DNA of 64,000 bases, taken from NCBI RefSeq assembly GCF_024639375.1, contig NZ_JAHEIM010000001.1, positions 62,001 to 126,000 on the forward strand. The letters are read 5' to 3'. Made by a program: the position numbers and the translations under genes. Below are positions 1 through 64,000 of this stretch, one piece after another; the first letter of the stretch is position 1; each line of letters starts with the position of its first letter. The notes under the pieces were generated by a model. The model was not told where the DNA came from, did no database searches, and saw only the letters and a list, made by a program, of their open reading frames with translations. Source of the stretch: Rhodoluna sp. Lineage in GTDB: Bacteria; Actinomycetota; Actinomycetes; Actinomycetales; Microbacteriaceae.

Positions 1-2117
1 GCAGTGATTCGACCAAAGTTTCCAACACCCGAGCCGCCAAATTCTTCGGCATCGGTGTTTAGCACTTCAATCCATTCGCCACTGATAGGCAGCCCCAACT
101 TGAAGTTGTGGTGTGGGTGCCCAGCAAAGTTGATAACTACTGCAAGCGGGTTGCCAGCGTCGTCATAACGCAAGAAGCTCAGCAGATTGGCGTCGGCGTT
201 GCCACCATCAATCCACACGAATCCTTGGTGCTCGTGATCGCGCTGCCAAAGCGCCGGGGTAGCGGTGTAGATCTTGTTGAGCACGCCAACCAATGAGTGC
301 AAGCCGCGGTGACTTGGTTGATCAAGAATCCACCATTCCAAACCGCGCTCTTGGTTCCATTCAGATTGCTGGCCGAATTCCGAACCCATAAACAAAAGTT
401 GCTTGCCTGGGTGAGACCACATGAATGCCAAATAGGCACGCACGTTAGCCAGCTGCTGCCAGCGGTCTCCAGGCATCTTGGCAAGCAATGAACCCTTGCC
501 GTGCACGACTTCGTCGTGGCTGATTGGCAGGATGAATTTTTCATCGTAGGCATAGAGCATCGAGAAGGTTAGTTCGCCGTGGTGGTAGCGACGGTAGGCC
601 GGGTCTTTCTCAATGTATTGAAGGGTGTCATTCATCCAACCCATGTTCCATTTGAAACCGTAGCCAAGGCCGCCACCGTCGGTTGGCGCACTTACGCCAC
701 CCCAACTGGTTGACTCTTCGGCAATCATCATGATGCCCGGGTTGCGGCGATATGCCGTTGCGTTCACTTCTTGCATGAACGCAATTGCGTCTAGGTTTTC
801 TCGACCACCGTATTGGTTAGGCAGCCAGTTGTCACCTTCACGTGAATAGTCCAGGTAGAGCATTGAGGCAACAGCGTCTACGCGAAGGCCGTCGATGTGG
901 AACTCTTCGAGCCAGTAAAGAGCGTTGGCAACCAAGAAGTTTTTAACTTCGGTTCGACCAAAGTCAAAGATGAAAGTGCCCCAGTCTGGGTGCTCGCCAC
1001 GGCGCGCATCTTCGTGCTCATAAAGCGCGCGGCCATCAAAGCGACCCAATGCCCATTCGTCTTTTGGAAAGTGCGCTGGAACCCAGTCCAGAATTACGCC
1101 GATGCCAGCTTCGTGTAGGCGATCGATTAGGTACTTCAATTCATCTGGAGAACCGAATCGCGATGTTGGTGCGTAGTAGCCAGTTACCTGGTAGCCCCAT
1201 GAAGGTGCATATGGGTGTTCAGCCAATGGCATGAACTCAACGTGGGTGAAACCAGTTTCCAAAATATAAGGAATCAGTTCGTCTGCAAGTGAACGGTAGT
1301 CCAAGCCAATTCGCCAAGATCCTGCGTGCAATTCATAGATCGACATTGGTGACTTGAGTGCATCGCGTTTGCTGCGGGCTTCAATCCACTTTGTGTCGTT
1401 CCACTTATATGAAGAGTCGGTAATGACCGATGCGGTGTTTGGTGGCACCTCGGTGGCGCGGGCCAGTGGGTCGATCTTTGTGATCCAATTGCCATCCTGG
1501 GTAAGAATTTCGTATTTGTATTTATTGCCAAGGCCTACACCTGGGATAAAGATCTCCCAAACGCCACTTGAGCCCATCACGCGCATTGAGTGTGCAACGC
1601 CATTCCAGTGGTTGAAGTCGGCGACCACGCGCACAGCTTGTGCGTTAGGAGCCCAAACAGCAAAACGGGTGCCGGCTGTATTGCCAAGGCTGCTGGTGAA
1701 GCTAACGATGTGAGAACCCAGTGCTTTCCAGAGTTCTTCGTGGCGGCCCTCGCGAATTAGGTGCAGATCAAGTTCGCCCAGGGTAGGTGCGTGGCGGTAT
1801 GGGTCGTCAACTCGCCATGTGGTGTCTGCGCCATCGCCTTGATAGGTGGCAACAATGCGATAGTCAGGTGCGCTGTTAGCTGCTACGAATCCCTGCCACA
1901 CGCCATGCGCAAGGTGCTGCAAGTCGATCATTTCGCCAGCGGTCAATTCGGCCTTAACCGATTTGGCAAGCGGCTTTAGGGTGCGAATTACCCAGCCACC
2001 ATCAACCGGGTGTGCACCAAGCAGAGAGTGGGGGTCGTAGTGAGCACCATGGGCCACGTGTGAAACATAGTTGCCATCAAGTTCAGGAAGTTTGCCTGTC
2101 AATTTCTTGTCTGTCAT
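1..2117 (-). CDS. glgB: 1,4-alpha-glucan branching enzyme, C-terminus cut by window edge
   Basis: GlgB cuts alpha-1,4-glucan chains and re-attaches them by alpha-1,6 links, making the branches of glycogen in the cytoplasm. The ATG at 2117 begins MTDKKLTGKLPELDGNYV, and about 705 codons stay open to the left edge. An N-terminal region with HGAHYDPHSLLGAHP is followed by a GH13 barrel. The nucleophile Asp lies near residue 414 in RVDAV and the acid/base Glu near residue 467 in AEESTSW. The last visible residues (NTDAEEFGGSGVGN) are the usual near-terminal GlgB motif, so only a few tens of residues should be missing. It starts 14 bases after glgE, which it should functionally follow in the GlgE pathway. 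Confidence 0.96.
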   Translation of the reverse strand, partial: MTDKKLTGKLPELDGNYVSHVAHGAHYDPHSLLGAHPVDGGWVIRTLKPLAKSVKAELTAGEMIDLQHLAHGVWQGFVAANSAPDYRIVATYQGDGADTTWRVDDPYRHAPTLGELDLHLIREGRHEELWKALGSHIVSFTSSLGNTAGTRFAVWAPNAQAVRVVADFNHWNGVAHSMRVMGSSGVWEIFIPGVGLGNKYKYEILTQDGNWITKIDPLARATEVPPNTASVITDSSYKWNDTKWIEARSKRDALKSPMSIYELHAGSWRIGLDYRSLADELIPYILETGFTHVEFMPLAEHPYAPSWGYQVTGYYAPTSRFGSPDELKYLIDRLHEAGIGVILDWVPAHFPKDEWALGRFDGRALYEHEDARRGEHPDWGTFIFDFGRTEVKNFLVANALYWLEEFHIDGLRVDAVASMLYLDYSREGDNWLPNQYGGRENLDAIAFMQEVNATAYRRNPGIMMIAEESTSWGGVSAPTDGGGLGYGFKWNMGWMNDTLQYIEKDPAYRRYHHGELTFSMLYAYDEKFILPISHDEVVHGKGSLLAKMPGDRWQQLANVRAYLAFMWSHPGKQLLFMGSEFGQQSEWNQERGLEWWILDQPSHRGLHSLVGVLNKIYTATPALWQRDHEHQGFVWIDGGNADANLLSFLRYDDAGNPLAVVINFAGHPHHNFKLGLPISGEWIEVLNTDAEEFGGSGVGNFGRIT

Positions 2118-2131
2118 GAACAGTCCTTTGC

Positions 2132-4159
2132 CTAAACGAGTTTGCCGATTTTGAAAATGTGTACCGGTTCTAAGAATGCATCAAGTCGAACGTAGTTATC
2201 GCTACTCCAAGTAAACACTTGGTTAGTAATCAAATCGGTGACCTCGAAACTTGAACCGTATGGCAGACCGAGTTTGGCAAGATCTAGGTGCACGGTAGTT
2301 TCACGCACGGCGTGTGGGTCAACATTGGCCACCACCAAAATCACGTCTTCTTGATTTGCCACGGTGTGTTCTGCGGCAATGCGCTTTGAGTAGGCAAGAA
2401 TCGCTGAGTCATCGGTGTGGTGAAAATCAATGTTGCGAAGTTGTCGAATCGCAGGGTGTGCAGCGCGAATTTGATTCAACTTTGTGATGTAGCCCGCAAT
2501 GCTGCGGCCAGATTTCTCTGCCGCTGCCCAGTCGCGAGGGCGGTATTCATACTTTTCGCTGTCGATGTGTTCTTCGGCGCCTGGTCGAGCAACCGACTCG
2601 CACAGTTCGTAACCGGCATACATGCCCCAGCTTGGCGAAGCAGTAGCTGCAATTGCGGCGCGAATCTTGTGTGCTGCCGGGCCCCCGAACTGAAGGTATT
2701 GGGTAAGAATGTCTGGCGTGCTGACCCAAAAGTTAGGTCTAAAGAAATCAGCGGTGTGCTGTGACAATTCGGTTAGATAGGTTTCAAGCTCGTGCTTGGT
2801 GTTGCGCCAGGTGTAATAGGTGTAGCTCTGCTGAAAACCAGCTTTGCCAAGCGCATGCATCATTGCCGGCCGGGTAAACGCCTCAGCCAAAAAGACCACG
2901 TCACCAAATTCACGATTTACTTCGGCAATCAACCATTCCCAGAAGGCCACAGGTTTGGTGTGTGGGTTGTCGACTCTAAAAATTTTCACGCCAAATGAAA
3001 TCCAGTGATTAACCACACGCAAAACTTCGAAGTAAATGCCCTGGGGGTCATTGTCGAAGTTGATTGGGTAGATGTCTTGGTATTTCTTAGGTGGGTTCTC
3101 GGCGTAGGCGATTGTTCCGTCAGCGCGGGTGGTGAACCACTCTGGGTGTGATTTAACCCACGGATGATCTGGCGAAGCCTGAAGCGCTAGATCAAGTGCA
3201 ATTTCGATACCAAGGTCTGTGGCGGTTTTAACGAAAGCTTTGAAGTCAGCTTCGGTGCCAAGGTCTGGGTGAATCTTGTCGTGGCCGCCATCTGCTGAAC
3301 CAATTGCCCACGGTGAGCCTGGGTCTTGTGGCCCAGCCTGCAAAGTGTTGTTCGGGCCCTTGCGATAAGCCACGCCAATTGGGTGGATAGGCGGCATGTA
3401 AAGGATGTTGAAACCCATAGCCTTCACGGCTGGAAGTCGAAGTGCAGCAGTCTTAAAGTTGCCCGACTTCCAGGTTTTAGTCTTCGCGTCGAACACTGCG
3501 CCTTCACTGCGCGGGAAAAATTCATACCAGGCACCAACTCCGGCGCGTTCGCGTTCGCAATCGATCACCCACTCATCGCTGAGGGTAATCAGGCTGCGGA
3601 TAGGTTCTGCGGCCACGGCCTTCAAGACAACATCGGCTTCTGCAATTGCTAGGCGGTCTTTTGCCGGGCGCTTTTGGTTTGCCAATTCCTCAGCCAGAGT
3701 CAGAAACAGTTTTGCGCTTTGCGCACTGCGGCCCTTTTCGGTTGCGCCACGATTGAAAAGCGCGATGCCTTCAAGCATCATCAAGTCTTCGTCAATGCCA
3801 ACGGCAATTTTTACGGTTGCGTTGTGGTGCCAGGTGTCATAGTCGTCACCAAAGGCTCGAATTTGAAAACGATACTGGCCCTTTTCTTGCAACCAAGCAG
3901 AGGTCAGCCAGCGGTCGGTGCCAGGGTCACCAGGGGTCATTCGGTAAACCGATTGCTTGCCCGATGGGGCAGTGAGCAACAGTTCTACGCCAAGGCTGTC
4001 GTGGCCTTCTCTAAAAACGGTGGCTGCAAATGGCACAACTTCGCCAACTACAGCTTTTGCCGGCCAACGACCTCCTTCAACAGAAGGTGAGACTCCCAAG
4101 ATTGGCAGTCTGCCGAATGGCTGGTCGTTAAGGTAGCTGATTACGTTCGTTTTGCTCAC
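2132..4159 (-). CDS. glgE: Alpha-1,4-glucan:maltose-1-phosphate maltosyltransferase
   Basis: GlgE transfers maltosyl units from maltose-1-phosphate onto alpha-1,4-glucan, the actinobacterial route to glycogen. The 675-residue length is normal. An N-terminal beta-rich domain (about 1-210) precedes the GH13 barrel. The predicted nucleophile is Asp397 in FRVDNPHTKP and the predicted acid/base is Glu426 in FLAEAFTRP, close to the positions in characterised homologues. The start is GTG without a clear Shine-Dalgarno; a TAAGTT box lies 7 bases upstream, so a second leaderless start behind glgX is possible. The gene sits 22 bases after glgX and 14 before glgB. No enzyme making maltose-1-phosphate (Mak/Pep2 or GlgM) is in the window. 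Confidence 0.96.
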   Translation of the reverse strand: MSKTNVISYLNDQPFGRLPILGVSPSVEGGRWPAKAVVGEVVPFAATVFREGHDSLGVELLLTAPSGKQSVYRMTPGDPGTDRWLTSAWLQEKGQYRFQIRAFGDDYDTWHHNATVKIAVGIDEDLMMLEGIALFNRGATEKGRSAQSAKLFLTLAEELANQKRPAKDRLAIAEADVVLKAVAAEPIRSLITLSDEWVIDCERERAGVGAWYEFFPRSEGAVFDAKTKTWKSGNFKTAALRLPAVKAMGFNILYMPPIHPIGVAYRKGPNNTLQAGPQDPGSPWAIGSADGGHDKIHPDLGTEADFKAFVKTATDLGIEIALDLALQASPDHPWVKSHPEWFTTRADGTIAYAENPPKKYQDIYPINFDNDPQGIYFEVLRVVNHWISFGVKIFRVDNPHTKPVAFWEWLIAEVNREFGDVVFLAEAFTRPAMMHALGKAGFQQSYTYYTWRNTKHELETYLTELSQHTADFFRPNFWVSTPDILTQYLQFGGPAAHKIRAAIAATASPSWGMYAGYELCESVARPGAEEHIDSEKYEYRPRDWAAAEKSGRSIAGYITKLNQIRAAHPAIRQLRNIDFHHTDDSAILAYSKRIAAEHTVANQEDVILVVANVDPHAVRETTVHLDLAKLGLPYGSSFEVTDLITNQVFTWSSDNYVRLDAFLEPVHIFKIGKLV

Positions 4160-4181
4160 ACTTCATAACTTAGTGAACTTT

Positions 4182-6242
4182 TTATACCGCTCGGAATAGC
4201 TGGATAGAAGTATGCGACATCGTTATCTCGGCACCGGCTGAGAATTTTGCCATTTCGGCCGGAGGAACTTCGTCGGCGCTATTCCAAAGCAACTCAAAGT
4301 CATCTGCTCCTAGGCCTTCGGGCAGGCGAACGACCTGGGCGGTTTCAGCTCCATGAATCACCAGCAGCATGGCATTCTTGCCGCCATCGGGCAAAAGGTG
4401 CTCGGTGAAGCGGCTGATCGTGCGGCATTCGGTGTTTTGCCAGTCTTCGCCAGTCATGATTTCACCGTCGGCGTTGTACCACTTGACTAGATCTTGGTCG
4501 CCGGATGCAATGTTGAAATCGCCAAAGGCCTTAGGGCGAAGCACTGGGTTGCCATGGCGCAACTTAGTTAGGTAAGCAAAGGTCTCTTCGAACTCAATTT
4601 CATGTTGCTCTAGGTCCCAGTTCACCCAGCTGAGAACCGTGTCTTGGCAGTAGGCGTTGTTGTTGCCATTTTGAGTCTTGAGGCGTTCGTCACCCGCGGT
4701 CACCATTGGAATTCCGGCAGAGAACATCATGGTGGCCATTAGGTTTCGAGCAGCCTTGCGACGCGCAACGCGAACCTCTTGGGGTGCACCGGCACCCTCG
4801 TGTCCGTGGTTAAACGAGTGGTTTCCGTTTGTGCCATCGCGGTTGCTTTCACCATTCACCTGGTTATGTTTGGTGTCATAGCTCACTAGGTCACGCAGGC
4901 AGAAACCGTCGTGCGCGGTGATGAAGTTAACGCCACCTAGCGGGCCGCTTGGGCCATCGATGATGTCGCGTGAACCAGATAGGCGAGTGGCCAAATCTGC
5001 AACGCCGTTCCAGTGCTGTCCGCTATTGCGCGCATTGGCAACATCCGAAAGCCAGAATTTGCGAATGCTGTCGCGGTATCGGTCGTTCCATTCAGCAAAA
5101 CGGTCAGGAAAGTTTCCGGTTTGCCAGCCACCCAGGCCAACATCCCAAGGTTCCATGATCATTTTTGAGTTAGCGAAAATTGGGTCGTCAACAATTGCCC
5201 GCAGCAACGGGTGACCCGGGTCAAAAGTGTTGCTCGCATCGCGCGCAAGTGTGGTGGCTAGGTCGAATCTAAAACCGTCTACCTGCATCTCTTCGGTCCA
5301 GTAGCGCAAACTCTCGATGGTGAGCGCAACCACCTGTGGGTTAGCAAAGTTCAGCGAGTTTCCGCAACCGGTGGTGTCGTGATAGTGACCGTTGTCATCT
5401 TGACGGTAGTAGTTGGAATTATCTAAGCCGCGGAATGAGTAGGTGAGGCCACCGCCACCACCTTCGGCAGTGTGGTTGTAAACCACGTCAAGAATCACTT
5501 CGATGCCATTTCGGTGCAGTTCACGAATAGAAGTTTTTAGTTCGTCGATGATTGCGGTTGGCCCAGCTTGGATTGCATTTCGTGACGCATAGCGAGGGTG
5601 AGGCATAAAGAAGTTGATGGTGTTATAGCCCCAGTAGTTGATCAAGCCCATGTTCATCAGGCGAGGTTCAGAAATGAACATGTGAATCGGCAAAAGTTCA
5701 ACCGCGGTCACACCAATATTTTTTAGGTGGGCGATGGTGCTGTGGTGCCCTAGTGCTGCATATGTGCCACGCAACTCATCTGGAAGGTCTTGGTTGCCGC
5801 GGGTTAGACCGCGTGGGTGAGCTTCATAAATAATGGTTTGCTCAAGTGCGGTATTCGGTTTTTCAACGCCTTGCCAATCAAAATCACTGGCAATCACCTG
5901 GCAGTGATATTCGCGGGCGCTCTCACGAATCACACCACGGGCATATGGGTCAATCAAAAAGAGTGCGTTGTTAAAGCCATCCCGTGGGCCATCAGGGCCA
6001 TCGGCGCGCAGCGCATATTTGGCGCCGGCAATCAGTTTGGGGTGCGAGCCAGACCAAATGTGATCCGCTCCCGCTTGCAATTCAACTGACGCGGCAACAG
6101 TGCGCGGGTCATCCGAGTTCAGAATGCAGAGTTCAATAAAAGTTGCGGTCTCGCTGTAAACGCGAATGGTGCCGATTCCGTTTTCGATCGTCACGCCAAG
6201 TTGACCCTGACCTGCGGCAATAATCGAGCTCATCAACACCAC
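4182..6242 (-). CDS. glgX: Glycogen debranching enzyme GlgX
   Basis: GlgX is an isoamylase-type GH13 enzyme that hydrolyses alpha-1,6 branches, mainly on short stubs left by glycogen phosphorylase. The 686 residues contain an N-terminal CBM48-like domain (about 1-130), then VILDVVYNHTAEGG, DGFRFDLATTLARD with the nucleophile at about Asp327, MIMEPWDVG with the catalytic Glu, and FITAHDGFCLRDLVSY. The start is ambiguous: GTG 6242, GTG 6239, TTG 6236 and ATG 6233 are consecutive in frame and none has a strong Shine-Dalgarno. It heads the glgX-glgE-glgB run, placing breakdown and synthesis of glycogen in one probable transcription unit. Confidence 0.94.
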   Translation of the reverse strand: MVLMSSIIAAGQGQLGVTIENGIGTIRVYSETATFIELCILNSDDPRTVAASVELQAGADHIWSGSHPKLIAGAKYALRADGPDGPRDGFNNALFLIDPYARGVIRESAREYHCQVIASDFDWQGVEKPNTALEQTIIYEAHPRGLTRGNQDLPDELRGTYAALGHHSTIAHLKNIGVTAVELLPIHMFISEPRLMNMGLINYWGYNTINFFMPHPRYASRNAIQAGPTAIIDELKTSIRELHRNGIEVILDVVYNHTAEGGGGGLTYSFRGLDNSNYYRQDDNGHYHDTTGCGNSLNFANPQVVALTIESLRYWTEEMQVDGFRFDLATTLARDASNTFDPGHPLLRAIVDDPIFANSKMIMEPWDVGLGGWQTGNFPDRFAEWNDRYRDSIRKFWLSDVANARNSGQHWNGVADLATRLSGSRDIIDGPSGPLGGVNFITAHDGFCLRDLVSYDTKHNQVNGESNRDGTNGNHSFNHGHEGAGAPQEVRVARRKAARNLMATMMFSAGIPMVTAGDERLKTQNGNNNAYCQDTVLSWVNWDLEQHEIEFEETFAYLTKLRHGNPVLRPKAFGDFNIASGDQDLVKWYNADGEIMTGEDWQNTECRTISRFTEHLLPDGGKNAMLLVIHGAETAQVVRLPEGLGADDFELLWNSADEVPPAEMAKFSAGAEITMSHTSIQLFRAV

Positions 6243-6325
6243 TTATTGTTATTGGCTGCCAAGCGGGCAACCTTACAAATTCTAACCATTGTTACATTTC
6301 GCAATGATTAACCGATGGGCAAAAC

Positions 6326-6331
6326 TAGGCT
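6326..6331 (+). promoter_or_regulatory. -10 box TAGGCT for a leaderless start
   Basis: TAGGCT ends 6 bases before ATG 6338, which has no Shine-Dalgarno. Transcription would begin at or next to the A of the start codon. No convincing -35 box is seen. Confidence 0.6.
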
Positions 6332-6337
6332 TATCAA

Positions 6338-7510
6338 ATGGCCGTTTATCTAGATCATGCAGCCACCTCGCCGATTCGGCCCGAGGTGCTTTCGGTCTAT
6401 CTGGCGGCACTGCAAGAGGTGGGTAACCCATCCTCGGTGCATAGTTTTGGTCAAAGTGCCCGCCGAAATCTCGAAGAGGCACGCGAATCATTAGCCAAAT
6501 CGTTAGATTGCCACCGCAGCGAGGTAATTTTCACTGCTGGCGGCACCGAAAGCGACAACAGCGCCATTATTGGCCTCTACTGGGCTCGAAACACCCCGGA
6601 TGCCTCTAGGCGGCTGGTTGTAACAGCAGGTACCGAGCACCACGCCGTGATTGAAACGGTGGAATGGCTAGAGAACACACAGGGTGCCGAAGGCGTTTTT
6701 GTGCCGGTAACGGCAGAGGGGCAACTCGATTTGAGCTGGTTGCGGCAGTTTGTTGCTGAACGGCACGACGAAATTGCCTTGATTTCCCTGATGTGGGCCA
6801 ATAACGAGACCGGCGTAATTTTTCCGATTTCTGACATCGTGGCCTTGGCTAAGCCCTATGGCATTCCGGTGCATAGCGATGCTGTGGCGGCTTTTGGTCA
6901 GATTCCAATCAGCTTTAAAGACAGCGGGCTCACTGCAATGTCTATCACTGGCCACAAAATCGGCGCCCCGGTTGGTGTTGGTGCGTTGATTGCTTCGCGT
7001 GAAGCCAAGATTTCGCCAACTTCACACGGCGGCGCCCAAGAGCGGGGCATTCGCTCTGGCACGTTGAGCCCAGCGCTAGCCACCGCGTTCGCCAAAGCGG
7101 CCGAAGTGGCAATTGCCGAGCTTCCAATCAAATCGGGTTCTGTAGCCGCTATGCGCGATCGTCTGGTTGCGGGGGTCAAACAGATTGCCCCTGATGCGGT
7201 GTTTAGTCGAGGCAGTCAGCCCGGGTTGCCAGGCACCGCTCATTTCACTTTTCCCGGCTGCAGCGGCGACTCTCTGCTTTTTGTGCTCGACATGAACGAT
7301 GTCTCTGTTTCGAATGGTTCGGCTTGCCGAGCCGGTGTGGCACAGGCATCCCATGTTTTGTTGGCTATGGGACGCAGTCGTGCCGATGCCTCAAGCGCAC
7401 TGCGAATCTCAATGAATTGCACCACCACCGAGGCCGACGTTGACGCCTTTTTGGCCCAGTTGCCCAAGGGCTATGAGTCGGCCAAGGCTGCCGGCATGCC
7501 CTCCAAATAA
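6338..7510 (+). CDS. Cysteine desulfurase (NifS/IscS family)
   Basis: A PLP enzyme that takes sulfur from cysteine as an enzyme-bound persulfide. The 390 residues show the class V aminotransferase plan: GGTESDNSAI near the N-terminus, HSDAVAAFGQ, the PLP lysine in SITGHKIGAPVG, and the catalytic loop SNGSACRAGV with the sulfur-carrying Cys at about 330. It lies 27 bases before mnmA, whose product needs a persulfide donor, so supplying sulfur for tRNA 2-thiouridine is the likely main job. Iron-sulfur cluster assembly is possible, but no scaffold gene is adjacent. The start is ATG 6338, consistent with a leaderless mRNA. Confidence 0.95.
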   Translation: MAVYLDHAATSPIRPEVLSVYLAALQEVGNPSSVHSFGQSARRNLEEARESLAKSLDCHRSEVIFTAGGTESDNSAIIGLYWARNTPDASRRLVVTAGTEHHAVIETVEWLENTQGAEGVFVPVTAEGQLDLSWLRQFVAERHDEIALISLMWANNETGVIFPISDIVALAKPYGIPVHSDAVAAFGQIPISFKDSGLTAMSITGHKIGAPVGVGALIASREAKISPTSHGGAQERGIRSGTLSPALATAFAKAAEVAIAELPIKSGSVAAMRDRLVAGVKQIAPDAVFSRGSQPGLPGTAHFTFPGCSGDSLLFVLDMNDVSVSNGSACRAGVAQASHVLLAMGRSRADASSALRISMNCTTTEADVDAFLAQLPKGYESAKAAGMPSK

Positions 7511-7524
7511 GAATTCTCAGAAAG

Positions 7525-7530
7525 TAGACT
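7525..7530 (+). promoter_or_regulatory. -10 box TAGACT before mnmA
   Basis: TAGACT lies in the 27-base gap after the desulfurase gene, 7 bases before ATG 7538, which has no clear Shine-Dalgarno. mnmA may therefore have its own leaderless transcript in addition to read-through. Confidence 0.5.
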
Positions 7531-7537
7531 TGAACCC

Positions 7538-10761
<3,224 letters not shown>

Positions 10762-10771
10762 TTCTTAAACA

Positions 10772-10799
10772 AAAAACCCGCCAATCACGGCGGGTTTTT
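10772..10799. terminator. Bidirectional terminator between ligA and the DivIVA-like gene
   Basis: The stem AAAAACCCGCC / GGCGGGTTTTT has a 6-base loop (AATCAC). A-run and T-run flank the GC stem, so it can stop transcription from both convergent genes. Confidence 0.93.
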
Positions 10800-10811
10800 A
10801 TTTGCTAAAAC

Positions 10812-11864
10812 TTAGTCTTGCTCTGAAGCCGCGTTCTCATCTGCAGCAACCATTGACTCGGTGGTCATCAGGTTGCGCAAGGTGCCTAAGAAGTCTTCGA
10901 TGTCGGCGCGCTCGTGCTTCATGCGGCTAAGACGCTCTTCGCTGTCTTTGATTGCGTTCTGTGCGTAGCCTTCAGCCTTGCGAGTGAGCATTTCTGCACG
11001 GCGGCGCGACTGATTGATCAAGTTGGTTGCGGTGCGGTTGGCATCTTCTAGCAACGCGTTTGCAGTTGCCTGTGCCTCGCGAGAAATTGACTCGGCTTCG
11101 CTGATTAGAGCGGCTGCCTTTGCAGATGCCTCAGAAAGGTTGGCGCTTGATTCATCGGTTACCTGCTGAGCCTGAGCAACGGCGTTTTGGTATAGACGAA
11201 GAGCCTCTTGCTCGGTCTCGTCGCGCTTGGCGCGAATCTCGGCCTCTAGCTCAACACGAGCCTGTGCGGTCTTTTGAGTAAGTTCTGTGGCTAGAGCACG
11301 CGCCTCTTCGGTTTCGCGGTGAACCTGAGCACGAAGTTCGGCGGCGTAGCGCTCGCCTTCAGACTTAATGGCTGAGGCTTCGCGCTGTGCGGTGCCAATC
11401 TTTTCGCCGGCTTCGGTTTCACGAGCCTTGGCTGAAGCAAGAATTTCGGTAGCTAGACGCTCAGCGTCAAGGCGAGCCTCAACTAGCTTGGCTTCGGCCT
11501 CGGCCAAAACTACGTCTGCCTTTTGCTGAGCCTTGCGAGTTAGTTGCTCGCTTTCGGCCTTTGCGGTTTCGCGAATGCGGTTGGCATCTTGGCCGGCATC
11601 GGCAATAAGTTTGGTGGCCTGCTCTTCGGCAAGGCGCAGGGTCTGCTCAAATTGAGCACCAAGCTCGGCATAACCAGGTGCGCCGCCCTTGCGAATCTTG
11701 GCTTTGGCTTCTTCTAGCTCGTTTTTAAGGTGCTCAACCTCAGATGAGGCATTGAAGTTGTACTCGCGAACGTGCTCTAGTTCTGCACGAAGCTCGGCCA
11801 AGACGCGGTCGACTTCGTCTTTTTCGTAGCCACGAAATGCAATCGTGAACTGTTCGTTTTCCAA
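10812..11864 (-). CDS. DivIVA-domain coiled-coil protein
   Basis: The N-terminus (FTIAFRGYEKDEVDRVLAEL) matches the DivIVA domain that binds curved membrane at poles and septa in Actinobacteria. It is followed by an almost unbroken Ala/Glu/Arg/Lys-rich coiled coil to the acidic C-terminus. I chose TTG 11864, giving about 350 residues starting MENEQFTIAF, because it is preceded by AAAGG and places the conserved domain at residue 1. A TTG start at 11918 would add 18 unrelated residues. The protein is cytoplasmic and probably a filament- or scaffold-forming polarity factor, like Wag31 or the Scy/FilP proteins. The specific role cannot be told from sequence. It is single-gene, convergent with ligA. 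Confidence 0.82.
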   Translation of the reverse strand: MENEQFTIAFRGYEKDEVDRVLAELRAELEHVREYNFNASSEVEHLKNELEEAKAKIRKGGAPGYAELGAQFEQTLRLAEEQATKLIADAGQDANRIRETAKAESEQLTRKAQQKADVVLAEAEAKLVEARLDAERLATEILASAKARETEAGEKIGTAQREASAIKSEGERYAAELRAQVHRETEEARALATELTQKTAQARVELEAEIRAKRDETEQEALRLYQNAVAQAQQVTDESSANLSEASAKAAALISEAESISREAQATANALLEDANRTATNLINQSRRRAEMLTRKAEGYAQNAIKDSEERLSRMKHERADIEDFLGTLRNLMTTESMVAADENAASEQD

Positions 11865-12062
11865 GTTTGAGCCTTTGCAGCTAGGGGATTGGCGTGTCGG
11901 TGCAAACACCAGCCACAAGTCCTTAGTTTATAGGGGTTTATCCGAGGCTGAAAAATATTTTCGCCCAATCGGTGCCGTGGTGGCAGAGCCATGTTCGGGT
12001 CAGGTCACATTTGCCCGTTTGGTAGGCTGTAAAGCAACCCCGAACGCCTAGCGAGTGGATTT

Positions 12063-12359
12063 ATGTCTGAAATTACCCCGGATTTGGTGAGGCACCTTGC
12101 CAACCTGGCCCGCATCGATGTCAACGAAAACGAAGTGGCGCTTTTTGCCGACCAGCTCAACCTGATTGTTGATTCGGTTGCCGCTATTAAAGACGCCGTT
12201 GCTGGCGACGTGCCGGCCACTAGCCACCCAATTGCAATGGCAAATGTCTTTCGCGAAGATGTGATCGAGCCTTCGTTGACCCAAGAGCAGGCCCTTTCTG
12301 GCGCCGCCGACAGCGCCGATGGCCGCTTTCGCGTTCACGCAATCTTGGATGAGGAGTAG
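12063..12359 (+). CDS. gatC: Asp/Glu-tRNA amidotransferase subunit GatC
   Basis: The small subunit of GatCAB, which converts Glu-tRNA(Gln) and/or Asp-tRNA(Asn) to the correct amide form. GatC wraps around GatA and stabilises the complex. The 98-residue length is typical. It shows ITPDLVRHLANLARIDVNENE at the N-terminus and a C-terminal FREDVIEPSLTQEQAL segment. ATG 12063 is preceded by a weak GAG. A TAGGCT box at 12023-12028 could be the -10 of the operon promoter, leaving a leader of about 28 bases. It is first in gatC-gatA-gatB. Confidence 0.96.
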   Translation: MSEITPDLVRHLANLARIDVNENEVALFADQLNLIVDSVAAIKDAVAGDVPATSHPIAMANVFREDVIEPSLTQEQALSGAADSADGRFRVHAILDEE

Positions 12360-12362
12360 ACC

Positions 12363-13865
12363 ATGTCAGATCTCATTCGCAAAAGCGCCTCAGAGCAGGC
12401 TGAACTTCTTCGCACTGGCCAGGTTTCTTCGGTTGAACTGACCCAGGCGCACCTTGACCGCACTGCAGCTGTGGATGGCGACGTTCACAGCTATCTTCAC
12501 GTTGGCCCAGAGGCTGCGCTTGCCGCCGCCGCCGACATTGATCGTCGTCGTGCCGCAGGCGAGCAGTTGCACCAGCTTGCTGGTTTGCCAATTGCCGTAA
12601 AAGACAACCTGACAACTACTGATGCGCCAACCACCTCGGGCTCAAAGATTCTTGAGGGTTGGGTTCCGCCTTACGACGCAACTGTGGTTGCCAAACTTCG
12701 CGCCGCTGGCATGCCAATTTTGGGCAAGACCAACCTCGACGAATTCGCCATGGGTTCATCAACCGAGTTCTCGGCTTACGGCCCAAGCAAAAACCCTTGG
12801 GATCTAGGCCGCATCCCGGGTGGTTCTGGTGGTGGCTCGAGCTCAGTGGTTGCCTCTTTTCAGGCGCCGCTTGCAATCGGTTCAGACACCGGTGGTTCAA
12901 TTCGCTACCCAGCATTCGTAACCGGCACCGTTGGCGCCAAGCCAACCTACGGAGCGGTTTCACGCTACGGCTTGATTGCGCTGGCAAGCTCGCTTGACCA
13001 GGTTGGCCCGGTTTCTCGTAATGTTCTTGACTCAGCTTTGCTGCAGGACGTTATTGCCGGTCACGACCCACACGACAGCACCTCGTTGCCTGAGTCACTT
13101 GGCTCAATGGCCGAGGCTGCTAAAAAGCTTGACGTCAAGGGCATGCGCATTGGTGTTATCAAGCAGTTGAATGGTGAAGGTTTCGCCGCTGGAGTTTCAG
13201 CTCGTTTTAACGAAAGCTTGCAGCTGTTGCAGCAGGCCGGTGCCGAGATTGTTGAAGTTGACTGCCCAAGTTTTGAATATGCAATCGCTGCTTACTACTT
13301 GATCTTGCCTGCAGAGGCCTCTTCAAACCTTGCAAAGTTTGATTCAGTGCGTTTTGGTTTGCGCGTGACTCCAGAAGGCACACCAACCATTGAGCGCGTG
13401 ATGGCGGCCACTCGTGAGGCTGGTTTCGGTCCAGAGGTTAAGCGCCGCATCATCCTGGGCACATATGCACTTTCAAGTGGCTATTACGACGCGTACTACG
13501 GCAGTGCCCAAAAAGTGCGCACCCTGATTCAGCGCGACTTTGATGCAGCATTTGCCAAGGCTGATGTGTTGGTTTCACCAACTGCACCAAGCGTTGCGTT
13601 TAAGTTTGGCGAGAAGCTGGATGACCCACTTGCAATGTACCTAAACGACATCGCAACCATTCCGGCAAACCTTGCGGGCATTCCGGGCATCGCGGTGCCA
13701 AACGGTTTGGCCGAAGAGAACATGCCATCTGGCATTCAGTTCTTGGCGCCTGCACGTGAAGACGCTCGTTTGTATCAAGTAGGTGCAACCCTAGAGAAGC
13801 TTCACGAAGATGTTTGGGGCAAGCGAATGATTGATTTTGCACCCGAGTTGCAGGAGGCTCGCTAA
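12363..13865 (+). CDS. gatA: Glu-tRNA amidotransferase subunit GatA
   Basis: GatA is the amidase subunit that releases ammonia from glutamine for transamidation. The 500 residues carry the amidase-signature Ser-cisSer-Lys triad: Lys80 in LPIAVKDN, Ser155 in [10 protein letters not shown] and Ser179 in [11 protein letters not shown]. It starts 3 bases after gatC, preceded by GGAG. Its TAA stop shares one base with the gatB ATG (TAATG), the usual coupling for subunits needed in equal amounts. Confidence 0.98.
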
Positions 13866-15367
13866 TGGCTAAAGACGAGTTGATGAACTACGAGAAGGCC
13901 CTTGAGCAATTTGAAGTTGTGATTGGTCTTGAGGTTCACGTTGAACTAAACACCAATACCAAAATGTTCTGTGGTTGCCGCAACGAGTTTGGCAACGAGC
14001 CAAACACCAACGTTTGCCCAATCTGCATCGGCCTGCCTGGTTCGCTGCCTGCAGTAAACAAGAAGGCTGTTGAGTCAAGCATCAAGATTGGTTTGCAGCT
14101 TGGTTGCGAAATTGCCCCTAACGGTCGCTTCGCACGCAAGAACTACTTTTATCCAGACTTGGCAAAGAACTTTCAGACCTCGCAATTTGACGAGCCAATC
14201 GCTTTTGAAGGCGCTTTGGACGTTGAGGTGCCATCTGGCAAGGTTTTCACGATTCAAATTGAGCGTGCTCACATGGAAGAAGATGCGGGCAAGCTGACCC
14301 ACGTTGGTGGATCAACCGGTCGCATTCAGGGTGCCGAGTATTCACTTGTTGACTACAACCGCGCCGGTGTGCCTCTGGTTGAGATCGTGACCAAGCCGGT
14401 TTATGGCGCGGGTGCTGAAGCTCCTGAACTGGCCGCGGCTTATGTGCGATTGATCCGAGAAATCGTGAAGAGCATGAACGTTTCAGATGCTCGCATGGAG
14501 CGCGGAAACGTGCGCTGTGACGCAAACGTTTCACTGCGACCACACGGTCAAGAAAAACTTGGCACTCGCACCGAGACTAAGAACGTTAACTCTTTGCGTT
14601 CTATCGAGCGTGCTGTGCGTTATGAAATTCAACGTCAGGCAGCACTTTTGGCCAAGGGTGTTGCAATCACTCAAGAGACTCGTCACTGGCACGAAGACAA
14701 GGGTGCAACCAGTTCTGGTCGCCCTAAGTCAGACGCCGATGACTACCGCTACTTCCCAGAACCAGACCTGGTTCCGGTGCAGCCTTCAAAAGCCTGGATC
14801 GAAGAAATTCGCGCAACCTTGCCAGAAAACCCAGCCGACCGTCGCAAGCGCGTGCAGGCTGAGTGGGGCTTTGCCGATCTTGAGTTCCGCGATGTTGTTA
14901 ACGCAGGATTGCTAGACCAAATTGAAGAAACCGTAAAGGCCGGCGCAAAGCCACAGGCTGCTCGCAAGTGGTGGACCGGCGAACTTGCTCGTATTGCGAA
15001 CACTCAAGACCAGGATGTGACCGACCTAGAAATTTCTGGTGCCTACGTTGCCGAACTTGCTGGCTTGGTTGAAGCAGGCAAGATCAACGACCGTTTGGCT
15101 CGCGAAGTTTTGACTTTTGTTTTGGCTGGCGAAGGTAGCCCCGCTCAGGTAGTTGCAGCTCGGGGCCTTGAAGTTGTATCTGACGACGGCGCCCTGATTG
15201 CGGCTATCGAAGCTGCGTTGGCAAAACAGCCAGATGTGCTCGATGCAATTCGTGAAGGCCGCATGCAGGCCGCCGGTGCCGTTATCGGTGCAGTTATGCA
15301 GGCCATGAAGGGCTCTGCGGATGCCGGCCGTGTGCGTGAACTGCTAATCGAAATGGCAAATAAATAA
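13865..15367 (+). CDS. gatB: Asp/Glu-tRNA amidotransferase subunit GatB
   Basis: GatB binds the misacylated tRNA, phosphorylates it with ATP and accepts ammonia channelled from GatA. The 500 residues include VIGLEVHVELNT, a zinc-type cysteine cluster (MFCGCRNEFG ... NVCPICIGLPG), YFYPDLAKNFQTSQ, ERAHMEEDAGKL and SLVDYNRAGVPLVEIVT. A helical/YqeY-like tail (REGRMQAAGAVIGAVMQAMK) recognises tRNA. The start codon overlaps the gatA stop. The gene ends in a palindrome-rich gap before tRNA-His. Confidence 0.98.
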   Translation: MAKDELMNYEKALEQFEVVIGLEVHVELNTNTKMFCGCRNEFGNEPNTNVCPICIGLPGSLPAVNKKAVESSIKIGLQLGCEIAPNGRFARKNYFYPDLAKNFQTSQFDEPIAFEGALDVEVPSGKVFTIQIERAHMEEDAGKLTHVGGSTGRIQGAEYSLVDYNRAGVPLVEIVTKPVYGAGAEAPELAAAYVRLIREIVKSMNVSDARMERGNVRCDANVSLRPHGQEKLGTRTETKNVNSLRSIERAVRYEIQRQAALLAKGVAITQETRHWHEDKGATSSGRPKSDADDYRYFPEPDLVPVQPSKAWIEEIRATLPENPADRRKRVQAEWGFADLEFRDVVNAGLLDQIEETVKAGAKPQAARKWWTGELARIANTQDQDVTDLEISGAYVAELAGLVEAGKINDRLAREVLTFVLAGEGSPAQVVAARGLEVVSDDGALIAAIEAALAKQPDVLDAIREGRMQAAGAVIGAVMQAMKGSADAGRVRELLIEMANK

Positions 15368-15441
15368 TTTGCGTTGGCAAATCGACTGCCTTGGCGATCG
15401 ATCAATAAATATTGAATCTGGTTTAAATAAATAGGGTTCCA

Positions 15442-15469
15442 CCTGGTTTTAATAACCAGGGCTTCGCCC
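15442..15469. repeat. Two small adjoining hairpins after gatB
   Basis: CCTGGTT-TTAAT-AACCAGG (15442-15460) is a perfect 7-bp stem. It shares its last bases with a short GGGC-TTC-GCCC stem (15459-15469). Neither has a following T-run, so they are structural elements of unknown use in the gatB 3' region rather than clear terminators. Confidence 0.6.
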
Positions 15470-15523
15470 CAATGAATAAAGTCCCCGGAATTTACTTCCG
15501 GGGACTTTAAACATTCATTGGGG
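15467..15523. terminator. Very strong hairpin between gatB and tRNA-His
   Basis: The inner stem is 13 perfect base pairs (AAAGTCCCCGGAA / TTCCGGGGACTTT, loop TTTAC). It is extended by an outer 11-bp stem, CCCCAATGAAT / ATTCATTGGGG, with a 4-base bulge. The outer right arm includes the encoded CCA end of the minus-strand tRNA-His. It probably ends gatB and/or tRNA-His transcripts, although T-runs are short on both strands. Confidence 0.75.
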
Positions 15524-15595
15524 TGAGTAACGGGGCTTGAACCCGCGACCCCCTGGACCACAACCAGGTGCTCTACCAGCTGAGCTATACCCACC
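15519..15595 (-). tRNA. tRNA-His (GTG)
   Basis: On the minus strand the acceptor GTGGGTA pairs with TACTCAC. The anticodon loop TTGTGGT gives GTG, and the T arm reads CGGGGCTTGAACCCG on the plus strand. The base before the acceptor stem is G, which pairs with discriminator C73: the extra G-1 identity element of tRNA-His. CCA is encoded. A TAGGCT box at 15627-15632 on the same strand could be its -10. Confidence 0.97.
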
Positions 15596-15643
15596 ATGTG
15601 CTAAACCTTTGTTTAACAACCAAGTAAGCCTATCAGTTTGAAG

Positions 15644-16252
15644 CTAGTTAGTGCCCGCGATGTTTGCAGATGCCTCTTTGGCCTGGTCGGTGCTTGGGCC
15701 GGGTGCAGGAACCATTACTGTTTGGCGGTAATAACGCAGCTCTTGAATTGATTCACGAATGTCTGCCAGGGCACGGTGGCCGCCGTCTTTTTTAGGCAAC
15801 TGAAAATAGACCCGCGGATACCAGCGGCGGGTGAGCTCTTTGATTGATGAAACGTCGATGTTTCGATAGTGCAGATGCTCGTCGAGTGCTGGCATGTAGC
15901 GGTTGATGAACATGCGGTCGGTGCCAATGGTGTTGCCGGCAAGTGGGGCCTCTTTGGCGTTTGGCACGAAGCGCTTGATGTAGCTAAGCACCACTTCTTC
16001 GGCTTCGGCTAGCTCAAGACCATTTTCAACTTCGGTGATGAGGCCTGATTCGGTGTGCATGTTGCGCACGAAATCGTTCATCTGCGCCCATGAATCCTCG
16101 CGAGGTTTGATCACCACGTCGATGCCTTCATCCAAGATTTCTAGTTCTGAGTTGGTGATTACGACCGCAATTTCAACCAGGCAATCCTTCTCAGGATTCA
16201 GGCCGGTCATTTCACAGTCGATCCAAACTAAGTTGTCAGAAATCTCAATCAC
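15644..16252 (-). CDS. orn: Oligoribonuclease (DEDDh 3'-5' exonuclease)
   Basis: Orn degrades 2-5 nucleotide RNA fragments, including pGpG from c-di-GMP turnover, to mononucleotides. The 202-residue length is near the family norm. Exo I motif LVWIDCEMTGL supplies Asp12 and Glu14, LAGNTIGTDRMF is Exo II, and HRALADIRESIQELRYY carries the catalytic His/Asp of Exo III. The start is GTG 16252 with no Shine-Dalgarno. TATTTT ends 6 bases upstream, consistent with a leaderless mRNA. The C-terminal about 20 residues are Ala/Pro-rich and poorly conserved. Confidence 0.96.
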   Translation of the reverse strand: MIEISDNLVWIDCEMTGLNPEKDCLVEIAVVITNSELEILDEGIDVVIKPREDSWAQMNDFVRNMHTESGLITEVENGLELAEAEEVVLSYIKRFVPNAKEAPLAGNTIGTDRMFINRYMPALDEHLHYRNIDVSSIKELTRRWYPRVYFQLPKKDGGHRALADIRESIQELRYYRQTVMVPAPGPSTDQAKEASANIAGTN

Positions 16253-16258
16253 GTTCCA

Positions 16259-16264
16259 AAAATA
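16259..16264 (-). promoter_or_regulatory. Possible -10 box TATTTT for orn
   Basis: TATTTT on the minus strand is 6 bases from GTG 16252. The same T-rich run is the tail of the terminator at 16267-16296, so one stretch may both end the upstream transcript and start orn. Confidence 0.45.
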
Positions 16265-16266
16265 GG

Positions 16267-16296
16267 GGAGGTCTCCGACATCAGTCGGAGACCTCC
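16267..16296 (-). terminator. Terminator of the RND exporter gene
   Basis: GGAGGTCTCCGAC / GTCGGAGACCTCC is a perfect 13-bp stem with loop ATCA. On the minus strand it is followed by CCCTATTTTT, giving a usable T-run. Confidence 0.85.
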
Positions 16297-16313
16297 AATT
16301 CTAACCAAGCGGA

Positions 16314-19300
16314 TTAGGCAGCCTTGGCCTTCTTGGTGCGCTTCGCAAGACGGTTTGCTGCTGCCTTCTCTTTGCGGCCCTCAACCAATCGGTAAAGCAC
16401 CGGCACGATAACCAGGGTCAACACAGTTGATGAGAACAATCCACCGATAACCACGATCGCAAGTGGCTGTGAAATGAATCCACCACCACCCGTGATTCCG
16501 ATTGCCATCGGTGTCAAAGCAAAGATGGTTGCCAACGCGGTCATCAAAATTGGGCGCAGGCGTTGACGTGCTCCATCCATGATGGCTTCAACGAGCGGGC
16601 GACCCTGCTTGCGATATTGGTTGATTAGGTCAATCAGCACGATTGCATTTGTGACCACAACACCAACTAGCAACAGCATGCCAATCAAAGAAGGCACACC
16701 CAGTGGCGTGTCTGTGGCTAGCAATAGACCAAGTGCACCGGTTGCTGCGAATGGAATCGAGATCAAGAGAATCAGTGGCTGAATCAAACTTGAGAATGTC
16801 GCAACCATTACGATGAACACGATTGCAACCGCAGCCAAGAGGGCTACACCAAGCTGCTGGAATGATGATGCCTGGTCGGCGCTCACACCGCCAAGCGTTG
16901 CAGATACTCCCAAAGGCAATTCAGTTGCGTCAAGGCGCTTGCTAACTTCAGCTGAGATTGCGCCGAGGTTGTCGCCAGATGGGGTGAGCGATACCTTGGC
17001 GGTGCGGTCACCCTTCTCGCTGGTAATTGAAACTGGCACTTCAACCTGTTCAACACGTGCAATCGAAGACAATGACACCAATCCAGTTGCGGTTGGAATC
17101 TTGATTGCCTTAATTTCTGCAACCGTGTCTGGAGTATTTGTCTGCACCACATAGATAGAAGTCTCAACATTGTTGAGGTTTACCTTGCCAATGCTCGTTG
17201 GCTTCAGCTTCGATGAAACGATGCCACCCACTGCAATTTCACTTAGTCCAAGTTTTGCAGCCGCTAGACGATTCACAGTCACACGCAAGGTGCGCTGCTT
17301 CTCGGCTAGCGAGTTAGTTACCTCGGATACATCCGGGGTGCCTTGCATTGCTGTTTGCAACTTGGCAATCGCGTCGTTGAGTTTGATGTCATCTGGGGCT
17401 GTCACCTTGATGTCAATGGTGCTTGATGAACCGAAGCCCGGGCCGCCGCCTGAGGCAAATTTAATTGTGCCCAGGCTTGGGTCTTGCTCAAACTTTGTAG
17501 TCAGCTTGTCTTGCAATGCTGGCAAGTCTGTGCCGTCTACAGCAGTGGCCTGAATTGAGATGCCTCCGGCCGATGCGCCGAATGCAACGCGACCGTCACC
17601 GCTTGAGCCAATTGATGTCTGCACGACTTCAATGGTTTTTTCGGCGAGCAGTAGTGACTCGACCTTGGCTGCGGCCTCATCTTGCTGCTTCAAGGTTGCG
17701 CCAGCCGGCAAAGTTTGATTGATCACGAAACCGTTCGAACCTGAAGAGCCAATGAAGTCAGTTTTCAAGAATGGCACCAGCGCAAAGGTGAAAACCAAAA
17801 CGATGAATGCTGAAACGATAGTGATTACCGGGCGCTTCTGAGTCCAAGTTAGAACTGGCAAGTAGCCGCGCTGCAACCAGCTCTTGCGCTCTTTTTCTTC
17901 CTCTGCCAAGCGGGCCTTTTCGGCGAACTTGTCGAGGTCCTTTTTCTTTAGGGCATCACTTTCTTTAGGGTTCTTCAAGAACCAGTAAGCCAAGACTGGA
18001 ACGATGGTTAGCGACACAAAGAGTGAAGCGACCAGTGCAATGGCGAAGGTAAAGGCGAAAGGTCTAAAGATTTCGCCAATCAGGCCGCTCACCAATGCTA
18101 TTGGCAAGAACACAGCCACGGTGGTGATGGTGGCTGCCGTGATCGCGCCAGCAACTTCCTTCACTGCGTCAAGAATTGCTGTGCTCTTTGGCTCGCCATA
18201 AGAAAGGTGACGGTTAATGTTTTCGATAACCACGATTGAGTCATCGACAACTCGACCGATTGCAATCGTTAGCGCACTCAGCGTCAAGATGTTCAATGAG
18301 TAGCCGAATTGGTTGAGGCCAATAAATGTAATCAAAACCGAGGTTGGAATTGAAATTGCGGTCACCAAAGTTGATCGCACAGATAGCAAGAAGAGCAAAA
18401 TTACGAGAATCGCAAAGCTGAGGCCAAGCAAGCCTTCGGTGCTTAGGTTTTCAAGTGACTTCTCAACGTATGGTGCCTGGTCAAAAACTGTCACAACTGT
18501 TACAGCGCCTAGCTTCTTTTGTAACTCAGCAATCTTGTCGTGCACCGCGTGTGAAACGGCAACAGTGTTGCCATCCTGAGTTTTAACAATTGAAATCGAA
18601 AGAGCAGCTTTGCCATTTGTGCGGGCGATGCTCGTGGTCGGTGCATCTTCGTAGTTGACTTTGGCAACATCGCTAAGTTTCAGAGCAACTGTGCGAGTAC
18701 TCACCGTTGGTGTTGTTGAACCAGGAATAGTGAATCCACTTGGAATTCCACCCATTCCAGCAAGGCCGGCGGGAATCGAGGGGGTAGTCGGTGCAGTGAC
18801 CGTAGTCTTTGTGCCAATTAGCGGAAGTGACTTGAGCTGCTCAAGGCTGTTGACCGGGGTTCCAACTTCAACTGAGATCGACCCATCTTTGTCAGAGATT
18901 GTTCCAGCAGGAATGATGAAGCCGTTTACCTGCAGAGCGCTAGTGATTGATTGCTGAGTTAGCCCGTTGGCAGTCATTAGAGAAGTGTTCAACTTGAGGT
19001 TCACGCGCTTTTCACGAATGCCCGAAATTGTCACATCGCGAACTCCGCTGATCTCACCAAAGAGTTGTGGTGCCACATCTTGAAGTGTTTGAGCGATTGA
19101 TTCGTTGTCACCGTTGTTAGCCGAAACGCCTAGAGCAATAATCGGCACTGAATCGAAGCTGCCTGAAAGAACATTTGGTGTTACATCTGCTGGCAACGCC
19201 GATTGAATAGAAGCCAACGCAGCTGCCAAGGTTTCTTTAACTTTGGATGTTGCAGTGCCGTAGTCATACTCAACGCGAACGATCGAGATGTTGCTCTGCG

Positions 19301-19553
19301 AGGTTGAAGTGGTATTGACGATGCCGTCGGTTTGGCGCACCGCATCTTCGATTACCTGGCTGACCTGCTTGTCGATCACCTCAGGCGAGGCACCTGGGTA
19401 TGCGGTGACAATTGCCGCCTGTGGCACTTCAAACGAGGGGATGAGTTCTTGCTTGAGCGACCCCAAGGAAATGAATCCGAAGATTGCAACGATGATAGTG
19501 ATTAGGGCAACCACAGAACGGTTGGCAACACTCAATTTGGCAAGACTAAACAA
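16314..19553 (-). CDS. RND-family efflux transporter (AcrB/SwrC-like)
   Basis: A large proton-driven exporter of the HAE/ACR_tran type. It has an N-terminal TM helix (VALITIIVAIFGF), two large extracytoplasmic loops, and two six-helix bundles. The TM4 motif GRVVDDSIVVIENI keeps the paired Asp residues used in proton relay. The TM10 motif is GVVVTNAIVLIDL, where AcrB has Lys; a non-Lys residue is usual in Gram-positive SwrC/YerP-type proteins. I prefer TTG 19553 (1079 residues, GAAAGG upstream) over TTG 19580. No adaptor or outer-membrane gene is adjacent, as expected for a monoderm. The substrate is unknown: lipids, surfactants or drugs are possible. Confidence 0.88.
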   Translation of the reverse strand: MFSLAKLSVANRSVVALITIIVAIFGFISLGSLKQELIPSFEVPQAAIVTAYPGASPEVIDKQVSQVIEDAVRQTDGIVNTTSTSQSNISIVRVEYDYGTATSKVKETLAAALASIQSALPADVTPNVLSGSFDSVPIIALGVSANNGDNESIAQTLQDVAPQLFGEISGVRDVTISGIREKRVNLKLNTSLMTANGLTQQSITSALQVNGFIIPAGTISDKDGSISVEVGTPVNSLEQLKSLPLIGTKTTVTAPTTPSIPAGLAGMGGIPSGFTIPGSTTPTVSTRTVALKLSDVAKVNYEDAPTTSIARTNGKAALSISIVKTQDGNTVAVSHAVHDKIAELQKKLGAVTVVTVFDQAPYVEKSLENLSTEGLLGLSFAILVILLFLLSVRSTLVTAISIPTSVLITFIGLNQFGYSLNILTLSALTIAIGRVVDDSIVVIENINRHLSYGEPKSTAILDAVKEVAGAITAATITTVAVFLPIALVSGLIGEIFRPFAFTFAIALVASLFVSLTIVPVLAYWFLKNPKESDALKKKDLDKFAEKARLAEEEKERKSWLQRGYLPVLTWTQKRPVITIVSAFIVLVFTFALVPFLKTDFIGSSGSNGFVINQTLPAGATLKQQDEAAAKVESLLLAEKTIEVVQTSIGSSGDGRVAFGASAGGISIQATAVDGTDLPALQDKLTTKFEQDPSLGTIKFASGGGPGFGSSSTIDIKVTAPDDIKLNDAIAKLQTAMQGTPDVSEVTNSLAEKQRTLRVTVNRLAAAKLGLSEIAVGGIVSSKLKPTSIGKVNLNNVETSIYVVQTNTPDTVAEIKAIKIPTATGLVSLSSIARVEQVEVPVSITSEKGDRTAKVSLTPSGDNLGAISAEVSKRLDATELPLGVSATLGGVSADQASSFQQLGVALLAAVAIVFIVMVATFSSLIQPLILLISIPFAATGALGLLLATDTPLGVPSLIGMLLLVGVVVTNAIVLIDLINQYRKQGRPLVEAIMDGARQRLRPILMTALATIFALTPMAIGITGGGGFISQPLAIVVIGGLFSSTVLTLVIVPVLYRLVEGRKEKAAANRLAKRTKKAKAA

Positions 19554-19618
19554 AGCAGACCTTTCAACGGAATACCTCAAGGCTAACCGCCATAAACCGA
19601 AAGTAATTCCAATCGCAG

Positions 19619-19624
19619 TAGCAT
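19619..19624 (+). promoter_or_regulatory. -10 box TAGCAT for a leaderless start
   Basis: TAGCAT lies exactly 6 bases before ATG 19631; no Shine-Dalgarno is present. Confidence 0.5.
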
Positions 19625-19630
19625 TTAGTA

Positions 19631-19981
19631 ATGTCTGAGAACCTGCCTCCGTGCCCTAAATGCCAGTCTTTTTATACCTATGAAATGGGTTCGCTCTTGG
19701 TTTGCCCAGAGTGTGCAAATGAGTGGCAGCCCGAGGCCGAAGAGGCTGAACCGGTTGCCGCAGAGGTCAAGGATTCGGTTGGCAACGTATTAGCCGATGG
19801 CGACACCGTGACGATCGTTAAAGACCTCAAAGTCAAAGGAAGCTCGACCTCAGTAAAGGTTGGCACCAAAGTGCGCAACATTCGGTTAATTAGTCCTGTG
19901 GATGGGCACGACATCGACGCAAAAGTCGATGGATTCGGCTCGATGTATCTAAAGTCGAGCATTGTGAAAAAGGTTATTTAA
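19631..19981 (+). CDS. YjdM/PhnA-type zinc-ribbon protein
   Basis: The 116-residue protein has a CPKC...CPEC zinc ribbon at residues 8-32. A C-terminal SH3-like domain follows (VKDSVGNVLADGDTV, GTKVRNIRL, SMYLKSSIVKKV), the standard YjdM layout. The old name PhnA (alkylphosphonate utilisation) is historical, and the biochemical role is not established. No phosphonate genes are nearby. The 3' end overlaps the convergent SDR gene by 8 bases. Confidence 0.9.
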   Translation: MSENLPPCPKCQSFYTYEMGSLLVCPECANEWQPEAEEAEPVAAEVKDSVGNVLADGDTVTIVKDLKVKGSSTSVKVGTKVRNIRLISPVDGHDIDAKVDGFGSMYLKSSIVKKVI

Positions 19982-20777
19982 GCAGCGAAGCCATCTGCTT
20001 GTAAATCAGGTTCGCAGCAAAGATTGGGTTTAGTCGGCTCAGGCGATCCATCAACTTGGCGTCTGAGCCAATGCAAATGCGTGGCACATTGTGTTCGATG
20101 GCATCAACCATTGCACGAGCGGCAACCGGCGCCGGAGTGGTCTTCATTTTTGAGCTCTCAGCTGCATCTGCAGGCATGTCCATGCCCGAGTTAGTTGCAA
20201 TGTTGGTTGCGATTGCGCCAGGGAAAACTACGGTGACGCCGACATTGGTTCCCAGAAGTTCTGAGCGCAGACCTTCAGTGAACAACTTGACGGCTGCCTT
20301 TGAAGCTCCATAGACGCTCTGACCAGGAACCGGAGCGTAGGCGCCCATCGATGAAACGTTGAGAATGTGGGCCTCAGGCTGGGCAAGTAGGCCTGGCAAG
20401 AACGCCTTAACCATAAGAAGTGGGCCGGTGAAGTTAACGTTCATTACTCGGGCGGCAGCCTCAAGGCTTAGCTCATTAACTTTCACAAACGGCTGGATGA
20501 TTCCGGCGTTATTGATGATTGCGTCGATGTGGGCACCCATGCGCTCACCAATTTCTCGCGGCAGGTTGGCAACGTGAGCAGCATCGGTGATGTCAACCAC
20601 GAAAGTCTCAACTCGACCGCCAAGAGCGTCAGCCAGAGCCTTGGTTTCGGCAAGGGTCTCGGCACGCATGTCGATTGCAGCAACTTGAGCGCCGCGCTTA
20701 ATCAGTTCAAGGGTTAATTCGCGACCCATTCCGCTGCCGGCACCAGTGACTACAACAACTTTTCCTTGAACCTTCAT
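19974..20777 (-). CDS. Short-chain dehydrogenase/reductase
   Basis: A classical SDR of 267 residues. The Rossmann motif VTGAGSGMGREL is at residues 10-21, NNAGI near 90, and the catalytic Ser-Tyr-Lys lies in LNVSSMGAYAP and SVYGASKAAVK. The C-terminal helix (NPIFAANLIYKQMASLLK) may touch membrane or substrate. GAGGGGG precedes ATG 20777, an unusually strong ribosome-binding site for this region. Neighbours give no substrate hint, so only NAD(P)-dependent oxidoreduction of a hydroxyl or keto compound can be claimed. Confidence 0.9.
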   Translation of the reverse strand: MKVQGKVVVVTGAGSGMGRELTLELIKRGAQVAAIDMRAETLAETKALADALGGRVETFVVDITDAAHVANLPREIGERMGAHIDAIINNAGIIQPFVKVNELSLEAAARVMNVNFTGPLLMVKAFLPGLLAQPEAHILNVSSMGAYAPVPGQSVYGASKAAVKLFTEGLRSELLGTNVGVTVVFPGAIATNIATNSGMDMPADAAESSKMKTTPAPVAARAMVDAIEHNVPRICIGSDAKLMDRLSRLNPIFAANLIYKQMASLLK

Positions 20778-20889
20778 TTTGCCCCCTCGAATAATGGCTA
20801 GATATCTTCATAGTATGCCCGTTTCGGAGAAATTCGCTAAGAGCAGCGGGTGACCAGAAAGTAAACTAATCCTTGGCTCTTTAGGCCAT

Positions 20890-20962
20890 GCCCTCGTAGC
20901 TCAGTGGATAGAGCAAGAGCCTTCTAATCTCTTGGTCGCAGGTTCGATTCCTGCCGAGGGCG
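20890..20962 (+). tRNA. tRNA-Arg (TCT)
   Basis: The acceptor GCCCTCG pairs with CGAGGGC. The D arm is GCTCAGTGGATAGAGC, the anticodon loop CTTCTAA gives TCT, and the T arm is GCAGGTTCGATTCCTGC. The last anticodon-stem pair (C31/T39) does not pair. CCA is not encoded (GCA follows). A TAAACT box at 20862-20867 is a candidate -10. Confidence 0.95.
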
Positions 20963-20999
20963 CACGCTTGCGCGAAATGCTAAAAGTTAGGCAATTGCA

Positions 21000-21626
21000 G
21001 TGATTATTGATGTTTGGTCTGATGTGGTTTGCCCTTGGTGTTTCATTGGCAAACGCCGTCTAGAGAAGGCAGTGGCGTCGTTGCCCGATGGCACTCAGGT
21101 TGAAATTCGCCACCGCGCATTTCAGCTGCAGCCAGACATCCAGGGCGTGGTGTCAACTACCGAGCACCTAGCGAGCAAATATCGCCTGGACAGCGAAGCC
21201 GTTGCCCGCATGCAGGCCAACGTATGTTCAATCGCCGATGGTGAAGGCCTTTGCTACGACCTTGAAAACACTTTGTCTGGCAACACTAGGGATGCTCACC
21301 GCTTGCTGTTGTGGGCACAATCACAAGGCAGGCACGCCCAGCTGCTGGAGGCCATGTATTCGGCCTATTTTGAAAAATCTGAGGCCCTGTTCAGTCACGA
21401 AGATTTGATTGCAGTAGCAACTCGAGCTGGTTTCAACAAAGACACAATCGAGGCCGTGCTCAATTCAAATGATTTTGACGGCCAGGTGACCGAAGATCAG
21501 CAACTCGCGTCGAACCTTGGAGCAACTGGTGTGCCATTCTTCGTAATCGACATGAAGGTCGGAATTTCTGGAGCACAACCGCAGGAAGTTTTCAATAACG
21601 CACTTGCTCAGGCGCTGTCGAACTAA
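21000..21626 (+). CDS. DsbA-family oxidoreductase (FrnE-like)
   Basis: A 208-residue thioredoxin-fold protein with a helical insert. The redox motif CPWC is at residues 11-14 (WSDVVCPWCFIGKRRLE) and the cis-Pro loop is GATGVPFFVIDMK. There is no signal peptide, so it is predicted cytoplasmic, as for FrnE proteins linked to oxidative-stress tolerance rather than exported DsbA. GTG 21000 is used; TAGGCA ends 6 bases upstream and no Shine-Dalgarno is clear. It converges on terC with only 3 bases between the stops. Confidence 0.9.
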   Translation: MIIDVWSDVVCPWCFIGKRRLEKAVASLPDGTQVEIRHRAFQLQPDIQGVVSTTEHLASKYRLDSEAVARMQANVCSIADGEGLCYDLENTLSGNTRDAHRLLLWAQSQGRHAQLLEAMYSAYFEKSEALFSHEDLIAVATRAGFNKDTIEAVLNSNDFDGQVTEDQQLASNLGATGVPFFVIDMKVGISGAQPQEVFNNALAQALSN

Positions 21627-21629
21627 AAC

Positions 21630-22613
21630 TTATCTTTTAGCGAGATCGCGACGCACCTTGATGATGCTGGCAATTGCTGAAACTGCAATCGACGCAACGA
21701 TGACAATCAACGAAGTGTTTGTTGAAATCTCTGGTGCCCACTCGATGTGCGCACCGCCGTTAATAAATGGCAGCTCATTCACGTGCATGGCATGCGCAAC
21801 CAGCTTGACTCCAATAAACGCCAGGATAAACGCGATGCCGTACTTGAGGTATTCCAGGGAGTCGAGCAAGCCGCCCAACAAAAAGTAAAGCTGCCGCAGG
21901 CCCATCATGGCGAAGATGTTTGCAGTGAACACAATGAATGGGTCAGTGGTGATTCCAAAGATTGCCGGAATAGAGTCGAAGGCAAACATCACGTCGGTCA
22001 ATGCAATGGCAACAAACACAACAAGCATTGGAGTGAACATCTTTTTTCCGTTGTGAACAGTGCGAATTTTGGCACCGTCATATTCCGGCGAGAACTTGAT
22101 GCGCTTGCGCAAAGTTGAAATCAACTTGCTTTCAGTTTCTTCATCGTCGTCGTGACCGCGGAAGGCCTGGTGGTAGGCGGTGTAGATCAAGAAGGCGCCG
22201 AATAGATAGAAGATGGCGCTGAAGCTTTCGATCAAGGCTGCTCCGGCAAGAATAAAAATGCCTCGCAGAATCAAGGCCATGATTATGCCGACCATCAAAA
22301 CTTCTTGCTGGTATTTCTTTGCAACATTGAAGCGATTCATGATGATGACGAAAACAAATAGGTTGTCGAGGCTCAAGCTGTATTCCGTTAGCCAGCCCGC
22401 ATAAAACTGCGATGAAGCTTCGGCGTTTCCTATCCAAAGAATAATCAGACCGAAGATGACTGCCAGCAGTGCATAGAAAACCACGAAAACAGTCGACTCT
22501 TTAGCGCTAGGGATGTGAGGGCGCTTAAATATGAGCAAAATGTCGGCGGCAAGAATTGCGAGCAGAACGGCAAATGCGCCGATTTCGAAGGCCAGAGGCA
22601 GGTCTAGATGCAT
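21630..22613 (-). CDS. TerC-family integral membrane protein
   Basis: The 327-residue polytopic protein has about nine hydrophobic segments and the TerC signature motifs GWLTEYSLSLDNLFVFVIIM and VAIALTDVMFAFDSIPAIFG with acidic residues inside membrane helices. TerC homologues are tied to tellurite resistance and, more recently, to manganese export and metallation of secreted proteins; which applies here is not shown. A charged cytoplasmic loop (RGHDDDEETESK) precedes helix 5. The start ATG 22613 is preceded by TAAACT at the 6-base spacing of other leaderless genes here. Confidence 0.93.
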   Translation of the reverse strand: MHLDLPLAFEIGAFAVLLAILAADILLIFKRPHIPSAKESTVFVVFYALLAVIFGLIILWIGNAEASSQFYAGWLTEYSLSLDNLFVFVIIMNRFNVAKKYQQEVLMVGIIMALILRGIFILAGAALIESFSAIFYLFGAFLIYTAYHQAFRGHDDDEETESKLISTLRKRIKFSPEYDGAKIRTVHNGKKMFTPMLVVFVAIALTDVMFAFDSIPAIFGITTDPFIVFTANIFAMMGLRQLYFLLGGLLDSLEYLKYGIAFILAFIGVKLVAHAMHVNELPFINGGAHIEWAPEISTNTSLIVIVASIAVSAIASIIKVRRDLAKR

Positions 22614-22619
22614 TTATTA

Positions 22620-22625
22620 AGTTTA
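22620..22625 (-). promoter_or_regulatory. -10 box TAAACT for a leaderless start of the terC-family gene
   Basis: TAAACT on the minus strand is separated by TAATAA (6 bases) from ATG 22613. No Shine-Dalgarno is present. Confidence 0.55.
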
Positions 22626-22708
22626 CGAGCAAAGCAGGTTAACTTGGGTGAGTTGCTGGCAGATTGGTGGCAGGATGAAATTGAGTGAGCCTCACAAGGG
22701 AGTTTCAA

Positions 22709-23809
22709 ATGCGTATCGCAGTGCCAACCGAAGTGAAAAATAATGAATACCGGGTGGCCATTACACCCGCTGGCGTGCACGAACTGGTTCGGCACGGTCA
22801 CGAGGTGTTTATTCAAGCCGGCGCTGGGCTGGGCTCAAGTTACAGTGATGTCGATTATCTGAACCAGGGCGCCAAGATCGTTGCCACTGCGGATGACGCT
22901 TGGGCCGCCGGCGACTTAGTTCTCAAGGTCAAGGAGCCACTAGCCAGCGAGTACCCGCTGCTTCACCGCGGGCAGATTCTGTTCACCTATTTGCACCTGG
23001 CCGCATCCAAGGCCTGCACCGATGCCCTGATTAGTTCGGGCGTCACGGCTATCGCCTATGAAACTGTGCAATTGCCAAACCGGAGTTTGCCGCTACTTCA
23101 GCCGATGAGCGAAGTGGCTGGTCGCCTTTCAACCCAAATCGGCGCCTACCAACTTATGAAGAACGAAGGCGGTCGAGGCGTGCTGATGGGTGGAGTGCCT
23201 GGTTCGGCCAAAGCCAAGGTAGTTGTGATTGGTGGTGGTGTTGCCGGTGAGAACGCGGCAGCAATGGCTCTCGGGTTGCACGCAGATGTAACCGTGATCG
23301 ATGTGTCTTTGACAAAGCTTCGTGAACTAGATGCTCGATTCAATGGGGCAGTGCGCACCCGCGTATCTACTGCCTACGAAATTGCTGAACAACTTCGCGA
23401 TGCCGACCTGGTTATTGGCTCAGTGCTCATCCCGGGTGAAAAGGCGCCAAAGCTGGTCACCGATGCAATGGTGCAAACCATGAAGCCAGGTTCGGTTTTG
23501 GTTGACATCGCAATCGATCAGGGTGGCTGCTTCGAGAATTCAAAGCCAACCACGCACGATGACCCAACCTTCAAGGTTCACAACAGCACCTATTACTGCG
23601 TGGCAAATATGCCGGGTGCGGTGCCAGTGACTTCAACAAGTGCACTTACCAATGCCACGCTGCCATACGTGTTAAAAATTGCAGACCTCGGATGGCGTGT
23701 CGCGTGTGAACAAGACTCGGCTTTGGCCGCCGGTTTAAATGTTCACGAGGGAAAGATTTATCACGCGGGAGTTGCGCACGCGTTTGGCCTTCAACTTACC
23801 GAGTTTTAA
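22709..23809 (+). CDS. ald: Alanine dehydrogenase
   Basis: Ald reversibly converts L-alanine and NAD+ to pyruvate, ammonia and NADH. The product begins MRIAVPTEVKNNEYRVAITP. I use ATG 22709 (366 residues), with AAGGGAG 8 bases upstream; an in-frame start at 22685 would add eight residues and lacks support. Substrate-binding residues lie in NEYRV and VKVKEP-like LKVKEPL. The Rossmann motif VVIGGGVAGENAA follows near residue 170, and PGAVPVTSTSALTNATLPY is the conserved C-terminal segment. The gene is transcribed away from terC and ends close to the convergent thioredoxin gene. Confidence 0.97.
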   Translation: MRIAVPTEVKNNEYRVAITPAGVHELVRHGHEVFIQAGAGLGSSYSDVDYLNQGAKIVATADDAWAAGDLVLKVKEPLASEYPLLHRGQILFTYLHLAASKACTDALISSGVTAIAYETVQLPNRSLPLLQPMSEVAGRLSTQIGAYQLMKNEGGRGVLMGGVPGSAKAKVVVIGGGVAGENAAAMALGLHADVTVIDVSLTKLRELDARFNGAVRTRVSTAYEIAEQLRDADLVIGSVLIPGEKAPKLVTDAMVQTMKPGSVLVDIAIDQGGCFENSKPTTHDDPTFKVHNSTYYCVANMPGAVPVTSTSALTNATLPYVLKIADLGWRVACEQDSALAAGLNVHEGKIYHAGVAHAFGLQLTEF

Positions 23810-23828
23810 CTCGCAGGTTTTTAGAGAG

Positions 23829-24221
23829 TTAGTTGGCCGGCTCTGAAAGGTCGCCAATTTCGGCATCTTGTTTTTCAATCTCGGCACGAATTTCGTTCAT
23901 GTCAAGATCGCGCACAGCGGCGATAAGTTCTTCTAGGCCAGCACCTGGCAATGCGCCTGGGCGGTTGTAAAGCAAGATGCCATCGCGAAAGACCATCAGA
24001 GTAGGAATTGAGCTGATGCCCGCTTCACCGGCTAGTTGCTTTTCAGCTTCGGTGTCTACCTTGCCAAAGGTGATGTCTGGGTGCTTGGTCGAAGCCTCTT
24101 CAAAGATTGGCGAGAACTGACGGCAAGGGCCACACCACTCTGCCCAAAAATCAACAATGGTGATGCCTTCTTTAACAACGGTGTCGCCAAAAGTTTCAGC
24201 GCCTAGTTCAATGCTTGCCAT
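23829..24221 (-). CDS. trxA: Thioredoxin
   Basis: A 130-residue cytoplasmic thioredoxin with active site WCGPC (Cys30 and Cys33) and cis-Pro loop SIPTLMVFRDG. A charged C-terminal tail of about 23 residues (EIRAEIEKQDAEIGDL) extends beyond the usual 105-110 residue fold and may form a short helix. The start is 2 bases after the aldo/keto reductase stop, and the ribosome-binding site (AGGA) is inside that gene's last codons, so the two are co-transcribed. No thioredoxin reductase is in the window. Confidence 0.95.
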   Translation of the reverse strand: MASIELGAETFGDTVVKEGITIVDFWAEWCGPCRQFSPIFEEASTKHPDITFGKVDTEAEKQLAGEAGISSIPTLMVFRDGILLYNRPGALPGAGLEELIAAVRDLDMNEIRAEIEKQDAEIGDLSEPAN

Positions 24222-24223
24222 CT

Positions 24224-25228
24224 TTAAAGTCCTAATCCTTGAATTGCATGTTCATCGATTTGCTTCAGTTCTTGAAGCGTCAAACTAGGTGAACTAATTG
24301 CGGCCAGGTTTTGTTCCAGCTGCTGCACAGAACTTACTCCCACCAGTGCCGAAGCCACGGTTGGCTGGCGAAGCACCCACTTCAAAGCCAGTTGGCTCAG
24401 GCTTTGGCCACGACCCTTGGCAATTTCATTTAGCGCTCGGGCGTGAGTTAGGTAGTCAGCGCTGATTCTTTCGCTCTTTAGGTAGTGCTCTTGAGCTGCC
24501 CTGGAGCCTTTGGGGGCGAATCCCGATAAGTAGCGGTCTGAAAGTAATCCCTGCGCCAATGGTGAAAAGACAATCGCGCCCACGCCTTCGACGCCAAGGG
24601 TGTCGAAAAGTGCGGTCTCTGGGGTGCGATCGAACATTGAGTAGCGCGGCTGGTGAATCAGCAGGGGCACGCCCATTGAATCGAGGATTGCCTTTGCCTC
24701 GCGAGTCTGGGCAGCGTCATAGCTTGAAATGCCCACATAAAGCGCACGACCAGATTGCACTGCGGTTGCAAGTGCACCCATGGTTTCTTCAAGGGGAGTG
24801 TTCGGGTCAAAGCGGTGTGAATAAAAGATGTCAACGTAGTCGAGCTGCATGCGCTTGAGGCTTTGGTCAAGCGATGCCAAAAGATATTTGCGTGAACCCC
24901 ACTCGCCATAAGGTCCTGGCCACATGTCATAACCGGCTTTGCTCGAAATGATTAATTCATCGCGATATTTGGCGAAGTCCTTTTTCATGTGCTTGCCAAA
25001 GTTTGCTTCGGCCGAACCAAAGGGAGTGCCGTAATTATTTGCCAAATCAAAGTGAGTGATGCCAAGGTCGAATGCACGACGCAAGATTGTGCGCTGGCTC
25101 GAGAGGCTGGTGGTGTTGCCAAAGTTATGCCAGAGGCCCAGTGAGATTTCTGGAAGTTGCAAGCCACTCTTGCCCACGCGGCGGTATGGCAACTGCTGGT
25201 AGCGGTCTTCTTGTGCTTGATAACTCAT
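24224..25228 (-). CDS. Aldo/keto reductase (YghZ/glyceraldehyde-3-phosphate reductase-like)
   Basis: A 334-residue NADPH-dependent TIM-barrel reductase. The catalytic tetrad is visible: Asp and Tyr in HFDLANNYGTPFGSAE, Lys in IISSKAGYDMWPGPYG, His in DIFYSHRFDPNTPLEE. The WPGPYGEWGSRKYL segment is characteristic of the AKR14/YghZ group, which detoxifies methylglyoxal and reduces L-glyceraldehyde-3-phosphate. It is operonic with trxA and divergent from msrA. Start ATG 25228 has no Shine-Dalgarno; its -10 box overlaps that of msrA in one palindrome. Confidence 0.93.
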   Translation of the reverse strand: MSYQAQEDRYQQLPYRRVGKSGLQLPEISLGLWHNFGNTTSLSSQRTILRRAFDLGITHFDLANNYGTPFGSAEANFGKHMKKDFAKYRDELIISSKAGYDMWPGPYGEWGSRKYLLASLDQSLKRMQLDYVDIFYSHRFDPNTPLEETMGALATAVQSGRALYVGISSYDAAQTREAKAILDSMGVPLLIHQPRYSMFDRTPETALFDTLGVEGVGAIVFSPLAQGLLSDRYLSGFAPKGSRAAQEHYLKSERISADYLTHARALNEIAKGRGQSLSQLALKWVLRQPTVASALVGVSSVQQLEQNLAAISSPSLTLQELKQIDEHAIQGLGL

Positions 25229-25234
25229 GCGTCA

Positions 25235-25244
25235 AGCCTAGGCT
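25235..25244. promoter_or_regulatory. Palindromic shared -10 element for two divergent leaderless genes
   Basis: AGCCTAGGCT reads TAGGCT on both strands (plus 25239-25244, minus 25240-25235). Each copy lies exactly 6 bases from a start codon: ATG 25251 (msrA) and ATG 25228 (aldo/keto reductase). A -35-like TTGATA (25217-25222) with a 16-base spacer serves the plus strand. Neither gene has a Shine-Dalgarno. Confidence 0.65.
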
Positions 25245-25250
25245 AGAGCC

Positions 25251-25772
25251 ATGATGAGTTTCGTTTTGGGTGGCGGTTGCTTTTGGTGTCTCGATAGTTG
25301 CTACACGCAATTTAAGGGTGTTCAAGATGCGGTGGTTGGCTACATGGGTGGCTCAATTGCAAACCCCGGATACGAGGCTGTGTGTGGTGGTAATACCGGC
25401 CACGCCGAAGTGGTCAAAGTGATTTTTGATGAGTCGGTTATTCCGGCGGATGTGATTCTCGATTTGTTCTTCACCATGCATGACCCAACCCAGTTGAACC
25501 GACAGGGCCATGACGTTGGCACTCAATATCGCTCTGTGATGTTTTATGCCGATGATTCGCAGAAGCAAATGTTCGAGGCTGCTATTTCTCGTGCTGCCGA
25601 GCTTTGGGATGGCGAAATCGTGACTGAGCTGTCACCGGCAACTGAATTTTGGGTAGGCGAGGAGTATCACCAAGATTTCTTCGACAAGAATCCAAATCAG
25701 GGATACTGCAACGCAGTGGTCGCGCCAAAGATGGCCAAGACCCGCGCTGTGTTCACAAATTTCTTGAAGTAG
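25251..25772 (+). CDS. msrA: Peptide-methionine (S)-S-oxide reductase
   Basis: MsrA repairs oxidised methionine (S-sulfoxide) in proteins using thioredoxin. The 173-residue product begins with the catalytic motif GGGCFWCLDSCY, the nucleophilic Cys being in GCFWC near residue 10. It continues with VVGYMGG, YEAVCGGNTGHAEVV and DPTQLNRQGHDVGTQYRS, all family signatures. The ATG at 25251 is chosen because it lies exactly 6 bases from TAGGCT; ATG 25254 is in frame next to it. trxA, the likely electron source, is in the divergent operon. Confidence 0.97.
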   Translation: MMSFVLGGGCFWCLDSCYTQFKGVQDAVVGYMGGSIANPGYEAVCGGNTGHAEVVKVIFDESVIPADVILDLFFTMHDPTQLNRQGHDVGTQYRSVMFYADDSQKQMFEAAISRAAELWDGEIVTELSPATEFWVGEEYHQDFFDKNPNQGYCNAVVAPKMAKTRAVFTNFLK

Positions 25773-25877
25773 TTATCCACAAATTTCTAACTCGCCGGTT
25801 TCGCACCGGCTCAAATTGTCAAACTCAAATCACTCCATCTGGCAGCAGCCAAATGGCAAATTTGAGAAAGGCAATTC

Positions 25878-26309
25878 ATGTCAGAAACTCTTTCGGTCAC
25901 CGGCTTGGTGGCCACAACACCACGTCACCTGGTTACTCAAGATGGCCTGCCAATCACATCGTTTCGATTGGCTTCTTCGCAGCGCCGCTTCGACCGCAAT
26001 CAAAACAAGTGGGTTGATGGCGAGACCAACTGGTTCACGGTCACAGCGTTTCGCCAACTAGCAATCAATGCAGCCGGTTCGGTTTCTAAAGGCGATCGCA
26101 TTGTGACCACTGGCAAATTGCGCGTTCGCGACTGGGATAACGGGGAGCGCGCGGGCACCTCGGTTGAAATTGAAGCGGATTCACTTGGCCACGATCTAAC
26201 CTGGGGCAGTTCTGTGTTTACTCGCACGGTCTTGGTTCGAGAAGCTGAACCCGAAGACGAACCAGCTGAGGCAGAGCCAGAGCGCGAATTGGCCGGCGCC
26301 AAGAAATAA
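25878..26309 (+). CDS. ssb: Single-stranded DNA-binding protein
   Basis: A 143-residue OB-fold protein: SVTGLVATTPRHLVT, ITSFRLASSQRRFD, TNWFTVTAFRQLA and GDRIVTTGKLRVRDW define the domain to about residue 105. The acidic tail (EPEDEPAEAEPERELAGAKK) lacks the DDDIPF tip found on the main replicative SSB, so this is probably the second actinobacterial SSB paralogue (SsbB type), linked to recombination or competence rather than the replisome. ATG 25878 follows GAGAAAGG. A 7-bp hairpin (TAAGACC/GGTCTTA) includes the stop codon. Confidence 0.88.
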   Translation: MSETLSVTGLVATTPRHLVTQDGLPITSFRLASSQRRFDRNQNKWVDGETNWFTVTAFRQLAINAAGSVSKGDRIVTTGKLRVRDWDNGERAGTSVEIEADSLGHDLTWGSSVFTRTVLVREAEPEDEPAEAEPERELAGAKK

Positions 26310-26360
26310 GACCACTGGGTCTTAGAGCGCTCACCCCTCGAACAATCTAAGGCTCAGTTA

Positions 26361-26480
26361 GCCTCGCCATCGAGGCAAGCACCCTCAATCGTCTAAGTCA
26401 GCATTCATGGCCCACTGCGGGCCAATATTGGTCGGGTAAAGTTATACCCATAGCTGACTAAGCGACTGAGGGTGCTTTTT
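26361..26480 (+). ncRNA. Structured RNA ending in a terminator, upstream of ettA; family unknown
   Basis: A 6-bp hairpin (GCCTCG-CCAT-CGAGGC, 26361-26376) comes first. Then a long closing stem pairs 26379-26402 (GCACCCTCA...AGTCAGC) with 26453-26475 (GCTGACT...TGAGGGTGC): about 21 pairs with two mismatches and one bulge. It encloses two hairpins, GGCCC-ACTGC-GGGCC (26409-26423) and GGGTA/TACCC (26434-26449), forming a three-way junction. TTTTT follows at 26476. It ends 40 bases before the ettA start, leaving little room for another promoter, so it may be an attenuator leader. An independent small RNA is the alternative. It does not show SRP RNA, tmRNA or 6C motifs. Confidence 0.6.
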
Positions 26481-26520
26481 CTATTCGGCTAGCAAACCAA
26501 CCGAAAGTGATTGATTTTTC

Positions 26521-28203
26521 ATGGCTGAATTCATCTATCAGATGATCAAAGCGCGCAAGGCGCACGGCGACAAGGTAATTCTCGACGACGTAACTTTGGC
26601 GTTTATCCCAGGTGCAAAAATCGGTGTGGTTGGCCCAAACGGTGCCGGTAAGTCAACAGTTTTGAAGATTATGGCCGGTCTTGACTCACCAAGTAATGGT
26701 GAAGCTCGCCTGAGCCCTGATTACACAGTGGGCATGTTGATGCAGGAGCCACCGCTTGACGAAACTTTGACAGTCTTGGGCAACGTTGAACTTGCTGTGA
26801 AAGACACCAAGGCAAAGCTTGATCGTTTCAACGAGATTTCGGCTTTGATGTCTGAGCCAGATGCAGACTTTGATGCGCTACTTGCCGAGATGGGCACTCT
26901 GCAAGAGCAGATCGACCACCTTGACGCCTGGGATCTTGACTCGCAGCTGGAGCAGGCGATGGATGCGCTGCGTTGCCCGCCGAGTGACTCGATGGTTACT
27001 TCTCTTTCTGGTGGTGAGCGCCGCCGCGTGGCTCTTTGCAAGCTTCTACTTGAGAAGCCAGACCTACTTTTGCTTGATGAGCCAACAAACCACTTGGACG
27101 CAGAATCTGTTTTGTGGCTTGAGCAGCACTTGGCAAAGTACCCGGGTGCGGTGTTGGCCGTAACGCACGACCGTTACTTCCTCGACAACGTTGCCGAATG
27201 GATTCTGGAGCTCGACCGCGGTCGCGCTTATCCATATGAAGGCAACTACTCAACTTATCTGGAGAAGAAGCGTGAGCGTCTTGAGGTTGCCGGCAAGAAA
27301 GATGCAAAACTTGCCAAGCGTCTGAGCGAAGAACTTGATTGGGTTCGTTCTTCTTCTAAGGCACGTCAAACCAAGTCGAAGGCTCGTTTGGCCCGCTACG
27401 AAGAAATGGCTGCCGAGGCAGACCGCACCAGAAAGCTCGACTTTGAAGAAATTCAAATTCCAATGGGTCCTCGCTTGGGTGACATCGTTATTGAGGCCAA
27501 GAACTTGCAAAAGGGTTTTGATGGTCGCTCGCTAATCAACGGTCTATCTTTCAGTCTGCCGCGCAACGGCATTGTTGGCGTGATTGGTCCAAACGGTGTT
27601 GGTAAGTCAACTCTCTTCAAAACCATCGTTGGTCTTGAGAATCTTGATGGTGGCGACCTAAAGGTTGGCGAAACCGTAAAGATTTCATACGTTGACCAGA
27701 GCCGTGGTGGCATTGACCCAAACAAATCCCTTTGGGAAGTTGTTTCGGGCGGGCTTGACTACATTCAGGTTGGCAACCAAGAAATGCCTTCGCGCGCATA
27801 CGTTGCAGCGTTTGGTTTTAAAGGGCCAGACCAGCAGAAGCCTGCCGGCGTTTTGTCGGGTGGTGAGCGCAACCGCTTGAATCTTGCCCTGACTCTCAAA
27901 GAGGGTGGCAACCTCTTGCTACTCGACGAGCCAACAAACGACTTGGATGTTGAAACACTTAGCAGTCTTGAAAACGCGTTGCTTGAGTTCCCTGGTTGTG
28001 CCGTGGTCATCACGCACGACCGTTGGTTCCTAGACCGCGTTGCTTCGCACATTTTGGCTTATGAGGGCACCGATGAGAATCCTGACCAGTGGTACTGGTT
28101 CGAAGGAAACTTTGAATCCTATGAAGAGAACAAGATTGCTCGCCTTGGCCCAGATGCCGCTAAACCACACCGTTCGACCTACCGTCGATTGACTCGCGAC
28201 TAA
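26521..28203 (+). CDS. ettA: ABC-F energy-dependent translational throttle protein EttA
   Basis: EttA is a cytoplasmic ABC-F ATPase that binds the ribosomal E site and gates elongation according to ATP/ADP. The 560 residues hold two ATPase domains: Walker A GPNGAGKST and GPNGVGKST, signatures LSGGERRRVALCKLL and LSGGERNRLNLALTL, Walker B LLLLDEPTNHLD and LLLLDEPTNDLD. They are joined by a charged P-site tRNA interaction linker (ERLEVAGKKDAKLAKRLSEE). No TM segments are present. ATG 26521 lacks a good Shine-Dalgarno. The gene is monocistronic between the upstream RNA/terminator and a bidirectional terminator. Confidence 0.96.
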   Translation: MAEFIYQMIKARKAHGDKVILDDVTLAFIPGAKIGVVGPNGAGKSTVLKIMAGLDSPSNGEARLSPDYTVGMLMQEPPLDETLTVLGNVELAVKDTKAKLDRFNEISALMSEPDADFDALLAEMGTLQEQIDHLDAWDLDSQLEQAMDALRCPPSDSMVTSLSGGERRRVALCKLLLEKPDLLLLDEPTNHLDAESVLWLEQHLAKYPGAVLAVTHDRYFLDNVAEWILELDRGRAYPYEGNYSTYLEKKRERLEVAGKKDAKLAKRLSEELDWVRSSSKARQTKSKARLARYEEMAAEADRTRKLDFEEIQIPMGPRLGDIVIEAKNLQKGFDGRSLINGLSFSLPRNGIVGVIGPNGVGKSTLFKTIVGLENLDGGDLKVGETVKISYVDQSRGGIDPNKSLWEVVSGGLDYIQVGNQEMPSRAYVAAFGFKGPDQQKPAGVLSGGERNRLNLALTLKEGGNLLLLDEPTNDLDVETLSSLENALLEFPGCAVVITHDRWFLDRVASHILAYEGTDENPDQWYWFEGNFESYEENKIARLGPDAAKPHRSTYRRLTRD

Positions 28204-28210
28204 AAATTGC

Positions 28211-28248
28211 AAATAAAAAACCCAGTCACTCGAGTGGGTTTTTTATTT
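28211..28248. terminator. Bidirectional terminator between ettA and tesB
   Basis: AAATAAAAAACCCA / TGGGTTTTTTATTT is a 14-bp perfect stem with a 10-base loop. A- and T-runs serve both convergent genes. Confidence 0.93.
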
Positions 28249-28258
28249 GGGTGCGAGA

Positions 28259-29158
28259 TTATTTCAATTCGGGCACTCGAACCATGCCTTCTTGTGCCAC
28301 GGTTGCAATTAACTCACCTCGACTGCTAAAGATTCTGCCTAGAGCTAAACCTCGACCGCCTTGCGCACTCGGAGATTCCTGTGCGTAAAGCATCCACTGA
28401 TCCACGCGCGCTGGTCGATGAAACCACATTGCATGATCAAGGCTGGCTGATTTCAATCCGGGGTGTGACCAAGCAATGCCGTGACGTCGATAGATGCTTT
28501 CGAGAATTGAATAGTCGCTGGCGTAAGCAAGGGCAGCGGTGTGCAGTGCTTGATCGTCTGGCAAGTCTCCCAATGCGCGAAGCCAAACCGCCTGGTGGGC
28601 AACCGGTTTTCCTTCAACATTGAAATAGATTGCAGATTCAACGTGTCGCATATCAAATGGGCGAGCCTTTGCCCAGTACTGTGCAACCGGGTGTGGGTTG
28701 TCACCGATTAGTTCGGCGGCACTTGGTAGCGATTCTGGATCTGGGATGTTCTCTGGAAAGTCATCCTGGTGTTCGAGACCTGGGTCGTGTTCTTGAAACG
28801 AAGCAATCATCGAAAAGATTGGCAGGTCCTCTTGAAATGCCTGAACTCGGCGAGTGCTGAACGAGCGACCATCACGCAAGCGATCAACCGAAAATGTCAC
28901 TGGAAGATTAATGTTTCCCGGGCGCAAAAAATAGCCGTGCATTGAGTGCACATCGCGTTGCTCAATTGTGCGTGAGGCTGCAACCAAACTTTGGGCCAAC
29001 ACCTGGCCACCGAAAACACGTCCGTGCGGCATCCATTGGCTTTGACCGATGAATGTGTCTTCGTTGCTTGCTGAATTGCTGGTTGGCTCAAGGTCGAGCG
29101 TTGCAATCATCTCTGCCAATGGGTCGCTAGGAATCTGGTGGCTCAAAATTTCGCTCAA
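28259..29158 (-). CDS. tesB: Acyl-CoA thioesterase II
   Basis: TesB hydrolyses medium- and long-chain acyl-CoA to free fatty acid and CoA. The 299-residue double hot-dog protein has the N-terminal half ending at SVDRLRDGRSFSTRRVQAFQ. The C-terminal half has SLDHAMWFHRPARVDQWMLY with the catalytic Asp, and SPSAQGGRGLALGRIFSSRGELIATVAQEG with conserved Ser/Gln. TTG 29158 gives MSEILSHQIPSD; no good Shine-Dalgarno is seen, so an alternative start is possible. It is single-gene, with no fatty-acid operon next to it. Confidence 0.93.
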   Translation of the reverse strand: MSEILSHQIPSDPLAEMIATLDLEPTSNSASNEDTFIGQSQWMPHGRVFGGQVLAQSLVAASRTIEQRDVHSMHGYFLRPGNINLPVTFSVDRLRDGRSFSTRRVQAFQEDLPIFSMIASFQEHDPGLEHQDDFPENIPDPESLPSAAELIGDNPHPVAQYWAKARPFDMRHVESAIYFNVEGKPVAHQAVWLRALGDLPDDQALHTAALAYASDYSILESIYRRHGIAWSHPGLKSASLDHAMWFHRPARVDQWMLYAQESPSAQGGRGLALGRIFSSRGELIATVAQEGMVRVPELK

Positions 29159-29203
29159 TTCTTTGGGGCAACATTGCCAATCTCAGGCTAGTTTAGACAG
29201 GTC

Positions 29204-29866
29204 ATGATTAACCCCTTTGTGCTTGCAGACCGCGAAACCGCGGCTGATCTCCAGTCTTTCTTGAATCGCGCCAAGCGTCTAGATCCAGATGGTTTGGTGC
29301 GCCTTCGTGCCTTTGGCAACATTCTTGCAGCCTATGTTGCGCCAATTTTTTCTGGCAACCTGATGGATTCGGGGCCGACGGTTTTGGGCCTGCGCACGGC
29401 TGAATTGGCAGCTGACGCCGAGCTGGATGCGCTCGTGCCAATCGCAGCAATGCAGGAGCGACTGGCTCACCTTTTGGGCAGCGAAGAAACTGCTGAGTTC
29501 AAAGTGCAATTGCTGGACACTCAACGAGCGCCTTGGGCCGGCATTTCACCGCCGCGCCAGGGTTGGCTGCAAATCGGCACCATCAATGAAAACCGACTAA
29601 CTCAAATTGCTAGGGATGGCATCGCCGAAGTAGCTGCAGCACTTCCCGAGTCAGTGGGTGGGCCAATCGCGGCACGCATCCGCGGTGATATCTGGGGCCG
29701 GGGAATTGACCTTGAAACCAAAGTGCCAACCGGCGCGGCATTTGCAGCGGCTGGGTTGGGGTTTCTAACCGAGAACGAAGAGGTTGGCCTTTATCAAGCC
29801 GATGGTTGGATTCGCCTGAGCAGTTTGCACGGACACGTGCTGGCTAAAGTGGCAACCCGCTTTTAG
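29204..29866 (+). CDS. Conserved hypothetical protein
   Basis: I do not recognise this 220-residue protein. It has no signal peptide, TM segment or cysteine. Composition is Ala/Leu-rich with an acidic N-terminal helical half (ADRETAADLQSFLNRAKRLD) and a C-terminal half rich in Gly (GAAFAAAGLGFL), ending in LYQADGWIRLSSLHGHVLAKVATRF. The codon use matches neighbours, so it is a real gene. TAGACA 4 bases before ATG 29204 or TAGTTT 9 bases before it may be a -10 for a leaderless message. It is divergent from tesB and convergent with the globin gene. Confidence 0.75.
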   Translation: MINPFVLADRETAADLQSFLNRAKRLDPDGLVRLRAFGNILAAYVAPIFSGNLMDSGPTVLGLRTAELAADAELDALVPIAAMQERLAHLLGSEETAEFKVQLLDTQRAPWAGISPPRQGWLQIGTINENRLTQIARDGIAEVAAALPESVGGPIAARIRGDIWGRGIDLETKVPTGAAFAAAGLGFLTENEEVGLYQADGWIRLSSLHGHVLAKVATRF

Positions 29867-29877
29867 GGGTTTGCGAA

Positions 29878-30327
29878 TTAGTCTTCTGCGCTGTTGAGCA
29901 GCGATCTTGCTGCGCTGTCTAGGTAGCCCCAAAGTTCAGCTTCTTGCAGTGGTGGCAGTTCAAGAGATTCCAATGCGGCACGCATGTGCAACAACCAAGC
30001 GTCGCGAGCAGTTGGGCCGATCTTGAACGCATTGTGTCGCATTCGAAGTCGAGGGTGACCGCGCTGTTCTTGGTAAGTGCTTGGCCCGCCCCAATATTGC
30101 TCAAGAAATAATTGCAAACGTTCTACTGCAGGGCCTAAATCCTCTTCGGGGTACATCGGCCTTAGCAATGCATCGCCGGCAACTCCCTCATAAAACTTGT
30201 CAACGAGCTTCTTGAAAGTTTGCGCACCGCCAACCATGTCATAGAAACTGCCGCCAACACGTTGGCCTTCAGAGTTTCTAATCTGCACCGATTGAATCTT
30301 GCCGGCCTCTTCGAATCCGTTAGCCAA
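29878..30327 (-). CDS. Group II truncated hemoglobin (trHbO-like)
   Basis: A small cytoplasmic haem protein for oxygen or nitric-oxide/peroxide chemistry. The 149 residues show FYDMVGGAQTFKKLVDKFYEGV at the N-terminus, LQLFLEQYWGGPSTYQEQRGHP with the CD1 Tyr/Trp region, RMRHNAFKIG with the proximal His, and DAWLLHMRAALE with the conserved G8 Trp. TTG 30327 follows directly on the mscS stop codon. The last of three tightly packed genes (pepN, mscS, globin). Confidence 0.93.
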   Translation of the reverse strand: MANGFEEAGKIQSVQIRNSEGQRVGGSFYDMVGGAQTFKKLVDKFYEGVAGDALLRPMYPEEDLGPAVERLQLFLEQYWGGPSTYQEQRGHPRLRMRHNAFKIGPTARDAWLLHMRAALESLELPPLQEAELWGYLDSAARSLLNSAED

Positions 30328-31245
30328 TTACTTGACCGCCTTGCCGGCAACTTCAACGTAAATGTTTTGGTTGCTTGCGGCGAGTGAAATTTTTGATGTG
30401 TGCAGTGCCTTTTTTATGCGGGCGCGAAGTTCGCGGGCAAGCTCATCTTGTTTCGTTGGTTTTACTTTTTGCACAATGCGCAGCACAACCTGCTCGCCGC
30501 TTAGAGCTTCAATTCCCCAAACCTCGGGCTTGCCAATTACTGAACTCTTGAATGAGGCTTCAGCAATTAATTTTTGGGCTGCATCGGAAATCACTGTCGT
30601 GGCTTTGTCGACGTTTGTTGAGTAATCCAGTGCGATATCAAGAACAACTCGTGACCATCCCTGCGATGAATTGCCCACTCGAACGATTTCACCGTTGCGC
30701 ACATACCAAAGCGTGCCTTGCACATCGCGAACCTGTGTAACGCGCATGCCAACAGATTCGACAACGCCGTTTGCCTGGCCCAGGTCAACAACATCGCCCA
30801 CGCCATATTGGTCTTCAAAAACAATGAAAAGACCTGAGATCAGGTCGCGCACCAGGCTTTGAGCACCAAAACCGATCGCCGCTCCCAAAATTCCGGCACC
30901 GGCAATAATGGCACCCACTGCAACACCAAGCTCGCCAAGAATCATCGATGCACCAAGGATGTAGAGGCTCCAAGTAATGAAGTTGCTCAGCACCGAGCCC
31001 ATTGTTTTAGCTCGTTGAACAACGCGGGCCTGAGTCATAGGTGAGTCAATTTCTTGGCTCAGAGCAGCTTTGTTGGTTTTGCCTTTTACTCCGGCGATGA
31101 TTCCGCGAACGACTCGTCGAACTGAAATCAGCAGCAGTGCACGAAGAACAATTACACCAATCACCATCAATACGATGCGAATCAGAGTTTGGTAGTCGTG
31201 CCAAAAAGCCACGGCCAAATCAATTGCGTTGGTGTAAAAAGTCAT
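30328..31245 (-). CDS. MscS-family mechanosensitive channel
   Basis: A 305-residue small-conductance channel protein releasing solutes on hypo-osmotic shock. TM segments lie near 22-42, 88-110 and 113-135. The pore-lining third helix is Gly/Ala-rich (GVAVGAIIAGAGILGAAIGFGAQSLVRDL), followed by the beta domain FEDQYGVGDVVDLGQANGVVESVGMRVTQ. The order is pepN, 2 bases, mscS, 0 bases, globin. No link between the three functions is evident beyond co-transcription. Confidence 0.93.
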   Translation of the reverse strand: MTFYTNAIDLAVAFWHDYQTLIRIVLMVIGVIVLRALLLISVRRVVRGIIAGVKGKTNKAALSQEIDSPMTQARVVQRAKTMGSVLSNFITWSLYILGASMILGELGVAVGAIIAGAGILGAAIGFGAQSLVRDLISGLFIVFEDQYGVGDVVDLGQANGVVESVGMRVTQVRDVQGTLWYVRNGEIVRVGNSSQGWSRVVLDIALDYSTNVDKATTVISDAAQKLIAEASFKSSVIGKPEVWGIEALSGEQVVLRIVQKVKPTKQDELARELRARIKKALHTSKISLAASNQNIYVEVAGKAVK

Positions 31246-31247
31246 GC

Positions 31248-33803
31248 CTAGCCCTTCAGGTCACGAGCTTGTGCCGCAAGTGCACGCTCAACATTTGCCA
31301 AACCTTCTACCAAAATACGCTTCAACGCCGGAATCTCGGCGATTTCGGCGCGTTCGATTGCTTGCTTTGATTTCGCAACCAATTCTGGGCTGGCAATAAT
31401 GCTCGGGTACAGATTTTCAATTAGGTACTCGGCAATTTTGAAGGTGTTGTCGTTCCAAATTCGAACCACGTTTGCAAAGTATCGATCAACAAATGGCTCA
31501 ATCAGTGAGCCGTCATTGACCCGAACAAATCCAAGGCTGGCCGCATCAACCAAAACATTTGAAAGTTTGTGTGTCTCGGTTAGCAGTTTCCAGGCAGTCT
31601 CTTTATCGGCGGCGGTTGGCAGCGCGGCGCGTGCACCGGCAGCAGCCTTTTGTCCGTTAGCAGTGTTATCGCTTGCCAGCTCGGCATCGATGTCTTGCGC
31701 CTTGCGTCGACCGCCCACAACCAAGCCAGCCAACAGCTCCCAGCGAAGGTCGGCATCAATGGTGAGTTGCGGCAACATTTCTTTGCCCACAAATAGCGCT
31801 TCGAGAGCATCGAGTTGCGAAGCGGTGCTGGCAAACGATGCAAAGAACTTGGTAAATTGCAATTGCGCATCAGAGCCAGGCTCAGCATTTCGTGCGAGCG
31901 CCAAGAGGCCATCGCCGATTTCGGCCAGTGCAGCCTCGCGATTCTGAGGAGCAACATAAAGATGCGCAGCGGTAGTTAGTTGACGAAGCAAAGTCAACAT
32001 GGTGGTTGATTCGGTTTCGGTAGCAATGTTGTTCAACACCAGCTTGATGAAATCGCGTGGGCTGGTTTCGGCATCGCGAGTTGCATCCCAAGCAGCACCC
32101 CAAATTAGCGTGCGGGCGAGTGAGTCGTCGAAGTTCGATAGGTGAGACAGCGCAGTGTTCAATGAGTGGTCGTCAAGGCGAATCTTGGAGTAAGCCAGGT
32201 CGTCGTCATTGAGCAAAACTAAGTCTGGTCGGTCTAGACCAACCAACTCATCGACATTCGTGGTTGCACCGTCAACATCGAGCTCTAGGCGGTGCACTCG
32301 GGTCAATTTGCCGTCGACCAAGTTGTAGAAACCGATTGCCATGCGGTGTGGGCGAAGAGTTGGGTGTTCATCGATAGCTGTTTGCTTCACCACAAATGAC
32401 GTGATCTTGTTGCTTTCGTCAACCACGATGATTGGGCGAAGAGTGTTCACGCCTGCAGTCTCAAGCCAAAGCTTTGACCAACTTCGTAGCTCGCGACCCG
32501 ACTGCGCTTCAAGTTCAACCAGCAAGTCCGAAAGTTCTGTGTTTTGGTAGGCGTGCTTCTTGAAATAACTGGCCACGCCGGCGAGAAATTTTTCTTGACC
32601 AACCCAGGCAACAAGTTGCTTCAATACCGAAGCGCCCTTGGCGTAGGTAATGCCATCGAAGTTCACCTGAACATCGGCTAGGTCATTGATCTCGGCAACG
32701 ATTGGGTGAGTGGATGGCAATTGGTCTTGGCGGTAAGCCCATGACTTTTCGAGTGCGGTAAAAGTTGTCCAGGCGCCTTTCCACTCGGTGGCTTCGGCTG
32801 TGGCGAGTGTTGAAGCATATTCGGCGAATGATTCGTTTAGCCAAAGGTCGTTCCACCACTTCATGGTGACCAAGTCGCCAAACCACATGTGTGCCAACTC
32901 GTGCAAAATTGTCACCACGCGGCGCTCGCGAATTGCATCGGTCACCTTCGAGCGAAATACATAGGTCTCGGTGAATGTAACCGCGCCGGCGTTCTCCATG
33001 GCGCCAGCGTTGAATTCTGGAACAAACAGCTGGTCATACTTTTCAAACGGGTAAGGCTGATCAAAAGCTTTTTCATAGAACTCAAAACCTTGACGAGTCT
33101 TCTCAAAGATGTAATCGGCGTCCATGAACTGAGCCAATGACGCGCGGCTAAACACGCCAAGTGGAATTTCGCGACCGTCAGAGCTGGTCAGTGAACTGCG
33201 AGTTTCAACATAAGGCCCCGCAATAATTGCTGTGATGTAGCTAGAAATGCGTGGGGAAGGGGCAAAGTTCCAAGTTGCTTTTCCTTCACCGGCGGCATCC
33301 GGAGCAGGTGAGGTCTGGTTCGAAACAACTTTCCAGTGTGAAGGCGCTGTGATGCTGAAAGCGAAAGTTGCTTTTAGGTCTGGTTGCTCAAACACTGCAA
33401 AAACACGGCGAGAGTCCGGCACCTCGAACTGGGTATAGAGGTATACCTCATTGTCAACCGGGTCAACAAATCGGTGCAGGCCCTCACCGGTATTCATAAA
33501 CAGCGAGTCTGACTCGACGATCAATTCGTTGCGAGTCTGCAGGTTGTCCAATTGAATGCGAGTGCCATCGGCAACTGCATTCCCATCAAGCTCGACTCCG
33601 TTTAGAATCACTCGATGAACTTTGTCGGTGATGGCATCAATGAATGTGCCGGCGCCTGCCTGGTGTGAGTTGAAATTCACTGTTGTGGTCGATTTGAAAA
33701 CTCGATCACTAACGGTGAGGTCTAAAGCTACTTGGTAGCTTTCTACGCTGAGTAGTTGGGCGCGGGCGGCAGCCTCTGCGCGGGTTAGATTCTCTCCAGG
33801 CAA
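31248..33803 (-). CDS. pepN: Aminopeptidase N (M1 family)
   Basis: A zinc aminopeptidase of 851 residues that removes N-terminal residues from peptides in the cytoplasm. The exopeptidase motif GAMENAGAVTFTE and the zinc site HELAHMWFGD with the distal Glu in NESFAEY are intact. A C-terminal ERAP1-like helical domain follows. The actinobacterial opening MPGENLTRAEAAARAQLLSV fits the family. TTG 33803 has only a weak ribosome-binding site. It is first gene of pepN-mscS-globin and divergent from the antiporter gene. Confidence 0.96.
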   Translation of the reverse strand: MPGENLTRAEAAARAQLLSVESYQVALDLTVSDRVFKSTTTVNFNSHQAGAGTFIDAITDKVHRVILNGVELDGNAVADGTRIQLDNLQTRNELIVESDSLFMNTGEGLHRFVDPVDNEVYLYTQFEVPDSRRVFAVFEQPDLKATFAFSITAPSHWKVVSNQTSPAPDAAGEGKATWNFAPSPRISSYITAIIAGPYVETRSSLTSSDGREIPLGVFSRASLAQFMDADYIFEKTRQGFEFYEKAFDQPYPFEKYDQLFVPEFNAGAMENAGAVTFTETYVFRSKVTDAIRERRVVTILHELAHMWFGDLVTMKWWNDLWLNESFAEYASTLATAEATEWKGAWTTFTALEKSWAYRQDQLPSTHPIVAEINDLADVQVNFDGITYAKGASVLKQLVAWVGQEKFLAGVASYFKKHAYQNTELSDLLVELEAQSGRELRSWSKLWLETAGVNTLRPIIVVDESNKITSFVVKQTAIDEHPTLRPHRMAIGFYNLVDGKLTRVHRLELDVDGATTNVDELVGLDRPDLVLLNDDDLAYSKIRLDDHSLNTALSHLSNFDDSLARTLIWGAAWDATRDAETSPRDFIKLVLNNIATETESTTMLTLLRQLTTAAHLYVAPQNREAALAEIGDGLLALARNAEPGSDAQLQFTKFFASFASTASQLDALEALFVGKEMLPQLTIDADLRWELLAGLVVGGRRKAQDIDAELASDNTANGQKAAAGARAALPTAADKETAWKLLTETHKLSNVLVDAASLGFVRVNDGSLIEPFVDRYFANVVRIWNDNTFKIAEYLIENLYPSIIASPELVAKSKQAIERAEIAEIPALKRILVEGLANVERALAAQARDLKG

Positions 33804-33861
33804 TTTACATCCGATGCTTTTGTTTATGTTTGCATAAGCCTAACTCGCGCATTTATTAGCC

Positions 33862-33867
33862 GATAAT
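33862..33867 (+). promoter_or_regulatory. -10 box GATAAT for a leaderless antiporter gene
   Basis: GATAAT ends 6 bases before ATG 33874; no Shine-Dalgarno is seen. Confidence 0.6.
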
Positions 33868-33873
33868 GAACCT

Positions 33874-35067
33874 ATGGATACGCTGCTGGCGGCAATTTCA
33901 TCGTCAGAAACCCAAAGTCTGGCCTTGGCAGAAATTGGCGCGCTTTTATTGGTGCTCGGCATCGCAGCCTTCTTCGCCGTCTGGGTAAAACTCTCCGTCA
34001 TCCCTTTTTATTTGGTGATCGGCTTGCTGCTGGGCAAGGGCGGCCTTTTTCCTTTGGAACTCAGCGAGGACTTTCTTAAGACCGGCGCGCAGTTGGGCGC
34101 CATCTTGCTTTTGCTCATGCTTGGGTTGGAGCACTCCGGGCCAAGTTTGGCTTCGGCATTCATGGAGCGAAAATCCATTGGTGCCATTGATTTTGCTTTG
34201 AATGCTTTGCCAGGTGCAGCAATTGGTTTTCTGATGGGCTGGGGCTTTCTCGGCGCCTTCGTGCTCGGAGGCATTACCTATGTGAGCTCTTCGGGCATCG
34301 CATCGCAAATGATAAAAGAAACCGGCTGGCAGCGCTCTGAAGTTTCGAGACGCGTCACCACGGTGCTTGTGGTTGAAGACCTCACGCTTGCCCCTTATCT
34401 GCCACTTTTGGCAACTATCGTGGCCGGGCTAGGAGCAATCGCTGGTTTTGTTTCAGTCGCAGGCGCCATTTTGATTACCGGGCTTGCTTTGGTGATTGCC
34501 TTCCGAGGTGAAAACGCGCTGGGGCGAATTTTGAACACGCAGGCGCAAGGTGGGCTTTTGCTGACCGTTTTTGGCGCAGCCTTGCTTGCTGCCGGTTCGG
34601 CTGAACTGATTGGTTTCTCTTCGGCAGTTGCAGCATTTTTGGTTGGCTTGGTGCTCACCGGCGAAGTGGCCTTCGCAGTGCGTTTGCGTCTTGCGCCACT
34701 GCGTGATCTTTTCGCGGCAATCTTCTTCTTATTCTTTGGGCTCAGTGTTTCACCAGTCGAAATGTTGCCAGTCCTGCCGTTGGCACTATTGCTCACCGCC
34801 CTGGGAATCCTTGGCAAAATGTATGTCGGTTACACCATTGCCAAAGACATGTCAGATGGCTCAGCCTGGAAACGTGCCGGGGCCTTCTTGATTGCGCGAG
34901 GCGAATTCTCGATTGTTATTGCCGGCCTGGCGGCCACAACTGCCTTTGGCGGGCAACTAAAGGCCTTGACTCTTACCTATGTGTTGTTAACCTCGATATC
35001 GGCATCCGTGGTGCTTCGTGCTTTTCGAAGCACTTTCGAAAAAGCCAGGGCAAAGAAGAAGCCTTAA
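33874..35067 (+). CDS. Cation:proton antiporter (CPA2 type)
   Basis: The 397-residue membrane protein has about eleven to twelve TM helices in the KefB/NapA fold. Typical motifs are GLLLGKGGLFPL, LLMLGLEHSG (unwound helix region), SSSGIASQMIKETGW and RVTTVLVVEDLTLAPYLPLLATI with the conserved Glu-Asp pair. It ends LIARGEFSIVIAGLAA, the last conserved motif. The RCK/TrkA-N regulatory domain common in this family is absent, and no separate TrkA gene is next to it. It probably exchanges K+ or Na+ for H+; the ion is not predictable here. Confidence 0.92.
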   Translation: MDTLLAAISSSETQSLALAEIGALLLVLGIAAFFAVWVKLSVIPFYLVIGLLLGKGGLFPLELSEDFLKTGAQLGAILLLLMLGLEHSGPSLASAFMERKSIGAIDFALNALPGAAIGFLMGWGFLGAFVLGGITYVSSSGIASQMIKETGWQRSEVSRRVTTVLVVEDLTLAPYLPLLATIVAGLGAIAGFVSVAGAILITGLALVIAFRGENALGRILNTQAQGGLLLTVFGAALLAAGSAELIGFSSAVAAFLVGLVLTGEVAFAVRLRLAPLRDLFAAIFFLFFGLSVSPVEMLPVLPLALLLTALGILGKMYVGYTIAKDMSDGSAWKRAGAFLIARGEFSIVIAGLAATTAFGGQLKALTLTYVLLTSISASVVLRAFRSTFEKARAKKKP

Positions 35068-35070
35068 ACT
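35065..35070 (+). promoter_or_regulatory. Possible -10 box TAAACT before rpiB
   Basis: TAAACT overlaps the antiporter stop codon and ends 6 bases before ATG 35077. The TAA may be coincidence, so confidence is moderate. Confidence 0.4.
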
Positions 35071-35076
35071 GGTGCC

Positions 35077-35547
35077 ATGCGCATTCACATCGCCACCGAT
35101 CACGCGGGCCTAGAGCTGAGCCACTTTCTTATTCGCGAACTAACCAAGCAGGGTCACGAGGTTTTTGACCACGGGCCAGTTGAATATGACGCTTTGGATG
35201 ATTACCCAAGTTTCTGCATCAATGCAGCACTTGCCGTGGTTGCCGATGAGCAAGCGGGAACTCAGGCGCTTGGCATTGTGCTTGGTGGTTCGGGCAATGG
35301 TGAGCAAATTGCTGCAAACAAAGTGAAGGGCATTCGTGCCGCCTTGGCCTGGAACGAGTCAACCGCAAAATTGGCGCGCGAACACAACGACGCCAACGTG
35401 ATTGCTGTTGGCGCTCGTCAGCACAGCCAAGAAGAAGTGCTGCACCTAATTGAACTTTTCATTGCCGAGCCTTTTAGCAACGATGAACGTCACGTGCGTC
35501 GCATTGGCAAGATTGGCACCTACGAACAAGCGGGAGACATTCTCTAA
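35077..35547 (+). CDS. rpiB: Ribose-5-phosphate isomerase B
   Basis: Interconverts ribose-5-phosphate and ribulose-5-phosphate in the pentose phosphate pathway. The 156 residues begin MRIHIATDHAGLELSHFL. They contain GIVLGGSGNGEQIAANKVKG, where actinobacterial RpiB uses the Glu of GNGEQ in place of the catalytic Cys of the E. coli type. HNDANVIAVGARQHSQEE is also typical. A second, divergent RpiB-like gene is at 59561. The stop codon is followed at once by the nei GTG, an order common in Actinobacteria. Confidence 0.95.
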   Translation: MRIHIATDHAGLELSHFLIRELTKQGHEVFDHGPVEYDALDDYPSFCINAALAVVADEQAGTQALGIVLGGSGNGEQIAANKVKGIRAALAWNESTAKLAREHNDANVIAVGARQHSQEEVLHLIELFIAEPFSNDERHVRRIGKIGTYEQAGDIL

Positions 35548-36351
35548 GTGCCAGAAGGGCATACCGTTCATCGCATCGCGAATGACTTTAATCGGTTGTT
35601 TGCGAAGCAAGTTGTGCGGGTCACTTCGCCTCAGGGTCGATTCGCCGACAGTGCTCAATTAATCAGTGGGCACCAACTTGTCAAAGCTCGAGCAATCGGC
35701 AAGCAAATGTTTTTGCTTTTCGATAACCAACTAACTCTTCGCATTCACCTGGGCATTTACGGAAAGTGGAATGTTTCCGAGATTGATCCGGAGGCAATTC
35801 CAGATCCGGTGGGGCAGGTGCGCGCCCGGTTTATCAGTGGGCAGAACCTAGCTGACCTGCGCGGGCCAACGGTTTGTGAGGTGCTAACCAAGGCCGAAGT
35901 GAAGGTGGTAGAAAAACGCCTCGGGCCGGACCCGCTAAACCCAGATCGGGATGGCACTGAGCAAGAACGCTTCGTGCAAAAGGTGCTCAGTTCGAAAACC
36001 GCAATCGGTTTGTTGCTGATGAATCAAGATGTGATTGCCGGCATCGGCAACGTCTACCGAGCAGAGATTCTTTTCCGCGCCAAAATTGATCCGCATCGCC
36101 CAGGCAACACGTTGCAGGCATCCGAGGTCGAAGAAATTTGGCGAGACGCAGTAGACCTGCTCAAGGTGGGCGTAAAAACTGGCTTCATGATTACTCGCGA
36201 TGAGCTGCGTACCAAACGGCCGAAGCGGGCGGATCGCAACTTTGTTTATAAGCGCGAGGGATTGCCGTGCCGAGTTTGTTCGACAAATATTTCGATAGAA
36301 ATCATGGCGGCCCGAAAACTTTATTTTTGCGTTGGGTGCCAGATTAATTAA
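35548..36351 (+). CDS. nei: Fpg/Nei family DNA glycosylase (endonuclease VIII-like)
   Basis: A bifunctional glycosylase/AP lyase removing oxidised bases. GTG 35548 gives MPEGHTVHRIANDF, so after Met removal the catalytic Pro1 and Glu2 are exposed; PEGHT rather than PELPE indicates the Nei branch. The central H2TH motif is GIGNVYRAEILFRAKIDPHRPG. The C-terminal zinc finger reads CRVCSTN ... YFCVGCQIN, short but with four cysteines. 267 residues is usual. Directly adjoins rpiB. Confidence 0.94.
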   Translation: MPEGHTVHRIANDFNRLFAKQVVRVTSPQGRFADSAQLISGHQLVKARAIGKQMFLLFDNQLTLRIHLGIYGKWNVSEIDPEAIPDPVGQVRARFISGQNLADLRGPTVCEVLTKAEVKVVEKRLGPDPLNPDRDGTEQERFVQKVLSSKTAIGLLLMNQDVIAGIGNVYRAEILFRAKIDPHRPGNTLQASEVEEIWRDAVDLLKVGVKTGFMITRDELRTKRPKRADRNFVYKREGLPCRVCSTNISIEIMAARKLYFCVGCQIN

Positions 36352-36357
36352 AGGCCG

Positions 36358-36373
36358 TTGGCCGAGTGGCCAA
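36358..36373. repeat. GGCC-rich hairpin between nei and tRNA-Gly
   Basis: TTGGCC-GAGT-GGCCAA is a 6-bp stem within a run of four GGCC motifs. On the minus strand it is followed by TTTAATTAA, so it may end the tRNA-Gly transcript. Confidence 0.4.
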
Positions 36374-36400
36374 TTGGCCAGTGATTATTTGCAGCAACAG

Positions 36401-36471
36401 AGCGGGCGACGGGAATCGAACCCGCACAATCAGTTTGGAAGACTGAGACTCTACCATTGAGCTACGCCCGC
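36401..36471 (-). tRNA. tRNA-Gly (TCC)
   Basis: On the minus strand the acceptor GCGGGCG pairs with CGCCCGC. The D arm is GCTCAATGGTAGAG, the anticodon loop CTTCCAA gives TCC, and the T arm is GCGGGTTCGATTCCCGT. Discriminator is T; CCA is not encoded. It is divergent from tRNA-Pro. Confidence 0.96.
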
Positions 36472-36565
36472 GGGTGGTTGACCAATTTCAGTGAAATCGA
36501 CGCAACCTCTCTATTCTATGGGATAGAGTTACGGAGGTTGTTCTGGTTTCGATCAGAAAATCAAC
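36472..36565. promoter_or_regulatory. Divergent promoter region for tRNA-Gly and tRNA-Pro
   Basis: The 94-base gap holds an inverted repeat, CTCTAT / ATAGAG (36509-36514 and 36523-36528). It supplies TAGAGT on the plus strand and TAGAAT/TAGAGA on the minus strand, reasonable -10 boxes for both tRNAs. Assignment is by position and -10 likeness only. Confidence 0.4.
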
Positions 36566-36641
36566 CGGGGTGTAGCGTAGTGGCTAGCGCGCCTGCTTTG
36601 GGAGCAGGATATCGCAGGTTCGAGTCCTGTCACCCCGACCA
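36566..36641 (+). tRNA. tRNA-Pro (TGG)
   Basis: The acceptor CGGGGTG pairs with CACCCCG. The anticodon loop TTTGGGA gives TGG, and the T arm is GCAGGTTCGAGTCCTGT. Discriminator A and encoded CCA (36639-36641) follow. Confidence 0.97.
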
Positions 36642-36678
36642 TTCGGTCTAGTTATTGCGAAGACCATTGATAAAAACC

Positions 36679-36707
36679 GGCTCGTCTCATTTTGGGGCGA
36701 GCCCTTT
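36679..36707 (+). terminator. Terminator of tRNA-Pro, just before tig
   Basis: GGCTCGTC / GGCGAGCC is an 8-bp stem (one G-T pair) with a 9-base loop, followed by CTTTT. It ends 13 bases before the tig start, so it could also act as an attenuator for read-through into tig. Confidence 0.7.
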
Positions 36708-36720
36708 TCAGGAGAAGCCC

Positions 36721-38037
36721 TTGAAAACCTCTGTAGAACGCATCAAGCCAACCCGCGCGAAGCTAACCATCGAAGTAACTCCAGCGGAATTCCGCCCGAG
36801 CATCGATCACGCTTACGAGCACATCGCCGAAACCGTAAACATCCCTGGTTTCCGCAAGGGAAAGATTCCTGCTGCGATTCTTGACCAGCGCGTTGGTCGC
36901 CCGGCTGTTTTGGCTCACGCCATCAACGACGGTCTAGACAACATCTATCGCGAGGCTCTTGAAGAGAGTAAGTTGCGCCCATTGGGTCAGCCTGCTGCAG
37001 ACATCAAGCAGAGCCCAGACGAGAAGACTTTCGAAGGCAACCTAATCGTTGAGATCGAAGTTGAAGTTCGACCAGAGTTGAACCTAAAGGAATACAAGGG
37101 TCTTCAGGTTAAGGTCGATGCAATCAAGGTTGGCGGAATCGAAGTTGACGCAGAGCTAGACGCATTGCGTGCTCGCTTCGGCAGCCTAAAGACCGTTGAG
37201 CGCCCAGCAAAGAAGGGCGACTTCACCACTATTGACTTGAGCGCAACCATCGATGGCAAAGTTATCGACTCAGCTCAGAACATTTCATACGAGATCGGCG
37301 CTGGCAACTTGCTAGACGGCATCGACGAAGCGCTTGACACTCTTACCGCCGGCGAATCAACCACTTTCAAGTCAAAGTTGGTTGGTGGCGAAAAGGCTGG
37401 CCAGGAAGCAGAAGTTGCAGTTACTTTGACCGCGGTTAAAGAGCGCGAACTTCCAGAGGCAGACGACAAGTTTGCTCAGCTTGCAAGCCAGTTTGACACC
37501 TTGGCTGAGCTAAAGGCAGACCTAGAGGCGCAGATTGCTCGCTCAAAGAACTACGAGCAAGGCATTCAGGCTCGCGATCTACTTACCGACCAGTTGCTTG
37601 AGCTAATCGAGGTTCCAGTTTCAGAAGAACTAGTTGAAGCCGATGTGCACCGTCACCTAGAAGGCGAAGGCCGTCTAGAAGACGCAACCCACCGCGCCGA
37701 GGTTCTAGAGCAGAGCACTCGCTCATTCAAGGTTCAGATGTTGCTAGACGCAATCGCCGAAAAAGAAGAAATTCAGGTTGGCGAGCAAGAGCTAATTGCT
37801 TACCTAGTGCAGAGCTCTCAGCAGTACGGCATGGCACCAAACGACTTCATCAAGGCAATCAGCCAGCAGGGCCAAGTGCCTATGTTCGTAGCCGAGGCAG
37901 CTCGTCGCAAGGCTCTATCGATCGTGCTTGAGTCAGCAGCCGTCACCGATTCAAAGGGTGCCAAGGTTGATCTTTCTGAGTTCACCAAAACCGACTTTGA
38001 AGCCGCGGATGACCACGCTGGTCACGACCACGACTAA
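36721..38037 (+). CDS. tig: Trigger factor
   Basis: A ribosome-bound chaperone with peptidyl-prolyl isomerase activity. I use TTG 36721, which is preceded by AGGAG and gives the standard opening MKTSVERIKPTRAKLTIEV (438 residues); an in-frame start at 36655 would translate through the terminator hairpin. The ribosome-docking signature is GFRKGKIP (about residues 43-50). The FKBP-type domain spans about 150-240 (KKGDFTTIDL; ISYEIGAGNLLDGIDEAL), then the helical arms. The acidic/His tail (EAADDHAGHDHD) is characteristic of actinobacterial homologues. Adjacent to clpP1P2X, as in many bacteria, here separated by one gene. Confidence 0.96.
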   Translation: MKTSVERIKPTRAKLTIEVTPAEFRPSIDHAYEHIAETVNIPGFRKGKIPAAILDQRVGRPAVLAHAINDGLDNIYREALEESKLRPLGQPAADIKQSPDEKTFEGNLIVEIEVEVRPELNLKEYKGLQVKVDAIKVGGIEVDAELDALRARFGSLKTVERPAKKGDFTTIDLSATIDGKVIDSAQNISYEIGAGNLLDGIDEALDTLTAGESTTFKSKLVGGEKAGQEAEVAVTLTAVKERELPEADDKFAQLASQFDTLAELKADLEAQIARSKNYEQGIQARDLLTDQLLELIEVPVSEELVEADVHRHLEGEGRLEDATHRAEVLEQSTRSFKVQMLLDAIAEKEEIQVGEQELIAYLVQSSQQYGMAPNDFIKAISQQGQVPMFVAEAARRKALSIVLESAAVTDSKGAKVDLSEFTKTDFEAADDHAGHDHD

Positions 38038-38049
38038 TCAAAAGTTTCT

Positions 38050-38086
38050 GAAATCCCCGTCAATTGATTGGCGGGGATTTCCTTTT
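38050..38086 (+). terminator. Terminator after tig
   Basis: GAAATCCCCG / CGGGGATTTC extended by T-G and CAAT/ATTG pairs (about 15 bp), followed by CTTTTG. Confidence 0.88.
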
Positions 38087-38124
38087 GCCTTATAAGGTTG
38101 GTTTGGAACACTTGGGGGATTTAA

Positions 38125-39054
38125 ATGGCAAAGGTAGCCAAGCACCACATCATAAATGGGTCTGTGGCGCTTGCAGTTGCATTGATCGTTTCGGCTACGA
38201 CTTGGTTGGTTGTTGAACCAAACCTAGAAAGCATTGCGGCGGGCAGCTCGCGCACTGCATGTTTCGAGAAAAAGACCGGCCACGTTTACCTGCGCACAAT
38301 TTGCAAAAGTACCGAAACCAAGTTGGTCATCAATTCTGCCGGCGCCAATGGCGCCCAGGGCTTGCAGGGGCAATCCGCCTATGCGTTGGCTGCCGAATAT
38401 GGCTTCACGGGAACTGTGACTGAGTGGTTGGCAAGTTTGGTTGGCCCTCCTGGTGCAACCGGTCCACAAGGACCAAGTGGTTACTCTGGTTCAGATGGCG
38501 GGCGAGGCTCAACAGGACCACAGGGTCCGGTTGGTCCGGTTGGTCCGGCTGGCACCAACGGCACAAACGGAACTAATGGTTTCGTGCCTGACTATGGCTA
38601 CTTCATTGACGTGACTTCACAAACCATGACTGCGATTAACACACCAACAGCAATGAAATTCGGTACCAGCCTCATTTCCGACAAAGGCGTGACCATTGTG
38701 AATGGAAATGAGATTCACTTTGCCAAAGCTGGAACCTACAACGTGTCGTTTTCAGCCCAGGTATTTAAGGCATCATCCACTGCGCCCGAAGACATTGACA
38801 TCTGGTTGTCGAAGAATGGCGCAGACGTCTTGAATTCGAACACTCAGCTGACCATCGTGAACGACGTTGCAAAAACCGGAAAGGCCGTGGCGGCCTGGAA
38901 CTTTTTCGTCACCACAACCGCGCCGAACGAATATTGCCAATTGATGTGGTCTGCAGCCAGCACCGTAATTTCAATTCCTTATGTTGGTCCGCAAACCCTT
39001 CCGGATCGTCCGGGCATCCCATCACTCATCCTGAGTGTTAATCAGGTTGGCTGA
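38125..39054 (+). CDS. Membrane-anchored collagen-like protein with C-terminal jelly-roll-type domain
   Basis: A 309-residue surface protein of unknown role. Residues 12-30 form an N-terminal membrane anchor. Residues 46-69 (CFEKKTGHVYLRTIC, KSTETKLVIN) are a two-cysteine module often found before bacterial collagen stretches. Gly-X-Y repeats run at about 73-82 and 107-152 (GPPGATGPQGPSG; GPQGPVGPVGPAGTNG). They are interrupted by SAYALAAEYGFTGTVTEWLA, a motif I associate with phage tail fibres. The C-terminus (about 157-309, AAWNFFVTTT, PSLILSVNQVG) resembles the C1q/BclA-like trimer domains of phage and spore collagens. GGGGGA precedes ATG 38125; TATAAG at 38090 may be a -10. Trimerisation outside the membrane is inferred. 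Confidence 0.85.
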   Translation: MAKVAKHHIINGSVALAVALIVSATTWLVVEPNLESIAAGSSRTACFEKKTGHVYLRTICKSTETKLVINSAGANGAQGLQGQSAYALAAEYGFTGTVTEWLASLVGPPGATGPQGPSGYSGSDGGRGSTGPQGPVGPVGPAGTNGTNGTNGFVPDYGYFIDVTSQTMTAINTPTAMKFGTSLISDKGVTIVNGNEIHFAKAGTYNVSFSAQVFKASSTAPEDIDIWLSKNGADVLNSNTQLTIVNDVAKTGKAVAAWNFFVTTTAPNEYCQLMWSAASTVISIPYVGPQTLPDRPGIPSLILSVNQVG

Positions 39055-39154
39055 ACCGCTTAGACGCGCACTTTAGCCACGGGCGAACAAGGTAATGAAT
39101 TGCCCGGTGTTGCGGTTATCTTAGTCAGGCAACCTCAAGACTTAGGAGTACTTC

Positions 39155-39736
39155 ATGGCTGAAAACCCAATGGGCCCAAACAGCACTTTCGAGCGACTGC
39201 TCAAAGACCGCATTATTTGGCTGGGCACCGAAGTTCGCGACGACATGGCCAATGAAATTTGCGCCAAGATTCTGCTGCTAGCTGCCGAAGACTCACAAAA
39301 AGACATCTTCCTTTACATCAACTCACCCGGCGGCTCAATCACCGCAGGCATGGCAATCTACGACACCATGCAGTACGTTCCAAACGACATCGTCACAGTT
39401 GGCATTGGCATGTGTGCCTCGATGGGGCAGTTCTTGTTGTCATCGGGCACCAAGGGCAAGCGCTATGCAACCCCAAACACTCGCGTGCTATTGCACCAGC
39501 CACACGGTGGCTTTGGCGGCACCGCATCAGACATTCAGACTCAGGCTGAGCTAATCGTTTCGATGAAGCGTCAGCTGGCTTCGATTACCGCTGAACAGAC
39601 CGGCAAGACTGTTGAGCAGATTGAAGCCGATGGTGACCGCGACCGCTGGTTCAGTGCGCAAGAAGCACTTGACTACGGATTCATCGATCACATTCAAAAA
39701 TATGCAGCAAGCCAAACCGGCGTGGGCAAGAACTAA
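39155..39736 (+). CDS. clpP1: ATP-dependent Clp protease proteolytic subunit 1
   Basis: A serine protease subunit that forms heptameric rings and works with ClpX/ClpC. The 193 residues contain the catalytic Ser in [11 protein letters not shown], His in [13 protein letters not shown] and Asp in [15 protein letters not shown] 39155 follows AGGAG. Actinobacteria need two different ClpP rings; clpP2 is 14 bases downstream. The 100 bases upstream hold a GCGAAC half-site but no complete ClgR-type palindrome that I can defend. Confidence 0.97.
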
Positions 39737-39750
39737 GGGCGGGCACCAAC

Positions 39751-40383
39751 ATGACTAAATCAAACATTTTTCAGAGCCCAGAGGCTCGCTACATTCTTCC
39801 TACTTTCGAAGAGCGCACCTCTTACGGTTTCAAGCGTCAAGACCCATACAACAAGCTTTTCGAAGACCGCATCGTGTTCTTGGGTGTTCAGGTAGACGAC
39901 GCCTCTGCGGATGACGTTATGGCGCAATTGCTGGTTCTTGAATCACAGGACCCAGATCGCGACATCACCATGTACATCAACTCACCGGGTGGTTCATTCA
40001 CTGCGATGACCGCTATCTACGACACCATGCAATACATTCGCCCACAGATTCAAACCGTTTGTTTGGGTCAGGCAGCTTCTGCTGCTGCGGTGTTGTTGGC
40101 TGCTGGCGCACCCGGCAAGCGTCTAGCTTTGCCAAACGCCCGCGTGCTGATTCACCAGCCATCAACCGGTGATTCAGGCCGTGGTCAGGCTTCGGATATT
40201 GAGATTCAGGCACGTGAAATCATGCGCTTGCGCGAGTGGCTAGAGAGCACCTTGGCAAAGCACACCAAGCGTTCAATTGCCGAGGTCAACCACGACATCG
40301 ATCGCGACAAGATCTTGACTGCTCCAGAAGCGTTGGAATATGGCCTGATTGACCAGGTTCTAACTTCACGCAAAAACGCGTAA
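39751..40383 (+). CDS. clpP2: ATP-dependent Clp protease proteolytic subunit 2
   Basis: The second ClpP ring subunit, 210 residues, with an N-terminal propeptide-like extension ([20 protein letters not shown]). Catalytic residues are in [15 protein letters not shown] (Ser), [19 protein letters not shown] (His) and [15 protein letters not shown] (Asp). In mycobacteria mixed ClpP1-ClpP2 complexes are the active form; the same is expected here. Co-transcribed with clpP1. Confidence 0.96.
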
Positions 40384-40402
40384 ATACCTTTAGAAATAGC
40401 GA

Positions 40403-40431
40403 AATGCGGGTGGGCGAGGCTCATCCGCATT
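40403..40431 (+). terminator. Hairpin between clpP2 and clpX
   Basis: AATGCGGGTG / CATCCGCATT is a 10-bp stem (one G-T pair) with a 9-base loop. The T-run after it is weak (TGTCGTTTCT), so it may be a partial terminator or an mRNA processing site. Confidence 0.45.
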
Positions 40432-40446
40432 GTCGTTTCTGGGTTA

Positions 40447-40452
40447 TAGAGT
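40447..40452 (+). promoter_or_regulatory. -10 box TAGAGT for a leaderless clpX
   Basis: TAGAGT ends 6 bases before ATG 40459. There is no Shine-Dalgarno, and a hairpin separates it from clpP2, so clpX probably has its own promoter. Confidence 0.5.
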
Positions 40453-40458
40453 TCTTGC

Positions 40459-41730
40459 ATGACCAAGCTCGGTGAATCAGGCGACCTGCTTAAGTGCTCT
40501 TTCTGCGGAAAGTCACAGAAGCAGGTTCGCAAACTAATTGCCGGCCCAGGGGTCTACATTTGCGATGAATGCATCGAGCTTTGCAACGAAATCATCGAAG
40601 AAGAACTTGGTGCTGCTGTTGCCGAGGGCGTTGAAGAAATCGATCTGCCTAAGCCTCGCGAAATCAAAGGCTTCCTAGACGAATACGTCATTGGTCAAGA
40701 CCAAGCCAAGAAGGCTTTGGCGGTTGCCGTCTATAACCACTACAAGCGCCTTCGCTCACGCGGCACACTTACTGCTGCTGGCAAAGAGCACGATTCAATC
40801 GAAATTGCCAAGTCAAACATTTTGATGATTGGCCCAACCGGTTGTGGCAAAACCTATTTGGCACAAACCTTGGCTAAGCGTTTAAACGTTCCGTTCGCTG
40901 TTGCTGATGCAACCGCACTAACCGAAGCCGGTTATGTTGGCGAAGACGTTGAAAACATTTTGCTCAAGCTTTTGCAAGCCGCAGACTTCGATGTAAAGCG
41001 TGCAGAAACCGGCATCATCTACATTGACGAAATCGACAAGATTTCTCGCAAGGCCGAGAACCCTTCAATTACTCGCGATGTTTCGGGTGAAGGCGTTCAG
41101 CAGGCTCTACTAAAAATTCTTGAAGGCACTGTTGCTTCGGTTCCACCTCAAGGTGGCCGCAAGCACCCTCAACAAGAGTTCATTCAAATTGACACCACCA
41201 ACGTGCTGTTCATCGTTGCTGGTGCTTTTGCCGGTCTTGAAGAAATTATTTCTCAGCGCTCAGGCAAGAAGGGCATCGGTTTTGGCGCACCAATCTCTGG
41301 CAAAAATGACGACATCGAAATCTTCACCGAGGTTCAACCAGAAGACCTTCGCAAATTTGGTTTGATTCCTGAGTTCATTGGCCGCTTGCCTGTGATTGCA
41401 ACTGTAACTCCACTAGATCGCTCAGCGCTGATGCAAATTCTCACCGAACCAAAGAATGCTTTGGTAAAGCAATACCAGCGCATGTTTGAGCTTGATGGTT
41501 TTGAGCTCGAGTTCGACAAGCCTGCACTAGAAGCGATTGCAGATCTTGCAGTTGCTCGCGAAACCGGCGCCCGCGGGTTGCGCGCAATCATGGAAGAAAT
41601 TCTTGGCCCGGTAATGTTCGAAATTCCAGGCAGCGATGTTCAAGGTGTTGTAAAAATTACCAAGGCCGTTGTTAGCGAAGGTGCTGTGCCTCAAACGGTT
41701 CCGTTTAAGAGCAACCGCAAAACTGCTTAA
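40459..41730 (+). CDS. clpX: ATP-dependent Clp protease ATP-binding subunit ClpX
   Basis: A AAA+ unfoldase feeding proteins to ClpP. The 423 residues have the N-terminal four-cysteine zinc-binding domain ([11 protein letters not shown] ... CDECIELC), Walker A GPTGCGKT, Walker [11 protein letters not shown], the pore loop YVGEDVEN and the sensor region FVVAGAF-like [12 protein letters not shown]. An IGF-type loop for ClpP docking is expected near [10 protein letters not shown]. It ends with a 4-base overlap with convergent valS. Confidence 0.98.
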
Positions 41731-44348
41731 GCTTCTGGTTTTTCTGCCAGCACAACATCAACCATCGCAACAACTTCGCCTTCGGCGTAGCCCAGGGTTG
41801 CAATGCGACCAACCGACTTCAAGTCAGTCTCAAGCAAACGCAAACTTGTCAATGTTGCAGTCGGTGCTTCAATAACCGCAGATTCAACATCAGCCTTCAT
41901 AGAGACCTTGGCGTCAGACTTAGCCTTGCGAACGCCAAGCAGTGCAGTCGATGCAAGCTCAAGCAGGCCAAGGTTGCTGCCATCTAGGTCGGCTGCAATC
42001 TCTGCGTGAGTTGGCCAGGCTGCACGGTGAATTGAACCCGCATCTTTCTGCCACCAGCCCCAAACCTCGTCGGTTGCAAAAGGCAAGAACGGTGCAAACA
42101 AACGCAACATGGTGTGCAGTGCCGTGCGAAGTGCAATTGCCGCGGATGCCTGCTGCGCAGCGTCAACGCCACCCTGACCGTATGCGCGTTCTTTGACTAG
42201 CTCAAGGTAGTCGTCGGTGAAAGTCCAGAAGAACTTCTCGGTCAACTCGAGTGACTTGGTGTGGTCGTAGTTCTCGAATGCTTCGGTAGCCAAGGTCACA
42301 ACGTTGGCTAGATCAAGCAGCATGGCCTGATCAATAGGTTCAGTCACCTTGGTGTGGCCGGCAGGCACTTCAAATGAAAGTGCAAACTTGGCAGCGTTCA
42401 AAAGTTTGATTGCCAAACGGCGACCAACCTTCATCTGACCTTCGTCAAATGCTGCGTCGGTGCCAAGACGAGCAGAAGCAGCCCAGTAGCGAACCGCGTC
42501 GGCGCCGTGATTATCAATCGGCTCTGCAGGCACAACAACGTTGCCCTTTGACTTCGACATCTTTTTGCGGTCTGGGTCAAGAATCCATCCGGAGATTGCC
42601 GCGTTCGACCATGGCAACTGACCGTGCTCTTGCTCTGAACGCAACAGGGTTGAGAACAACCAGGTGCGAATAATGTCTTGGCCCTGAGGGCGAAGGTCGT
42701 ATGGGAAAACCTTCGCAAACTTTTCTGGGTCGGCAATCCAACCACCAGCAAGCTGTGGGGTCAACGATGAGGTCGCCCAAGTGTCCATGATGTCCATCTC
42801 GCCAATGAAGCCGCCGGCAACGCCGCGCTGCGCTTCGGTGTACCCCGAAGGTACATCGATTGATGGGTCGATCGGGAGCGACTCGGCACTAGGAACCAGG
42901 GGAGTCTCAAAGTTAGCTTCGCCGTTGGCATCCAATGCGTACCAAACTGGAATTGGAACACCAAAGAAACGCTGGCGTGAAATTAGCCAGTCGCCGGTTA
43001 GTCCGTTTACCCAGTTTTCAAAACGCACGCGCATGAAATCAGGGTGAAAGTTCAACTGCTTGCCAAGTTCGATCAAACGCTCGCGCACATTTGCATCCCG
43101 ACCACCGTTGCGGATGTACCACTGGCGAGTTGAAACGATTTCGAGTGGCTTGTCGCCCTTTTCGAAAAACTTCACATCGTGAGTGATTGGCTTTGGGTCG
43201 CCAACCATGTCGCCAGATTCCTGCAGCAGTTCAACAATGCGTTGCTTGGCAGAGAACACGGTTTTGCCAACAAGTTCTGCATAGGCAGCCTTGCCCTGCT
43301 CACTCACAATTGCGTCTGGCACCTCTTCGATGATTCGGCCATCCCAGCCCAAAATTGCGCGGTTTGGCAAGTCAAGTTCGCGCCACCAGACAACGTCGGT
43401 GACGTCACCAAAAGTACAGATCATGGCAATGCCCGAGCCCTTGTCAATCTGCGCCAAGCGGTGCGCAACCACTGGAATCTCAACATCGAAAAGCGGAGTC
43501 TTCACGGTCTTGCCAAACAAACCCTGGTAGCGCTCGTCATCTGGGTGCGCAACCAAAGCAACACAGGCCGGCAATAGTTCTGGGCGAGTGGTTTCGATGA
43601 AAATCTTGCCGTCTGGGCCGTTGAAACCAAGACGGTGGTAGGCGCCCGGTTGTTCACGGTCTTCAAGTTCGGCCTGTGCCACTGCAGTTCTAAAAGTGAT
43701 GTCCCACAGGGTCGGGGCCATCGACTGATAAGCCTCGCCACGGGCAAGGTTGTTCAAGAAAGCTTTTTGCGAAACAGCAATAGCTGCAGGCGAAATGGTT
43801 TGGTAGGTCTGGCTCCAGTCAACCGAAAGACCAAGGCGGCGCCAAAGTGCCTCAAATTGCTTCTCGTCTTCGGTAGTCAAACGTTCGCAAAGTTCAATGA
43901 AATTGCGGCGTGAAATGGCAACTTGGTCGGCAGCCTTTGAGCTCTTGTTGTCGCCGCCCTCAAACGGTGGCACGAAGCCATCCACATATGGAAGTGACGG
44001 GTCGCAACGAACACCGAAGAAGTTCTGCACGCGACGCTCGGTTGGCAAACCGTTGTCATCCCAGCCCATTGGGTAGTAAACCTCTAGGCCCTGCATGCGC
44101 TTATAGCGGGCAACAACATCGGTGTGGGTGTAGCTAAAAACGTGACCCACGTGCAGCGAACCAGAAACGGTTGGCGGCGGGGTGTCGATCGAATAAATCT
44201 CATCGCGCGAAGCCTCGCGTCGAAAACGATAGACGCCTTCTTCTTCCCAGCGCAGCCCCCACTTTTCCTCGAGGCCCTCGACGCCCACTTTTTCGGGTGC
44301 GTCGGCGGGGCTAAGGATGCTCGATGAGCCGGATTGGGCAGTATTCAC
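41727..44348 (-). CDS. valS: Valyl-tRNA synthetase, type 2 (archaeal/rickettsial-like)
   Basis: Charges tRNA-Val. I use GTG 44348 (873 residues), preceded by GGAG at 9 bases; TTG 44363 would add five residues. Class I motifs are [16 protein letters not shown] (HIGH) and KKMSKSKGN (KMSKS). The segment [22 protein letters not shown] and the lack of a long C-terminal coiled coil place it in the type 2 subfamily typical of archaea, rickettsiae and some actinobacteria, not the E. coli type. The CP1 editing domain is present ([20 protein letters not shown]). Divergent from ileS. Confidence 0.96.
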
Positions 44349-44431
44349 GCGTAAAGTCTCCAAGAAAGGGGTTTGTTACAGGTTAACATTGATAACAGAA
44401 ATCCTTTTGCTTGACTGCCAGAAAGCCCTGC

Positions 44432-47400
44432 ATGTATCCCAAGAACGCCGATTCGACTAACGCCGCGCGCGAAGGTGTAAACCCAAGCCCTAGTTTTCCG
44501 GCAGTTGAAGAGCAAATTCTTGATTTCTGGGCTAAGGATGGCACTTTTCAGGCCTCGATTGACCAGCGCAAAGGTGCCGGCGCCGAGGAATTCGTCTTTT
44601 ACGACGGCCCTCCATTTGCCAACGGTTTGCCTCACTATGGCCACCTACTTACCGGTTATGCCAAAGACATGGTTCCGCGTTTCAAGACCATGCAGGGTTA
44701 TCGCGTTGAGCGTCGCTTTGGTTGGGACACCCACGGTTTGCCGGCCGAAGTTGAAGCCGAGCGTCAGCTAGGCATCTCGGGCCGACCTGAGATCGAAAAA
44801 TACGGCATCGACAAGTTCAATGACTACTGCCGCACCTCAGTTTTGAAGTACACCGAAGAGTGGCGCAGCTACATCACTCGCCAGGCTCGCTGGGTTGACT
44901 TCGACAACGACTACAAGACGCTAGACACTCCTTATACCGAGAGTGTGCTCTGGGCATTTAGCGAGCTGCACAAAAAAGGTTTGATCTACGAGGGTTTCAA
45001 GGTGTTGGCATATTGCTGGCGCTGCGAGACTCCGCTTTCAAACCACGAGCTGCGCATGGACGACGAGGTTTACAAAAACCGTCAAGACCAAACCCTCACC
45101 GTGACTTTCCCAATTGCTGAGGGTCAAGAACTTGAGGGTGTGCGTCTACTTGCCTGGACGACTACTCCTTGGACTTTGCCAACCAACTTTGCGTTGGCAG
45201 TTGGCCCAGAAATCGAATATTCGATCGTGCCTGCCGGTGCGGCTGGCGCAGCTGATGGCGGCGCCCCTGGCACTCGATACATTTTGGCTAAGTCACTTGC
45301 TGCAGGTTATGCAAAAGACTTGGGATACGAATCATCCAAAGCTTTGAACGAAGCGATTGGTGACACCTACCTGGGTCGCGAACTTGCAGGTCTGAAGTAT
45401 GAGCCTTTATTCAACTACTACGCAGACGATACCAAGTTTGAAATTTCAAATGCTTGGCAAGTTTTGGCGGATGAGTATGTTGGCAGCACCGATGGAACTG
45501 GCATCGTGCACCAGGCACCTGCCTACGGCGAGGATGACCAGCGCGTTTGTAACGATGCGGGCATTCCTACTTATGTTTCGATAAACGAGCGCGGCGAGTT
45601 CAACAGCATCGTCACCGACTTTGAGGGTCAGCACGTTTTTGACGCCAACAAGCCAATCTCGCAAAAGCTAAAGACTGAAGGTCGTGTGCTTCGCCAGGCT
45701 TCTTATGAACACTCTTACCCACACTGTTACCGCTGCAAGAATCCTCTAATTTACAAGGCTGTTTCTTCGTGGTTCGTTGAGACCACAAAATTGCGTGATC
45801 GCATGCTTGAGCTAAACCAAGAGATTGACTGGACTCCTGAGCACACCAAGGATGGCTCTTTCGGCAAGTGGCTCGAAAATGTTCGCGACTGGGCAATTAG
45901 CCGCAATCGTTTCTGGGGCGCGCCAATTCCAGTTTGGAAATCAGATGACCCAAACTATCCGCGCATTGATGTGTACGGTTCGCTAGATGCTCTTGAAAAA
46001 GACTTCGGCGTTCGCCCCGCAGACTTCCACCGCCCGGTAATCGATCAGCTGACTCGACCAAACCCAGACGACCCAACGGGCAAGTCAACTATGCGTCGTG
46101 TGCCAGAAGTTTTGGACTGCTGGTTTGAGTCTGGTTCGATGCCATTTGCGCAAGCGCACTATCCGTTTGAAAACCGTGACTGGTTCGACACTCACAACCC
46201 AGGCGACTACATCGTTGAATACGTTGGTCAAACTCGCGGTTGGTTCTACACGCTGCACGTTCTTTCAACTGCTTTGTTTGATCGCCCAGCGTTTAAGTCG
46301 GCCGTTTCGCACGGCATCATCCTTGGCAATGATGGCCAGAAGATGTCGAAGTCTTTGCGCAATTACCCAGACGTAAACGAAGTGTTCGACCGAGATGGTG
46401 CTGACGCAATGCGTTGGTTCTTGTTGTCGAGCCCAATCTTGCGCGGTGGCAATCTGATTGTTACCGAGCAGGGCATTCGCGAAGGTGTGCGTCAGGTGCT
46501 ATTGCCACTTTGGAACACCTGGTATTTCTTCTCGCTTTACGCCAACGCTTCAAACTATGAGGCCAAGCGTTCAACCGACAGCACCAACGTGCTCGATCGC
46601 TACTTGCTCTCAAAGACTCACGACCTAATCAACGAAGTTGAAGGTCACCTAAACAACTTCGACTCTTACTCGGCCGCTTCGGCACTTCGCGATTTTGCCG
46701 ATGTTCTTACCAACTGGTACGTGCGTCGTTCGCGCGATCGTTTCTGGCAGGGCTCATCCGAAGCATTCGACACTCTCTACACAGTGCTCGAGACAATGTG
46801 TCGCGTTGCGGCGCCACTGCTGCCAATGGTCACCGAAGAAATTTGGAAGGGTCTCACCAACGGCCGAAGCGTGCACCTAGAAAGCTGGCCGGTTGCCAGT
46901 GAGCTGCCGCACGACGCAGCGCTGGTAGAAGCAATGGACCAAGTTCGCAGCGTCACTTCGGTGGCTTCAAGTTTGCGCAAGGCCAACGGGCTTCGCGTGC
47001 GCTTGCCACTTGCCAAGCTAACCGCGGTCACTAAAAACGTTGCTGGTCTCGAAGAATTTAGCGAGATTATCGCCGACGAGCTAAACGTGAAGCACGTGCA
47101 GTTGGTTGAGATGTCACTCGATTCCACCACTGAGTTTGGTGTGATCAAGCGTCTGACCGTTAACTCGCGTGCTGCTGGCCCGCGTATTGGCAAGAATGTT
47201 CAAGCAGTAATTCAAGCCGCTAAGGCTGGGGACTGGACAGATGTTGACGGTGTCGTAATTGCCGGTGGCGTGCCACTCATCGAAGGCGAATATGTAATCG
47301 ACTTGGTAGCCGACACCTCAGAGAAACTTGAAGAAACCGGAGTCACCGAATTCATCGGAATTCTGCCATCCGGTGGATTCCTGATTCTGGATGGCAAAGT

Positions 47401-47671
47401 GACTGCAGAGTTGGCTGCCGAAGGTTTGGCTCGCGATGTAATTCGTGCAATTCAGCAGGCTCGAAAAGATGCAGATCTTGATGTGAGCGATCGCATCAAG
47501 CTAACTCTCACCGCGCCCGATGATGTGCTCGCTGCAGTCGCCGAACATGCCGAACTTGTTAAGAGTGAAACTCTGACCCTTGAAATTGAAACCGTAAGCA
47601 ACTCTGCACCCGCAAACGCGGTTGCGGTTGGTGAAAACCAACAGGTTCAAATTTCGGTGGCAAAGCTTTGA
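44432..47671 (+). CDS. ileS: Isoleucyl-tRNA synthetase, type 2 (eukaryote-like)
   Basis: Charges tRNA-Ile and edits Val-tRNA(Ile). I prefer ATG 44432 (1079 residues, [15 protein letters not shown]) with AGAAAG upstream; TTG 44411 is in frame. HIGH appears as [11 protein letters not shown] and KMSKS as [12 protein letters not shown]. The opening [13 protein letters not shown] and [19 protein letters not shown] match the larger IleRS type 2, which is often tolerant of mupirocin. The editing site is in [20 protein letters not shown]. It overlaps folC by 4 bases. Confidence 0.97.
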
Positions 47672-49041
47672 GCGATCACCTAAGCGACGATCACTACTGG
47701 CAGTTGCTGGCTGCGCAGGTCGAAGAGGCTTTGCTGTCACGCATGCCAGAGAACAAACTTGAACCACGACTCAGTGCAACCATGCGAGCGGCTGAGCTGC
47801 TAGGTGACCCGCAAAAGGCTTACCGAATCATTCACGTCACCGGCACCAACGGCAAAACCAGCACCAGCCGATTCATTGAGCGATTGCTGCGCGAGCACGG
47901 TTTGCGCACTGGTCGTTTCACCAGCCCGCACCTTGTGAAAATCAACGAGCGAATTTCTTTGGATGGCGACCCGGTAACTGACGAACGTCTTTACAACGTG
48001 TGGACCGAAATCGCACCGATTCTAGAAATTGTTGACGCCGAACTCGACGCTGCTGGCGAAAACAAGTTGACATTCTTTGAGGCGCTAACTGTTCTGGCAT
48101 TTGCCATTTTTGCCGATGCTCCGGTTGATGTTTTGGTGCTTGAAGTTGGCATGGGTGGCGCTTGGGATTCAACCAACATTGCCGACGGTGACGTCGCGGT
48201 GTTCACTCCAATTTCAATCGATCACACAGATCGCCTTGGAAGCACGTTGAAAGAAATAGCGCAAACCAAATCTGGCATCATCAAACCTGGTGCGTTGGTT
48301 GTGTCTTCAATTCAAAACCAAGAGGCGCTTGCTGAGCTGCAGAGCAAAGCCAAAGACCTTGCAGAATCATTCAAAATCTACGGTTCAGATTTCGAAGTTA
48401 TCGACAGCGAACCAAACATCCTTGGTCAAAATGTGAGCGTGCGAAGCATTGCAGGGGAGTATCGCGATTTGAACCTGCCAGTGCATGGCTACTACCAAGC
48501 TCAAAACGCAGCTCTTGCGGTTGCCGCCGTTGAGGCGTTTCTCGGTGGCGGTCAACAACGAATTATGGATGACGTAGTTCGTGCCGCGTTTGCCGACTTC
48601 TCATCACCCGGTCGCTTGCAGGTTGTTGGTCGTGAACCACTAACGATTCTCGATGCGGCACACAACCCAGATGGTGCGCATTCTTTGGCCAGAGCTTTGA
48701 AGGACTCTTTTGGTGCACCATACGCGGTTGGCGTTATTTCAATCCTTGGTGACAAAGAGGCCGGGCCAATTCTTGAAGCGCTCGACGATAGCTTGGTAGA
48801 AGTCATCATCACGCAGTCTTCCTCGCTTCGCGCGATTGCCGCAGAAGAGCTGGCGACCCTTGCTCGCAAGATTCTTGGCAACGACCGAGTGACCATTCAA
48901 GAGAACCCGCAGTGGGCAATTGCTGAAGCGGCGCTCAAAATTCCTGCTGGTCAACCTGGCGCAATTGTGGTCACCGGTTCGGTCACGCTAGTTGGCGACG
49001 TTCTAAAGTTGAAGCAGATAGAGGCAGATCAAGATGAGTAG
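47668..49041 (+). CDS. folC: Bifunctional dihydrofolate/folylpolyglutamate synthase
   Basis: Adds glutamate to dihydropteroate and to folates. The 457 residues carry the P-loop [19 protein letters not shown], the folate loop [28 protein letters not shown] and [21 protein letters not shown]. The C-terminal Mur-ligase-type domain has [19 protein letters not shown]. The TTG start lies inside the ileS stop region (TTGA). It is followed by DUF4233 and ndk, a conserved actinobacterial cluster. Confidence 0.96.
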
Positions 49042-49429
49042 ACCCAAGGCAAAATCAACCCAACGCGCACTTAGTTCAATGCTGTTGGCGTTTGAATCAT
49101 TCGTAGTCTTTTTTGCAACCCTCGTGGCCTTTGGTCTCAAGGTTGCCGATGGTCCGCTGGTTTGGGCTATTGGTCTAACCATCGCTTTCTTGCTAATCAT
49201 CACTCCAGCGGTTTTGGGCACCAAAGTTTCTTATTACTGGGGATGGTTCCTGCAGCTTGTAGTGCTTAGCCTCGGCGTTTGGGTTCCATTGATGTGGTTT
49301 GTTGGTGGCATCTTTGTTTGTCTTTGGGCGTGGGCCATGATTGCCGGTGTCACCATCGATCGCGCTCGTGCTGCGCTAGATCGTCAAAATGGTTTTGTAG
49401 TTGAAGCAGAAATCTCAGAGGAGAAATAA
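49034..49429 (+). CDS. DUF4233 membrane protein
   Basis: A 131-residue protein with four TM helices (about 15-33, 38-60, 68-85, 88-108) and short hydrophilic ends. It belongs to the DUF4233 family, found between folC and ndk across Actinobacteria. Its function is unknown. It overlaps folC by 8 bases and its stop is immediately followed by the ndk ATG, so all three are translationally linked. Confidence 0.9.
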   Translation: MSRPKAKSTQRALSSMLLAFESFVVFFATLVAFGLKVADGPLVWAIGLTIAFLLIITPAVLGTKVSYYWGWFLQLVVLSLGVWVPLMWFVGGIFVCLWAWAMIAGVTIDRARAALDRQNGFVVEAEISEEK

Positions 49430-49840
49430 ATGAGCGAATCGACACTCGTATTGATCAAGCCAGACGGTGTTGGTCGCAATCTGATCGGTGAAATTATCCG
49501 TCGCTGTGAAGCAAAGGGTTATGTGGTTGGCGATCTAAAGCTAATGACTGCAAGCCGTGAATTGCTCGGTGCGCACTATGCCGAACACGAAGGCAAGCCT
49601 TTCTATGAGCCACTGATTGATTTCATGATGAGCGGCCCGGTTGTTGCCATCAAGCTCGAGGGCAACAGTGTCATCGAGGGTTTCCGCTCGCTAGCTGGCG
49701 CAACGAACCCAACAGTTGCTGCACCAGGCACCATTCGCGGTGACCTTGGCCGTGACTGGGGATTGAAGGTTCAGCAAAACCTGGTTCACGGTTCTGACTC
49801 AGCTGAGTCTGCAGCTCGCGAACTGGCTCTTTGGTTCTAA
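49430..49840 (+). CDS. ndk: Nucleoside diphosphate kinase
   Basis: Transfers phosphate among nucleoside di- and triphosphates. The 136-residue length is standard. TLVLIKPDGVGRNLIGEII opens the protein, and NLVHGSDSAESAARE holds the catalytic His near residue 117. GAGGAG just before the start is a strong ribosome-binding site inside the DUF4233 gene. Last gene of the ileS-folC-DUF4233-ndk run. Confidence 0.98.
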   Translation: MSESTLVLIKPDGVGRNLIGEIIRRCEAKGYVVGDLKLMTASRELLGAHYAEHEGKPFYEPLIDFMMSGPVVAIKLEGNSVIEGFRSLAGATNPTVAAPGTIRGDLGRDWGLKVQQNLVHGSDSAESAARELALWF

Positions 49841-49849
49841 GCATTAAAT

Positions 49850-49887
49850 AAAAAAATCGGGCCTGCAATGCAGACCCGATTTTTTTA
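49850..49887. terminator. Bidirectional terminator between ndk and the VKOR gene
   Basis: AAAAAAATCGGG / CCCGATTTTTTT with an inner CTGCA/TGCAG stem; long A- and T-runs on either side. Confidence 0.94.
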
Positions 49888-49890
49888 TGT

Positions 49891-50505
49891 CTAAAACAGT
49901 GTTGGCCAGAATTTCCAGAAACGAATCACGATGGTCAAAATCACGATTGCCTCGGTGATCGCGGTGAAAAGCCAAGCCTTGTTGGCGGCCCAGTCAAAGA
50001 ATCTTACCCACTTGATTGGGGTGTCAATAAAGCCGTCGTTGGCACCGAAAATAAACACGCGCCAGAACATTGGCACCATGGCCGCCCAGGCAACCATGCA
50101 ATAAGGGCACAGCACGTTAATCACAAAGGTGCTCTGGCTAAACAGCCAAAGCACAAACAAGAAGCCCACGGTCACGCCAAGGGCAAACAGTCGCCAGAAC
50201 CACGCAGCAAAGCGGGCGCCGGCGAGAATTGCCACACCCACCACAATTGGGGCAATAAAAGCCGCTAGGCCGATAATCGGGTTCGGAAATCCGAGGAGTG
50301 AAGCCTGCGGGGTCAACATCACTGACTTACAGCTAATAAATGGGCTGATGTCGCAGCTTAGGGTGGCATCTGGGTTGCCGGCCACGTGAATGCGCTCGAG
50401 CACTAGCGAGAAGGCCGCAAACCAGCCCACGATGCCCGTAATTATCAAATTCCAGGCAAAACTCTTGCTTGGCTGCAGCGTAATTGTGTTTGAAGGGTTG
50501 CTCAT
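49891..50505 (-). CDS. Vitamin K epoxide reductase (VKOR) family protein
   Basis: A membrane disulfide-bond catalyst that re-oxidises exported thiol oxidases using quinone. The product has about 204 residues with five TM segments. The cysteine pair in LSCDISPFISCKSVM and the redox motif CPYC (VLCPYCMVAW) are both present. No thioredoxin-like domain is fused. ATG 50505 is preferred to TTG 50508, because GATACT ends 6 bases upstream of it. Its DsbA-like partner is not adjacent. Divergent from RNase E/G. Confidence 0.93.
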   Translation of the reverse strand: MSNPSNTITLQPSKSFAWNLIITGIVGWFAAFSLVLERIHVAGNPDATLSCDISPFISCKSVMLTPQASLLGFPNPIIGLAAFIAPIVVGVAILAGARFAAWFWRLFALGVTVGFLFVLWLFSQSTFVINVLCPYCMVAWAAMVPMFWRVFIFGANDGFIDTPIKWVRFFDWAANKAWLFTAITEAIVILTIVIRFWKFWPTLF

Positions 50506-50511
50506 CAAATC

Positions 50512-50517
50512 AGTATC
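50512..50517 (-). promoter_or_regulatory. -10 box GATACT for a leaderless VKOR gene
   Basis: GATACT on the minus strand is separated by GATTTG (6 bases) from ATG 50505. Confidence 0.5.
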
Positions 50518-50530
50518 GCACGCGTCTTTG

Positions 50531-50559
50531 GTGACATTTCACGGCCCAGATGGCATACT
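50531..50559 (+). promoter_or_regulatory. Promoter of the RNase E/G gene
   Basis: A -35-like GTGACA (50531-50536) is separated by 17 bases from CATACT (50554-50559), preceded by TGG. Predicted transcription start is near 50566, about 205 bases before the coding start. Confidence 0.6.
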
Positions 50560-50565
50560 GATAGG

Positions 50566-50770
50566 AGTTGCGCCACCACACTGGTGCGACTAAAGATTTT
50601 GCAAGTGCTTTGGCGTTGACGTCGCGCAAGACCCATCGGGCAGCGAGAACCGCAAAAAATAAGCAACTTGCACACAGTTTTGGTCATTCACAATCGTGAG
50701 TGACAACGGTTTTTAAGCCTTGGAACTAGTGCGTGTGGCCTAGGGCTAGGCAGCTTGGAGTGCACCAGAA
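50566..50770 (+). ncRNA. Long structured 5' leader of the RNase E/G gene
   Basis: Starting at the predicted 5' end: a 9-bp hairpin GTTGCGCCA / TGGTGCGAC (50567-50590). Next, a closing stem TGCAAGT-GCTT / AAGC-ACTTGCA (50600-50610 with 50661-50672, one bulged A) surrounds short GCG/CGC and CCC/GGG hairpins. Then GTCATTCAC-AATC-GTGAGTGAC (50683-50704), followed five bases later by TTTTT, and finally GCCTA-GGGC-TAGGC (50738-50751). Such a leader would suit feedback control of rne mRNA by the enzyme itself, as known for E. coli rne; here that is inference. I cannot match it to a named RNA family. Confidence 0.55.
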
Positions 50771-53062
50771 ATGGTGAAAAACGAAGATTTTGAACAGCCT
50801 GTTAAGGCAACCCGCGTTCGCAAGGCAAAGGCAACTGCAGTTGATGCAGTTGCGGCGGCCACCGACGAAACTAAAAAACCAGCAGTCAAAAAGGCAACTG
50901 TGCGCAAGCCGGCTGCTAAAAAGGCGCCTGCCTCGGTTGACGAGGTTATAGCCAAGGCCGAAAAGCCTGCAGCAAAGAAGGCACCGGCAAAGCGCGCCAC
51001 CAAGGCCAAGGCTGAAAAGCCTGCCGAATCAGAAGCTACTGCGGTTGCTGCAGCCCCTGCAGCACTAACCCCGCCATCAGCCACATCGTTGATGTTCATG
51101 GCGCCAGACTTGCCAACCCCAAAGATCGACAGCAAGCGCGGTCGCCCAGTTGCCGATGCACCAGAAGGCGATGACAGCCACAAGCGTCGTCGTTCACGTC
51201 GTCGCGCCGGTGAAGAGGGCACCGTTGATGCCGTTGACCCAAACACAGTTGTCAAGGTGCGCACCCCGCGCGAACCAAAAGCTCCGAGCAACGAGCCAAC
51301 CCGCGTTAAGGGTTCAACTCGTCTTGAAGCCAAAAAGCAGCGCCGCCGTGATGGTCGCGATGCTGGTCGTCGTCGCACCACAATTACCGAATCTGAATTC
51401 CTTGCTCGTCGTGAAGCTGTTGACCGCCACATGGTGGTTCGCTCTAAAGACGGCAAGATTCAAATTGGCGTGCTCGAAGACGGCATTTTGGTTGAACACT
51501 ATGTCGCTAAGGCATCCGAGGCTTCGCTAATTGGCAACGTCTACCTGGGCAAGGTGCAAAACGTTTTGCCTTCGATGGAAGCCGCGTTCGTTGACGTTGG
51601 CCGTGGCCGCAACGCCGTGCTTTACTCGGGTGAAGTTGACTGGGAACTTGCCGAAACTGGCAACCAGCCGCGCCGCATCGAACTCGCACTGAAGAGTGGC
51701 GACACCGTTTTGGTTCAGGTGACTAAAGACCCAGTTGGTCAAAAGGGCGCACGTCTAACCAGCCAGGTTTCATTGCCTGGCCGCTACTTGGTTTACGTGC
51801 CAAACGGTTCAATGAACGGCATCTCTCGCAAGCTGCCAGATTCAGAGCGCGCCCGCCTAAAGAAAATTTTGAAAGAGATTCTGCCCGAAGATGCTGGTGT
51901 GATTGTTCGCACCGCAGCTGAAGGTGCAACCGAAGAGCAATTAACTTTGGATGTGCAGCGCCTGCAGCAGCAGTGGGCTGAGATCAGCAAGAAGGTTGAA
52001 AAGGGCCAGGCTCCGGTGCTGTTGCACAGCGAGCCAGACCTTTTGGTCAAGATTGTTCGTGACGTTTTCAACGAAGACTTCCAAAAGATGATCATCGCTG
52101 GCGATGACGCACGCGAAACCATTGAGGAATACCTGCAGTCAGTTGCACCTGACCTGCTTGAGCGTGTTGAAAAATACACCGGCAGCAAAGACATATTTGA
52201 TGAGTACCGCGTTGGTGAGCAAATTGCCAAGGCGCTTGAGCGCAAGGTTTACTTGCCGTCGGGTGGTTCATTGGTTATCGACCGCACCGAAGCAATGACC
52301 GTGGTTGACGTAAACACCGGAAAGTTTGTTGGTTCAGGCGGAAACCTTGAAGAGACCGTGACCAAGAACAACCTTGAAGCTGCCGAAGAAATCGTGCGCC
52401 AGCTGCGCTTGCGCGACATCGGTGGAATCATCGTGGTGGACTTCATCGACATGGTGCTCGAGTCAAACCGTGATTTGGTTCAGCGTCGTTTGATGGAATG
52501 CCTAAGCCGCGACCGCACCAAGCACCAGGTGGCCGAGGTTACCTCGCTTGGTTTGGTTCAGATGACTCGCAAGAAGTTGGGCATCGGCCTGCTTGAGGCA
52601 TTCAGCGAGCCTTGTGAAGCCTGTGCCAGCCGAGGTGTGATTGTGCACCACGAGCCGATCATGCGTTCAAAGCACAATCTTGGTGAAGATTCACGCCCGC
52701 AAAACCAGAACCAAAACCAAAAGCAGGGCAAGAAGAACCGCCAGGATCGCAACCAGAAGCCAGAACCGGCCAAGGTAGTGACCCCAGAGAGCGCAATCAA
52801 GATCAACAGCGTGATCACCCAGATTGCCGCTTCAACCGTGGCTGCTCATGAGGCAGCAGGCGAGCCATCGCCAATCGTTCTTCCTACAGCAAAGACTTCT
52901 GCAGACAATAACTCGGATGCAGAAAAGATGCTGGAGGCCGTGTTGGAGGCTCTGCCAGAGCCAAAAGCACCGGGGCAGGGGCGTCGCAAGCCGCGCCGAG
53001 CCACCAGCGCCGGAAACGTCGTGCCAGCAAATGCTTCAAACAATGCAGAAATAGGTGGCTAA
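50771..53062 (+). CDS. rne: Ribonuclease E/G
   Basis: The main endoribonuclease for rRNA maturation and mRNA decay. The 763 residues open with a disordered, Lys/Ala/Pro-rich region to about 200 with repeated KPAAKKAP-type units, typical of actinobacterial RNase E. The catalytic core has an S1 domain (NVYLGKVQNVLPSMEAAFVD), the 5' sensor/RNase H-like region, and the DNase I-like site VVDVNTGKFVGSG ... VVDFIDM with metal-binding Asp residues. The zinc link CEACASRG is used for dimer-dimer contact. The C-terminal 150 residues (NQNQNQKQGKKNRQDR) are again disordered. GGAG lies 10 bases before ATG 50771. Confidence 0.96.
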   Translation: MVKNEDFEQPVKATRVRKAKATAVDAVAAATDETKKPAVKKATVRKPAAKKAPASVDEVIAKAEKPAAKKAPAKRATKAKAEKPAESEATAVAAAPAALTPPSATSLMFMAPDLPTPKIDSKRGRPVADAPEGDDSHKRRRSRRRAGEEGTVDAVDPNTVVKVRTPREPKAPSNEPTRVKGSTRLEAKKQRRRDGRDAGRRRTTITESEFLARREAVDRHMVVRSKDGKIQIGVLEDGILVEHYVAKASEASLIGNVYLGKVQNVLPSMEAAFVDVGRGRNAVLYSGEVDWELAETGNQPRRIELALKSGDTVLVQVTKDPVGQKGARLTSQVSLPGRYLVYVPNGSMNGISRKLPDSERARLKKILKEILPEDAGVIVRTAAEGATEEQLTLDVQRLQQQWAEISKKVEKGQAPVLLHSEPDLLVKIVRDVFNEDFQKMIIAGDDARETIEEYLQSVAPDLLERVEKYTGSKDIFDEYRVGEQIAKALERKVYLPSGGSLVIDRTEAMTVVDVNTGKFVGSGGNLEETVTKNNLEAAEEIVRQLRLRDIGGIIVVDFIDMVLESNRDLVQRRLMECLSRDRTKHQVAEVTSLGLVQMTRKKLGIGLLEAFSEPCEACASRGVIVHHEPIMRSKHNLGEDSRPQNQNQNQKQGKKNRQDRNQKPEPAKVVTPESAIKINSVITQIAASTVAAHEAAGEPSPIVLPTAKTSADNNSDAEKMLEAVLEALPEPKAPGQGRRKPRRATSAGNVVPANASNNAEIGG

Positions 53063-53067
53063 AGGGT

Positions 53068-53096
53068 TTGACCCCAGCCAGCTGGCGATGTAGACT
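53068..53096 (+). promoter_or_regulatory. Promoter of rplU-rpmA
   Basis: TTGACC (53068-53073), a 17-base spacer and TAGACT (53091-53096): the best -35/-10 pair in the window. Predicted start is near 53103, giving a leader of about 60 bases before rplU. Confidence 0.75.
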
Positions 53097-53163
53097 AGAC
53101 CCTCGTTGCCTGTTGAGTATTTTCACCGCAACAAAATAAGACTTTCGAACAAAGGGTAGATCT

Positions 53164-53472
53164 GTGGTTTACGCAGTAGTCCGCGCAGGCGGCCGTCAAG
53201 AGAAGGTGTCAGTAGGCACCATCGTTACGCTTGACCGTATCAAGGCTGATGCCAACGGCAAGATTGAGCTAACCGCTCTTCTTCTAGTTGATGGCGACAA
53301 GGTCACCACCAAGGCAGCAGAGCTTGCCAAGGTTAAGGTAACCGCTGAAGTTCTAAACGACCTACGTGGTCCAAAGATCATCATTCAGAAGTACAAGAAC
53401 AAGACCGGCTACAAGAAGCGTCAAGGTCACCGTTCAGAGTTGACCCGCGTTCAGGTCACAGAGATCAAGTAA
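53164..53472 (+). CDS. rplU: Ribosomal protein bL21
   Basis: A 102-residue large-subunit protein binding 23S rRNA near L20. It begins [18 protein letters not shown] and ends [21 protein letters not shown], the conserved RNA-binding C-terminus. GTG 53164 is preceded by AAAGGG. First gene of rplU-rpmA, followed by obg. Confidence 0.98.
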
Positions 53473-53486
53473 AGGACTAACCCAAA

Positions 53487-53741
53487 ATGGCTTCGAAAAA
53501 AGGTGTTAGCTCGACCCGAAACGGTCGCGATTCAAACGCACAGCGTCTAGGCGTTAAGCGTTACGCAGGTCAAGAAGTTAACGCAGGCGAGATCATCGTT
53601 CGTCAGCGCGGAACTCACTTTCACCCAGGTGCCAACATTGGCAAGGGTAAAGACGACACCCTATTCGCACTAGCTGCTGGTGTAGTTGAATTCGGCACCA
53701 AGGGTGGTCGCCGCGTTGTAAACATCATCGAAGGCGAATAA
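53487..53741 (+). CDS. rpmA: Ribosomal protein bL27
   Basis: An 84-residue protein whose N-terminal tail reaches the peptidyl-transferase centre. The tail begins directly [16 protein letters not shown], with no Firmicutes-type cleavable extension. [20 protein letters not shown] is the conserved core. 14 bases after rplU. Confidence 0.98.
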
Positions 53742-53761
53742 GCGGTTCAAGTTTTCTAAAG

Positions 53762-53793
53762 AAGGCGAGCCGTTGGGCTCGCCTTTCTTTTTT
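53762..53793 (+). terminator. Terminator after rpmA
   Basis: AAGGCGAGCC-GTTG-GGCTCGCCTT is a 10-bp perfect stem followed by TCTTTTTT. It separates the ribosomal proteins from obg. Confidence 0.93.
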
Positions 53794-53823
53794 CTAAAAT
53801 TAATTCACTAGAAGGAGATGACC

Positions 53824-55344
53824 TTGGTTTCATTTGTTGATCAAGTGACCCTTCACGTGCGTGCGGGCAACGGCGGCGACGGCTGTGTTTCGGTTCACCG
53901 CGAAAAATTTAAGCCACTCGGCGGCCCAGACGGTGCCGATGGTGGCAAGGGCGGCAGCATCTCGCTGATCTCAGACCCAAACGTCACAACTCTTCTTGAC
54001 TTTCACTTTCACCCACACCGAGCCGCTGGCGACGGTGGCGACGGTGCCGGTGATTACCGCAACGGTCACCACGGTGAAAACTTGGTGCTACCGGTTCCGG
54101 TTGGCACAGTAGTTAAAAACGCCAAAGGTGTAATGATTGCCGACCTCGACGAGCCAGGCATGGAACTCATCATTGGTGAAGGCGGCATGGGCGGCCTGGG
54201 CAACGCTGCTCTGGCAAGCACCAAGCGCAAGGCACCTGGTTTTGCACTTTTGGGTGTGCCTGGTTGGTCTGGCGATGTAATTCTTGAACTCAAGACCGTT
54301 GCTGATATCGCATTGGTGGGTTACCCATCTGCAGGTAAGTCTTCTTTGATTGCGGCACTTAGCGCAGCACGACCAAAGATCGCCGATTACCCATTCACAA
54401 CTTTGCACCCGAACCTTGGTGTGGTTCAGGCCGGCGACACTCGCTTCACCATCGCAGATGTGCCTGGTCTGATTGAAGGCGCCAGCGAAGGCAAGGGCCT
54501 TGGCTTGCAGTTCTTGCGTCACGTTGAGCGCTGCGCAGCTTTGCTGCACGTTATTGACTGTGCAACCATCGAGCCAAACCGCGACCCGGTTAGCGACCTC
54601 GACAAGATACTTAAAGAGCTAGATGCCTATGCAGTTCCAGAGGGTGAACTGCCGCTTACTCAGCGCCCGCAGTTGATAGCGCTGAACAAAGCCGATGTTC
54701 CTGATGGCAAAGAGTTGGCAGAGTTTGTAAAGCCAGATCTAGAAGCTCGCGGCTACAAAGTTTTCATAATCTCTGCGGCAAGCCACGGGGGTTTGCGCGA
54801 ATTGAACTATGCCCTTGCGGCACTGGTAGAGCAGGCTCGCAAAGACAAGCAGACTGCACCGGCAAAGCCACGCATTCAGTTGATGCAGTCAAAGCGCGAT
54901 GAGTCGAAGTTTGAAGTTAAAACCGAGATGTATGGCGAAGAGAAGATTTACCGCGTGCTTGGCGTTAAGCCAGAGCGTTGGGTTGCTCAAACTCAGTTTG
55001 GCAACGAAGAGGCTGTTGGTTACCTAGGTGACCGTCTGGCAAAAATCGGTCTTGAAGACGCGCTCTACAAGGCGGGCGCCGAAGCTGGCTCAACCGTTGT
55101 TATTGGCCCAGGCAAGGGTGTGATCTTCGACTGGGAGCCAACTATCAACTCTGCAGCCGAATTGATCTCTGGCCCTCGAGGCACCGATGCGCGACTCGAC
55201 ATGAATGAACGTCGAACCACAAAGCAGCGCCGTCAAACTTATACCGAGCGCATGGATGCCAAGGCAGCCGCTCGTGACGAACTAAGAAAAGAAGGCGAAG
55301 CCGGCATCTGGTCTAAGCCAGAGGACTTCGAAAAGGAAGACTAA
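53824..55344 (+). CDS. obg: Obg-family GTPase
   Basis: A ribosome-assembly and stress GTPase. I prefer TTG 53824 (506 residues, MVSFVDQVTLHVRAG), because GGAG ends 6 bases before it. The ATG at 53818 almost touches that site. The glycine-rich OBG fold (GGDGCVSVHREKFKPLGGPDG) fills residues 1-160. The G domain has G1 GYPSAGKSS, G3 DVPGLIEGA and G4 NKAD. The C-terminal OCT domain, found in actinobacterial and Firmicutes Obg, spans about 340-425, with a charged tail (RRTTKQRRQTYTERMDAK). proB follows directly. Confidence 0.96.
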   Translation: MVSFVDQVTLHVRAGNGGDGCVSVHREKFKPLGGPDGADGGKGGSISLISDPNVTTLLDFHFHPHRAAGDGGDGAGDYRNGHHGENLVLPVPVGTVVKNAKGVMIADLDEPGMELIIGEGGMGGLGNAALASTKRKAPGFALLGVPGWSGDVILELKTVADIALVGYPSAGKSSLIAALSAARPKIADYPFTTLHPNLGVVQAGDTRFTIADVPGLIEGASEGKGLGLQFLRHVERCAALLHVIDCATIEPNRDPVSDLDKILKELDAYAVPEGELPLTQRPQLIALNKADVPDGKELAEFVKPDLEARGYKVFIISAASHGGLRELNYALAALVEQARKDKQTAPAKPRIQLMQSKRDESKFEVKTEMYGEEKIYRVLGVKPERWVAQTQFGNEEAVGYLGDRLAKIGLEDALYKAGAEAGSTVVIGPGKGVIFDWEPTINSAAELISGPRGTDARLDMNERRTTKQRRQTYTERMDAKAAARDELRKEGEAGIWSKPEDFEKED

Positions 55345-56127
55345 GTGACACTTCGAGACAGAAGCGAGTTAGCAACCGCAAAGCGTGTGGTTGTGAAGGT
55401 TGGTTCGTCTTCGATTAGCGGTGCTAACGAAAACAAAATTGACCTGCTGGTAGATGCACTGGCAAAGTCGAACGCTCGTGGCACCGAAGTGATTCTTGTT
55501 ACCTCGGGTGCCATTGCAAATGCGCTGCCACTTTTTAATCTCACAGCCCGCCCAGATGATTTGCCTATGGTGCAGGCGCTTGCCTCAGTGGGGCAAAGCA
55601 AGCTGATTGCTCGCTACCAGGCGAGTCTCGAAAAGTACTCGATTATTGTTGGCCAGGTTTTGCTTACCTCTGGTGACTTTGAACACGATGAGACCCGCAA
55701 CAACGCTAAGGCAACCCTTGAGCAACTGGTGAAGCTTCGCACTTTGCCAATCGTGAACGAAAACGACACAGTGGCAACTCACGAAATTAAGTTTGGCGAC
55801 AACGATCGACTGGCTGCGCTAGTTGCCGTGCTTGTTGATGCTGACGCTCTCATTTTGCTGAGCGACGTTGACGGCCTGTATGACATGCCACCAGAAAAAG
55901 ATGGCGCAAAGCGTATTGAGATTGTTTCTGCCGGTTCAGACATGTCTGGCATTGAAATTGGCGGCACCGGTTCAAAAGTTGGCACCGGTGGCGCAGCTAC
56001 CAAGGTTTCCGCTGCGAAGCTTGCAACCGATTCTGGCGTGGCCGTGTTGTTGACCAGCACCGATTTAGTTTCTGAGGCTTTGGCTGGTGCCAACATTGGC
56101 ACTTGGTTTGAGCCAACCAATAAATAA
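55345..56127 (+). CDS. proB: Glutamate 5-kinase, short form without PUA domain
   Basis: First step of proline synthesis: phosphorylates glutamate. The GTG start directly follows the obg stop. The 260 residues form a complete amino-acid kinase domain (VVVKVGSSSI; LVTSGAIA; PIVNENDTVA; FGDNDRLAALVA; LLSDVDGLYD; GTGGAATKVSAAKLA). The C-terminal PUA domain of the 367-residue E. coli type is missing; the protein ends normally at WFEPTNK, so this is a natural short form, not a truncation. proA is 19 bases downstream. Confidence 0.96.
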   Translation: MTLRDRSELATAKRVVVKVGSSSISGANENKIDLLVDALAKSNARGTEVILVTSGAIANALPLFNLTARPDDLPMVQALASVGQSKLIARYQASLEKYSIIVGQVLLTSGDFEHDETRNNAKATLEQLVKLRTLPIVNENDTVATHEIKFGDNDRLAALVAVLVDADALILLSDVDGLYDMPPEKDGAKRIEIVSAGSDMSGIEIGGTGSKVGTGGAATKVSAAKLATDSGVAVLLTSTDLVSEALAGANIGTWFEPTNK

Positions 56128-56146
56128 ACGAAATTAGGGTTTAAAC

Positions 56147-57394
56147 ATGGTTTCTGCAATCGACAAGATTCGTCTAGCTAAGCAAGCTGCCGGTTCACTC
56201 GCTCAAGCCTCAACCACAGTTAAGAATGAAGTGCTTCAGCAGGTTGCCTCGCTGTTGCCAATCCGTGCAGATGAGATTATCGCTGCCAATCAAAAAGACC
56301 TCGCTAACGGTGTTGCCGATGGCATGACTGCAAGCCTTCAAGACCGTTTGCGCCTAGACCACGGTCGAATTCAGGCAATTGCTGATTCGGTTTTACAAAT
56401 CGTTTCCTTGCCAGACCCGGTGGGTGATGTTATCCGCGGTATGTCTTTGCCAAATGCGCTGAAGCTCACTCAGGTGCGTGTGCCACTTGGTGTTATCGGT
56501 GTAATTTATGAGGCTCGACCAAACGTCACCATAGACATTGCTGTGCTGGCAATCAAGAGCGGAAATGCCACCGTGCTTCGCGGTGGTCGCGCAGCCGAAC
56601 ACACCAATGCGGTTTTGGTTAAGTTGCTGCAAGACGCGCTGGCAATTGCCGGTTTGAATTCAGATGCAGTGCAAACCGTGGATGAATTCGGTCGCGATGG
56701 CGGCGTTGAAATGATGCGTGCGGTCGGTTTGATTGACGTATTGATTCCACGTGGCGGCGCTGGCTTGATTCGCCAGGTAGTTGAAGAGGCCAAGGTGCCG
56801 GTTATTCAAACCGGCGATGGCGTGGTGCACATTTTTGTTGATGAGACAGCTCGTTTGGATTGGGCAGTGGAAATCATTCACAACGCCAAGGTTCAGCGTC
56901 CGAGTGTTTGCAATGCGGTTGAGACCCTGCTAATTCACGAGAATGCTGTCGAGCGCATTTTGCCTGCAGTACTTGATCGATTGTCTGAGTCTGGAGTGAC
57001 GGTTCACGGCGATGAAGTCACCCAGCAAAACTTCTTTGCTGCGGTGGCGGCAACCGAAGAGGACTGGCGGGCCGAATATCACGACCTTGACATCGCTGTG
57101 AAAGTTGTGAAAAACCTAGATGAGGCGCTGGCACACATTGCTACTTACTCGACCAAGCACACCGAATCGATCATCACCGAGAACGTCAGCAACGCGGAAC
57201 GCTTCTTGAATGAGGTTGATTCTTCAACCGTGATGGTGAATGCCTCGACTCGTTTCACCGATGGTGGCGAGTTCGGTTTTGGTGCCGAAGTTGGCATTTC
57301 GACCCAGAAACTGCATGCGCGCGGCCCAATGGGCTTGCAAGAGCTAACTTCTACCAAGTGGCTAGTTCGCGGCAGCGGGCAGGTTAGAGCCTAA
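56147..57394 (+). CDS. proA: Glutamate-5-semialdehyde dehydrogenase (gamma-glutamyl phosphate reductase)
   Basis: Second step of proline synthesis; reduces gamma-glutamyl phosphate with NADPH. The 415 residues have aldehyde-dehydrogenase features: VIYEARPNVTIDIAVLAIKSGN, RGGRAAEHTN, the catalytic Cys in VQRPSVCNAVETLL, and HTESIITENVSNAERFLNEVDSS. C-terminal FGFGAEVGISTQKLHARGPMGL is the family signature. Forms an operon with proB. Confidence 0.98.
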   Translation: MVSAIDKIRLAKQAAGSLAQASTTVKNEVLQQVASLLPIRADEIIAANQKDLANGVADGMTASLQDRLRLDHGRIQAIADSVLQIVSLPDPVGDVIRGMSLPNALKLTQVRVPLGVIGVIYEARPNVTIDIAVLAIKSGNATVLRGGRAAEHTNAVLVKLLQDALAIAGLNSDAVQTVDEFGRDGGVEMMRAVGLIDVLIPRGGAGLIRQVVEEAKVPVIQTGDGVVHIFVDETARLDWAVEIIHNAKVQRPSVCNAVETLLIHENAVERILPAVLDRLSESGVTVHGDEVTQQNFFAAVAATEEDWRAEYHDLDIAVKVVKNLDEALAHIATYSTKHTESIITENVSNAERFLNEVDSSTVMVNASTRFTDGGEFGFGAEVGISTQKLHARGPMGLQELTSTKWLVRGSGQVRA

Positions 57395-57439
57395 ACCGGG
57401 CTCGGCTAGGTTATTCTGGAGAGGTTCTGAGGAGAAAAA

Positions 57440-57607
57440 TTGAACGTAATTCTTGCGGCAGAAGAAGCAGGCGTCACATTGCCATTCCCATCTTTCTGGT
57501 TTGGTGTAATTGCAATCGGCACCTTCATCTTGCTTGGTCTTGTCACCTGGTCTTACCGTGACGTGGCAAACCGTCACGATCACAAAGAGTCAAAGGGCCA
57601 CCACTAG
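57440..57607 (+). CDS. Small single-pass membrane protein
   Basis: A 55-residue protein read from TTG 57440, preceded by GAGGAG at 6 bases. It starts MNVILAAEEAGVTLPFPSFW, has one TM helix at about 20-38 (WFGVIAIGTFILLGLVTW), and ends in a basic/His tail (RDVANRHDHKESKGHH). The good ribosome-binding site, matching codon use and placement between proA and nadD support a real gene. The function is unknown. The N-terminus probably faces outside and the charged tail the cytoplasm. Confidence 0.75.
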   Translation: MNVILAAEEAGVTLPFPSFWFGVIAIGTFILLGLVTWSYRDVANRHDHKESKGHH

Positions 57608-57630
57608 GAGTTACCTAGCGGCAAAATCGC

Positions 57631-58218
57631 ATGAGCAAAATTCGTCTCGGCGTGATGGGCGGCACCTTCGACCCAATTCACTATGGCCACTTAGTGGCCG
57701 CCAGCGAAGCAGCAGCTGCGTTCAATCTTGACGAAGTGGTCTTCGTGCCAACGGGCGAGCCTTGGCAAAAACAAAACTTCACCACGGGGGAGCACCGTTA
57801 TTTAATGACGGTGATTGCCACCGCATCTAATCCGAGGTTCAAAGTGAGCCGCGCTGATATCGATCGCGACGGCCCAACCTACACAATCGACACGCTCAAT
57901 GACATCAGCAACGAATATCCTGATGCCGAACTTTTCTTCATCACAGGGGCCGACGCTATTTCGCAAATTCTTTCTTGGAAGGACATCGAAAAGATTTGGG
58001 GCATGGCGCACTTTGTTGCGGTTAGTCGACCCGGGCATGCCTTGGCTGTTCCAGAATCTCCGCACGGTGTTGTTTCACTTTTGGAGATTCCAGCTCTAGC
58101 TATTTCTTCAACTGATATTCGTGCACGCGTTGCCGACAAAAAACCAATTTGGTACCTGTTGCCAGATGGAGTTGTTCAATACATTGCAAAACACAAACTT
58201 TATCGAGGTGGCAAATGA
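57631..58218 (+). CDS. nadD: Nicotinate-nucleotide adenylyltransferase
   Basis: Makes nicotinate adenine dinucleotide from NaMN and ATP, the central step of NAD synthesis. The 195 residues have the nucleotidyltransferase motifs [12 protein letters not shown] at residues 10-21 and [25 protein letters not shown] near the C-terminus. [20 protein letters not shown] lies between. Its TGA overlaps the next ATG (ATGA). Confidence 0.97.
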
Positions 58219-59015
58219 CCGAAGGTCAGTTTCAGTCTCGACGTGAATTGCGTGAAGCCGAACGCAATGGCACAGTCGTGCCGACTTCACCGGCAGTGCA
58301 AGATCAGCCCTTACCTCAGCCAGTTGAAGCCGCGCCTGCGCCGTTAGCAGCTGTTGAAGTTGTTGCAAACGATGAACCAGAAATTATCGCGACACCGGCA
58401 ACTAGCAGTTTATTTTTGTCTCGTCGCCAATTGCGCGATTTTGAGAAGCGCGGTGTTGTGCCGGCAGCTTCACCCCAGGAGGCTGCTCAGAATCTTGAGG
58501 CAGCTGCCGCAACTGAAGCCGCTATCGAGGTTGCAGCAACTGAAGCACCTGCCTTTGATGAGGTTCTTGCTGAGGCTGAGGAACCAATCACCTCAGGCAT
58601 TCAACTTTTCGCGGTATCGCCAAACCTAAACATCGAGCCGCAGACTGCATCGATCATGATTGTGCCCGAAGACCCGCTGGCTAACCTAAATGTGCACATC
58701 ACCGAAACCGGCGAGCTGCTCAAGACTGGCTCCATTGAACTGCCAAAGTTGACCACCAACACCGGCGAAATCTCAACCATCTTGGATGCATCCGAGGTTG
58801 ACGATGCCACCGTGCAAGACAGCATCAGCGGCTACGTTTCAACGATTGCACCGCTTCGAGCGAGCGGTGTGGTCAACACGGCAGGCAAAATCGGCATCAT
58901 GCCCACCCGCTTGGCCCGCGGCCAAGGTCAAATTTTTGCGGTGCTTACCGCTTCGTTGCTAATGGTCACCGTGGGTGGATTGCTACTAGCTGCGTATATG
59001 CTTGGACTCTTGTAA
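58215..59015 (+). CDS. Tail-anchored protein of unknown function with a duplicated SRRxLRxxE motif
   Basis: The start is ATG 58215 inside the nadD stop (266 residues). Two copies of one motif stand out: [14 protein letters not shown] (residues 6-19) and [14 protein letters not shown] (67-80). They are separated by Pro/Ala-rich linker and followed by an acidic disordered stretch to about 230. One C-terminal TM helix (about 240-264, [20 protein letters not shown]) anchors it, so most of the protein is probably cytoplasmic. I recognise no domain. Genes at this nadD-rsfS position in other actinobacteria often encode LytR-type proteins; this one has no LytR domain. Confidence 0.82.
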
Positions 59016-59034
59016 ACAAACCTCAAAGGAACCT

Positions 59035-59403
59035 GTGACTGCAACCGCTAAAGCCATTCAAATCGCCAATCTTGCTGCCGCTGCGGCGCTAGATAAGTTG
59101 GCAGAAAACGTGGTGGCTCTGGATGTCACCGGCCCGATGCCTTTGACCGACATCTTCCTTTTGGCTTCTGGTCGCAATGAGCGCCAGGTTGCCTCTATTG
59201 CCGATGAAATCGAATTCAAGTTGCTAGAAGCTGGGGTTAAGTACCTGCGCCGCGAGGGCAAAGAGACTGGTCGCTGGATTCTCTTGGACTTTGGTGACGT
59301 GGTTTGCCACATCATGGTCGAAGAAGATCGCATGTATTACTCGCTTGAGCGCCTTTGGAAAGACTGCCCCATCGTAAAACTTGACGCTGTGCCAGCCGCA
59401 TAA
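59035..59403 (+). CDS. rsfS: Ribosomal silencing factor RsfS
   Basis: Binds bL14 and blocks subunit joining during starvation. I use GTG 59035 (122 residues), with AAAGGA 6 bases upstream; an in-frame start at 59002 would overlap the previous gene. DUF143 motifs are visible: ENVVALDVTGPMPLTDIFLLASG, RNERQVASIADEI and WILLDFGDVVCHIMVEEDRMYYSLERLW. Last protein gene of the proB-to-rsfS cluster. Confidence 0.96.
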   Translation: MTATAKAIQIANLAAAAALDKLAENVVALDVTGPMPLTDIFLLASGRNERQVASIADEIEFKLLEAGVKYLRREGKETGRWILLDFGDVVCHIMVEEDRMYYSLERLWKDCPIVKLDAVPAA

Positions 59404-59441
59404 CCTTGGTGTAAACTAACAAAGTTGCTTAGGCAACGAAC

Positions 59442-59514
59442 GGGCCTATGGCGCAGCTGGTAGCGCACCTGCATGGCATGCAGGGGGTCAGGGGTTCAAA
59501 TCCCCTTAGGTCCA
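59442..59514 (+). tRNA. tRNA-Ala (GGC)
   Basis: The acceptor GGGCCTA pairs with TAGGTCC (one G-T pair). The D arm is GCGCAGCTGGTAGCGC, the anticodon loop ATGGCAT gives GGC, and the T arm is AGGGGTTCAAATCCCCT. CCA is not encoded. A TAAACT box at 59412-59417 could be its -10. Confidence 0.96.
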
Positions 59515-59515
59515 C

Positions 59516-59552
59516 AAATAAAAAACCACCCAACTCGGGTGGTTTTTTATTT
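59516..59552. terminator. Bidirectional terminator between tRNA-Ala and the RpiB-like gene
   Basis: AAATAAAAAACCACCC / GGGTGGTTTTTTATTT is a 16-bp perfect stem with loop AACTC, with A- and T-runs for both directions. Confidence 0.95.
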
Positions 59553-59560
59553 ATTCAAAA

Positions 59561-60025
59561 CTAAAACGAGGCCGTGTAAAGGTTGTCTAGGTCGACTACC
59601 TTTTGAACGCGGCGGGCATACTTCGGTTCGCTAGTGCCCAGCCACTCTGTGGTCATCCAAACGCGAACAATCTCAAGGGCAATAGCCGAGCCAATGAGCT
59701 TGCCGCCCAAGCACAGCACATTGGTATCGCTGTGCGAGCGGGCGAGTTCCGCGCAAAATGAATCTTGACAAACAGCGGCAAAAATACCTCGCAGCTTGTT
59801 CGCGATCATTGCGCTGCCGTAGCCAACTCCATCAACAAATATTCCGCGGTCTGCTTCACCCTTGGCTACAGCCAGGGTGGCTGGCAAAACGTAGTCGGGT
59901 AAATCCGCTGCTTCATCTGTGTCGGTGCCAAAGTCGGTAACCGTGTGCCCCATAGATTCAAGCAGTGCCCTAATCTCCAATTTGAGAGAGCGACCTGCGT
60001 GGTCGCTGGCAATTGCAATATGCAT
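59561..60025 (-). CDS. RpiB/LacAB-family sugar-phosphate isomerase, second paralogue
   Basis: 154 residues with the RpiB fold (IAIASDHAGRSLKLEIRALL; HSDTNVLCLGGKLIG). The active-site segment is FVDGVGYGSAMIANKLRG: it has neither the catalytic Cys of E. coli RpiB nor the GNGEQ of the actinobacterial RpiB at 35077. This makes a different substrate or chemistry likely. Similar GxGxGSA segments occur in RpiB-like isomerases of other four- or five-carbon sugar phosphates. It overlaps the DUF167 gene (TAATG) and lies close to deoC, hinting at deoxyribose-phosphate or related sugar metabolism. Confidence 0.85.
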   Translation of the reverse strand: MHIAIASDHAGRSLKLEIRALLESMGHTVTDFGTDTDEAADLPDYVLPATLAVAKGEADRGIFVDGVGYGSAMIANKLRGIFAAVCQDSFCAELARSHSDTNVLCLGGKLIGSAIALEIVRVWMTTEWLGTSEPKYARRVQKVVDLDNLYTASF

Positions 60026-60252
60026 TAGTCATTCCTTACTTGAACTCGTTTTATGCGTGAGGTGAAGCCTGATTCAATTTCAATCTTGGACTTTGCAATT
60101 CCGTAGTGTTTGGCAAGAACTTCGATGAGGCCTTCGTTGGCGGCGCCATCCACAGCGCGTTCTTTGATAAAAACGGTGAGTGCGCCATCGGCATCGGTTT
60201 CAACCAAAGGCCCCTTTTTGGAACCTGGCTTAACTTTCACTGTCACACGCAC
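60025..60252 (-). CDS. DUF167 (YggU-like) protein
   Basis: A 75-residue protein of the DUF167 fold: VTVKVKPGSKKGPLVE at the start, DGALTVFIKERAVDGAANEGLIEVLAKHYGI in the middle, SGFTSRIKRVQV at the end. The biochemical function is unknown. The GTG start at 60252 is supported by TAGATT exactly 6 bases upstream, sharing bases with the deoC -10. Translationally coupled to the RpiB-like gene. Confidence 0.9.
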   Translation of the reverse strand: MRVTVKVKPGSKKGPLVETDADGALTVFIKERAVDGAANEGLIEVLAKHYGIAKSKIEIESGFTSRIKRVQVRND

Positions 60253-60258
60253 ACGACC

Positions 60259-60268
60259 AATCTAGACT
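60259..60268. promoter_or_regulatory. Near-palindromic shared -10 element for two divergent leaderless genes
   Basis: AATCTAGACT supplies TAGACT on the plus strand (60263-60268, 6 bases before ATG 60275) and TAGATT on the minus strand (60264-60259, 6 bases before GTG 60252). Geometry is identical to 25235-25244: 23 bases between the first bases of the two start codons. CTGTCA at 60240-60245 could be a plus-strand -35 at 17 bases. Confidence 0.65.
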
Positions 60269-60274
60269 GTGAAT

Positions 60275-60970
60275 ATGACCAAAACCTACCGCGGCCTCAC
60301 GCTAAAGCAAGTTGCTCAGACAATCGATCACTCAATCTTGAAGCCTGACTTCACCTATGCCGATGTCGAAGCTGGGGCAGCGGTTGCGCTCAAATGGGCA
60401 ACTGCTTCTTATTGCATTCGCCCTATGGATGTGCCTGCCGCTGCAAAGTTGCTGGCTGGTTCTGGTGTGAACGTGTGCACCGTGATTGGTTTTCCGCACG
60501 GCTCAGCAACTACCGCCAGCAAGGCGTTTGAAACCAAAGATGCCATCGAGAATGGCGCGGTTGAAATCGACATGGTTTTGAATATCTCGGCGCTGCTTTC
60601 GGGCGATTTCGATTATGTTCGCGAAGACATCAAGGCAGTGGTTGATGTGGCTCATGCCAAAGATGCCAGCGTCAAAGTGATCTTTGAAACTGCCTTTTTG
60701 AACGATGAGCAAATCGTCAAAGCCTGTGAACTAACCGAGGCGGCTGGCGCCGACTATGTAAAGACCTCAACGGGTTTCGCGAGTGAAGGTGCCACACTGC
60801 ACAACGTGCAGCTGATGAAGGCAACTGTGGGCGACCGCCTAAAGGTCAAGTCATCAGGTGGCGTGCGCACCCTCGATCAGCTAATTGACTACATGGACGC
60901 AGGGGTCACTCGTTCTGGTTGTTCGGCCACTGAAGCCGTTTTAGAGGAATTTCAGCAAAAAGCGGAATAA
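60275..60970 (+). CDS. deoC: Deoxyribose-phosphate aldolase
   Basis: Cleaves 2-deoxyribose-5-phosphate to acetaldehyde and glyceraldehyde-3-phosphate through a Lys Schiff base. I use ATG 60275 (231 residues), because it sits 6 bases after TAGACT; GTG 60269 is in frame. IDHSILKPDFTY, YCIRPMDVPAA, VCTVIGFPHGSATTASK, EIDMVLNISAL and the Schiff-base motif DYVKTSTGFASEGAT are all present; KVKSSGGVRTL carries the second lysine. No other deo genes adjoin, but the divergent RpiB paralogue may act on a related sugar phosphate. Confidence 0.97.
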   Translation: MTKTYRGLTLKQVAQTIDHSILKPDFTYADVEAGAAVALKWATASYCIRPMDVPAAAKLLAGSGVNVCTVIGFPHGSATTASKAFETKDAIENGAVEIDMVLNISALLSGDFDYVREDIKAVVDVAHAKDASVKVIFETAFLNDEQIVKACELTEAAGADYVKTSTGFASEGATLHNVQLMKATVGDRLKVKSSGGVRTLDQLIDYMDAGVTRSGCSATEAVLEEFQQKAE

Positions 60971-60998
60971 TTCTGTCAAGAGGGTGTTTACTTAACTC

Positions 60999-61781
60999 AT
61001 GACTACCTCGATTCTTCCATCGCTCTACATCAGCCACGGGGCTCCGCCGCTTCTTGACGACGAACTGTGGATGAGTCAGCTGGCTGCCTGGGCCAAAGAA
61101 ATGCCCAAGCCAAAAGCTATTTTGATTGTCTCTGCCCACTGGGAGAGCGCGCCAATCTCAATCTCTTCGACTGCCGCAAACACCCCTTTGATTTATGACT
61201 TCGGTGGTTTCGCCCCAAAGTTCTACAACATGAAATACGCAACCCCGGATGCCTCTTGGCTAGGCGAGATGGTTGCCAAGCTGATGCCCGACAACGAGCC
61301 GCTGCATCAGCATGCCTCGCGCGGTCTCGACCACGGTGCCTGGGTTCCACTTCGCGTGATGTACCCAGATGCCGACATTCCGGTGCTGCAACTTTCGATG
61401 CCAACTCACGACCCGGTGAAGTTGCTCGACTTAGGTCGTCGCTTGCGTGCACTTCGCGAAGAAGGCGTGCTTGTTATTGGCTCTGGTTTCATGACCCATG
61501 GCTTGCCATACATTCGCGACTGGCGCGTTGAGGCGGCCGCACCTGGTTGGTCGGCTGACTTTGACCACTGGGCGCAAGAGGCGCTCGACAAGGGTGACAT
61601 CGAAACCCTAATCAACTATCGCAACACTGCTCCTGGCATGCCTTATGCGCACCCAACTGTTGAACACTTCACTCCGTTGTTCATTTCGCTTGGTGCCGCT
61701 TCGACTCCCGAGCAAATTGCCAAGACCAAGATCGATGGTTACTTCATGGGTCTTTCAAAGCGTTCGTTCGAGGTCGTTTAA
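60999..61781 (+). CDS. Extradiol ring-cleavage dioxygenase family protein (4,5-DOPA dioxygenase/YgiD-like)
   Basis: A 260-residue class III extradiol dioxygenase homologue. Metal-binding His residues are in LYISHGAPPLL, IVSAHWES and GSGFMTHGLPYIRDW; the catalytic His is in SRGLDHGAWVPLRVMYP. Plant and bacterial homologues open the ring of DOPA, but the natural substrate in bacteria like this is not known. TTTACT lies 6 bases before ATG 60999, a weak leaderless candidate. The stop shares a base with the next ATG (TAATG). Confidence 0.9.
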   Translation: MTTSILPSLYISHGAPPLLDDELWMSQLAAWAKEMPKPKAILIVSAHWESAPISISSTAANTPLIYDFGGFAPKFYNMKYATPDASWLGEMVAKLMPDNEPLHQHASRGLDHGAWVPLRVMYPDADIPVLQLSMPTHDPVKLLDLGRRLRALREEGVLVIGSGFMTHGLPYIRDWRVEAAAPGWSADFDHWAQEALDKGDIETLINYRNTAPGMPYAHPTVEHFTPLFISLGAASTPEQIAKTKIDGYFMGLSKRSFEVV

Positions 61782-62425
61782 TGTCGTTTAATCCAAACGA
61801 TCTAAGCCGCCCACACGTTTGGGTTCCAGCTGCGGATGTCGCCAGTGCGCGCACTCTGTTGTTGCTTCACGGTTCGGGTGCCGACGAGCATGACCTTTTG
61901 AATCTTGGCAAAATGCTTGACCCTACCGCCAACTTGCTTTCACCTAGAGGTTTGCGCAAGAGCGACGGTGCTAACCGCTTTTTCAAGTTGATTGAGCAAG
62001 ATACCTACGACGAAAAAGAAGTAATCGATAACTCCGCTGAGTTGGCCAACTTCTTGTGGGCTGCATCCGGTGAATACGGTTTCAACGCCGATAAGGTGTT
62101 TGCGGTGGGTTTCTCAAATGGCGCCAATGCCGCAACTTCGCTTTTGCTGCTGCAGCCAGATTCGGTTGCTGGAGTTGCAGCCTTCGGAAACAACAAGGTT
62201 TTTGAAACCACACCGCACAAAAAGGGTGAACCTGATCTAACCGGCAAGCATGTCTGGATTGCCAATGGTGCTTCCGACGCGTATTCACCGCAGGTGCGCA
62301 TCGACCGATTGATTGCAGAGTTTCAGCAGCTCGGTGCCAACGTGAAATTCATGCTGCACTCTGGTGGTCACAACATTGTTGGCGAGCATGTGCGTGCCAT
62401 CGCCGAAGACCTCAAGATGCTTTAG
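61781..62425 (+). CDS. Phospholipase/carboxylesterase family alpha/beta hydrolase
   Basis: A 214-residue serine hydrolase. TLLLLHGSGADEHDLLNLG is the oxyanion-hole region, AVGFSNGANAATSLLLL the nucleophile elbow with catalytic Ser, and GASDAYSPQVRIDRL and HSGGHNIVGEHV supply Asp and His. No signal peptide, so cytoplasmic. It is coupled to the dioxygenase gene, a frequent pairing that suggests action on ester or ring-opened products; the substrate is not known. The 3' end overlaps convergent dnaE2 by 14 bases. Confidence 0.92.
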   Translation: MSFNPNDLSRPHVWVPAADVASARTLLLLHGSGADEHDLLNLGKMLDPTANLLSPRGLRKSDGANRFFKLIEQDTYDEKEVIDNSAELANFLWAASGEYGFNADKVFAVGFSNGANAATSLLLLQPDSVAGVAAFGNNKVFETTPHKKGEPDLTGKHVWIANGASDAYSPQVRIDRLIAEFQQLGANVKFMLHSGGHNIVGEHVRAIAEDLKML

Positions 62426-64000
62426 CCGCTAACCACTGATTCCACAGCTCGGTTAGATCCCAAGCGTTCTCTGCCATCAGTGACACTCCGCGCACTCCGG
62501 TGCGGCGGGTTTTGCCGGCAATCACCATCAGCCTGGTGTTGAACAACACCGAACTGCAGCGCGATTGCGCCTCATCAAAGAAGGTGGCGTCACTACAGCC
62601 GGCACCGTCATCCAAAGTGATAAACACCACGCGCTTGCCCGAGCGCATTGGCGGAGTTTGGGTGGCCACGCGCACACCGGCTACCAGCACGTCGGTCTTG
62701 CTGCGCAACCCAACCAATTCGTCGCTGCGCAGCACGCCCATGGCGTCGAGCATCGGGCGGTATTGCTCAATCACGTGATCACTAACATCCATGTGCATGA
62801 TGTTCAGCTCGTCATTGATTTTTTGCGCCAGAGTTGGTTCTGCATTGCCGGTTGGCAGTTGTTCGCCAATTTCAAAATCAAGCGTTGGTTGATCGCTGCG
62901 CAAGGTTGGCCGAGTTTTCACACTGTTTAGTTGCCGCACCCGCGCCATGATGTCACCGCGGGTCGCTGCGGTGTCACCGGTGAGTTCATCGAGTGCACCA
63001 ACTAGCGCCAATCGTTCGAGCGTGCGCCGACTTGGCTTGGCACGCATATAAAAATCGCCAACGCTATCAAAGGGTTGTTCGGCAATAATGCGCGCAATTT
63101 CGGCGTTGCTGATGCCTTGCACATCAACCAGCGACATGCGCACACCAATCTCCGGTTCGTTCACGTCAGTGGTTTTGCGCGCGACCTTTTCAACCAGGTA
63201 TTCATCGGTTGAGCGATTCACATTAAGCGGCAGAATCTTTACACCAAGGCGACGCGCTTCTGACAGCAACAATCGCCTCGGATACATGCCCGGGTCATGG
63301 GTAAACAAACCAGCCATGAATTCGGTGGGGTAGTGGGTCTTGAGCCAAGCGCTTTGATATGTTGGCAGTGCAAACGCAGCCCCATGTGCCTTGCAAAAAC
63401 CAAAACTGCTGAAGCCTTCGAGAATCGACCAAACCCGGTCGATCACTGCTTGCGGGTAGCCGCGAAGTTTTGTTTCACGTCTAAAGAATTCTTCAACAAT
63501 TGGTTTCACTCGTGGGTTTTCGAGCGAGCGGCGAAACTCATCTGCGCGGGCCAAACCGCAACCGGTCATCACATTCAAGATGCGCAACACGTGTTCGTGA
63601 AAAATCACGATGCCCCAGCTCTCGCGCAAAATTGGCTCGAGATCCCGGTGAATGAAATCGGGCTTGGCAAAGCCATGGCGACCATCCAGGTAGGGCGCAA
63701 TCATGTTGCCCTTCATTGGCCCAGGTCGAAACAGCGAGATCTGAATGGTGAGGTCGTTGAATTCGGTTGGTTGGTGCTTGCCGGTTAGCTCGCGCTGACC
63801 CGGGCTCTCGATTTGAAAGATGCCAAGCGTGTCGGTGGTGCGAATCAGTTTGTAGGTTGCGGCATCATCGCGGGGCACGTTGTCTAGGTCAATTGCTTCA
63901 CCGCGCACTCGGGCTGCCTCGCGCACCGCATAGGCCATTGCACTTTGCATGCGCACGCCAAGCACATCTAACTTGAGCATTCCCATTGGGTCCATGTCGT
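62412..64000 (-). CDS. dnaE2: Error-prone DNA polymerase DnaE2, N-terminal part outside the window
   Basis: The C-terminal about 529 residues of a C-family polymerase. The first visible stretch, MDPMGMLKLDVLGVRMQSAM, matches the palm segment with the third catalytic Asp. It continues through the finger and beta-binding regions (GIFQIESPGQRELTG, LFRPGPMKGNMIAPYL, EGFSSFGFCKAHGAAFALP) and LNVNRSTDEYLVEK to an OB domain (VLVAGVRVATQTPPMRSGK; VFITLDDGAGCSDATFF). The PHP domain and start lie beyond 64000. DnaE2 works with ImuA'/ImuB in SOS mutagenesis; neither is visible here. Motif details favour DnaE2 over the replicative DnaE1. Confidence 0.9.
   Translation of the reverse strand, partial: DMDPMGMLKLDVLGVRMQSAMAYAVREAARVRGEAIDLDNVPRDDAATYKLIRTTDTLGIFQIESPGQRELTGKHQPTEFNDLTIQISLFRPGPMKGNMIAPYLDGRHGFAKPDFIHRDLEPILRESWGIVIFHEHVLRILNVMTGCGLARADEFRRSLENPRVKPIVEEFFRRETKLRGYPQAVIDRVWSILEGFSSFGFCKAHGAAFALPTYQSAWLKTHYPTEFMAGLFTHDPGMYPRRLLLSEARRLGVKILPLNVNRSTDEYLVEKVARKTTDVNEPEIGVRMSLVDVQGISNAEIARIIAEQPFDSVGDFYMRAKPSRRTLERLALVGALDELTGDTAATRGDIMARVRQLNSVKTRPTLRSDQPTLDFEIGEQLPTGNAEPTLAQKINDELNIMHMDVSDHVIEQYRPMLDAMGVLRSDELVGLRSKTDVLVAGVRVATQTPPMRSGKRVVFITLDDGAGCSDATFFDEAQSRCSSVLFNTRLMVIAGKTRRTGVRGVSLMAENAWDLTELWNQWLAAKAS

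Follow-up and report, generated by a model that had tools for sequence, protein, structure and literature searches.

Bidirectional promoters with overlapping -10 elements were reportedly described by Warman et al. in 2021. In promoters of this type, the -10 boxes of the two opposite strands overlap, and the accessible parts of the published accounts place the two start sites 18 bp apart most often (PMC10268837, PMC12825309), with 10 and 23 bp as further common distances (PMC12825309). According to the same partial text, 24% of the bidirectional promoters of E. coli sit between divergent genes, and five E. coli bidirectional promoters had a basal activity too low for polymerase competition (PMC12825309). 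In M. tuberculosis, the accessible part of one study describes leaderless genes that have a TANNNT box and no -35 motif and whose start codon is the +1 position. Moreover, closely juxtaposed divergent promoters are common in that organism, and prpD and its regulator form a divergent leaderless pair (PMC3898074).

In this study, a window of 64,000 nucleotides of Rhodoluna sp. DNA (the whole stretch that was analysed) was examined, with emphasis on the region between a DUF167 gene and a deoC-like gene. The element found there is like the overlapping -10 bidirectional promoters in that its opposed boxes share bases, and the core ANNNTANNNT together with 6 bases to +1 gives the predicted 23-bp class (PMC12825309, accessible text). 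Unlike bidirectional promoters known from start-site maps, as far as the accessible accounts describe them, its predicted +1 positions are the start codons themselves, so that a single stretch of 22 bases would serve as both intergenic DNA and core promoter. The fused layout is also kept at orthologous loci, which sets it apart from the bidirectional promoters in the accessible parts of the two publications (PMC12825309, PMC10268837). The likeness to the leaderless genes of M. tuberculosis lies in the TANNNT box, the lack of a -35 signal and the predicted start-codon +1, whereas the shared -10 box and the fixed start-to-start distance are seen only here when compared with the accessible description of that organism (PMC3898074). 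The overlapping -10 principle is already known; a doubly leaderless fused variant, with conserved promoters locked to two start codons, was not found described in the accessible portions of the open-licence literature.

The element between DUF167 and deoC

On the plus strand, positions 60250-60277 read CAC-ACGACC-AATCTAGACT-GTGAAT-ATG, with the AATCTAGACT core at 60259-60268 and a 6-base spacer on either side (Table 1). The first bases of the deoC ATG and the DUF167 GTG are 23 apart, and 22 bases lie between the two codons. The first-pass annotation had placed TAGACT on the plus strand and TAGATT on the minus strand, with 6-base spacers to ATG 60275 and GTG 60252, and had noted the same start-codon distance of 23 at the msrA locus; both readings were correct on the sequence, and the region 25226-25253 has identical geometry. 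The boxes TAGACT and TAGATT, on opposite strands, have the TA at 60263-60264 in common, as in the overlapping -10 class, and the predicted start-site distance of 23 would lie inside the 7-25 bp range of that class. Furthermore, a -10 box lies 6 bases from the start codon on both sides, and a Shine-Dalgarno (SD) site is absent from the 22 bases inspected ahead of the DUF167 and deoC starts, as in leaderless genes. The deoC gene is 79-84% identical in eight named relatives, all of which are MAGs.

The stop codon of DUF167 and the start codon of rpiB overlap (TAATG, window positions 60023-60027). Because the rpiB ATG overlaps the DUF167 stop, the two genes are likely co-transcribed, and the overlap suggests coupled translation of DUF167 and rpiB behind a leaderless first gene. 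The products of deoC and rpiB act on pentose phosphates, and MsrA uses thioredoxin; a functional link between genes sharing an element is plausible.

Table 1. Coordinates of the two fused elements and their neighbouring genes in the window.
Feature	Position	Strand	Basis or remark
GTG start codon, DUF167	60250..60252	-	predicted minus +1 = 60252; start kept in 13/16 head-to-head loci
Minus-side 6-base spacer	60253..60258	.	length conserved, letters variable
Minus -10 box TAGATT, TA common to plus box	60259..60264 (read 60264-60259)	-	genus -10 profile
Plus -10 box TAGACT	60263..60268	+	fits genus profile TA(G/A)(A/G)CT
Plus-side 6-base spacer	60269..60274	.	in-frame GTG at 60269, absent from other orthologs shown
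deoC-like aldolase gene, 231 aa	60275..60970	+	ATG at predicted plus +1; DeoC PF01791, E 6.3e-16
DUF167 (YggU family) gene, 75 aa	60025..60252	-	PF02594, E 6.7e-21
rpiB-like gene (LacAB_rpiB)	59561..60025	-	family match; behind DUF167
First copy, fused core AGCCTAGGCT, perfect palindrome, N6 both sides	core 25235..25244, whole element 25226-25253	.	pattern search; ortholog conservation
msrA (PMSR)	25251..25772	+	family match
Aldo/keto reductase gene, divergent from msrA	24224..25228	-	family match
Thioredoxin gene, behind aldo/keto reductase	23829..24221	-	

The core ANNNTANNNT consists of two opposed -10 boxes with TA in common. The box TANNNT and its complement ANNNTA are able to overlap through TA, and once either box is present, the opposite one takes no more than an A at -16. 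The word symmetric is therefore less demanding than it sounds, since two of the three fixed bases of each box belong to both. By our own derivation, boxes that overlap through TA and stand 6 bases from +1 in each direction would lead to start sites 23 bp apart.

Gene calling over 2.198 Mb from seven genomes of the Rhodoluna-like genus gave 2067 genes and 292 divergent pairs. A TANNNT box ended 6 bases ahead of the start in 207 of the 2067 called genes and 7 bases ahead in 76, while each remaining spacing within 0-19 accounted for 6 to 24 genes (about 14). A -10 box at 6-7 bases is well above background among these genes, which marks a leaderless class. The profile of the spacer-6 promoters (n = 117, three genomes) was TA(G/A)(A/G)CT, and a -35 signal was absent; in the same set, the frequency of A at -16 was 0.26, and position -8 was C in 72% and T in 7%. 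This -10 profile was obtained with the first gene caller, and the other counts that rest on called genes come from a wider threshold and start range; the first caller had missed the msrA pair, with the msrA start set 81 bases late, and the dut pair, with DUF3093 uncalled.

We consider it very likely that the 22 bases between the DUF167 and deoC starts form a complete core bidirectional promoter, doubly leaderless and of the 23-bp class, with the start codons as the probable +1 positions.

Conservation and partner genes in the genus

The pattern start-N6-ANNNTANNNT-N6-start was found twice in the window, compared with a shuffle mean of 0.09, and none of 100 shuffles reached 2. In the genome to which the window belongs (1.287 Mb), four places carried the pattern and none carried the pattern read backwards. 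Three of these four places are divergent gene starts, namely msrA/aldo-keto reductase, DUF167/deoC and dut/DUF3093 (contig C21). The fourth (L003) was rejected as a gene-start pair, the ATG of its minus gene being 52 bases off.

For deoC, 50 of the 59 genomes searched gave a match, and 30 loci were obtained, including 28 of the genus (L005-L032), one with its start cut off. Among the 27 genus loci with a start, the fused 6/6 element was present at 13 and not at 14. DUF167 adjoins deoC head to head in 16 of the 27 loci, and 13 of these 16 are fused; the head-to-head but unfused loci (L006, L008 and L009) are without the A at -16 and have a gap 9-11 bases longer. In L006, each -10 box keeps its own N6 spacing, which makes this locus a natural separated version of the promoter. 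In L022 (G008), the deoC match has one internal TGA, indicating a pseudogene or a sequencing error. The minus box of DUF167 is TAGATT in the window and TAAGTT in many relatives, with T at -8.

These data bear on a reading that we regard as unlikely, according to which only the plus promoter of deoC is genuine, the A at -16 contributes to it or makes no difference, and DUF167 is transcribed from another site or at a very low level. The second box costs just one base, and the A at -16 is present in 5 of the 11 deoC loci without an adjacent DUF167, so that this base may partly serve the plus promoter. In addition, the DUF167 box matches poorly at -8, and the DUF167 direction may be weak because its T at this position is a minority base (7% compared with 72% for C). 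However, the distance between the core and the DUF167 start, whether GTG or ATG, is exactly 6 bases at 13 of the 16 head-to-head loci, the A at -16 has a frequency of just 0.26 across leaderless promoters, and the opposite boxes of msrA and dut in the window's genome carry the usual C at -8. Moreover, it is deoC that lies upstream of DUF167, and no SD site was seen on inspection ahead of the GTG. A promoter that serves both genes is the reading that we prefer.

For msrA, 53 of the 59 genomes matched and 30 loci were obtained, 28 of them of the genus and with a visible start. The element is fused in 21 of these 28 loci (19 at 6/6 and 2 at 7/6) and arranged otherwise in 7. The partner genes at the 21 fused loci fall into two BLASTP clusters, comprising 12 aldo/keto reductases and 9 EamA-type genes (Pfam assignment from one member each). 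The palindrome AGCCTAGGCT is retained in six of the seven remaining loci (L036, L038, L039, L042, L046 and L051), in which the partner starts 24-36 bases past the predicted +1 and behind an SD-like stretch as judged by eye; the seventh, L047, is without the A at -16. In L036, L039, L042 and L046, the partner resembles the EamA type by eye. At the level of sequence, the palindrome at msrA mostly stays while the partner gene changes.

Two further arrangements were observed at msrA. Upstream of msrA in L038 and L051, no aldo/keto reductase is present; the first minus-side gene looks by eye like the thioredoxin that follows the aldo/keto reductase in the window, and it has a short leader that carries an SD and would begin at the unchanged predicted start site. 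In L039, the predicted minus +1 falls on the ATG of a ten-codon frame that ends in a stop codon overlapping the start (ATG) of the EamA-like gene; this frame is possibly a leaderless leader peptide, or a chance occurrence.

For dut, 57 of the 59 genomes matched; 30 loci, all of the genus, were used, and six further genus matches were left out. The dut/DUF3093 element is fused in 25 of the 30 loci (18 at 6/6 and 7 with spacers of 5-8) and not in 5. When the 6/6 elements of the three loci were compared by column, the spacer-column majorities ranged from 0.31 to 1.00, with the lowest values of 0.31, 0.32 and 0.39 at the three loci, and those of the non-fixed core columns ranged from 0.54 to 1.00, with at least 0.84 in 16 of 18; the four fixed bases are invariant because the set was defined by them. 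Some spacer columns did not vary either, so the spacers are not wholly free: at msrA these were plus-side bases one and two, and at dut they were two positions in one spacer and a single position in the opposite spacer.

We consider it quite improbable that the palindrome serves mainly to bind a dimeric regulator, its overlap with the promoter being incidental. It is true that the word AGCCTAGGCT ahead of msrA is perfectly palindromic and is retained at most loci, also with a different partner gene. Nevertheless, the 2.198 Mb sample contains 6 copies of AG[CT]CTAG[AG]CT, with a minus-side start triplet at exact N6 in 4 of the 6 (both sides in 2) and none in 2 of the 6, and the cores at deoC and dut are other words that are not full palindromes, yet have the same spacing.

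In other genera of the family, the dut sample comprised the loci of the best 28 of 77 with a match. Among these 28 loci, the dut -10 box was at 6/7 in 27, DUF3093 was found in 26, and the fused element was present in one (G070); the base at -16 was G in 20, C in 4, A in 2 and T in 1, and 39 was the commonest distance from dut to the candidate DUF3093 start. Parsimony suggests that the fused state at dut may have been derived near this genus.

Excess over chance at divergent gene pairs

The first-pass annotation had suggested that start-N6-ANNNTANNNT-N6-start is a recurring architecture, to be compared with shuffled sequence. When this comparison was run at the 292 divergent pairs, TANNNT at 6/7 on both sides was found in 29 start pairs no more than 60 apart, compared with a shuffle mean of 0.495 (0 of 2000 shuffles). 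The exact fused form makes up 4 of these 29 both-leaderless start pairs, and distances of 18, 24 and 31-58 occur too. In the 6/6 cases (n = 14), the start distances were 18 (2), 23 (4) and 31-58 (8), with none at 19-22 or 24-30. In a 16x16 grid of spacers from 0 to 15, the fused core at divergent pairs gave 4 matches at (6,6) and 3 at (7,6), together 7 of 22. Over all spacers, 55 fused matches fell at start distances of 11-45; part of the fused excess is the plus-side leaderless arrangement alone, because 21 of these 55 have a plus spacer of 6. The commonest start distance within 11-45 was 18 (14 combinations), and only 2 of the 14 were of the fused 18-type.

Since the stretches of the own genome had been picked knowing the matches, the test was rerun without that genome. 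In the six related genomes (246 pairs), one fused layout of the 6/6 form, three with a 7 and two of the 18-type were found. These 6 layouts compare with a shuffle mean of 0.124, and none of 2000 shuffles reached 6; two of the three layouts with a 7 are orthologs (G017 and G029), leaving 5 distinct loci, and the counts, which take in orthologs, are not fully independent. The exact 6/6 form alone occurred once in the six other genomes, compared with a shuffle mean of 0.0115, and was reached in 23 of 2000 shuffles. When gene context was ignored, the (6,6) cell held 7 on a mean of 1.36 per cell, and the reversed motif TNNNATNNNA held 7 on a mean of 3.68, a comparison that decides little alone because both (6,6) cells equal 7. 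No fused layout was present among 46 divergent pairs of two genomes from other families (G036 and G037, GC 0.72 and 0.62).

The family of fused layouts is therefore well above chance, and the exact 23 form is one member of it and not the rule; the proposed architecture is supported, by the shuffles and by orthologous loci in many species, as a minority layout. That two start codons and a frequent four-base motif met by accident is very hard to credit: the pattern is loosely specified, one of the four own-genome matches (L003) is no gene-start pair, and the exact 6/6 form of the six other genomes was reached in some shuffles, but the shuffles as a whole and the ortholog conservation contradict it.

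Further fused elements were seen in relatives. In G006, an 18-type element at L155:133-155 has a shared TANNNTA and starts 18 apart between menC-like and menB-like divergent genes (by eye), and an exact 6/6 element at L146:3322-3349 has the core AGTCTAGACT, a perfect palindrome, between glycosyltransferase-like and LysE-like genes (by eye). Fused elements with starts 24 apart and spacers 7/6 are identical in two species (L180:19214-19242 in G017 and L226:14321-14349 in G029) and sit between lipoprotein-like and thiL-like genes (by eye).

Proposed mechanism and biological meaning

In the bidirectional promoter that we favour, two sigma-70/SigA-type TANNNT -10 boxes would face each other on opposite strands with a TA step in common. 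Depending on its orientation, RNA polymerase would open the box and begin transcription either 7 bases further on, at the A of the ATG of deoC, or in the opposite direction at the G of the GTG of DUF167. The use of both orientations has indirect support from the ortholog conservation. The deoC and DUF167 mRNAs would then both be leaderless and translated without an SD site, and the DUF167 transcript would probably run on into rpiB. With a start codon at each predicted +1, a fused box would leave 23 as the only possible start-to-start distance. Polymerase could not occupy both orientations together, so the gene pair would be tied to one melting site, and the two genes may be co-regulated. Strong interference is not assumed, because the basal activities reported in the accessible text for E. 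coli are too low for polymerase competition (PMC12825309).

On balance, we lean towards the view that the genus stably inherits this bidirectional promoter, locked to its start codons, as a module whose fused -10 persists while different genes come to occupy the minus end (an aldo-keto reductase, an EamA transporter, or a thioredoxin that gained a new leader). On this view, the dut/DUF3093 fusion would have appeared early in the lineage, when a separated predecessor underwent the base change at -16 and a shortening of its gap. If this is true, 22-bp elements would be the complete intergenic regions for two genes, with one constraint shared by two -10 boxes and two leaderless starts.

These observations join -10 symmetry to leaderless mRNA, so that both start sites can be predicted with single-base precision from sequence alone. 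The three loci, with many species, partner swaps, and fused and separated versions, offer natural replicates for asking whether a shared -10 box couples the output of two genes. Moreover, the arrangement suggests a rule for start-codon choice in compact actinobacterial genomes.
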